Below are positions 1 to 32,515 of a stretch of 32,515 bases of DNA, piece after piece (positions within the stretch are counted from its first letter, which is position 1; each line of letters opens with the position of its first letter). The stretch comes from an uncultured Anaerolineales bacterium (GTDB lineage Bacteria; Chloroflexota; Anaerolineae; Anaerolineales; UBA4823). The position numbers and the translations under genes are program-made. Location of the stretch: contig CAIQJJ010000758.1 of NCBI GenBank assembly GCA_903872065.1, positions 1 through 32,515 of the forward strand. The letters are read 5' to 3'. The notes under the pieces are model-generated. The model did no database searches, was not told the origin of the DNA, and saw nothing but the letters and a program-made list of their open reading frames with translations.

Positions 1-3000
1 ACGCGAACATCAATTATACGCTCTTTCAAAACCTTTTTAAAACGGGCGATCAGCGCCGGAAAACGCTCGGCTGGCACAGCAAGAACTGTTGGCGAACTAT
101 CGCTCTTAGCGGGCTCTGGCATTTTCAGGTTGGCGGCAGTGACGTTGATGAGAGAATGTCCTTGATATTGCAACAAACGCGACAGCATAAACGCATCCAC
201 TGGCTCTAACATCAACAGCACTTCGTAACCATAAGAATTCACTACGTCAAGCTGAGGACTATAAAGCAGCGAACGCAGATCACTGCGCTCATCATCGCTC
301 AAGATATAATAAATGGCTTGCTGTTCAGGCTTCATACGGGCTACATACTCATCCAATGAAACCCAGGCTTCTGGATGGGTTGTGGTATGAAAACGCAGTA
401 ATGCCGGCAAAGTCTCATGTTCCATCTGGTCAGCGGTCAAACTCTCTTTGATATAGCGACCGAATTCCTTCCAAAACCGCTCGTAAGCTTCTTTATCGTC
501 AGCCGCCAGCGTTTCGAGGATGTGGATCACTTGTGCAGTAACGTACTTCTTTAGAGCAGGCATCATCGAACTGGCTTGCGCGGCCTCAGGCGTGATATGG
601 GGAGATAAATTATCCGAATCCACTACCCCTTGCACAAAGCGAAAATAATCGGGAAGTAAATCTTTGCAATAATCTTGAATCAATACTTTACGAGCATACA
701 ATCGCAGGCCATCATCTTTGCGCAAAGAGAATAGACCGCGATCAAAACGAGATGGAATGTATAGCAAGGTATAAGCATGCACAGAGGTGGTCTCAACACT
801 ATGCCTATAGGCTAAGGGAGGTTCAAAATCGAGGGTAAACTGCCGGTAAAAAGCAGCGTAATTCTTTCTTTCTATTTCCTGCAGCGGCTGACGCCAGAAC
901 ACGGTGGAAAGATTAGCCTGAACTTCGGGATCGCCGACATAAATGGGATAAGGGATAAAGTTTGAATGTTTGCGAATGATCTCTACCAGGCGCTGTTGCT
1001 GCAAGAATTCGGCGGCATCGGCCTTAAGTTTAATGATGACTGTTGTTCCCCGATTTGCTTTCTCTGCCATTGCAACTGTAAATGTATCTTCTCCCTGGCT
1101 AAACCAGGCAGCCGCCTCAGCCGTTGGCCAATATGGGCGCGAGATCACACGCACCCAATCGGCAACCATAAACGTCGAAAAGAATCCTACGCCAAATTGG
1201 CCAATGACATCGAAAATATGTTTCCCGCCGGTTTTTGCAGTTTCTAAAAAGGAGCGTGCGCCGGCATGAAGCGTTGACAGATTTTCTTTTAATTCTTGCA
1301 CGCTCATTCCTACCCCCTGGTCAGTAATTGTCAAAATGTTTTCTGATGGGTTCGCCGTAATACGAATAAAGAGCGGCGCTCCTGGCTGCAACACGTCCCG
1401 ATTGTTCAGAAGTTCAACTTCCATACGCGTGAGGGCAGCCGAGGCATTGGCGATTAACTCACGCAAGAAGACTTCGCGGTCAGTATATTGGGCGCGGCTA
1501 AGAAGCTCCAACAATTGGCGTATTTCTACCTTAAAAGGCGTTGATTGGATCGGAGCACTGGGGGACTTAGGAGTGGAGAGGGACTCTTCTCCTGAAGCGA
1601 TGACTAAGGGGCGCGTGCTCCGCAATTGATTCCGGAGATCATAAAAGCGTTTAAGCGCCTCAATCCCTTTTGAAAGGTCTGCGGTTCGCTTGCGATAACT
1701 GGCGCGCGCCAGAGCAGAGCGGATGTTTTCGATTTGCTGCTCAATTTCGCGCATCGCCTGCTGTTGACGAACACCGCGGCGCAAGTCATTTTCGCGCGCT
1801 TGTAGAAAACTAAAATAATACTGGCTGTGCAAATCGTAAACGCGCTCATTTTCCTCGGGTAGAGCAGCCAATTTTTCGCTGGCATAGTGCTTGAGCAAGG
1901 GTTGAAGTGAAAAACCATGTGAGGCGTCGCCCTTGAGCAGCGAAAAATCCATAAACATTGATAGCAAAGGCAAAGAAGCGCCGGCGACTGCCTGAGCAGC
2001 CTCAAGAGTAAAGCCATCCTGGAAAACTGCCAGGCGGCGAAAAATCGCTTTATCCATGTCTGAGAGACGCTTCCAATTTTGATCGAACACGGCGCGAATG
2101 CTGCGATGACGTTCAGGCATATCCAGCATCGGGGACTGCAAAATATTAATGTCCCGCTGTAAATCTTTAGCAATTTGTTCGCAGGAGAATTCGCGCAAAC
2201 GAGCGGCGGCAAGTTCAATAGCCAGTGGCAAGCCATCTACCAATTTGCAGATTTGGATAATATGAGGGAATTCTTTTTCGGTCGCGACAAAAGCTGTATT
2301 GCTGCGGGTGGCGCGGCTCAGAAAAAGCTGCACTGCAGGATACTCAGCAACATTGGCTTGCTGTAAATCAACAGGATACCCTAAACCTTTCAACTCCAGT
2401 TGGGTCGCGGCCTGGTAGTTAAGCCGCTGCCGACTGGTGATGATTACTTTCACCGATGGCGCCTGCTGAAGAATTTCGAAGATCAAGCCAATTTGATTAA
2501 GCATATCCTCAATCCCATCAATCACCAAAAGGGCGCTCAATGGCATCAGAAATCGAATAAGCTGTTTTTTGGGTTCGGCGTCACCCCGAAACGATAGGCC
2601 AAAAGCCAGGGCAATACTCGGCACTACCAAATCAGGAGAACCGAGTGTGTCCAGAGAAATAAAGCGGATTCCATCGGAAAAGAGATCGCCATGCGCTTCA
2701 GCAGCTTGCAAAGCCAGACGGGTTTTTCCGATTCCTCCTATCCCTACAATAGTGATTAAACGCACGGATGGGGTAGTCAAAGCCTGGTGCAGCCAGTCCA
2801 ATTCTGCCTGGCGACCCACAAAAGATGTGAACTGGGTAGGCAAATTTACCCGTTTGAGAGACCCCGTCACTGGCCTGGTTACTGAAAGAGTGTCCCCATT
2901 TTTGATCTTTTCATAAAAGCTAACCGTTTCAGGGGAAGGTTCGACGCCAAATTCATTGAGCAGAATCCGGCGACAAGTCTGGTATTGTTCTAATGCAGCC

Positions 3001-3674
3001 GCGCGCCGCCCACTAACCGATAAGATGCGCATCAAGCGGCGATGTGCGCTTTCATCCAAAGGATCGAGGCTCACCAAACGCCGCGCGTATTTATGCGCCA
3101 GTTCAAAATCACCAACATTTTGGAAATAATCGCTGAGCGTCTGCAAACCAGAGAGCAGATAACGAAAATATTGCTCCCGTTGAAAAACAATCCACTCTTG
3201 AAAATCAGCACAATCGGGCAAAAAGAGGCCAGAGAGAAAGTCGCCGCGATAGAGATCCACCGCGGCCTGTAAATGCTGTGCGCAAGATAGACAGGTTTCA
3301 ATATTTTTATGGGTGTGCGCCAAAGTGTAACGAATATGGTTATTGAAAGCTTCGGTATCCAGCCAATACGACTGACTCAGATTAAAACGTACAGTCGTAT
3401 CATCTACCAATAAATAGGGGGTAGACGAATCGCGATCGCCGATTGCGCGACGCACACCCAAAAGCGCCTGACGCAAGTTTGTCCGTGCAACCCCTTCTGG
3501 TCGTTCGGGCCAGAATAACTCAGCCATTGCCTCGCGCGTATGGGGATGATCCGATTCGACAACCACATAGGTCAGCAAAGCGCGTTCTTTTTCAGTACGC
3601 AGCGATGCTGTGATGTTGGTATCGTCTAAATTGACCTGAAAAGGTCCTAATAAATACAGTCCAAGAGAAGGCAC
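1..3674 (-). CDS. SARP/BTAD - NB-ARC (STAND) regulator fused in frame to Hsp90 (HtpG); 3' end beyond window
   Basis: One stop-free minus frame covers 1224 codons and leaves the window at the left edge. In order: a SARP winged helix (about residues 5-95, with TEKERALLTY and ARTNLRQAL), BTAD helices (about 100-245), NB-ARC from FVGRQAEL (about 285), Walker A GIGGIGKT at 311-318, a Walker B-like LLVIDG near 383, GLPLAIELAAARL near 478, and an ARC/helical part to about 690. After a Ser/Pro linker, Hsp90 begins near 710: ELIANAS with Glu739 and Asn743, DQGVGM with Asp785, IGQFGVGFFS, then the middle domain. The dimerisation domain would lie off-window. Start: GTG at 3674 has AGGA about 7 nt upstream; GTG at 3680 is possible; an in-frame TGA sits at 3690-3692. 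There is no in-frame ATG or GTG in the linker, so a separate htpG gene is unlikely. Predicted cytosolic; role inferred as an ATP-dependent signal-sensing transcription regulator. Confidence 0.88.
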   Translation of the reverse strand, partial: MPSLGLYLLGPFQVNLDDTNITASLRTEKERALLTYVVVESDHPHTREAMAELFWPERPEGVARTNLRQALLGVRRAIGDRDSSTPYLLVDDTTVRFNLSQSYWLDTEAFNNHIRYTLAHTHKNIETCLSCAQHLQAAVDLYRGDFLSGLFLPDCADFQEWIVFQREQYFRYLLSGLQTLSDYFQNVGDFELAHKYARRLVSLDPLDESAHRRLMRILSVSGRRAAALEQYQTCRRILLNEFGVEPSPETVSFYEKIKNGDTLSVTRPVTGSLKRVNLPTQFTSFVGRQAELDWLHQALTTPSVRLITIVGIGGIGKTRLALQAAEAHGDLFSDGIRFISLDTLGSPDLVVPSIALAFGLSFRGDAEPKKQLIRFLMPLSALLVIDGIEDMLNQIGLIFEILQQAPSVKVIITSRQRLNYQAATQLELKGLGYPVDLQQANVAEYPAVQLFLSRATRSNTAFVATEKEFPHIIQICKLVDGLPLAIELAAARLREFSCEQIAKDLQRDINILQSPMLDMPERHRSIRAVFDQNWKRLSDMDKAIFRRLAVFQDGFTLEAAQAVAGASLPLLSMFMDFSLLKGDASHGFSLQPLLKHYASEKLAALPEENERVYDLHSQYYFSFLQARENDLRRGVRQQQAMREIEQQIENIRSALARASYRKRTADLSKGIEALKRFYDLRNQLRSTRPLVIASGEESLSTPKSPSAPIQSTPFKVEIRQLLELLSRAQYTDREVFLRELIANASAALTRMEVELLNNRDVLQPGAPLFIRITANPSENILTITDQGVGMSVQELKENLSTLHAGARSFLETAKTGGKHIFDVIGQFGVGFFSTFMVADWVRVISRPYWPTAEAAAWFSQGEDTFTVAMAEKANRGTTVIIKLKADAAEFLQQQRLVEIIRKHSNFIPYPIYVGDPEVQANLSTVFWRQPLQEIERKNYAAFYRQFTLDFEPPLAYRHSVETTSVHAYTLLYIPSRFDRGLFSLRKDDGLRLYARKVLIQDYCKDLLPDYFRFVQGVVDSDNLSPHITPEAAQASSMMPALKKYVTAQVIHILETLAADDKEAYERFWKEFGRYIKESLTADQMEHETLPALLRFHTTTHPEAWVSLDEYVARMKPEQQAIYYILSDDERSDLRSLLYSPQLDVVNSYGYEVLLMLEPVDAFMLSRLLQYQGHSLINVTAANLKMPEPAKSDSSPTVLAVPAERFPALIARFKKVLKERIIDVR

Positions 3675-3715
3675 TATCACTTCCTGGTGTCAACAAAAAG
3701 TTAAAGTGGATCAAT

Positions 3716-3743
3716 TTCATAAATGTGAACAAATGATAGGCAA
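3716..3743 (-). promoter_or_regulatory. candidate promoter of the SARP-Hsp90 gene
   Basis: On the minus strand TTGCCT (3743-3738) and TATGAA (3721-3716) are separated by 16 bp, about 40 bp upstream of the GTG start. Both boxes are imperfect, so this is only a plausible sigma-70-type promoter. Confidence 0.3.
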
Positions 3744-3745
3744 AA

Positions 3746-3785
3746 TCACGGAAAAATCACGCGTGTATCACACGCATTTCACGCC
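3746..3785 (+). promoter_or_regulatory. four 11-bp-spaced direct repeats, candidate SARP operator
   Basis: TCACG, TCACG, TCACA and TCACG start at 3746, 3757, 3768 and 3779, an exact 11-bp period. Seen as heptamers they read TCACGGA, TCACGCG, TCACACG and TCACGCC. SARP regulators (ActII-ORF4, DnrI, AfsR) are known to bind heptameric direct repeats spaced 11 bp, with the last repeat about 8 bp from the -10 box. Here a GATAAT box begins 7 bp after the last heptamer. An 8-bp inverted repeat (3734-3741 with 3783-3790) and a 6-bp one (3761-3766 with 3770-3775) overlap the array. The site lies between the SARP-fusion gene and the divergent genes. Confidence 0.62.
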
Positions 3786-3792
3786 TATCAAT

Positions 3793-3798
3793 GATAAT
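3793..3798 (+). promoter_or_regulatory. candidate -10 box downstream of the direct repeats
   Basis: GATAAT at 3793-3798 has no good -35 hexamer; the position is occupied by the TCAC repeats, as at activator-dependent SARP promoters. It would drive the small gene at 3834/3843 and perhaps genes beyond it. Confidence 0.4.
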
Positions 3799-3833
3799 CA
3801 TAACGACAAACTAACTTTTTTGCAAGTCTTCGC

Positions 3834-4064
3834 GTGAATCCTATGTCAATTAACCAAAACAGCTACCAATCATATTTACTCAGAATGTGGAAAGAGAGCG
3901 CCAATGGGGAGTGGCGGGCCGTTTTGTTGAGCATCCCTACTCAAGAGCGCCGACATTTTTCCAATCTGCAATCTCTGTTTGAGTTTTTAGGCAACCAAGA
4001 GGACTACACACTTTCTATCCACCAAAACGAACCGGCAATGACAAGTGCATTGCCGGTGGAATGA
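3834..4064 (+). CDS. small conserved-looking protein, function unknown
   Basis: This 76-residue ORF starts at GTG 3834; ATG at 3843 (73 residues) is an equally good choice because neither has a clear Shine-Dalgarno sequence. It contains YLLRMWKE, GEWRAVLLSIPTQERRHF and LFEFL. From memory, short Chloroflexota proteins with a similar pattern (YLLRLW, WRA, ER-F, LFAFL) are common, but no function is known to me. It has no signal peptide or membrane segment and is probably cytosolic. It is divergent from the SARP-Hsp90 gene and directly behind the repeat array, so it is the most likely direct target of that regulator. Its last codons form a strong inverted repeat. Confidence 0.6.
   Translation: MNPMSINQNSYQSYLLRMWKESANGEWRAVLLSIPTQERRHFSNLQSLFEFLGNQEDYTLSIHQNEPAMTSALPVE
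4031..4057 (+). terminator. 10-bp perfect hairpin over the end of the small gene
   Basis: ACCGGCAATG at 4031-4040 and its exact complement at 4048-4057 enclose a 7-nt loop, just before the stop codon at 4062-4064. The downstream stretch is only moderately T-rich (TTTCTTT), so termination may be partial. It would separate the small gene from the glycan genes. Confidence 0.45.
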
Positions 4065-4157
4065 TTTCTTTGGCAATAACAATGCCTGATGAAGTTTTCT
4101 ATTTTATAAAAATATCGGTTTTATCTATCGTTATTAGCACAACACGGAGCAATCAAC
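4065..4157 (+). promoter_or_regulatory. AT-rich gap with possible promoter for the glycosyl-1-phosphate transferase
   Basis: This AT-rich gap holds TATAAA at 4105-4110 but no convincing -35 at the right distance. An SD-like CGGAG lies about 7 nt before the ATG at 4158. A promoter here is plausible but weakly supported. Confidence 0.25.
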
Positions 4158-5669
4158 ATGGCTGAGTATATAACCAATTTTGAGAACCCACTGGAAACCC
4201 CCCTGATGATGAAAATACACAGGGCTACTAGCAGTTTATCGCGCGAGGCGCAGTGGCGCGTTTTTCGGATCTTCCTGGTGATGAATGATCTCCTGATGAT
4301 GGGGTTGGCTTTTCTGGCAGCGTATCATCTGCGGTTCAACGCTTCAATTAGTATTTTTAATGAGACTGTAAGCCAGGATATTGCTTTTTATCGTATGCTG
4401 GTCTTTTTCTTGCTGCCGCTCTGGCTTGTGCTGTTCGGTATTATGGGGCTGTACCAAAAACGGTTCTTGCTGGGCGGAATTGAGGAATATTCACGTGTCT
4501 TTCGATCAGTGACAATCGGTATTTTGGGCATCATCGTTCTAAGCTTTCTGGATAGTCGTTTTGTCGTTGCACGTGGATGGTTAATTCTATGCTGGCCGAT
4601 CTCTTTCCTGGCAGTGGCGATTGGGCGTTTTTCGCTGCGGCGCGTCGTGTACTCTCTGCGTCAGCATGGTTACTTCCTCACTCCAGCAGTCATCATTGGC
4701 GGCAACCAGGAAGGGCGTTGGTTGGCTGAACAATTAGCCAGTTGGAAAACCTCAGGTCTGCTGCTGCTAGGTTTTGTGGATGAAAAAGTTGCTCCAGGCA
4801 CACGCTTGTATGGCAAACTGCTTTCACTTGGTTCAGTGGATCAATTGGATGAAATTATCGAGCGCTATGATATTGGTGAGCTAATCCTGGCGACAAGTGC
4901 AATCTCCTCACGCAACAAACAGCTTGAAATCTTTAAGCGCTACGGCGTTTCCAGCAAGGTTAATGTGCGCATGTCATCGGGATTGTATGAAATCATTACC
5001 ACCGGCCTGACGGTCAGTGAATTTGCGTATGTTCCTTTTGTGACGATCAACAAAGCCCGCCTGACTGAGATAGATGAGGCGATGAAGTTTTTGCTGGATT
5101 ACGCGATTACTATCCCCTTGTTGGCGCTTTTCATGCCGTTTTTCCTGGCAATCGCTATCATGATCCGAATGGACTCTTCTGGGCCAGTCATCTACCGGCG
5201 GCGCGTTATGGGCATGAATGGAAAGAGTTTCGATGCGTTCAAGTTCCGCACGATGTATACAAACGGGAACGAGATTCTGGATAAGCATCCTGCACTGAAA
5301 CTTGAATTGGCCCAAAACCATAAACTGAAGCACGATCCCCGGATCACGAAGATCGGCGCTTTCTTACGCAAATACAGTCTGGATGAGCTGCCTCAGTTGT
5401 TCAACGTCCTGCGGCGTGAGATGTCTCTGGTTGGGCCACGTATGATCACTCAGGAAGAGGTCTCGATGTATAATCAGTGGGATATCAATCTCCTGACTGT
5501 ACGCCCCGGCATCAGCGGTCTCTGGCAGGTTAGCGGTCGTTCCGACATTTCATACGAGGAGCGGGTTCAAATGGATATGTACTACGTCCGGAACTGGAGC
5601 ATCTGGCTGGATCTGCAAATTGCCATGCAAACGCCGTGGGCGATTATTAAAGGCAAAGGCGCTTATTAG
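4158..5669 (+). CDS. polyprenyl-phosphate sugar-1-phosphate transferase (initiating, WcaJ/WbaP/EpsE type)
   Basis: Predicted to move a sugar-1-phosphate from a nucleotide sugar onto undecaprenyl phosphate at the inner face of the membrane, the first step of repeat-unit assembly. The 503-residue length fits the family. The N-terminal third has about four or five membrane segments, followed by a Rossmann-like domain (IIGGNQEGRWLAEQL, about residues 178-192), another hydrophobic segment near 315-335, and the catalytic bacterial sugar transferase domain: KFRTM near 361, DPRITKIGAFLRKYSLDELPQ near 393-411, LVGPRM, RPGISGLWQVSGR and the YVRNWS region. An SD-like sequence precedes the ATG. The sugar specificity cannot be read. 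It is the first enzyme of the glycan locus. Confidence 0.93.
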   Translation: MAEYITNFENPLETPLMMKIHRATSSLSREAQWRVFRIFLVMNDLLMMGLAFLAAYHLRFNASISIFNETVSQDIAFYRMLVFFLLPLWLVLFGIMGLYQKRFLLGGIEEYSRVFRSVTIGILGIIVLSFLDSRFVVARGWLILCWPISFLAVAIGRFSLRRVVYSLRQHGYFLTPAVIIGGNQEGRWLAEQLASWKTSGLLLLGFVDEKVAPGTRLYGKLLSLGSVDQLDEIIERYDIGELILATSAISSRNKQLEIFKRYGVSSKVNVRMSSGLYEIITTGLTVSEFAYVPFVTINKARLTEIDEAMKFLLDYAITIPLLALFMPFFLAIAIMIRMDSSGPVIYRRRVMGMNGKSFDAFKFRTMYTNGNEILDKHPALKLELAQNHKLKHDPRITKIGAFLRKYSLDELPQLFNVLRREMSLVGPRMITQEEVSMYNQWDINLLTVRPGISGLWQVSGRSDISYEERVQMDMYYVRNWSIWLDLQIAMQTPWAIIKGKGAY

Positions 5670-5677
5670 CAAGCTCT

Positions 5678-5686
5678 TGGTATAAT
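5678..5686 (+). promoter_or_regulatory. extended -10 promoter upstream of hddA
   Basis: TGGTATAAT is a perfect extended -10 element (TGnTATAAT). No good -35 is seen. Transcription would begin near 5693, just before the palindrome at 5704-5733, and read hddA and gmhA. Confidence 0.5.
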
Positions 5687-5703
5687 ATACGAAATTTGGT
5701 TAT

Positions 5704-5733
5704 AGGTAATAACAGTGTGAACTGTTATTACCT
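5704..5733 (+). promoter_or_regulatory. 12-bp perfect inverted repeat: leader hairpin, operator or terminator
   Basis: AGGTAATAACAG (5704-5715) and its exact complement (5722-5733) flank a 6-nt loop, followed by TTATTG. It lies 35 bp after the glycosyl-1-phosphate transferase stop and downstream of the extended -10, ahead of the GGAGG of hddA. It could end the upstream transcript, fold in the hddA leader, or be a dimeric-repressor site. The stem is AT-rich and the U-tract short, so terminator strength is uncertain. Confidence 0.55.
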
Positions 5734-5759
5734 TTATTGATCTAGTGATTGGAGGCAAT

Positions 5760-6737
5760 GTGATCATTGTCCAAACCCCTTTACGCGTCAGTTTTTTTGG
5801 CGGAGGAACTGATTTTCCATCCTATTACCTGGCTGAAGGCGGCGCTGTCCTGAGTTCGGCGATTGACAAATATATTTTTGTCACCATCAAGAAGCGGTTT
5901 GATAAGAAGCTGCGTGTGGGTTACACCAAAACTGAAATGGTAGACAGTATTGATGAAATTCAGCACAGCCTGATCCGCGAATCAATGCGTAAAACCGGCT
6001 TTCGCCAGGGGATTGAAGTAACCACCATGGGCGATATCCCTTCCGAAGGTTCAGGGCTGGGATCATCGAGCACTGTCACAGTCGGCGCGCTTCATGCAAT
6101 GTACACTTACCTCGGCGAAAATGTGTTGGCCGAGAGACTGGCGCAAGAAGCCTGTGAAATTGAGATTGGGGTCTTAAAAGAGCCGATTGGAAAACAAGAT
6201 CAGTATATCGCCGCGTATGGCGGACTGCGCTTTTTTGAATTTCATACAGACGGACGGGTTACGTCGGAAAAGATCAAGATGGACGACGAGAAACGCCGTC
6301 TCTTGAATCACAATTTTATGTTGTTTTTTACAGGGATCAGCCGTAAAGCCAATAATATTCTGGAAGAACAGCAAAAAAATATTGTGGACCGATCCAGTAT
6401 CCTCCGACAAATTAAAACATTAGCCTTCACGGCGCGTCAAGAGTTAGAAGCAGGGAATATTGACGCGCTGGGTGAACTGCTGCATGAGGGCTGGTTGCTT
6501 AAGAAGCAAATGGCAGGCAAGATCAGCAATGGGGACATTGATGAGATGTATCACGCTGCACGCATGGCAGGAGCGTTGGGCGGAAAGATTACTGGCGCTG
6601 GCGGCGGCGGCTTTTTATTGTTATACTGTCCGCATGAAAAACAAAATGCTGTACGCGCCGCGTTGGGCAATCTGCAAGAACTCCCCTTCCAATTGGAACG
6701 TGATGGGAGCAAGGTGATCTTTAACTATCGGCGTTAA
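5760..6737 (+). CDS. hddA: D-glycero-D-manno-heptose 7-phosphate kinase (GHMP family)
   Basis: GHMP kinase predicted to phosphorylate D-glycero-D-manno-heptose 7-phosphate at C1, giving the 1,7-bisphosphate for GDP-heptose synthesis in the cytosol. The protein opens with [18 protein letters not shown], typical of HddA. It has the phosphate-binding [11 protein letters not shown] (residues 94-104), [15 protein letters not shown], and the C-terminal [11 protein letters not shown] (274-284). GTG at 5760 is preferred (325 residues) because GGAGG lies at 5751-5755 and homologues begin at this point; a GTG at 5745 would add five residues and would include the SD. gmhA follows 47 bp downstream and probably shares the transcript. 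GHMP kinases vary in sugar preference, but the heptose neighbours support this call. Confidence 0.88.
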
Positions 6738-6784
6738 CATTTAGTGTTATCTCGATTAATGGTGTATATCGGAGGATTTTTTCA

Positions 6785-7360
6785 ATGAAGATTTCTAATT
6801 ATCTTACAACCGTTCAAGAAAGCATTCAGAAAATACCAGTTGAACTGATTGAGTCTTTGGTTGATATTTTACAAGAAGCGCGCCTTGCAGGGCGGCAGGT
6901 ATTTATCATGGGAAATGGAGGCAGCGCTTCCACAGCTTCTCATTTTGTTTGCGACCTGGCAAAAAATACGCGCAAAGCGGGCTGGCCAGACTTTAAAGTG
7001 ATCGGCCTGGCAGACAATATGGCGATTTTCTCTGCCTATGCAAATGATGAAGGGTACGAAAATGTTTTTGCCCAGCAGCTTGCCAGCCTGGTGCGCGCCG
7101 GCGATCTGGTCATCGCTATCTCAGCAAGTGGAAACTCGCCCAATGTTGTCAAGGCGCTTGAGACGGCCCAGCAGCGCCAGGCAACCGTCATCGGTTTTAC
7201 CGGTTTTACCGGCGGCAAGATGGCAAAGCTTTGCAATTTGCACATTAATATTCCAAATCATCATTATGGTCAGGTAGAAGATATTCACTTGATGCTTGAG
7301 CATATCGCCATCAGCGCGCTGCAAGATCGATTGGAAAGTGAACTTCCCCCACAATCCTAA
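6785..7360 (+). CDS. gmhA: sedoheptulose 7-phosphate isomerase
   Basis: SIS-domain isomerase predicted to turn sedoheptulose 7-phosphate into D-glycero-D-manno-heptose 7-phosphate, the first committed step of heptose synthesis. At 191 residues it has the family's usual length. Visible motifs are MGNGGSASTASHF (about residues 42-54), ISASGNSPNVVKAL (about 116-129), and EDIHLMLEHI (about 161-170), where Glu and His match the metal/catalytic residues of GmhA. GGAGG sits about 9 nt before the ATG. It lies behind hddA, and its stop overlaps the stop of convergent gmhB. Confidence 0.93.
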   Translation: MKISNYLTTVQESIQKIPVELIESLVDILQEARLAGRQVFIMGNGGSASTASHFVCDLAKNTRKAGWPDFKVIGLADNMAIFSAYANDEGYENVFAQQLASLVRAGDLVIAISASGNSPNVVKALETAQQRQATVIGFTGFTGGKMAKLCNLHINIPNHHYGQVEDIHLMLEHIAISALQDRLESELPPQS

Positions 7361-7905
7361 GCCGAGGGTACATCTCCAAGTGCATCGGCCAATGTGTTGT
7401 AAATGGCAATATTGGTTAGATCAGGCGGCTTAGGCAAAGCTTGTTGCGCTTTCCCACGTCCAGTAAGCACCAAACGGACGTGCGGGATGCCGGCTGCATG
7501 ACCAGCCTGTAAATCGCTCCAGGCGTCTCCAATCATGATGGACCTGGTCAAATCAATGGTTAGCTCTTGCGCAGCCTGCAAGATCAATCCTGGTTTGGGC
7601 TTGCGGCACACACACTGTACTTCGGGAGGATGTGGGCATAAATAGATGCGGTCAATTCTGCATTGAAGTTTTTCAAGCTCGGCTACCAACTGCTGATTGA
7701 TGCGCTGCGCCTGTTCAAGGCTCATGATTCCCCGTCCGACGGCTGATTGGTTGGTGACAACGATGATGCGATAAGGACTGAGGCTTAAACGCTTTAAAGC
7801 GGCAACCGCCTGGGGAAAAAGTTCAACATCTGTCCAAGAACGGACATAATCAGGCCGGTTTTCAATAATGACGCCATCGCGATCGAGAAAAATTGCTGGA
7901 AACAT
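7357..7905 (-). CDS. gmhB: D-glycero-D-manno-heptose 1,7-bisphosphate 7-phosphatase
   Basis: HAD-superfamily phosphatase predicted to remove the 7-phosphate of heptose 1,7-bisphosphate. The 182-residue length is normal. HAD motif I is FLDRDGVI (about residues 6-13), motif II VVTNQS (about 49-54), motif III CRKPKPG, and motif IV IGDAWSD. The CPHPPEVQCVC stretch gives the three Cys and one His of the zinc loop typical of GmhB. It is the only minus-strand gene within the glycan locus and is tail-to-tail with gmhA, with stop codons overlapping at 7357-7360. It has its own promoter close to the ATG. Confidence 0.93.
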   Translation of the reverse strand: MFPAIFLDRDGVIIENRPDYVRSWTDVELFPQAVAALKRLSLSPYRIIVVTNQSAVGRGIMSLEQAQRINQQLVAELEKLQCRIDRIYLCPHPPEVQCVCRKPKPGLILQAAQELTIDLTRSIMIGDAWSDLQAGHAAGIPHVRLVLTGRGKAQQALPKPPDLTNIAIYNTLADALGDVPSA

Positions 7906-7911
7906 GACTGC

Positions 7912-7939
7912 ATTATACCTTTGGCTTTGCGCCCTGCAA
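7912..7939 (-). promoter_or_regulatory. gmhB promoter, probably giving a leaderless mRNA
   Basis: On the minus strand TTGCAG (7939-7934), a 16-bp spacer and a perfect TATAAT (7917-7912) lie only 6 bp before the ATG at 7905. A normal start site 6-8 nt after the -10 falls on or next to the A of the ATG, and no SD is present. Confidence 0.6.
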
Positions 7940-7961
7940 GAGGTAGTTGATTAGAGCAAAG

Positions 7962-7990
7962 TTGACCAAATAAGATTTTTATGATAATAT
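7962..7990 (+). promoter_or_regulatory. promoter of the 8.0-8.15 kb leader transcript
   Basis: TTGACC (7962-7967), a 17-bp spacer and TAATAT (7985-7990) make a good sigma-70-type promoter pointing right. GATAAT at 7983-7988 is an alternative -10. Transcription would start near 7997. Confidence 0.5.
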
Positions 7991-7996
7991 TCATGA

Positions 7997-8150
7997 ATAA
8001 TCTATTCAAAAATTTTCACTAGCAATCTTTTTTTGTGGATGCATAAATCCAAGGGAATATTTTGGTCGCAAGCCAGTTGTGTGAACGGGCAAGTCCTTGG
8101 GGAGCAAAAGCGAAACCGGCCACTTATCTTTGCGCCGGTTTCGCTTTTTT
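7997..8150 (+). ncRNA. candidate structured leader or small RNA ending at a strong terminator
   Basis: The stretch lacks a convincing gene and lies between a promoter and an intrinsic terminator. TCCAAGG (8048-8054) can pair with CCTTGGG (8095-8101) to enclose about 40 nt; a competing small hairpin GGAT/ATCC (8037-8040 with 8047-8050) shares bases with it. The acyltransferase start lies about 95 bp beyond the terminator. This fits a transcription attenuator or riboswitch, or a free small RNA of about 150 nt. I could not match it to a known family. Confidence 0.4.
8106..8150 (+). terminator. strong intrinsic terminator upstream of the acyltransferase
   Basis: A perfect 15-bp stem (8106-8120 with 8134-8148) holds the GC-rich core GCGAAACCGGC, a 13-nt loop, and ends in a run of six T at 8145-8150. 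No gene on the plus strand ends nearby, so it must stop the leader transcript starting near 7997. From 8151 to 8243 only an SD and a weak TATAAC are seen. Confidence 0.8.
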
Positions 8151-8243
8151 ATGTTATAACGATGATAGGCCCTATTGTCGGAAGGGCGGAGCGCGAGCAT
8201 TGGTTGTTTCGTGAGCGAGGATTATCCTTTTGGAAAGGAAAGT

Positions 8244-8975
8244 ATGCTAAAAAGTTTTCGTCTGTATCTGGAACGCCAGGCAGCCAGCATTTGGCATTAT
8301 CTGCTAGAGCAAACGATGTTTCTTGTGATCGGATGGATTCCTACGATTGTGGGGATTGGGATACGAGGGATTTTCTACCGGTTGATTCTCAAAATGGATG
8401 GAGTTGCTGCGATTGAAAACAATGTGCGCCTGCGTTTTGCCAGCAATATCCACCTGGGACAAGCGGCATACCTTGATCAGGGGGTGTATCTGCATGCCTG
8501 CCCCAATGGTATTGAAATCGGGGATCGCTCGATTGTAATGCACGGAGCGGTCTTGCATGTTTATAATTTTCGAGGCTTGCCCAATGCCGGAATTAAAATT
8601 GGCCAAGATAGCCTGGTAGGCGAATATTCAATTATTCGCGGGCAAGGCGGTGTGACGATTGGTAACCGGGTGTATACCTCGCCATTTACTCAAATCATTG
8701 CCGTCAACCACATTTTCGATGATCCCAATCGCTCGTTTGTTGAGCAAGGAATCACTGCACAGGGGATTGTGATCGAGGATGATGTCTGGTTGGGAGCAAG
8801 TGCGGTGATTACAGACGGGGTGCGCGTCGGTAAGGGAGCGGTAGTTGCCGCGGGGGCAGTGGTCACAAAAGATGTGCCGCCGCATACAGTTGTTGGCGGC
8901 GTCCCAGCCAAGATACTACGTGAGATTGATGGAAAATCAACACCCCGATCCGATCGGGTAATTTATTATTCTTGA
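8244..8975 (+). CDS. hexapeptide-repeat (left-handed beta-helix) acyltransferase
   Basis: Predicted O- or N-acetyltransferase of the WbbJ/maltose-acetyltransferase class, probably acetylating a sugar of the glycan from acetyl-CoA. A hydrophobic segment near residues 25-45 could attach it to the membrane. Hexapeptide turns run from about residue 65 to the C-terminus: [94 protein letters not shown] and [13 protein letters not shown] contains the likely catalytic His. ATG at 8244 has AAGGAA at 8235-8240; an upstream in-frame ATG would add 23 residues without support. The final codons form a small GC hairpin (8944-8958). Confidence 0.88.
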
Positions 8976-9028
8976 GGCTGTGGGTGACGGAGTCTACTTT
9001 ACCCGTCAACCACCACGGAGGAAACTTC

Positions 9029-10225
9029 ATGACGAACTTATCTATTGTCATTCCAGCTTACAATGAAGAAAAAGGCATTGAGGTTATCGCTCGACGCGTA
9101 TTGGCAATTGAACCAGCTTTGAAAAAGGTCGGTGTGAATGGCTTGGAACTGATTGTGGTAGACGATGGATCACGCGATTTGACCGCCGAAATTGCCCAAT
9201 CTATTCAAGGGGTGCGTCTGATCCGTCATCCCAAAAATAAAGGATATGGGGGCGCGCTGAAAACGGGATTTGCAAATGCAAAAGGGGATTTGATCGGCTT
9301 TCTGGATGCAGATGGCACTTATCCACCCGAATACTTTCCCCAATTGTGTGTTGAGGCGATGAAGGGGGCCGATCTGGTGATTGGCTCGCGCATGGCCGGC
9401 GAAAAGAGTCAGATGCCCATGACGAGGCGAATTGGTAATTTCTTCTTCGCCAACCTGCTCACCCTGGTGGGACGGCAGCGGGTGACAGACAGCGCAAGCG
9501 GCCAGCGGGTGTTTAAGCGTGAGGCGCTTGAACGTATGCTGCCGCTGCCCAATGGGTTGAATCTGACGCCGGTGCAAAGTGCACGCGCCTTGCACGAAAA
9601 TATGAAGATTGTTGAGGTGCCGATTCCTTACAGCGAACGAGTAGGACGATCAAAGCTCAGTATTTTCCGAGATGGTCGTATTTTCTTGCAGTCCATTTTG
9701 TGGACGGTGATGATGTACAACCCAGTGCGCATCCTGGGGTTAATTGGGCTGGTGGGAATGGCAATTACCGCAACAGCTCTATTGGCTCTGGTTGCTGCCC
9801 GCCTCTCAGGACAAACCACACTGGGGGCATGGGGAATAGCAGGTATCTTTGTGGCGGCCATTTCAGGCATCCTCGGGGTCAGTCTCTATGCTTTAGGGGT
9901 TTTGTTCAACCGCCTGGTGAAGATGTTTAACCGGCGGGCTGCGCCGCGCCAGGGAATGTTTGGCGGGCTGATCTTTCGCGAGTCGCCCGATCGCTATTTT
10001 GGCTGGATGGGAATAGTGAGCTTTTTGGCCGGTTTTGTGATAGGCATTTTCAGCCTGGTGATGGGCTTCAATGGATGGGATATTGCGCGGCAGTGGCTGT
10101 ATTTGCTTGGCAGCGCGATGCTGATCCTGATTGGCGTTCAACTGTTGATCTCATGGATCTTAATTCGTGTGTTGGACGAGGTCAGCCAGCGCGAGGAACT
10201 AACAAAACTTGACTTGGGCCAATAA
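9029..10225 (+). CDS. family 2 glycosyltransferase with C-terminal membrane segments (polyprenyl-phosphate sugar synthase type)
   Basis: GT-A domain like dolichyl-phosphate mannose synthases: SIVIPAYNEE (residues 5-14), VVDDGSRD near 43-50, NKGYGGALKTGF, DADGTYPPEYF near 92, VIGSRM, and the SASGQRVFKREAL acceptor-region stretch. About four hydrophobic segments follow (about 225-250, 265-290, 325-350 and 360-385). It probably moves a sugar from a nucleotide donor to undecaprenyl phosphate on the inner membrane face. ATG 9029 is preceded by GGAGG at 9017-9021; the longer frame from TTG at 8972 overlaps the previous gene and is not preferred. Confidence 0.88.
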   Translation: MTNLSIVIPAYNEEKGIEVIARRVLAIEPALKKVGVNGLELIVVDDGSRDLTAEIAQSIQGVRLIRHPKNKGYGGALKTGFANAKGDLIGFLDADGTYPPEYFPQLCVEAMKGADLVIGSRMAGEKSQMPMTRRIGNFFFANLLTLVGRQRVTDSASGQRVFKREALERMLPLPNGLNLTPVQSARALHENMKIVEVPIPYSERVGRSKLSIFRDGRIFLQSILWTVMMYNPVRILGLIGLVGMAITATALLALVAARLSGQTTLGAWGIAGIFVAAISGILGVSLYALGVLFNRLVKMFNRRAAPRQGMFGGLIFRESPDRYFGWMGIVSFLAGFVIGIFSLVMGFNGWDIARQWLYLLGSAMLILIGVQLLISWILIRVLDEVSQREELTKLDLGQ

Positions 10226-10245
10226 AATAAGCCGCTATTGATCTC

Positions 10246-10251
10246 TATAAT
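10246..10251 (+). promoter_or_regulatory. candidate -10 box upstream of the radical SAM gene
   Basis: TATAAT is flanked by two copies of CTATTGA. No matching -35 was found, so the promoter is tentative. A clear AAGGAG precedes the ATG at 10314. Confidence 0.3.
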
Positions 10252-10313
10252 CTCTATTGAATTGAAGCCGCATTTTTTACACTTAATGGTAGTTTTGTCT
10301 AAGGAGTAAGCTA

Positions 10314-11978
10314 ATGGACGAAGAACTTGAATCGAAAACGGATAGTAAACAGTGGGTCAACCTGGGTACACGGCGTATTCGCAGCCTGCCAGGGGTTAAA
10401 TTCCCAAATGCCGATCAAATTGTTTACCAGGGTTTGTTGTCTGCTCCACGCTCGCCGGACGCAGTGGATATTCTCTTGGTCAACCCCCCTACCCCTGACG
10501 GAGGGTTGTGGATTCGCACGCAGCACCGGGTAGGACGGCGCACGCGCGAGAATATGGTCTGGCCGCAAGTCTCTCTGGCGCAAATGGCGGCATTGCTGCA
10601 TCCTACGTATACGCTCAAGATCATTGACGCCAATGCCGAACGCATGGGATGGCCCGAATTCACCAAATTACTGGATCGATACCAACCCAAATATTATTTT
10701 ACCCAACTGACCGCCCCGACGCTGGAAAATGATATGTATGGTGTTTTTTTGGCCAAGGCGCGCGGGGCCAAAACGATCGCGTTTGGCACACATATCACGC
10801 CTATCCCCAATGAAACTTTACGTCCCTATCCGGCGTTGGATTATGGCCTGGTGGGTGAGCCAGATCTCACAATTCGCGATCTGCTGGATAACCTGGAAAA
10901 TCGGGTTAAGGAGCGACCGGAAAATATCCTCAGGCTTTTTGAGAAGCATGACCCCAATTATAGTCCGGCGCGGGCAGCCGATGGGTCTTTGGATATGCGC
11001 AAGATTAAGGGAATTATCTGGCGGGAAAAAGGGGAGATTATTATGAATATGCCCCGCCCCTTCATTGCCGATCTCGACGATTTGCCAATTCCCATGCACG
11101 AATTGCTGCCCTTTGATAAATATCGTATGCCCATGATGAAAGGGCCGTTCACTTTCATTGTCAGCAGCCGCGGCTGCACGGCTGGCTGCACCTATTGTAT
11201 TAAGCATGTTTCCTACCAGTACAGCGTGCGCCTGCGCTCTCCTAAGCTCATTATGGAAGAGCTGTGGAAACTCAAAAAGATGGGGATTAACTATGTCAAT
11301 ATGTACTCAGATTTGTTCACGGTCAGTCGCGATCAGGTGATGGAATTATGCCAGCGAATGATTGATGAGAAGATTGATATGCACTGGACTTCCAACAGTC
11401 GCGTGGATTATGTGGACGAGGAGATGCTGAAAAAAATGGCCCAGGCGGGGAGTTTCATGATCGCCTGGGGCATCGAAAGCGGCAACGAACAAATTCTTAA
11501 ACACGCCCGCAAGGGCGCTTATCCGGCCAAGGTTAAGCAGGCCCTGAGTTGGGCCAAGCAGGCCGGGATTATGAATTGGGGGTACTTCATCATCGGCCTG
11601 CCAGGAGAAACTGAAACGACTATTCGCGAGACGATTGATTTTGCGAAGAGTCTGCCGCTGGATATCGCCTTGTTCCACGTCGCCGCGCCCTATCCAGGAA
11701 CGCCCTTCTTCTTCGAGGTGGTGGAAAATAAGTGGTTCCGCGCCGGCACACGCTGGGAGCAGGTAGATATGGATAAAGGAACGGTGCTTGATTATCCTGA
11801 CCTGCCGGCCGAGCGGCTGCTCTATTGGCAGAGGCGAGCTTTCCGTGAATGGGCATTCCGCCCCGGGCCAGTTTTGACTTATCTGAAGATGCTATTTTCG
11901 GATGCCCAGACCTTCAAATCGGCCTTAGATGTAGGTTTTCAGATGATGAAGTGGCAAACGGGAAATGTTAAGGACTGA
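10314..11978 (+). CDS. B12-binding-domain radical SAM protein (BchE-like class)
   Basis: Radical SAM enzyme of 554 residues, predicted cytosolic. An N-terminal Rossmann-like cobalamin-binding-type domain (DILLVNPPTPDGG, SLAQMAALL, AFGTHITPIP, GLVGEPDLTIRDLL; about residues 48-195) lacks the classic DxHxxG His, as many radical SAM members do. The [4Fe-4S] motif is Cys288-x3-Cys292-x2-Cys295 in SSRGCTAGCTYC. GIESGNEQILKHARKG and WGYFIIGLPGET are also typical. The reaction is not readable: methylation, C-C bond formation or a lipid or sugar rearrangement are all possible. Its stop overlaps the ATG of the following O-antigen-ligase-like gene by 1 bp, so it belongs to the glycan locus. Confidence 0.9.
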   Translation: MDEELESKTDSKQWVNLGTRRIRSLPGVKFPNADQIVYQGLLSAPRSPDAVDILLVNPPTPDGGLWIRTQHRVGRRTRENMVWPQVSLAQMAALLHPTYTLKIIDANAERMGWPEFTKLLDRYQPKYYFTQLTAPTLENDMYGVFLAKARGAKTIAFGTHITPIPNETLRPYPALDYGLVGEPDLTIRDLLDNLENRVKERPENILRLFEKHDPNYSPARAADGSLDMRKIKGIIWREKGEIIMNMPRPFIADLDDLPIPMHELLPFDKYRMPMMKGPFTFIVSSRGCTAGCTYCIKHVSYQYSVRLRSPKLIMEELWKLKKMGINYVNMYSDLFTVSRDQVMELCQRMIDEKIDMHWTSNSRVDYVDEEMLKKMAQAGSFMIAWGIESGNEQILKHARKGAYPAKVKQALSWAKQAGIMNWGYFIIGLPGETETTIRETIDFAKSLPLDIALFHVAAPYPGTPFFFEVVENKWFRAGTRWEQVDMDKGTVLDYPDLPAERLLYWQRRAFREWAFRPGPVLTYLKMLFSDAQTFKSALDVGFQMMKWQTGNVKD

Positions 11979-13648
11979 TGCGGCTGTTACGACGCACGGC
12001 CTTCGATATCTCTTTGGTTATCTTTGTGGTCAGTGCTGGCGCGGGAGTTTGGGCGGCTTATGATCCCGCGTCAGCCGGGGCAAAATTTGGACGCATCGCA
12101 GCCAGTATTCTGCTCTTTTATCTAATCGCTAACTTACGCGCTGCAAGCCCGTGGTCTACAGCCTGGGTATTCAGCCTGGTGAATGCGCTGGTTTCGTTTT
12201 ATTTTTTAATGAGCTATGATTGGAGCGCTTCGCCAGTTCCTTTATGGAAGATCAATCGTGTGGGTGAAACCTGGATGCAGATGCGCCCCGCTGTTCATTT
12301 GCCGATTCTATCCGCCGATGTGGCGGGGGCTATCACGGCGATGCTTTTTCCATTCAACTTGCTGACTCTGCTGCACTCCTGGCGGCAGCGCTGCAAAAGG
12401 GCAGCTTCTGTGGCTTTTTTGTGCAGTTTGGTGGTTGCAGTGGGCCTGCTCTTAGCGGTTGAACGAGGCGCGTGGTTTGGGTTGGCAATTGGCCTCACCG
12501 GTTGGTTGGGTTGGACTTTTAGTAAAAAATTATCTCGATTGATTCATTGGCCGGCAAAGCTGATCTTTTGGGGAGGCAGCAGCGCAATCCTGGCCCTGGT
12601 CATGCTCATTTTGCGTTTTCCGCCGCCATTTTTAGCCTATCCGCTGGAGCGCTTGATGACAAACACCCGTCTGGAAGGGTTTACGAATAGTCTGCATTTG
12701 ATGGCAGATTATCCCTGGATCGGCGGCGGGTTGGGCGCTTTTGCCGGCTTGTATTCACGCTACATCCTGGGCATTCACTATCTGTATATCACAAACAGCC
12801 ACAATTTGTTCCTGGATATTGGGATTGAGCAGGGCTGGGCGGGGTTAGCCAGTTTTGTCAGCATTTGGATCATCAGCCTGATCTTGCTGGCAAAGGGCAA
12901 TATCCCTGAACAAACTGCCCTGCGCATGGGGAGCGCGGTTGGGATTACTACGATGCTGCTGCATGGCCTGACAGAGGATGCTTTTTATGCAGAGGTGGGG
13001 TTGGTTGGTGTATTTATTTTGCCGGGGTTTGTGGCGGCGCTCTCAAGCACAGCATACACTCAGTCGGCATTAAAATCTCCCCTGGCGTCTTCAGTTCTCC
13101 TATCAAGCTATAATCCCAAAAGATGGAGCCGGAAAATCTTCCTGTTCAGTGTTGGATTGAGCTTTGTGCTGCTGGCGTTTCTGTTGCAAAGAGATTTGGT
13201 CAGTGCATGGCATGCCAACCTGGGTGCAATTCAACTGGCAAAAGTTCAACTCAAAGGGTGGCCGGCAGAACGGGTAGAGGGTGAAAAGCTGTTGGCGCAT
13301 GTCCCAGAGGCTGAGAAATCATTCACACAATCTTTGACTCTCAATCCATTTCAAGCGACAGCCCTCTATCGCCTGGGGTTGATTGCCCTCGAACGTCGCG
13401 ATTTTGCCGCTGCCAAAGCGCAGTTAAATCTTGCTCGCCAACAATTGCCCTACCACCACGGAATCAGCAAAGCCTTGGGTTACGCCTGTTTATGGCAAAA
13501 TGATCTGGTATGCGCCGAGCCACTGCTGGCAGCGCTTCCTGAAGCGCAAAAGGAATTAGGCTCTTATGCTCAATGGTGGAAGACTCAAGATCGGCTGGAT
13601 TTGTCGAACCAGGCCAAAGAGATGGCAATCCGGCTAAAAAGCCGTTAA
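11978..13648 (+). CDS. O-antigen ligase/polymerase (Wzy/WaaL-like) with C-terminal TPR-like region
   Basis: Integral membrane protein of 556 residues with about ten hydrophobic segments. The family signature is visible: WIGGGLGAFAGLYSRY (about residues 247-262) and NSHNLFLDIGIEQGWAGL (about 272-289), the periplasmic-loop and His-containing region of the O-antigen ligase family. It would join repeat units or ligate a glycan on the outer face of the membrane. From about residue 425 the C-terminal part is soluble and helical (EAEKSFTQSLTLNPFQATALYRLGLIALERRDFAAAKAQL), resembling TPRs. It is translationally coupled to the radical SAM gene. Polymerase and ligase roles cannot be separated from sequence. 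Confidence 0.87.
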   Translation: MRLLRRTAFDISLVIFVVSAGAGVWAAYDPASAGAKFGRIAASILLFYLIANLRAASPWSTAWVFSLVNALVSFYFLMSYDWSASPVPLWKINRVGETWMQMRPAVHLPILSADVAGAITAMLFPFNLLTLLHSWRQRCKRAASVAFLCSLVVAVGLLLAVERGAWFGLAIGLTGWLGWTFSKKLSRLIHWPAKLIFWGGSSAILALVMLILRFPPPFLAYPLERLMTNTRLEGFTNSLHLMADYPWIGGGLGAFAGLYSRYILGIHYLYITNSHNLFLDIGIEQGWAGLASFVSIWIISLILLAKGNIPEQTALRMGSAVGITTMLLHGLTEDAFYAEVGLVGVFILPGFVAALSSTAYTQSALKSPLASSVLLSSYNPKRWSRKIFLFSVGLSFVLLAFLLQRDLVSAWHANLGAIQLAKVQLKGWPAERVEGEKLLAHVPEAEKSFTQSLTLNPFQATALYRLGLIALERRDFAAAKAQLNLARQQLPYHHGISKALGYACLWQNDLVCAEPLLAALPEAQKELGSYAQWWKTQDRLDLSNQAKEMAIRLKSR

Positions 13649-13708
13649 TTTTTTTGACGAAAGAAAAATTTACCCAAATTACCCCTCCTCAACAGCGCAA
13701 TTCTTTAA

Positions 13709-13714
13709 TATAAT
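13709..13714 (+). promoter_or_regulatory. candidate -10 box upstream of the GT2 gene
   Basis: TATAAT at 13709-13714 has no good -35. A start near 13721 would fall just before an ATG at 13724, so this could be another leaderless transcript. No terminator was seen after the preceding gene. Confidence 0.35.
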
Positions 13715-13723
13715 AGGCCCATC

Positions 13724-13858
13724 ATGACTCCACCGAAGGCCACCCATGTTCAAGAAAAACGATCGTCAGATGCAAATTCCCCTGGACAGCAAAAAGGGAG
13801 TTTTGGCAGTGGAGTCAACATTTCCAGGGAAGAAAACAAGAAAAATCCCCATGCCTAA
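13724..13858 (+). CDS. possible 44-codon leader ORF overlapping the GT2 start
   Basis: An open frame starts with ATG at 13724, ten nucleotides after TATAAT, and ends with TAA at 13856-13858, overlapping the preferred GT2 ATG at 13851. It is Lys/Ser-rich and matches nothing I recognise. If translated from a leaderless mRNA it could couple translation to the GT2. It may equally be chance. Confidence 0.2.
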
Positions 13859-14588
13859 AACCATCACTGTCATTCCAACCTACAACGAAGCAGAGAATTT
13901 ACCCAAAATTATAGCCGCGCTCTTTGCATTGAATATCCCCAACCTGAATATATTGGTGGTGGATGATGCTTCTCCCGATGGAACAGGGGAAATTGCGGAT
14001 CGATGTGGGCAGCAATATGCAGGGCAAGTTTTTGTACTTCACCGCAAAGGGAAATTGGGCTTGGGCAGTGCTTATATCCAGGGATTCACCTGGGCGCTTG
14101 AGCATGGCGCGGATTACATTATTCAAATGGATGCAGATTTCTCACATTCGCCAGAGTATCTGGCGGAATTTTTGCGCCTGATGAATGAATATGATGTGGT
14201 CGTTGGTTCACGGTATATCGCAGGGGGCGGGGTTGATCAACGTTGGAGTTGGTGGCGCTGGTTATTAAGCTGGTGGGGGAATTCGGTGTGGGTGCGCTTT
14301 ATTTTAAATACAAGAACCAGGGACGCAACCGCCGGCTTTAAATGCTGGCGCGCCAGCGCCCTCAGGGCGATTCGACTGGAAGAAATTCGCTCAAATGGGT
14401 ATGTTTTTCAAGTGGAAATGTGTTATGTCGCAGAGAAGATCGGGCTAAAGTGCAAAGAGATTCCAATCTACTTTGAAGATCGCCGGATCGGGCATAGCAA
14501 AATGGATATTCCAATTAAAATCGAGGCGGCGCTAGGTGTTTTCGATATCCGTTGGCGACATCGCAAACGCAAACCCGAAATGCTATGA
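13851..14588 (+). CDS. polyprenol-phosphate mannose synthase-like GT2
   Basis: Soluble GT-A protein of the dolichol-phosphate mannosyltransferase (DPM1) type, 245 residues. It shows [15 protein letters not shown] at the N-terminus, [53 protein letters not shown], and the [14 protein letters not shown] and FQVEMCY stretches. It would make undecaprenyl-phosphate mannose or a similar donor for outer-face glycosylation. An in-frame ATG at 13746 would add a basic 35-residue extension; 13851 is preferred because homologues begin at this point. It lacks the extra membrane domain of the GT2 at 9029. Confidence 0.87.
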
Positions 14589-14620
14589 TAAGATTCAAAG
14601 CGGCATAGGAAACTGAAAAC

Positions 14621-16507
14621 ATGAGCGGTGTGTTTGGAATTGTTCAAAAAACTGGCGTGCAACGTTCTGTCGCGCCCACGCTGGAACGGATGGCAAATAC
14701 GCTCAAACTCCGTTCCTGGCATGCCACGCGCATGTGGGTTGCCCCTGAAGCACAGTCAGGTCTCGGACAATCCAATATCGGGATTATTTCGACCGACCCT
14801 CAACCTGTCTTTAGCGAAGATCAAAGTATTGCGGCTGTCCTGTTTGGCGAGGTATACAATACACCTGCTCTACAGCAGGAGTTAAAAGCAAAGGGGGTTA
14901 TCTGTCGCACAGAAAGCAGTGCAGAATTAATTTTGAGATTGTATGAAGACTGTGGGCTTGCCTTGCCGGGCCGCCTGCAAGGGGTGTTTGCTCTGGCAAT
15001 TTGGGATCAAAAGCGCAGCCGCCTGCTGCTTGCCAATGACCGGTATGGATTAATCCCTCACTATTACGCCCATTTCAACCAGCGCCTGATTTTTAGCCCA
15101 TTGGTCGCGGGCATTTTGCAAGACGCTGAATTTCACCGCTCTCTGAACCTGGATGCGGTAGCCGACTTTATGCGTTTTCAGCGTTTGCTTGGAAAGAAAA
15201 CCTTTTTTGAAGGCTTGCACCTGCTGCCCTATGGATCACAGTTGGTGTATCAAGCCGATCGCGATGAATTATCGGTAACGCATTATTGGGATTTTGACCA
15301 GATTCCGACCTGGCCGGCCAGGGCCAACTTTCAAGACGCCGTGGAGGAAGTTGACCGGCTGATGCGCCAATCAATCAGTAAACTGATCAAAGGGTCGCAG
15401 CGGGTAGGAGTTTTCCTCAGCGGGGGGCTTGATTCACGCACCGCGCTCGGCTTTGCTGCATTGCAAGGCCCGCCGCCGCCCTCAGTGACTTATGGTCATC
15501 CCGCCTCGACCGATGTGCAGTATGCCAGGCAAATCGCTAAGGCGCTGCACAGCGAGCAGCATTACTTTCCGCAAACGGATGGGAAGTGGCTGCAAGATCA
15601 TGCAGATATTCACCTCTCGGTTACTGAGGGACATACCTCGTTCATCCATGCTCATGCAGCAATAACCTTGCAGCCGGTGCGTGAGATATTCGATGTCAAC
15701 CTGACGGGGTTCAATGGCGATCAGTTATTAGGCGCCAGGGCCATTGAGCATTCCATTCCCGTCGTTTCAGCGGTGGATGAGATCGCATTTCAGGTGCAGT
15801 TGTACCAGGCTTTGACGCGCGATTTTTCGTGGCCGGGGTTCACTGAAGGGGATGAAAAATTTCTTTATACAGACTCTTACTATCCACAAATGCGCGACCG
15901 GGCGTTTCACTCTTTGCGCCAGGAAATTATGCCCTTTCAACGCTATCCTTACGATCGCCGGTTAGATTATTTCACCGCCATTCATCAAGGAGCGCGCTTG
16001 AGCAACTTGAATGTGGTCTATCATCGCGCCTACATTGAAACACGTTACCCCTTCTATGATTATCCGTTATTGGATTTTGTCCAATCCTTGCCTGTTGAAT
16101 ATCGCATGAAGGATCGCTTATACCTGGCAGTGGTGAATCGAGCAATCCCTAAAGTGACGTGGATCCCTCGCGATACCAATGATCAACTATTGACTGACCA
16201 GACTCTCTTTCGAACGCTTCATTTCTTGGGATTTAAGGTTTGGAAGCGGACGAAAAAAGCCCTGACGCCAGGTTATGCAACTCAGCAACTGCACGGAGAC
16301 CCTGAAGACTGGTTGCGCAACGATCTGCGCGACTGGGCGGCAGGGATTCTGTTCGATCAACGCACCGTTAACCGCGGCATTTTCAACCCAGCCTATTTGC
16401 GCTCCATCTATGACCGGCATCTATCGGGGCGTGAAATCTGGACGATTGGCAAAATCGCCCCGCTGATCACTTTTGAAATGATGATGCGCAAGTTCTTCGA
16501 TGAATAA
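14621..16507 (+). CDS. asparagine-synthase-like amidotransferase lacking the N-terminal Cys
   Basis: Class II glutamine-amidotransferase plus asparagine synthase fold, 628 residues, near the usual AsnB size. The protein starts MSGVFGIV where glutamine-dependent enzymes start MCGI, so the Cys2 nucleophile is replaced by Ser. The ATP-pyrophosphatase loop SGGLDS is intact at residues 267-272, and the N-terminal domain otherwise looks complete (LFGEVYNTPAL, DRYGLIPHYY). It may use free ammonia or another nucleophile to form an amide on a sugar acid or other glycan part; such genes occur in O-antigen loci. It is 3 bp upstream of the CapA-like gene and probably co-transcribed. It is not likely to be the housekeeping AsnB. 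Confidence 0.85.
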   Translation: MSGVFGIVQKTGVQRSVAPTLERMANTLKLRSWHATRMWVAPEAQSGLGQSNIGIISTDPQPVFSEDQSIAAVLFGEVYNTPALQQELKAKGVICRTESSAELILRLYEDCGLALPGRLQGVFALAIWDQKRSRLLLANDRYGLIPHYYAHFNQRLIFSPLVAGILQDAEFHRSLNLDAVADFMRFQRLLGKKTFFEGLHLLPYGSQLVYQADRDELSVTHYWDFDQIPTWPARANFQDAVEEVDRLMRQSISKLIKGSQRVGVFLSGGLDSRTALGFAALQGPPPPSVTYGHPASTDVQYARQIAKALHSEQHYFPQTDGKWLQDHADIHLSVTEGHTSFIHAHAAITLQPVREIFDVNLTGFNGDQLLGARAIEHSIPVVSAVDEIAFQVQLYQALTRDFSWPGFTEGDEKFLYTDSYYPQMRDRAFHSLRQEIMPFQRYPYDRRLDYFTAIHQGARLSNLNVVYHRAYIETRYPFYDYPLLDFVQSLPVEYRMKDRLYLAVVNRAIPKVTWIPRDTNDQLLTDQTLFRTLHFLGFKVWKRTKKALTPGYATQQLHGDPEDWLRNDLRDWAAGILFDQRTVNRGIFNPAYLRSIYDRHLSGREIWTIGKIAPLITFEMMMRKFFDE

Positions 16508-16510
16508 GCA

Positions 16511-17935
16511 ATGCCTGTTATTTATCCATTTTCTACCATAAACTCGAATGATCCCGAATGGGCTGTCGTATTTTGCGGCGATTGGGCGCCTTTCGGTGAA
16601 CAGGCGCAAGCTGTGAGCAGGAACAGCGCCCAATATTACGGCGACTTGCTGCCTGTCATACAAGATGCAAACCTGGCCGTACTCAACCTGGAGGGCGTGA
16701 TCAGCGCCGGCAAGCCGGGGGCGCTCGTCCCAATTCTCAAAGATGGCATCTCACTGTGTTTTCCGGCTGAGGTGATCCAGGGGTTAACCGCTGCGCCATT
16801 CAAACTGGCCTGTCTCGCCAACAATCACAGCATGGATTATGGGATCGAGGGTTTGCAAGAAACTCAAGCGATCTTGACGCAACACGGAATCCACTCGATT
16901 GGGGCAGGCAAGACCCAGGCAGAAGCGATGCAGGCGGCCTATTACACATTTGGCAGCGCGCGGGTGGCTATCTTGAATGTGGCGGAAGGCGAAGAGGCGC
17001 GCGCCGTCAATGGAGGGGCCGGGGTTGCGCCGTTCGATTTCGCGTCGCTGCGAGAACAGTTGCAAACTCTGCGCGCCGAAAGCGATGTGCGTATTGTCGT
17101 CGCCCACGCTGGACGCGAACATTTGCCTGTCCCGGCGCCTTATCTTCGCGGGTGGTATCGCGCCCTGGTGGAGGCCGGCGCGACATTGGTGATTGGGCAT
17201 CATCCCCACATGCCGCAGGGATTCGAGATTTACCAGGGCGCGCCGGTTGCTTACAGCCTGGGCAATTTTGCGCTGTATATCGCCAAGTCGCTCCCCTACC
17301 ACACATTGGGTTACTTTCTAAAAGCTCGCTTTCAAGGGAGAGAATTGAAGGCTGTAGAGTTATGGCCTTATCGGATTGAAGCCGATCATTTGGCGCTGCT
17401 CAAAGGCGAAGAGATGGAACGCTTTCAACGAGACTTTCATGACTTGAGCAGCCTGATTACTGAAGGCGACCGTTTAGAGCGTCTTTGGGAAGCTTACGCG
17501 GATCAATGGTTAGCGCTTTCAGGGTTGAATGAATTAACTGAGGGGTTGGCTCAAATCGGCCAGGGGCGGCAGATGCTGCAAGCGGTCTTCAAAGAAGCGC
17601 AACTGCGTCTCAGCGGCAAGCGGCTCGACCAGCGGTTATTACGGAAATTATTGCATTTCATTATTCGGCGTTTGGAACGCGACTTGCCGATGGATTTCAA
17701 TCAAAGGTTCAATGCGCCGCAAGTTGGGCGAGGCGCGGCTGTGCTGCGCAACCGTTTTGACACCGCTGCGCATCGCGAACTATATTTACTTGCCCTGGAG
17801 CGGGTGATGAACCATCAAATCGGCTCTGCCCCAGCCTGGGCATATCAACAGTTGGAAAAATGGTTCCAAGGGGTCAAGATCATCAATGGGCCTACGACCG
17901 CCGCACCCACTAATGTAACCAGGAGCACCCCATGA
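16511..17935 (+). CDS. CapA-family metallophosphoesterase-like protein
   Basis: CapA/PGA_cap fold related to calcineurin-like phosphoesterases, 474 residues. Motifs in order: FCGDWAP with Asp24, LNLEG (58-62), LANNHSMDYG with Asn105 and His106, VAHAG near 197, GHHPHMPQG near 230 and YSLGNFALY near 247. No signal peptide or membrane segment is obvious, so it may be cytosolic, unlike typical membrane-anchored CapA. About 150 C-terminal residues are helical and not recognised. Family members take part in polyglutamate capsule and other polymer export, but the reaction is not settled. It overlaps the flippase gene by ATGA, and the asparagine-synthase-like gene is just upstream. Confidence 0.85.
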   Translation: MPVIYPFSTINSNDPEWAVVFCGDWAPFGEQAQAVSRNSAQYYGDLLPVIQDANLAVLNLEGVISAGKPGALVPILKDGISLCFPAEVIQGLTAAPFKLACLANNHSMDYGIEGLQETQAILTQHGIHSIGAGKTQAEAMQAAYYTFGSARVAILNVAEGEEARAVNGGAGVAPFDFASLREQLQTLRAESDVRIVVAHAGREHLPVPAPYLRGWYRALVEAGATLVIGHHPHMPQGFEIYQGAPVAYSLGNFALYIAKSLPYHTLGYFLKARFQGRELKAVELWPYRIEADHLALLKGEEMERFQRDFHDLSSLITEGDRLERLWEAYADQWLALSGLNELTEGLAQIGQGRQMLQAVFKEAQLRLSGKRLDQRLLRKLLHFIIRRLERDLPMDFNQRFNAPQVGRGAAVLRNRFDTAAHRELYLLALERVMNHQIGSAPAWAYQQLEKWFQGVKIINGPTTAAPTNVTRSTP

Positions 17936-19413
17936 CCTCTGCCCCAAAGCCTGCAAATACTGCGCGCACCGTATTTAAGAATACTTTCTTGATCACCTTT
18001 GGCAGCGTCGCGCTGAAAATTGTTAATTTCCTTTTCAATTTATATGTCGTGCGCCAATTGGGTGATGATCGCTTTGGCCAATATGCAGTGGTGCTGGCCT
18101 TCGTGGGATTGTTCCAGATTATGGCCGAGCTGGGCATCTCGCAATATGCCATGCGAGAAATTGCGCAAAACCGCGCCAAGACGGAGGCGCTCTTTTGGAA
18201 TGTGGTTGCAGTGCGTTTTATCCTGGCGCTGCTGGTGCTGCCGATCATCCCGCTCGCTGCGGCAGCATCGAGTTATTCGCCAGAATTGGTGCTAGGGGTA
18301 TTTTTGTATACCAGCACCTTCTTGTTGGCAGCCATCGAAGCGCCCGTACAAATGATCTTAACTGCCTATGAACGTTTTGATTATGTTACGGGAATGACAG
18401 TCATCGGTCAAATTTGTTTTGCGCTAATTGGCGCGGCCTTTTTGTTGAGCGGACAGGGATTTCTCTGGCTGATCGGGGCCAGTTTGCTCAGCTTTTTCCC
18501 TCGCATTGCCCTGGGTCTGTGGGCGATCCGCAAACACAATCTGGTGAAGTTCAATTTTGCTTTTGCGCCGCGCTCCTGGCCGGCGCTGATCCGGGCTGGC
18601 CTTCCATTTGGGATCATTACTCTCACCTTGACGATTGCGTTTAGCATTGATGCAGTGATGCTCAAAATGTTCTGGGAGGATCAGGTAGTGGGATGGTACA
18701 AGGTCGCTTATGAGCTGATCTTTTCGATCATGTTCATCACACGCGGCTTCAAAGAGGCCATGGTGCCCTCGCTCTCGCGGGCTTATGTGGATGATCCGAA
18801 GCAGGTGGAACGCTGGTATTATCGCACGGTAAAAGTCATTCTACTCATTTCGCTGCCAATCGCGGTGGGCGGGATGATGATCGCTCACCCCCTGATCCGT
18901 TTTTTGCTCACTCCCGATTATTATCCGAATTCCGCCATCGCCTTACAAATCTTAATTTGGGATGTGCCGTTCTTGATGTTTTCGGCTTTTTGCGGCAATA
19001 TGGCCACTGTGACGAAACAAGAAAAACAGGCGGCGGTGATTTATACGATCAATGCCATCGCCAATATTGTCTTAAACTTGCTCACTATTCCCCGCTTTGG
19101 CTATGTCGCCGCCTCAGTCGTGACGGTTGCAACCGATCTGATCGGCGCGATTCAGTTCCATCTGCTGCTCAGTCAAAAACTGCATCTGCCCGATTTGCGT
19201 TCCGTGGGGGCGCGCGTTGCGCTTGCCTCAACCCTGATGGGGGTGATCTTGTGGCTTGCCACAGGGCTGCACGTGATTCTGCTCATCCCATTAGGCGGCA
19301 TCATTTATGCTTTTGGTGTATTGGCGCTGCGTCTGCTTGACCAAGAAGAATGGGGGCTGATTTTCCGCATCTTGCGCAAGCTGCGCATTCCGGTACCCGT
19401 CAAAAATGGGTGA
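17932..19413 (+). CDS. Wzx-type oligosaccharide flippase
   Basis: Polytopic membrane protein of 493 residues with about 12-14 hydrophobic segments, matching the polysaccharide transporter (MOP superfamily) group. It starts with NTFLITFGSVALKIVNFLFN and has VRQLGDDRFGQY, GISQYAMREIAQNRAK and GFKEAMVPSLSRAY, typical of Wzx proteins. It would flip undecaprenyl-diphosphate-linked repeat units outward. Translation is coupled to the CapA-like gene by a 4-bp overlap. It is the only flippase of this type seen in the window. Confidence 0.92.
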   Translation: MTSAPKPANTARTVFKNTFLITFGSVALKIVNFLFNLYVVRQLGDDRFGQYAVVLAFVGLFQIMAELGISQYAMREIAQNRAKTEALFWNVVAVRFILALLVLPIIPLAAAASSYSPELVLGVFLYTSTFLLAAIEAPVQMILTAYERFDYVTGMTVIGQICFALIGAAFLLSGQGFLWLIGASLLSFFPRIALGLWAIRKHNLVKFNFAFAPRSWPALIRAGLPFGIITLTLTIAFSIDAVMLKMFWEDQVVGWYKVAYELIFSIMFITRGFKEAMVPSLSRAYVDDPKQVERWYYRTVKVILLISLPIAVGGMMIAHPLIRFLLTPDYYPNSAIALQILIWDVPFLMFSAFCGNMATVTKQEKQAAVIYTINAIANIVLNLLTIPRFGYVAASVVTVATDLIGAIQFHLLLSQKLHLPDLRSVGARVALASTLMGVILWLATGLHVILLIPLGGIIYAFGVLALRLLDQEEWGLIFRILRKLRIPVPVKNG

Positions 19414-19418
19414 ATAGG

Positions 19419-20762
19419 ATGAACATTCTTTTTGCTGTCCACCACTTTCCCCCACGATACAGCGGCGGCGCTGAACTACGCGCGTATCGTACTGCGGCCG
19501 CCCTGCAACCACGCGGCCATTTCGTGCGGGTGGTGTGTGTAGAGCATATCGATCTCAATACCGCGCCGCGTGATGGCAGCCTCCACGATGAAACCGCGCG
19601 TGGCTTGACCTGCACCGTAGATCACTACGATGGGATTGAGACTTACCGTTTATCTTTCAATCTGGCTGAAGCGGATGACCCTTTCAAATGGGGCTACGAC
19701 AACCCGCAGATTGAGGCTTTTTTTCGGGAGTGGCTGCCTTTGTGGAATCCAGATGTTTTTCATCTGATCGGCGGCTACCTGATCAGCGCTTCCGCCTTAA
19801 GAGCGGCGCGCAGTCATCATATTCCTCGTGTTGTTACGCTGACCGATTTCTGGTGGCTCTGCCCGCGCATTCAACTGCTGCGCAGCGACGGCAGCCTCTC
19901 AACCTTGCCCATCCAGGCAGTTCGCTGCGCTCGCTGCCTGGGTGAAGAAAAACGTCGCTACCGCTGGTTGGGCAAGATCGCTCCATCGTTCATGAATCTC
20001 TATTGGGAACTGCGCAAGGAAAAAGTGCGCTCCATCGCCGAACGAACGAATCTGCTGCGCCAGGAATTAAACCAGGTGGATCGGATTATCTGCCCGTCGC
20101 GATTCTTGTTAGAGACTCACCGTGCGGCTGGAATTGCAGCGGACAAGTTGGTTTACTCACGCCAGGGGCGGGATTTTGCCAAACTTGACCCGGCTGCGCT
20201 CACCAAGACGCCGGCGAATCATTTGCGCATTGGGTATATTGGACAGATTGCTGAAATTAAGGGTGTGCATGTTCTCCTGGAAGCTGTCCAGAAAATCGCG
20301 CAAGATAACTTGCAAGTGGTCGTGTATGGCAATCTAACCCCATTCCCACGCTACACTGCTCGCTTGCAGGCATCTGAGCGACAAGATAAGCGCATCCGGC
20401 TGGCAGGTATGTATGAACGCCACGAAGTCAGCCGTGTATTTCGTGAGATTGACGTGTTGGTAGTGCCTTCACTGTGGTATGAAAACAGCCCAAATGTCAT
20501 TTTAGAGGCCTTTGCTCATCGCACACCGGTATTGGTTTCCAATTTGGGCGGCATGGCCGAATTGGTGGAGGATGGCAAGAATGGGCTCTTGTTTGCCGTC
20601 GGCAATGCCAATGATCTGGCGCGCCAGATTCATCGTTTGTTGAATGAGCCTGGCTTGCTGGCTGCGCTGCAAAATGGAATTCAGCCGGTAAAGACGACAG
20701 CCCAAGAGATGGATGAGTTAGAAGCCTTGTATCAATCTGTCAGTTCTGAATCCCATGCCTGA
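19419..20762 (+). CDS. family 4 glycosyltransferase (GT-B)
   Basis: GT-B enzyme of 447 residues. The N-terminal domain has ILFAVHHFPPRYSGGAELRAYR; CPSRFLLETHRAAGIAADKLVYSRQG marks the inter-domain region; the C-terminal domain has IGYIGQIAEIKGVHVLLEAV and NSPNVILEAFAHRTPVLVSNLGGMAELVEDGKNGLL with the GT4 donor-site Glu. A Cys-rich patch (CPRIQLL, CARCLG) occurs mid-protein. ATG 19419 is chosen because AGG lies just upstream and the protein then starts at the family N-terminus; the longer frame overlaps the flippase gene. Predicted to act at the inner membrane face on lipid-linked intermediates. Confidence 0.88.
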   Translation: MNILFAVHHFPPRYSGGAELRAYRTAAALQPRGHFVRVVCVEHIDLNTAPRDGSLHDETARGLTCTVDHYDGIETYRLSFNLAEADDPFKWGYDNPQIEAFFREWLPLWNPDVFHLIGGYLISASALRAARSHHIPRVVTLTDFWWLCPRIQLLRSDGSLSTLPIQAVRCARCLGEEKRRYRWLGKIAPSFMNLYWELRKEKVRSIAERTNLLRQELNQVDRIICPSRFLLETHRAAGIAADKLVYSRQGRDFAKLDPAALTKTPANHLRIGYIGQIAEIKGVHVLLEAVQKIAQDNLQVVVYGNLTPFPRYTARLQASERQDKRIRLAGMYERHEVSRVFREIDVLVVPSLWYENSPNVILEAFAHRTPVLVSNLGGMAELVEDGKNGLLFAVGNANDLARQIHRLLNEPGLLAALQNGIQPVKTTAQEMDELEALYQSVSSESHA

Positions 20763-21687
20763 ACCATCGGTTGTGATTATTCTCGTTAATTGGAATGGCC
20801 TGCGCGACACATTGGCCTGCCTGTCTTCGCTGCAACACCTGCAATATGCCAATGCCAGGATCGTTGTGGTGGATAATGGCTCGCAGGACAACTCGGCGGC
20901 GATCATTCGACAAAAATTCCCTCTGATCGACGTTATCGAAAGCAATGAAAACCTGGGGTTCGTCGGCGGGAATCACTTGGGATTAATCTATGCGCAAGAA
21001 GAAAAGGCCGATTATGCTTTGCTGCTCAACAATGATACGGAAGTTGCGCCAAATTTTCTGGATTTGCTGGTTGCCAGCGCAGAGGCAGGCGGCGCAGATT
21101 GCGAGGCGGCCAGAATCGGGATTGTTGGGCCTTTGACCTTTTATTTTCATCAGCCGGAGGTGATCTGGTCGGCTGGAGGGAGCATTGACTGGCGGCGCGG
21201 GGAAACGCACATGATTGGGATAGGGGAAAAAGACCAGGGGCAATTGGGAAGTTCTCCGCGCAAAGTGGACTTTGTCACCGGCTGCGCTCTGTTGATTAAG
21301 ATGTCTGTGGTGGCGCAAATCGGCGAACTGGATGAACGTTTTTTTGCCTACTATGAGGATGTTGAGTGGTGTATGCGCGCCCGGCGCGCCGGCTATGAAA
21401 TTCTCTGTATCCCACAAGCGAAAGTCTGGCATAAGATATCGCCAGAAGCGCGCGAAGTCTCGCCGCTGGTTCACTACTACATGACGCGCAACCGTTTGTT
21501 ATTTTTGCAATGCAGCCGGGCAAGCTGGCAAGCCTGGCTGCACACTGCGGTTGAGTATGGCCGGACGCTGATCAGTTGGACGATCAAACCCAAGTGGCGA
21601 CATAAGGCGGTTCAACGCCGGATGATGGCGCGCGCGATCACCGACTTTCTGCAGAAACGCTATGGGAAAGTGCAGCAGATTGCATGA
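20755..21687 (+). CDS. family 2 glycosyltransferase (rhamnosyltransferase-like)
   Basis: GT-A protein of 310 residues: VVIILVNWNGLRDTLACLSSL at the N-terminus, IVVVDNGSQDNSAAII, NLGFVGGNHLGL, LLLNNDTEVAPNFLDLL with the metal-binding DT region, VDFVTGCALLIK, and DERFFAYYEDVEWCMRARRAGY, the characteristic acceptor-side motif of WcaA/rhamnosyltransferase-type GT2s. It overlaps the preceding GT4 by 8 bp and the following GT4 by 4 bp. The specific sugar is unknown. It forms the first GT2/GT4 pair with the gene at 21684. Confidence 0.9.
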   Translation: MPEPSVVIILVNWNGLRDTLACLSSLQHLQYANARIVVVDNGSQDNSAAIIRQKFPLIDVIESNENLGFVGGNHLGLIYAQEEKADYALLLNNDTEVAPNFLDLLVASAEAGGADCEAARIGIVGPLTFYFHQPEVIWSAGGSIDWRRGETHMIGIGEKDQGQLGSSPRKVDFVTGCALLIKMSVVAQIGELDERFFAYYEDVEWCMRARRAGYEILCIPQAKVWHKISPEAREVSPLVHYYMTRNRLLFLQCSRASWQAWLHTAVEYGRTLISWTIKPKWRHKAVQRRMMARAITDFLQKRYGKVQQIA

Positions 21688-22922
21688 AGATTCTTTTTCT
21701 CTCGCGCTGGTTTCCTTTCCCGTTAGATAACGGTTCGCGCATCCGCATCTATTATCTGCTCAACCAACTGGCGCAAAATCATCATGTCGACCTGATCTCC
21801 TTTTACTCCGATCCGGTCCAGGCGCAACACCAGCAGGCTTTGCAAGCTTTCTGTCGCAGCGTCACCCCTGTTCTCTACCAACCGTTTGGGGTTTCCTCTG
21901 GTAAGCCAACCAACCGCTTGAAAGCTGTCCTGGGAGTATTCTCGCCGTACCCTCGTTCAGTAATTGAGACGGAAAATGCGGCGATGCACGCGGCGGTAGC
22001 CGAGGCCACCCGGCAGAGGCGATATGACCTGGTGATCGCAGCGGAAAGGGATATGATCCCCTACAGCCTGCGCGTCCGTGCGCCTCGCTTGCTCGAAGGA
22101 ATCGAACTGGAGGGTTTGCATGAACAGACCCTGGCGACAGAGAACGAAGCGAATGTCTTTTTGCATACGCTGCGTTCCCTGCGGCAGCAGTTGATGTGGA
22201 GAAAGTGGGTTTATTACCTGCGGAAAATTGCGCCGGCCTTTCAGGCCGCCACCGTGGTTTCTGAAAATGAGCGTCTGTTGGTCTCGCGCACATTAGGGAA
22301 CGTCAAACTGCCTTTAGCAGTGATCCCCAATGGCGTCGAAGTCGCTCGCTACCAGCAAGGAGCGAACATTCCCCACCCTTTTGGCGCGCCTGCGCCAGAT
22401 ACGCTCATTTATTCTGGCTCGCTAACTTATCACGCCAACCTGGATGCAGTTCTTTTTTTTGTTGAGGAGATCCTGCCCCAAATTCAGAACGTTCGCCCGG
22501 CAGTGCAGCTTTCGATCACAGGCAAAACGGAGAGCGTCCCGCTCGACCGGCTCAACAATCGCCGCGGGGTGCGTTTCACGGGCTATTTGCAAGACATCCG
22601 CACAACATTGGCGCAATCCTGGATCAATGTTGTGCCGCTGCGTCTTGGCGGAGGCACACGCTTGAAAATTCTCGAATCCCTGGCAATCGGGACGCCGGTC
22701 ATCGCCACCAGCAAAGGCTGCCGCGGCTTAGACCTTCAGCCCGGGCGCGATATCCTTATCGCTGATAGTCCAAGTGATTTTGCGGCTGCGGCGCTTCGAC
22801 TGCTCAATGATAACCACTTGCGCCAATTCCTGGCCTCGAATGGCCAACGAACTGTCGCAGAACGCTACGATTGGCAAGCGATCGGTAACAGCTTAAATGA
22901 GTTAATCGATCGGATCAGGTGA
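21684..22922 (+). CDS. family 4 glycosyltransferase, EpsH1/PEP-CTERM-associated sugar transferase type
   Basis: GT-B enzyme of 412 residues starting ILFLSRWFPFPLDNGSRIRIYYLL, close to the type of sugar transferases described with PEP-CTERM/EpsH1 systems. The second domain holds IYSGSLTYHANLDAV, RGVRFTGYLQDIR, VVPLRLGGGTRLKILESLAIGTPVIAT and RYDWQAI. No exosortase or PEP-CTERM protein was seen here, so that link is only by family. The ATG overlaps the stop of the upstream GT2. It is a paralogue of the gene at 23857. Confidence 0.88.
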   Translation: MKILFLSRWFPFPLDNGSRIRIYYLLNQLAQNHHVDLISFYSDPVQAQHQQALQAFCRSVTPVLYQPFGVSSGKPTNRLKAVLGVFSPYPRSVIETENAAMHAAVAEATRQRRYDLVIAAERDMIPYSLRVRAPRLLEGIELEGLHEQTLATENEANVFLHTLRSLRQQLMWRKWVYYLRKIAPAFQAATVVSENERLLVSRTLGNVKLPLAVIPNGVEVARYQQGANIPHPFGAPAPDTLIYSGSLTYHANLDAVLFFVEEILPQIQNVRPAVQLSITGKTESVPLDRLNNRRGVRFTGYLQDIRTTLAQSWINVVPLRLGGGTRLKILESLAIGTPVIATSKGCRGLDLQPGRDILIADSPSDFAAAALRLLNDNHLRQFLASNGQRTVAERYDWQAIGNSLNELIDRIR

Positions 22923-22930
22923 GATTGTCT

Positions 22931-23860
22931 ATGTCAACTGCTGCTCCATCCCCTACGATTTCGATCATTGTCGTGAATTGGAACACTCGTGATTTGTTAG
23001 CAGCTTGTATCCGCTCAGTGCAGCAAACTGCCAGTTCCCTGGTAAACGAGATCATTGTGGTGGATAACGCCTCCAGCGACGATAGCTGTGAGATGCTCCG
23101 CAGGGATTTCCCGGAAGTGAAGCTGATCGAGAATCGTGAAAATGTGGGTTTTGCCGGCGCGAACAACCAGGCGGCGCGCCTTGCGCAGGGGAAATGGGTT
23201 TTTTTGCTCAACAGCGATGCTGAACTTCAAGCCGGAGCATTGCAAGCACTGCTCACGCTGGCAGAAAGCGCTCCACGGGTCGGGATTGTCGGCGCGCATC
23301 TGATTAACCCCGATGGCAGCTTTCAGGCCTCGTACAGTCCATTTCCCAGTTTGTGGAGTGAATTTCTCATCTTGAGCGGATTAGGGCGGCTCTGCTATGG
23401 ACGTTGGTATCCTTCGCATGGGCCAGAAACAGCCAACGGCCCTCAAAAAGTGGATTATGTGGAGGGTGCGGCGCTGCTGATCCGGGGGGAGACCTACCTT
23501 CAGATGGGAGGCCTGGACGAAGGCTTTTTTATGTACGCGGAAGAGGTTGATTTGTGCCGCACCTTTCATGAGAACGGCTGGGAGGTATACTATCACCCCG
23601 AGGCGCGTATTTTACACCACGGCGGCGGCAGCAGCACTGGCCGGCGCACGGCGCGCGAGGGCGATTTGTATCGCAGCCGGGTGCGCTTCTTTCGCAAACA
23701 TTATGGTTCGGCCTCAGCATTGGCTCTCAAAACCCTCATCTACTTTTTCACCACGTTTAAAATCATTGCACATGGCATTTTACGCAAAATCAGCAGGGGA
23801 ACGCGCGGGCGCGCAGTGATCTCGCTGCATGACTTGAGCGTTAAGCTGAAAGGGGTATGA
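22931..23860 (+). CDS. family 2 glycosyltransferase (second GT2 of the paired set)
   Basis: GT-A protein of 309 residues: ISIIVVNWNTRDLLAACI, IIVVDNASSDDSCEML, NVGFAGANNQAARLAQG, FLLNSDAELQAGAL, VDYVEGAALLIRG and DEGFFMYAEEVDLCRTFHENGW. This is the same subgroup as the gene at 20755. ATG at 22931 is chosen because AGGTGAG at 22917-22923 gives an SD about 8 nt away; GTG at 22919 would add four residues. The next gene overlaps by 4 bp. A short hydrophobic stretch near residues 270-285 may touch the membrane. Confidence 0.88.
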   Translation: MSTAAPSPTISIIVVNWNTRDLLAACIRSVQQTASSLVNEIIVVDNASSDDSCEMLRRDFPEVKLIENRENVGFAGANNQAARLAQGKWVFLLNSDAELQAGALQALLTLAESAPRVGIVGAHLINPDGSFQASYSPFPSLWSEFLILSGLGRLCYGRWYPSHGPETANGPQKVDYVEGAALLIRGETYLQMGGLDEGFFMYAEEVDLCRTFHENGWEVYYHPEARILHHGGGSSTGRRTAREGDLYRSRVRFFRKHYGSASALALKTLIYFFTTFKIIAHGILRKISRGTRGRAVISLHDLSVKLKGV

Positions 23861-25083
23861 TCTTCGCGATGAAAGTTCTTTTGCTTACCCAAGTTCTGCC
23901 TTATCCACCTGACAGCGGGCCAAAGATCAAAACCTGGAATACGCTCAAATACCTGGCGCGCCAGCATGAGGTGACGCTGGTTTCTTTTGTGCGCGGCGAT
24001 CAAAGCGCGGATGCAGCGGTATTGCAAAAATACTGCCGCGCGGTTTATCCGGTGACGATGTCGCGTCACCCGGCTTACGACGCATGGGCGATGCTGGTTT
24101 CACTGGCTGCGAACCAGCCCTGGATGATGCTGCGCGATGACCGGGCCGCGATGCGCCAATTGATCGCCAGGTTGAGCGCTGAAAGCCATTTTGAGGTTGC
24201 TCACGCCGATCAACTCAATATGTGCCAATATGCCGCGCGGGTGGGTGGGGCGCGCAAAATCTTAGACGCGCATAATGCGCTGTGGCTGCTTTATCAACGG
24301 CTGGCCGGCACTATGGGCGCAGGGCCAAAGAAATGGTTGTTGGAACGCGACTGGCGCTTGCTCAAGCGCTATGAGGGTTCTCTCTGCACGAACTTCGATG
24401 CAGTGACCGCGGTGAGCGACGAAGACAAGGGAGCGTTGGAGGAGGCGATCGCTAGCCAGGGGAAGAAATTGAAGAAGCAAGCCGCGCCAATTACGGTTAT
24501 CCCCATCGCGGTAGATACGGACGAACTGCCTGTTGTCGAGCGCCAGCCTGACGCCGATCATTTGCTGCATTTTGGGACAATGTATTGGCCGCCAAACATT
24601 GACAGCGTGCGCTGGTTTTTGGATGCCATCTGGCCGTTGATCCTGGCGCAGCGCCCTCAAACAGTGTTCGATCTGGTAGGGTCGCGCCCGCCGCAAGAAT
24701 TTACGCTGCGCGGGCAGGCTGACCGGCGGATTAACGTTACGGGCTATGTCAAAGACCCTTTGCCCTATCTGCAATCAGCCGGAGCGTTCATTGTTCCGCT
24801 GCGAGCGGGGGGAGGGATGCGGGTTAAAATTCTTGAGGCCTTGGCGCGCGGCCTACCGATTATTACAACTACGTTAGGATGCGAAGGGATCGCGGTAGAA
24901 AATGAACGGCATGTTTTGATCGCCGACAGCCCACAAGATTTCGCGGCGGCCATTTTGCGGGTGCTGGGCGACCGCCAATTGGCGGAAATGCTGGCGCGCA
25001 ATGGACGCCAACTGGCAGAAGAGCGCTATGATTACCGTTCAGCCTGCCGCCCGCTGGATCAGGTATACGAGGCCAGGCCGTAG
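23857..25083 (+). CDS. family 4 glycosyltransferase (second GT4 of the paired set)
   Basis: GT-B enzyme of 408 residues, clearly paralogous to the gene at 21684: KVLLLTQVLPYPPDSGPKIKTWNTL at the N-terminus, HFGTMYWPPNIDSVRWF, RRINVTGYVKDPLPYL, and VPLRAGGGMRVKILEALARGLPIITT with the closing RYDYRSA. The ATG at 23857 overlaps the previous stop by 4 bp; ATG at 23869 is an alternative start. Predicted to work at the cytosolic membrane face. Confidence 0.88.
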   Translation: MIFAMKVLLLTQVLPYPPDSGPKIKTWNTLKYLARQHEVTLVSFVRGDQSADAAVLQKYCRAVYPVTMSRHPAYDAWAMLVSLAANQPWMMLRDDRAAMRQLIARLSAESHFEVAHADQLNMCQYAARVGGARKILDAHNALWLLYQRLAGTMGAGPKKWLLERDWRLLKRYEGSLCTNFDAVTAVSDEDKGALEEAIASQGKKLKKQAAPITVIPIAVDTDELPVVERQPDADHLLHFGTMYWPPNIDSVRWFLDAIWPLILAQRPQTVFDLVGSRPPQEFTLRGQADRRINVTGYVKDPLPYLQSAGAFIVPLRAGGGMRVKILEALARGLPIITTTLGCEGIAVENERHVLIADSPQDFAAAILRVLGDRQLAEMLARNGRQLAEERYDYRSACRPLDQVYEARP

Positions 25084-25092
25084 GGCAAAACC

Positions 25093-26031
25093 ATGCGCAA
25101 AACAGCCCTTAATCTCCTGAAAATTGCGATCAGCGCCGGGCTGATCGCCTATATCTTATTGGCGCAGGTGAATCTAAATGAGTTAATCGGGGTCATCGCA
25201 GGAGCGAATTGGGGGTATCTGGCAGCCGCGGCGCTGCTTATGACTGCTGGAACGGCCCTGCGAGCGCTGCGCTGGTGGGCGCTGCTGCGTCCGCTGAACA
25301 TCCATGTCCCTATCCGCACGCTGATCTATTTGTACTTTATGGGCGCATTTTTCAACATCATCTTGCCCAGCGGCTTGGGCGGGGATGCGGTCAAGATGGC
25401 CAAGCTGGCCCAGGTGACGCAGCGCGGCCCGGAAGCGATCGGGACAACATTGGTCGATCGCGCCACCGGGCTGTGGGTGCTGTTCGTTATGGCTCTGGTT
25501 GCTCTGCCGTTTAGCGCCCAACTGCTGCCGCCAGAAACGATCGCTTCAATTGGGCTGATTACCACGTTGGGAGTTGTCGGCGGATTCATCGTAGTGGGCA
25601 CGCCGCTATTGCCCTGGCTGGGCGGGAAAATTAAGCTTCCCGGCCAACAAAAGCTTGAACGTTTCTACCGTTCTGTGGCTGAACTGGGATACCCGGCGCT
25701 AGGATTGGCCTGCCTGGTTTCGCTGGTCTTCAACACCTCGTTGATCTTGTTCAACATCTGGATCGCTGAAAGCCTGGGCATCCACCAGCCACTTGGAGTG
25801 TTTTTACTTTTTACGCCGATCATTTCTGCCACGTTGGCCCTGCCCATATCGATTAGCGGGTTAGGGGTGCGTGAGCAAACCTACATTCTGCTCTTCGGCG
25901 CTGTCGGCGTTGCCGGCAGCCATGCAGCGGCGATGTCGCTGTTGAATTATTTCTTAACCAATATTGTCGTTGGTTTGCTGGGGGGAGTTCTTTACGCATT
26001 GAGCAGCGCGCGAGAACTGATTAAGCGATAG
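25093..26031 (+). CDS. UPF0104/LPG-synthase-TM family membrane protein
   Basis: Polytopic protein of 312 residues with about seven or eight hydrophobic segments. It shows the family traits RALRWWALLRPL, FFNIILPSGLGGDAVKMAKLA, TTLVDRATGLWVL and the late ISGLGVREQTYILLF. These proteins share the membrane part of lysylphosphatidylglycerol synthase (flippase domain) and often sit in glycan or hopanoid loci. A role in moving a lipid or lipid-linked sugar is possible but not shown. It lies 9 bp after the GT4 and 10 bp before the second Wzy-like gene. Confidence 0.85.
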   Translation: MRKTALNLLKIAISAGLIAYILLAQVNLNELIGVIAGANWGYLAAAALLMTAGTALRALRWWALLRPLNIHVPIRTLIYLYFMGAFFNIILPSGLGGDAVKMAKLAQVTQRGPEAIGTTLVDRATGLWVLFVMALVALPFSAQLLPPETIASIGLITTLGVVGGFIVVGTPLLPWLGGKIKLPGQQKLERFYRSVAELGYPALGLACLVSLVFNTSLILFNIWIAESLGIHQPLGVFLLFTPIISATLALPISISGLGVREQTYILLFGAVGVAGSHAAAMSLLNYFLTNIVVGLLGGVLYALSSARELIKR

Positions 26032-26041
26032 AGGAAATCTT

Positions 26042-27493
26042 ATGACGACGACCACCCCAAAAATTGCCCTCCCGAAACAGCGCAAAAAAATGAGCCATGC
26101 AGTGCTATTCTGGTTCAATGAGTATCAGTGGACTTTGCTGCGCCTGGTCATCGGAATGGGGATTATTATCGGGGCGGGGGGGCTGGGTTGGCTTGCGACG
26201 CAGATCAACCCTCTTTACGCGCTCGCCGGCGCAGCATTACCAATGGTGCTGCTCAGCCTCGATATTCTCTTGCGCCGTCAATACTTCGGCCCGATGTTGA
26301 TTTTGCTCATTTCTACCCTCACTTCATTTGCTCTGCCCAAAGGGATCACGCCGGCGCTCATCTTGACAGCCGCTTGCACAGTCTTCTGGCTAATCTCTCA
26401 AATGCTTGCCTATAAACGTGTTCAACTTATCCGCGCCGCGGTACTGGGTCCCTGTATTGCATGGATAGCCATTTGTGTGTTTTCCCTGTTTTGGGGATGG
26501 GGGATGGCCGATCCCATTTTGATCCACTGGGACGGGATTGAATTGATCGAGGCGGCGCAATTGTCGGTGTTGGTGCTTTCTCCGGTTGTGATGCTTTTAA
26601 CCGCGCATGTGATTAACGAAGAAAAATATCTCTTTTGGCTGGTAATGGGTTATTTGCTGTTAACCACTTACGGAATTGGGGCTGAAGTGGCGCACCTGCC
26701 GTTGCGAATCAATGTACGCGGCCTGATTTCGACCTGGGCGGTAGGGCTGCTCTATGGACAATTGCTATTTAACAGCGCCAATAAAACGTTATGGTGGAAA
26801 CTGGGGATTGTGGCGATCCTGGGAGTATGGTTGTATCGCTTTTTTTATGCCGGCATCACCTGGCTATCGGGGTGGCTGCCAATGATGGTTATGATTGTGG
26901 TGGTGACATTTTTCCGCTCACGCAAAGCGTTGATCGCGATGGGCATTGGAGCGATCTTGGCGGTATTTATCTTTTTACCCTGGTGGGAAGGGCGCTTTAG
27001 CAATGAATATAATGAGTCGGGCGGCAACCGGTTGGCAAAGTGGGAGTTTATCTTCAGCCAACCTTTTGTGCAGAATCACATTTTATTTGGCACCGGCCCG
27101 GGCGGTTATGCGCGCTATTTTATGACTTACTTTCCCAATAACGCCGCCTCAACCCATTCCAACTATATTGATATCTTCTTACAAGTGGGTATTGTAGGAA
27201 GTTTGATTTTTGTCTGGATGATCGCCGCGCTTGCCTGGGATTGGTGGACGTTATTTTCAACAAAATGGAAAAATCCTTTCTTGCAAGGTTATTACTACAC
27301 GACGATCGGCGGGTTGGCAGCCATTTTGGTCGCCATGTTCCTGGGAGACTGGTTCACGCCTTTTGTATTCAATCAGACCCTCCAGGGATTCTCGTGGACT
27401 GTACAAAATTGGGTGTTTCTCGGTGGAATGTTGGCTCTCCCTGAAATCTTAAGAAAACAGCAAGAGAGGGTCGAAAATCCAGCGACCCATTAG
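26042..27493 (+). CDS. second O-antigen ligase/polymerase-like membrane protein
   Basis: Integral membrane protein of 483 residues with about ten to twelve hydrophobic segments. The O-antigen ligase signature is visible near residues 345-390: LFGTGPGGYARYF followed by STHSNYIDIFLQVGIVG, with Arg and His in the usual loop. The 40-residue N-terminus is cytosolic and basic. It would polymerise or ligate a glycan on the outer face. It differs from the gene at 11978 by lacking the soluble C-terminal repeats, so one may be the polymerase and the other a ligase. Spaced 9-10 bp from both neighbours in the operon. Confidence 0.83.
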   Translation: MTTTTPKIALPKQRKKMSHAVLFWFNEYQWTLLRLVIGMGIIIGAGGLGWLATQINPLYALAGAALPMVLLSLDILLRRQYFGPMLILLISTLTSFALPKGITPALILTAACTVFWLISQMLAYKRVQLIRAAVLGPCIAWIAICVFSLFWGWGMADPILIHWDGIELIEAAQLSVLVLSPVVMLLTAHVINEEKYLFWLVMGYLLLTTYGIGAEVAHLPLRINVRGLISTWAVGLLYGQLLFNSANKTLWWKLGIVAILGVWLYRFFYAGITWLSGWLPMMVMIVVVTFFRSRKALIAMGIGAILAVFIFLPWWEGRFSNEYNESGGNRLAKWEFIFSQPFVQNHILFGTGPGGYARYFMTYFPNNAASTHSNYIDIFLQVGIVGSLIFVWMIAALAWDWWTLFSTKWKNPFLQGYYYTTIGGLAAILVAMFLGDWFTPFVFNQTLQGFSWTVQNWVFLGGMLALPEILRKQQERVENPATH

Positions 27494-27502
27494 AAAGAGA
27501 TC

Positions 27503-29059
27503 ATGATGGTCAAGCGGCTCCTGGTTTTCGCGTTTTGCGCCATCCTCCTGGTGTCTTCTTCGCTGCACGCAGAGGTTGCAGCCGGCGCGTCATCCGATAG
27601 CTGGTTATACCTTTCCATGATGCTCAAATTTGCCAAAGCTGGAGGCGCCAAATCACCCACCCCAACCAAACCCCCTACTCAACCTACGCCAACACATACT
27701 CCTACGCCAACGCCGAGGGATCCAACGTATCGCGTCAATGCGCCATATTTCAACGTGGAAAATGTGTTGATCGATCGTTTTTCTGAAACAGCAGTATTTT
27801 GGTTTGGGAAGATCACTCCGACTGAAAATGCGATGGATGTACGCGTGGGCTATAATGATCTGGCTTTGTTTGTCCGTGTGGCGGTATACGATCGCCTGTT
27901 CTGGTATGACCCATCTCCTACGCCAGCAGAGATGGTTAATTGGGATAGCGTCAGCCTGTATCTCAATACAAATGGCAGCACCGGGGATGCGCCTGGCCAA
28001 CAATCTTTTCACTTTATAGGGCAATTGAGCAAATACGAAACGCGTGATGCGTTTCAAGCCGTTTCCCAGGGCAACCAGAGCGGCGGCTGGTCGCCCGCGA
28101 CACTGCAGTTTGTCACGCGCAGCGGTTGGCGAGGCGAGGGCGGTTTTAACACTGGCAAGGATAACCGCGGCTGGACAATGTCTTTTTTGATCCCCTTTGA
28201 GGCCCTGGGTTTAAGCGGCAAACCGGCTGATGGAGTTACCTGGGGCATGGCGCTGGAGGCTTATGACCGCGATGACGCCAACGGCGATTCGATCTTGGTG
28301 AAGACATGGCCCGGGACGCCTGATTTGAATCGCCCATCCAGTTGGGGAGAATTACGCTACGGGTTGATCACCTATACCCCTCCCGCTTCCACGCCTGGCG
28401 GGGCTGTGGATATTCGCCAGGAACCAGGCGGCGCAGTGGTTGTGGATGGCGCAGTGGGGGGAGGTTTTCAATGTGGGGAAGGGTTAGAGTTTTGGAGTGA
28501 ATGGGGCGAGTATGTAGATTATCTCGACCCGGAGGATGCCACCAAAGAGCGCACGGGGTTCAATGTGTGCAACGAGGCGGATATTGCCGATTGGCCTTGT
28601 TTTTCAAAATATTTCACCATCTTTCCATTGGACACGCTGCCGGCGGGTAAGGTGATCCGTTCAGCCACCCTCACAATGTACCAATTTGGCAGCATGGGCG
28701 ATGTTAACGACCCGAACCCAGATAATCGCCCCAAACCAACCTTGATTCAAATTTTGACGATTGACCGGGATTTCGATGAAACGACGCTCAATTTTAACAA
28801 CGCGCCCCTGGCGCGAGAGAATGTCGCTGCGACCTGGGTCGCCCCGACCTCATTTCCCGGCTGGCCAGGCATTCCCTATGAATGGGATATCACATCTGCG
28901 GTGGCAGAGGCCTACCGCAATGGACAACCGCTGCGCATTGCAGTGTATACTGCGGACTCCAATTATCACAGCGGGCGCTATTTCAGTTCGTCAGATGCCA
29001 ATCCAGATTGGAATCTGGCGGCGCGTCCGAATCTCCACATTGAATGGGGGAACCCTTAA
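27503..29059 (+). CDS. secreted carbohydrate-binding protein with C-terminal DNRLRE (CBM96-like) domain
   Basis: Signal peptide at about residues 1-24 (KRLLVFAFCAILLVSSSLHA), then a Pro/Thr linker at about 50-75. Residues about 80-290 form a beta-rich domain resembling CBM9-like sugar-binding modules: VRVGYNDLALFVRVAVYDR, WDSVSLYLNTNGS, GWTMSFLIPFEALGL. About 310-518 looks like a DNRLRE domain: IRSATLTMYQFG, TIDRDFDETTLNFNNAP, YEWDITSAVAEAYRNG and ARPNLHIEWGNP. No catalytic motif was seen. It probably binds the glycan made by this locus at the cell surface. The start may be ATG 27503 or 27506. It lies within the operon, 9 bp after the Wzy-like gene. Confidence 0.8.
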   Translation: MMVKRLLVFAFCAILLVSSSLHAEVAAGASSDSWLYLSMMLKFAKAGGAKSPTPTKPPTQPTPTHTPTPTPRDPTYRVNAPYFNVENVLIDRFSETAVFWFGKITPTENAMDVRVGYNDLALFVRVAVYDRLFWYDPSPTPAEMVNWDSVSLYLNTNGSTGDAPGQQSFHFIGQLSKYETRDAFQAVSQGNQSGGWSPATLQFVTRSGWRGEGGFNTGKDNRGWTMSFLIPFEALGLSGKPADGVTWGMALEAYDRDDANGDSILVKTWPGTPDLNRPSSWGELRYGLITYTPPASTPGGAVDIRQEPGGAVVVDGAVGGGFQCGEGLEFWSEWGEYVDYLDPEDATKERTGFNVCNEADIADWPCFSKYFTIFPLDTLPAGKVIRSATLTMYQFGSMGDVNDPNPDNRPKPTLIQILTIDRDFDETTLNFNNAPLARENVAATWVAPTSFPGWPGIPYEWDITSAVAEAYRNGQPLRIAVYTADSNYHSGRYFSSSDANPDWNLAARPNLHIEWGNP

Positions 29060-29086
29060 GGGAACTCCAATAAGGAAACAGGATCT

Positions 29087-29815
29087 ATGTGCTTTTTATC
29101 CATCGTGATCCCGGCATACAATGAAGAAAAACGCTTACCAGTCAGCCTGCCACAAATCATCCAGTTTGTCCGCCAACAACCCTATACGGTTGAGGTCATC
29201 GTGGTCAACGACGGCAGCCGGGATCGCACAGTCGAAGTAGCAAAAACCTTTGAAAAAGAGGTTGATTTCATTCACCTGTTATCGGTGGAACATGGCGGCA
29301 AAGGTCATGCCGTGAAAGCCGGTATGCTGCAGGCGAAGGGAGAGTACCGCTTTTTGTGTGATTGTGATCTCTCAATGCCCATTGTTGAGGTCAATAAATT
29401 CTTACCGCCCTCATTGAGTGGATATGATATTGCGATCGGCTCACGCGAAGCGCCTGGCTCACGACGTTATAACGAACCCTATTTCCGGCATCTGACCGGG
29501 AGAGTCTTCAATACCCTGGTGCGCTTTCTGGCAGTGAAGGGCCTGCAAGACACCCAGGCCGGCTTTAAATGTATTCACGGTAAGGCAGCCGAGCAGCTTT
29601 TCAGATTGCAGACGATCAAAGGTTGGGGCTTTGATGTTGAACTATTGATGATTGCCCAACACAATCAACAGCGCATCGTTGAGGTGCCGATCAATTGGTA
29701 TTTCAACCGCGACAGCCGGGTGAATGTATTGCGCGACACCTACCGCATGGTGAACGAGGTCTGGCGCGTGCATCAAAATGTGCGCCGCGGTTTGTACGAT
29801 CTGCCACGCGAATGA
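29087..29815 (+). CDS. dolichyl-phosphate glucose synthase-like GT2 (ALG5 type)
   Basis: Soluble GT-A enzyme of 242 residues: LSIVIPAYNEEKRLPVSL, VIVVNDGSRDRTVEVA, GGKGHAVKAGML, FLCDCDLSMP (D-x-D variant), IAIGSREAPGSRR, DTQAGFKCIHGKAA and GWGFDVELL. These match polyprenyl-phosphate beta-glucosyltransferases. It would make an undecaprenyl-phosphate sugar for use by GT-C enzymes. An AGGAAACAGGA stretch precedes the ATG. It sits beside a second GT2 of this general class and a GT-C-like protein. Confidence 0.9.
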   Translation: MCFLSIVIPAYNEEKRLPVSLPQIIQFVRQQPYTVEVIVVNDGSRDRTVEVAKTFEKEVDFIHLLSVEHGGKGHAVKAGMLQAKGEYRFLCDCDLSMPIVEVNKFLPPSLSGYDIAIGSREAPGSRRYNEPYFRHLTGRVFNTLVRFLAVKGLQDTQAGFKCIHGKAAEQLFRLQTIKGWGFDVELLMIAQHNQQRIVEVPINWYFNRDSRVNVLRDTYRMVNEVWRVHQNVRRGLYDLPRE

Positions 29816-29845
29816 TCCTTCGTTGTACTATTCTGCAAGGAGTAT

Positions 29846-30853
29846 ATGACTTTGCCTGAGATTTCTTCCTCCCCCACCCCTATCTCTATCTCAATTGTTG
29901 CGCCGGTATACAATGAAGAGCAAAACCTGGCGCCATTGTATGAGGAATTGAAGGGTGTCCTCGATCAATTTGGGCAGCCCTATGAACTGATCTTTGTGGA
30001 TGACGGCAGCCGGGATGGCAGCTATGGCGTCTTGCAGCAGTTGCACGCCGCGGATGGGCGCGTGAAGGTGATCCAATTCCGGCGCAATTTTGGTCAGACA
30101 GCCGCTTTCGCAGCCGGCTTTGACTATGCGCATGGCGAATTGATCGTCACACTGGATGCAGACGGACAAAATGATCCGGCTGACATTCCACTGCTCATTG
30201 CCAGGCTCAAGCAAGAGGAAGCAGATGTCGCCGTCGGTTGGCGCGTCAGCCGCAAAGAGTCGTTTTCGCGCCGCATCGTCTCAGCAACTGCCAATCGTTT
30301 GATCAGCCAAAGTTCAAGGTTATCGATCCATGACCGCGGCTGCTCGCTGAAAGTTTTCAAAAGCGATCTGGTCAAAAACATGCGCCTGTATGGACAGCTT
30401 CACCGTTTTTTGCCCGAACTGGCCAGCGCGGTTGGGGCAAGAGTTGTTGAGATGCCGGTCAATGATCGCTCGCGCAAGTTTGGCAAATCGAAATATGGAG
30501 CGCTGACGCGCACCCCGCGCGTGCTGCTAGATTTGTTGACAGTGTTTTTCTTGCTCAGTTTCTTCGGCAGCCCAATGCGCTTTTTTGGTTCAGCCGGCCT
30601 GTTCAGCAGCGGTCTGGGCATCTTAGTCGGTGGGTATTTAGGCCTGGCAAAGATTTATCATGGTCTCGTTGGCGGCTGGGAGGGTTTCCATGCTTATGAG
30701 ATCGGCAACCGCCCGCTGCTGCTTATGAGTGCACTGCTGGTGTTGTTGGGGGTGCAATTTTTGATGATGGGGCTGCTGGGCGAAATGGTGATGCGCACTT
30801 ACTATGAGGCGCAAAATAAGACGATTTACTCCATCCGCAAGATCATGGAGTAG
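29846..30853 (+). CDS. membrane-anchored GT2 (GtrB/ArnC-like polyprenyl-phosphate sugar synthase)
   Basis: GT-A domain followed by two membrane segments, 335 residues as is typical for GtrB. Motifs: SIVAPVYNEEQNLAPLY, FVDDGSRDGSY, FRRNFGQTAAFAAGF, VTLDADGQNDPADI, VGWRVSRKE, DRGCSLKVFK, HRFLPELA and the DRSRKFGKSKYG loop. The hydrophobic segments lie near 245-268 and 290-318. GtrB makes undecaprenyl-phosphate glucose at the inner face for later outer-face transfer. AAGGAG is close to the ATG at 29846. The next gene begins 1 bp after the stop. Confidence 0.9.
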   Translation: MTLPEISSSPTPISISIVAPVYNEEQNLAPLYEELKGVLDQFGQPYELIFVDDGSRDGSYGVLQQLHAADGRVKVIQFRRNFGQTAAFAAGFDYAHGELIVTLDADGQNDPADIPLLIARLKQEEADVAVGWRVSRKESFSRRIVSATANRLISQSSRLSIHDRGCSLKVFKSDLVKNMRLYGQLHRFLPELASAVGARVVEMPVNDRSRKFGKSKYGALTRTPRVLLDLLTVFFLLSFFGSPMRFFGSAGLFSSGLGILVGGYLGLAKIYHGLVGGWEGFHAYEIGNRPLLLMSALLVLLGVQFLMMGLLGEMVMRTYYEAQNKTIYSIRKIME

Positions 30854-30854
30854 A

Positions 30855-32426
30855 ATGCCAAAGGATGTCCTCATGGCTGTAATTTTCCGAGCAATTCAAC
30901 GTTTGCAAACGATACCGCGACCTAAGAAGTTCACCGCGCTGCTCATTTTCCTGATCTTGCTGATCAGCTATGGCTATTTTTTCCCGCGCTGGGCCAGTTG
31001 GAGTCAAAATTCGCGCTTGAACCTGGTGATGGCGATTGGCGATGAGGGGTCTTTGAGCATTGACCGTTTCTGTCGCGATCAGGGGGGGTTGAGCGATGAA
31101 AATGGGAAAGCGGTCAGTGAGTGTGAAAACACGGGCGACTACGCCAAATTCAATGGGCATTTTTACAGCGACAAAGCGCCAGGGGTAGCCTTTGCCGCTG
31201 TTCCATCTTACCTGGTATTCAAGCTGTTCGCCGCCCTGCCGCCCGTGCAAGCGTTGATGGCCCGCCTGGCGCATAGCAAGGCGTTTGAATCCACGCTCAA
31301 AGAAGGTGGCAGTGGTCTGCAGAGCGAAAAAATTTATTATGCGCTGGCGCTTTATTTTGTCACGGTCTGTACGATCGCTATCCCCGCGGCGCTGCTTGGG
31401 GTTTTGCTCTATGACACCCAATTGCGCCTGGGATATTCACCCCGCCTCAGCCTTCTGGTTACGTTAATCTTTGGCCTGGCGACGCCGGCGTTTGCCTACG
31501 GAGGGATGCTCTTCAGTCATCAATTGAGCGCTTTCCTTTTATTTGCCAGTTTTTACCTGGCCTTTGCTTATGAACCAAAGCGGCTGCCAGGCGGCTGGAT
31601 GACAGTTTGTGGGCTGCTGCTCGGTTGGGCAGTGATCGCCGAATACCCCAATGTTTTGATTGCAGCCGGCATTGGCATTTATATCTGGCAGCGGCAGGGC
31701 GGCTGGCGAGTGCCCTTCTGGTTGGCTCTGGGAGCGCTGCTGCCTGGCGTTCTGCTAATGGCTTATGATTACGCCATCTTTGGCACCATTTTGCCCGTCG
31801 GCTATCAATATTCCCCGCTCTATACCCAAGAAGGAGGCGCGCATGAGATTGGGCTGCTCAGCCTGACTTACCCTCACCTGGACGCGTTGTGGGGAATTAC
31901 TTTTGGCTCGCTGCGCGGCTTGTTCTTTCTGTCGCCCATCCTTTTACTGGCCGTGGGCGGCTTTTATGTCATGTTCCGCTCTGGCAAACGGGCTGAGTGG
32001 TGGCTCAGTGTGTGGGCAGTGCTGAGTTTTTTGCTGTTCAATGGTTCATCTGCAATGTGGCAGGGCGGTTTTGCAGTTGGGCCGCGTTATCTGCTGCCGA
32101 TGCTGCCATTTCTGATGTTGGGTTTAGCGCCGGCCTGGGCGGCATGCGAAAAATCCAGGGTCGGACGGGTGGGGCTGGTGATCTTGAGCGCCTGGTCGCT
32201 GCTGGCGGTGTGGATAGAAACCATTGGCGGGCAAAGCTTCCCAGATTGGACGCCTAACCCATTGTTCAATTACTCGCTGCCGTATCTCTTAAACGGCAAC
32301 GTGGCGCGCAACCTGGCGATGGCGCTAGGGCTGCGCGGCATCTGGAGTGTGATTCCTTTGTGGATCATTTCGGCTGGTTTGGGATGGTTCACTTACCAGC
32401 AACTGGAACATAAGGAGGCCAAATGA
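30855..32426 (+). CDS. polytopic membrane protein, probable GT-C-type glycosyltransferase
   Basis: About ten to twelve hydrophobic segments over about 524 residues. After the first segment a polar loop contains TGDYAKFNGHFYSDKAPG, like the HGHYYSNKPPG stretch of GT-C/PMT-like proteins that use polyprenyl-phosphate sugars. Three start choices exist; ATG 30855 has GGAG four nt upstream, and ATG 30873 has AAGGA about 7 nt upstream. A longer frame overlaps the previous gene and is not preferred. Two lipid-phosphate-sugar synthase-like genes lie just upstream, which fits a GT-C acceptor role on the outer face. The exact family is not certain. Confidence 0.7.
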   Translation: MPKDVLMAVIFRAIQRLQTIPRPKKFTALLIFLILLISYGYFFPRWASWSQNSRLNLVMAIGDEGSLSIDRFCRDQGGLSDENGKAVSECENTGDYAKFNGHFYSDKAPGVAFAAVPSYLVFKLFAALPPVQALMARLAHSKAFESTLKEGGSGLQSEKIYYALALYFVTVCTIAIPAALLGVLLYDTQLRLGYSPRLSLLVTLIFGLATPAFAYGGMLFSHQLSAFLLFASFYLAFAYEPKRLPGGWMTVCGLLLGWAVIAEYPNVLIAAGIGIYIWQRQGGWRVPFWLALGALLPGVLLMAYDYAIFGTILPVGYQYSPLYTQEGGAHEIGLLSLTYPHLDALWGITFGSLRGLFFLSPILLLAVGGFYVMFRSGKRAEWWLSVWAVLSFLLFNGSSAMWQGGFAVGPRYLLPMLPFLMLGLAPAWAACEKSRVGRVGLVILSAWSLLAVWIETIGGQSFPDWTPNPLFNYSLPYLLNGNVARNLAMALGLRGIWSVIPLWIISAGLGWFTYQQLEHKEAK

Positions 32427-32515
32427 TCAATCCGATCAAAGCCAATCCACGCTCTGCCGCGTGGCAATCTCGTCTATGGATCGCGACTCTGTTTGTCTTT
32501 GTGGGAATTTTGACG
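32423..32515 (+). CDS. start of another membrane protein, cut by the window end
   Basis: ATG at 32423 overlaps the previous stop by ATGA. About 31 codons are visible: a polar start, then a hydrophobic stretch (LWIATLFVFVGIL) that looks like a first membrane segment. The product is unknown; a further GT-C-like or PMT-type protein would fit the context. Confidence 0.6.
   Translation, partial: MINPIKANPRSAAWQSRLWIATLFVFVGILT

Follow-up and report, generated by a model that had tools for sequence, protein, structure and literature searches.

To our knowledge, NLR-like switches have chaperone partners only in trans. A close described system is AfsR, a large SARP of SARP-NOD-TPR composition, in which the SARP domain is kept inhibited by the NOD and TPR parts until ATP is bound (PMC10936776). 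SARP sites consist of repeats placed 11 bp apart, the last of which lies 8 bp from the -10 element (PMC10936776, PMC4393881). As for the chaperone component, a catalytic role has been described for Arg336 of HtpG and the equivalent Arg380 of yeast Hsp90 (PMC3310708). Here, we describe a locus in which the two kinds of module appear to be joined in one protein.

The window, that is, the whole stretch of DNA that was analyzed (32,515 nucleotides), corresponds to an entire contig (C758) of a fragmented 7.49-Mb Chloroflexota bin comprising 927 contigs, with 4% contamination. A single stop-free frame of 1,226 codons on the reverse strand (3..3680) exits the window at the contig end, and the fusion gene (1..3680, reverse strand) is therefore incomplete, its 3' end missing, with a product of at least 1,226 aa. 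Two GTG codons could serve as its start, at 3680 or 3674, and the latter is likelier since it is preceded by AGGAA six bases upstream; residues are numbered from GTG 3680 throughout. The first-pass annotation, based on GTG 3674, had proposed that one stop-free frame joins SARP/BTAD, NB-ARC, and Hsp90 N and middle domains, which both the frame and the Pfam and NCBIfam matches bear out. The functional residues that it named (Walker A at 311-318, Glu739, Asn743, and Asp785) are those given below under our numbering.

The N-terminal half, like the rest of the gene encoded on the reverse strand, has the features of a large SARP, with a full-length alignment to SARPs. It starts with a SARP OmpR-type winged helix (residues 29-87, 3420..3596), assigned from this full-length similarity together with a weak Trans_reg_C match under the Pfam cut-off. 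This is followed by a BTAD (residues 107-259, 2904..3362; Pfam 6e-24) and an NB-ARC/NOD module (residues 292-496, 2193..2807; Pfam 1.5e-5, over the cut-off), which exhibits an intact Walker A motif, GIGGIGKT (residues 313-320, 2744..2721), and a GLPLAI motif at residues 483-488. This half is ordinary, departing from its relatives at 7 of 57 conserved columns, while these relatives themselves depart at 0-7. As defined by alignment with SARP relatives, a post-NB-ARC region ending in the remnant of a first TPR helix extends up to residue 687 (1620..2192). The C-terminal TPR sensor of large SARPs is absent: its first helix begins and is then followed by Hsp90.

The Hsp90 half consists of an N (GHKL) domain (921..1544) and a middle domain with the beginning of the C-terminal part (3..920). 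Pfam recognizes HATPase_c_3 at 738-848 and HSP90 at 923-1225 (1e-74), and the NCBIfam HtpG equivalog PRK05218 matches residues 714-1225 (6e-138, over the cut-off). The contig ends ahead of the C-terminal dimerization domain, and a search of the other contigs of the genome for the rest of the C-terminal part returned no separate piece. An AlphaFold model of residues 540-1226, built from seven sequences, was set aside for its poor confidence (mean pLDDT of 56, and below 45 across a large part of the middle domain).

In BLAST comparisons with ~30 SARP relatives, similarity (about 31-44% identity) ends in most cases at approximately residue 687-690, past which the relatives continue into TPR repeats, and similarity to Hsp90/HtpG begins at residue 713-714. 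TPR repeats lie downstream of the NB-ARC region in 9 of 9 scanned SARP relatives, in line with the earlier observation that Hsp90 sits where TPRs normally follow NB-ARC. The 25 residues in between (688-712, 1545..1619; junction peptide FYDLRNQLRSTRPLVIASGEESLSTPKSP) contain no ATG, GTG, or TTG codon, which places the predicted fusion point within or just ahead of the N-terminal tail of an htpG that appears to have lost its start codon. The sole common start nearby, a TTG at residue 686, lies in SARP-homologous sequence behind a weak upstream site and is an unlikely start. Hence no separate htpG start, a possibility raised in the first-pass annotation, was found.

While the Hsp90 half aligns throughout with HtpG, it departs from it at critical places. 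The ATP-site residues Glu741, Asn745, and Asp787 are retained, as are the glycine motifs GVGM and GQFGVGF. In contrast, the catalytic-loop Arg (HtpG Arg336, yeast Arg380), which is invariant in the HtpGs compared, is replaced by Pro1031, in a loop (residues 1023-1032, 614..585) that reads DNLSPHITPE versus EDLPLNVSRE in relatives. The equally invariant N-box Asp is replaced by Ala748, and the lid hinge GTIA has become STL, with one residue deleted. Moreover, the Hsp90 half has evolved faster than every free HtpG compared, on a branch of 1.53 versus a median of 0.38 (approximately four times), and departs at 22% of the columns invariant in the others, whereas none of the free relatives exceeds 3%. 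With these catalytic, N-box, and lid-hinge residues lost and evolution faster than in free HtpGs, a normally cycling chaperone is unlikely. Consequently, of the self-regulating chaperone in cis suggested by the first-pass annotation, the domain order stands, and the idea of a working chaperone is weakened. A nucleotide-sensing role could nevertheless be served, as the ATP-contact Glu, Asn, and Asp and the glycine motifs are kept.

The main alternative to a retained domain is passenger drift: a real deletion would have joined the SARP gene to htpG, the Hsp90 tail would be functionless, and the SARP-NB-ARC portion would work alone, in the manner of the known medium SARPs without TPRs (PMC10972967). 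The loss of key catalytic residues and the occurrence of the fusion in one genome agree with such decay, and so does the distribution of the extra divergence, which affects conserved columns about as much as variable ones (additive x 0.14-0.25). This evenness indicates that constraint is weak or changed and, being what weak constraint predicts, is a caveat to the explanation that we favor. However, neutral decay to the same divergence would be expected to leave 4.6-5.8 stops, and zero stops, as seen here, occur in at most 0.7% of runs; the indels relative to HtpG relatives are whole codons only. The departures, furthermore, are clustered, affecting 22 of 64 conserved columns in ATPase elements versus 11 of 95 elsewhere (Fisher p=0.0007, with element limits set post hoc), and they are rare in the last part of the Hsp90 half (3 of 29). 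We thus regard decay as rather unlikely, and read the Hsp90 part as a domain retained as protein and freed from the chaperone cycle, which is probably repurposed and hydrolysis-impaired.

A clue as to what the fusion might control comes from the region upstream of it. The fusion gene is separated from a small ORF transcribed divergently from it by a region in which four repeats (ATCACGG, ATCACGC, ATCACAC, and TTCACGC) follow one another with an exact 11-bp period on the forward strand (3745..3784), and a -10 box, GATAAT (3793..3798), starts 8 bp past the last of them. This predicted operator and -10 layout fits a textbook SARP promoter, and four TCAC repeats at 11 bp were found in 0 of 100 shuffles. 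The repeats point toward the small ORF and a polysaccharide cluster. The ORF (3843..4064, forward strand, 73 aa) has no Pfam match. It recurs divergently beside SARP genes, at least 23 of its 43 matches on other contigs, from its own genome and relatives, lying within 900 bp of one, which suggests a partner gene conserved alongside SARPs. In contig C56 of one relative (G010, ~856-905), ATAACGG, ATAACAG, and ATCACAG are spaced at 11 bp and end 8 bp before AATAAT, immediately ahead of an ORF related to the small one. The next gene, encoding a priming sugar transferase (Bac_transf, 4158..5669, forward strand), is the first large gene of the polysaccharide cluster and a likely target of the operator. 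The biosynthesis cluster is long (4158-32426), with genes for the sugar transferase, glycosyltransferases, a flippase, and asparagine-synthase-like and radical SAM proteins.

Genome-wide (7.5 Mb), the triple-repeat pattern occurs in two further places, on contigs C567 and C3. On its own, this pattern is expected to yield approximately one chance match, as many as were obtained with a reversed control. However, the two sites have the spacer letters in common as well, and each lies exactly 8 bp from a NATAAT box, which makes three such promoters in the genome. The promoter on C567 (4589-4641), near-identical to that of the window, precedes a second polysaccharide operon encoding a protein without Pfam match, a second priming sugar transferase, and a glycosyltransferase. 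The one on C3 (4210-4251), also near-identical, precedes a TadE pilus operon encoding two TadE proteins and one TadE/G-like protein. These polysaccharide and pilus operons form a candidate regulon, and the shared operator supports an origin of the three contigs from one organism. A fourth match to the promoter pattern, near a cytochrome b gene (C654), has just two matching repeats and was dismissed as chance. It is its adjacency to the operator that suggests the fusion's SARP as the user of these predicted sites; as the SARP/NB-ARC half has eleven further matches in the bin, a different SARP may be the one served by the operator.

Taking together the domain order, the operator geometry, the loss of catalytic residues, and the presence of a second HtpG, all read from the sequence, we tentatively favor, with somewhat less than even confidence, a large AfsR-like SARP in which the sensor has been replaced by a repurposed, probably hydrolysis-impaired Hsp90, and which controls surface genes. 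The TPR sensor would have been replaced, from inside its first helix onward, by an HtpG copy captured from within the family. The SARP domain would bind the tandem 11-bp repeats and recruit RNA polymerase at the polysaccharide and Tad-pilus promoters, including that of the operon divergent from the fusion gene itself. By analogy with AfsR, the NB-ARC module would be an ATP-gated inhibitory switch and the C-terminal domain its input. An Hsp90 that keeps the nucleotide-contact residues and lacks the catalytic Arg points to ATP or polypeptide being held at this input, and we infer that such a sensing module, which would probably bind one and/or the other and hydrolyze ATP poorly, controls the NB-ARC switch. 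Routine chaperone work would fall to the second HtpG. Counting against this explanation are the restriction of the fusion to a single genome, the fragmented bin, and a gene cut at the contig end. We consider unlikely the more specific proposal of a one-protein proteostasis switch, in which the non-catalytic Hsp90 would sense unfolded protein or ATP in cis and free a STAND-type activator of the polysaccharide and pilus genes.

These readings all require that the two halves be joined in a living cell. An assembler might have joined a SARP gene to a divergent htpG, and the position at a contig end, in a fragmented metagenome bin, invites this suspicion, especially as chance joins land in frame one-third of the time. 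The fusion is, in addition, a singleton among the genomes, plasmids, and viral contigs searched. Genomes from the family and order (81), the class (396), and the phylum (400) did not show it among the matches listed, and all other Hsp90 matches listed lie in open frames of less than 900 aa, with lengths close to 620-690 in nearly every case. The fusion protein is not covered to 80% by any plasmid record, no relative of it was found in viral contigs, and our literature search found no paper on BTAD or SARP, NB-ARC, and Hsp90/HtpG in one protein. The first-pass annotation had named a lack of homologs with the same fusion as grounds for refutation, and none was found in this search, a result that a lineage-specific fusion would also explain. 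However, the two halves have GC3 values of 0.48 and 0.47, versus 0.725 in the bin's other htpG, and codon usage correlates at 0.80 between the halves, versus 0.53 between the fused and other htpG. In the tree, the Hsp90 half falls within its own family's HtpGs, with a support of 100/100. The continuity of composition and codon usage, the lack of a plausible separate Hsp90 start, and this placement together make it probable that the fusion is real. The end sequence, moreover, is found on no other contig, and a simple join to a working htpG would be insufficient, as catalytic residues kept by every free HtpG compared are lost. The second HtpG of the bin is intact, with ordinary residues, and is located on contig C414; in the tree it clusters with HtpG from G015, which belongs to the same family. 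We find a chimera quite improbable.

We are just as doubtful that the Hsp90 C-terminal domain mainly serves to clamp two SARP-NB-ARC chains into a constitutive activator. In its favor, HtpG is a constitutive dimer, and in such a role the loss of ATPase residues would be tolerable. Furthermore, SARP domains act on DNA as dimers with the subunits side by side, whereas AfsR at full length is mostly monomeric in solution (PMC10936776). However, the C-terminal domain in question lies outside the sequenced part, and the nucleotide-contact residues are retained.

If real, the fusion that we favor would tie a chaperone covalently to an NLR-like switch, and would also be a repurposed Hsp90 in which the nucleotide pocket is kept and the catalytic Arg is gone. 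The candidate promoters that come with it allow a direct measurement of how the Hsp90 part affects transcription. With AfsR-type large SARPs, it shares the order of SARP, BTAD, and NB-ARC/NOD, the Walker A motif, and a predicted operator in which direct repeats with an 11-bp period stop 8 bp short of the -10 box. It differs from them in having Hsp90 N and middle domains where AfsR has a TPR sensor, and in its putative targets, which are polysaccharide and pilus operons rather than antibiotics. With HtpG (PRK05218), it shares an alignment throughout residues 714-1225 and a place within the family's own clade, but it is fused to a transcription activator and is altered in the catalytic Arg, the N-box Asp, and the lid hinge. 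Finally, it resembles chaperone-dependent NLR-like proteins such as bNACHT25, a STAND protein linked to a chaperone through its requirement for DnaJ (PMC12169576). However, the chaperone of bNACHT25 acts in trans and htpG is dispensable (PMC12169576), whereas in the fusion the link would be covalent and the output would be transcription.

Follow-up and report, generated by a model that had tools for sequence, protein, structure and literature searches.

A four-repeat 11-bp array as the predicted rightward operator of a divergent SARP-NB-ARC-HSP90 protein in an uncultured Anaerolineales bacterium

Four TCAC repeats in an 11-bp register lie between two divergent genes in a 32,515-nucleotide stretch of DNA from an uncultured Anaerolineales bacterium (the window), raising the question of which protein reads them and in which direction transcription would be driven. 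To our knowledge, SARPs have been described almost solely as activators of antibiotic production in Streptomyces, and no paper on SARP operators in Chloroflexota was found in the literature searched. The array is very probably the rightward activator operator of the divergent SARP-NB-ARC-HSP90 protein, a predicted site. The adjacent SARP is favored because of remote copies of the array, conserved 11-bp modules and covariation between the recognition helix and the repeats. This explanation is based on observed sequence, register, -10 geometry, conservation, covariation and gene content.

The leftward gene (3..3680, minus strand) and a rightward small gene (3834-4064) are separated by an intergenic region of 153 bp that contains TCACGGAAAAA TCACGCGTGTA TCACACGCATT TCAC gcctatcaat GATAAT. 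The direct repeats TCACGGA, TCACGCG, TCACACG and TCACGCC (3746..3785, plus strand) start at 3746, 3757, 3768 and 3779 in steps of exactly 11 bp, and the last heptamer (3779-3785) is followed by a 7-bp gap and by GATAAT at 3793-3798. These positions, given in a preliminary description of the locus, were confirmed when the sequence was reread. One array noticed by eye in so long a sequence might have arisen by luck or from local sequence bias, but this reading is contradicted by several results. In Markov-1 shuffles of the intergenic region, four in-register TCAC were found in none of 200,000 and three at a frequency of 7e-5, and any 4-mer occurring four times in an 11-bp register was found in 4.75e-4 (0.05%). 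Across the 7.49-Mb genome there are two exact matches to the four-repeat pattern and none to the reversed-pattern control. With two more genomic copies and a class-wide conserved architecture also opposing it, chance is hardly credible. An inverted repeat, GCGTGT-ATC-ACACGC, is also present at about 3761-3775. As an operator it was rejected, the symmetry being gone from both other arrays of the genome (GCTTGTATCACACTC and GCGCGTATCACACTC), and the earlier proposal of autoregulation through overlapping inverted repeats found no support for the same reason.

The leftward gene was described earlier as a SARP fusion, and BTAD, NB-ARC and HSP90 were indeed detected in it. Domain searches and phmmer revealed a SARP portion (winged helix and BTAD), an NB-ARC domain and a C-terminal HtpG-like HSP90, in a gene that is cut by the contig end. 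Membership among the SARPs is indicated by the BTAD match at residues 107-259 (E 6.1e-24), and phmmer over residues 6-265 matches EmbR (2fez) and AfsR (8hvr), with an OmpR-type DNA-binding domain followed by BTAD. Alignment and covariation place the recognition helix VARTNLRQALLGVRRAI at codons 64-80 (3441..3491, minus strand), with specificity positions T67, Q71 and G75, a triplet carried by this regulator only among the eight BTAD genes of the genome. Large SARPs of the AfsR type combine NB-ARC with TPR; here NB-ARC is present and HSP90 takes the place of TPR, in a gene truncated by the contig end. The HSP90/HtpG domain (3-1545, minus strand) is an in-frame C-terminal fusion to the SARP-NB-ARC portion. 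Among 121 genomes searched, the segment across the SARP/HSP90 junction aligned in this genome only; the fusion is therefore known from one assembly and needs confirmation, and it may be genuine or an assembly chimera. A second HtpG is encoded in the same genome, on contig C414. The closest N-terminal relatives, placed in Chloroflexota/Anaerolineae MAGs by a search with a profile of three sequences, show 56% and 49% identity, and they are SARP-NB-ARC-GGDEF proteins, not HSP90 fusions (L107:4473-6854, minus strand, and L108:1653-3971). A sensor-kinase-like gene adjoins each of these GGDEF-ended SARPs.

The -10 box GATAAT (3793..3798, plus strand) was assigned from the sequence, the class-wide offset and the numbering of AfsR (PMC10936776). 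Its first base is 13 bp past the second base (C) of the last TCAC, which is at -25 if GATAAT represents -12 to -7, so that +1 is predicted near 3805. The array faces the small predicted target gene (3834..4064, plus strand), whose product has 76 aa if translation starts at GTG 3834 and 73 aa if it starts at ATG 3843, and then, 93 bp on, a glycan cluster led by a gene for a Bac_transf sugar transferase (4158..5669, plus strand), which is likely a read-through target of the rightward promoter. No plus-strand terminator-like site was found within 3600-4300. A perfect 10-bp inverted repeat (ACCGGCAATG/CATTGCCGGT, 4031-4057) at the small gene's 3' end is terminator-like on the minus strand only.

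Pattern searches of the genome were used to scan for a regulon. Only two other sites in the 7.5-Mb genome of this Anaerolineae bacterium (Chloroflexota) have a four-repeat array with an ATAAT -10 at the identical offset. The second copy, C567:9088, is upstream of a membrane protein with weak GGDEF resemblance, and its operon continues with Bac_transf, a GT4 glycosyltransferase, a Wzz-GGDEF fusion and an O-antigen ligase-type Wzy, making it a second exopolysaccharide operon. The third, C3:10709 (minus strand), in which the first repeat is TTAC, precedes a Tad/Flp-pilus operon encoding TadE, TadE, a TadG-like protein, a CpaB/RcpC-like protein, a CpaE-like ATPase, two T2SSF proteins (TadB/C) and TadA. 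All three arrays have (G/C)ATAAT at an equal offset from the last repeat, and the two remote ones, with no adjoining SARP gene, keep their orientation toward their operons. A relaxed scan (three in-register TCAC, at most one mismatch) returned the three known loci and one poor match, and weaker pattern matches (e.g. C654) came near the control rate. Based on sequence match and helix code, the remote arrays are predicted to be under the SARP of the window, giving a predicted regulon of two glycan clusters and one pilus. The glycan genes beside the window array, previously named as possible targets, become likelier ones because the second genomic array also fronts a glycan operon. The Wzz chain-length protein fused to GGDEF in that operon is encoded at L003:12160-13281.

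The footprint was then followed through the class in 115 non-redundant modules in which the small gene is divergent from a SARP gene. At every lag from 6 to 25, each intergenic region was tested for a heptamer that recurs with 6 or more of its 7 bases matching. A lag of 11 was found in 99 of the 115 pairs and a lag of 22 in 38, against 6-25 pairs at other lags; with exact heptamers the counts were 64, 13 and 0-5, respectively. In an earlier set of 39 pairs, lag 11 occurred in 33, compared with 1-10 at other lags and 4.5 in shuffles. SARP operators are direct repeats 11 or 22 bp apart, and this spacing was found both in the window (11 bp) and in the class, which peaks at 11 and then at 22. In 16 of the 115 pairs there is no clear 11-bp repeat. 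The repeat word varies by pair (TCAC, TTAC, TGAC, GAAC, AAAC and others) in a constant architecture. Conservation of TCAC in all relatives was therefore rejected, since the word changes with the SARP and the 11-bp architecture stays. Most other pairs have two repeats, and four or more were found in 6 of 115. The SARPs nearest in helix and N-terminus (G010, G148, G004 and G042:C772) all have four to six T(C/A)AC repeats with the same -10 offset, each array being followed by a small-gene homologue. G148 has a second four-repeat TCAC array (L023:1501-1553, minus strand) before a gene for a secreted beta-helix (NosD-like) protein, and therefore that genome too has a predicted remote target. In another case (L024:1501-1553, minus strand, G001:C194), the TCAC array is aimed at the 3' end of the SARP gene with the small gene on the other side, an orientation unlike all other arrays seen.

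The distance to the promoter is conserved as well. The reference point was the N of the final repeat holding an N-A-C core, a repeat picked blind to the -10. A -10-like hexamer, defined by A at position 2 and T at position 6, followed this N at offset 13 in 60 of 82 pairs and at other offsets in 1-16. The fixed distance from last repeat to -10 that marks a SARP operator, in which the repeat overlaps or replaces the -35, is thus present in the window and in these pairs, and offset 13 equals the -25 contact of AfsR if the -10 is -12 to -7. This bears on the possibility that the array binds the SARP as a repressor or autoregulatory site for the SARP gene, with rightward transcription secondary. 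A leftward promoter-like site, TTGCAA-17-TATGAT (3797..3825, minus strand), is a possible promoter of the regulator gene and, if real, puts the array at the start of the regulator transcript; it is graded weak because three such sites were found where 1.6 were expected. Since it is toward the rightward gene that the -10 offset is constant (60 of 82 pairs), and the C567 and C3 arrays are oriented toward their operons without an adjoining SARP, a primarily repressive role is very improbable. Besides activating rightward, bound SARP could repress its own gene. The remote copies at equal -10 offset before surface-glycan and pilus operons and the repeats in 99 of 115 divergent regions, together with the covariation described below, argue for the SARP operator, rightward direction and small-gene target that had been suggested at the outset.

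The small gene itself belongs to a family with members in 160 of the 298 class genomes that were sampled, with the consensus YxSYLLRLW...WRAxLE..TGE..FxSLxxLxxFL. AlphaFold2 predicts a confident beta-beta-beta-alpha core (pLDDT 94-97). A Foldseek search with the predicted fold gave no PDB match below E 0.001, a PDB profile search gave no match, and Pfam/NCBIfam gave nothing above cut-off. The first downstream gene past the small gene encodes a hydrophobic N-terminus in 81 of 111 modules by a simple hydropathy count, which is suggestive of secreted proteins or lipoproteins; therefore the SARP/small-gene switches appear to serve the cell surface generally, with glycans and a pilus as the predicted case in this genome.

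Whether the repeats belong to the adjacent SARP or to a PhoB/PhoP-type response regulator encoded elsewhere is a question that geometry alone cannot answer, because SARPs share the OmpR-type winged helix. Seven-bp TCAC-like motifs with 4-bp spacers also give an 11-bp period, and the direct repeats bound by PhoP of M. tuberculosis are 7 bp long and set 4 bp apart (PMC4832192). SARP domains were aligned for the pairs in which a repeat is followed by a -10 at offset 13, and all variable columns were ranked by mutual information with each repeat base. Among 44 SARPs of <55% mutual identity, the top-ranking column of 212 was 75 for base -27 and 71 for both -26 and -25. At a 50% identity cut (30 SARPs) the two columns still ranked first, and at a 45% cut (15 SARPs) the signal was lost. 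R75 occurs with G-27 in 11/11 pairs versus 4/33 otherwise (Fisher p 1.8e-7), V/L71 with A-25 in 11/11 versus 5/33 (Fisher p 5.7e-7), and H67 with G-25 in 7/7 versus 4/37, while Q71 pairs mostly with T-26; these tables were drawn up after the column scan, and the column ranks are not post hoc. Columns 71 and 75 align with T88 and R92 of AfsR. Cryo-EM of AfsR, on a scaffold of upstream duplex with a -10 element ending at -7, showed that R92 contacts -38/-27 and T88 contacts -36/-25 (PMC10936776), so the best columns are, by alignment, exactly these contact positions. The T67/Q71/G75 triplet of the window SARP and its TTTCACGC repeat fit the code. Repeats are also pair-specific inside one genome: TCAC at C758, TTTGACG at C93 (H67) and AAC at C629 (V71), the last beside a SARP without a small gene. 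Repeat bases thus appear to be set by the cognate recognition helix, as column ranks and Fisher tests indicate, and at the level of predicted sites operator and SARP evolve together by a readable code. Furthermore, neither remote array is at phosphate genes, and the domain search found no receiver domain, as PhoP/PhoB response regulators have, in the adjacent regulator. A PhoB/PhoP-type reader is accordingly unlikely.

In the proposed mechanism of the adjacent SARP, one protomer would bind each 11-bp repeat, side by side on a single DNA face. The last repeat, 13 bp before the first base of the ATAAT -10 box, would lie over the missing -35, so that bound SARP would replace the -35 element and recruit RNA polymerase for rightward transcription of the small gene at 3834, with read-through to the glycan cluster. 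Through its copies at C567:9088 and C3:10709, this operator would also place a second exopolysaccharide operon and the Tad/Flp-pilus operon under the same regulator. By analogy with AfsR we infer binding, side-by-side contact, activation and ATP-dependent release of inhibition by NB-ARC; control by NB-ARC/HSP90 and the read-through are likewise presumed. A Chloroflexota SARP operator is thereby predicted base by base, with a named regulon and a code from 44 non-redundant pairs agreeing with the AfsR contacts. SARP specificity becomes testable by single swaps of position 71 or 75 against -25 or -27, SARP regulons become predictable in uncultured genomes, and Anaerolineae gain a candidate regulator of their surface glycans and Tad pili. 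More tentatively, and with some doubt prevailing, Anaerolineae may hold a large set of SARP switches, insulated from one another and not described before. Each would combine a SARP with an 11-bp operator of its own and a gene for a small protein, in most cases with secreted or surface proteins encoded next, and the set would have diversified by joint recoding of helix positions 67, 71 and 75 and bases -27 to -25. Here one switch might have gained a cis-acting HSP90 as a sensor or folding domain and control a large share of the surface coat, namely two glycan clusters and one pilus.

Among known systems, the afs box of the afsS promoter in Streptomyces coelicolor is similar in its large SARP with an NB-ARC-type NOD, its 11-bp direct repeats, its contacted bases at -38/-27 and -36/-25 (the -10 ends at -7) and its direct target, a gene for a small protein, the last two features being predictions in the window (PMC10936776). 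AfsR differs in having two repeats instead of four, a TPR sensor instead of HSP90 and T88/R92 as contact residues instead of Q71/G75; moreover, the small target protein of the window matches no known family, and the predicted targets are surface glycan and pilus genes. The PimR operators of Streptomyces natalensis likewise have heptamers with 4-bp spacers in an 11-bp register, in the promoter of a target regulator gene. In that operator of three heptamers, one monomer binds each heptamer and at least two are needed, and the operator was reported not to overlap the -35 box; the consensus CGGCAAG, the SARP-LAL regulator and the antibiotic pathway are different (PMC5930380). PhoP/PhoB-type repeats share the 7-bp repeat with a 4-bp spacer and the OmpR-type winged helix, but their proteins are receiver-domain response regulators, whereas the regulator adjoining the window array lacks a receiver and covaries with its repeats. 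AfsR and PimR operators contain two to three repeats, and four or more, as in the window array, are unusual. Judged from its sequence, the window operator is of the known SARP type, with more repeats than usual and a testable helix code.
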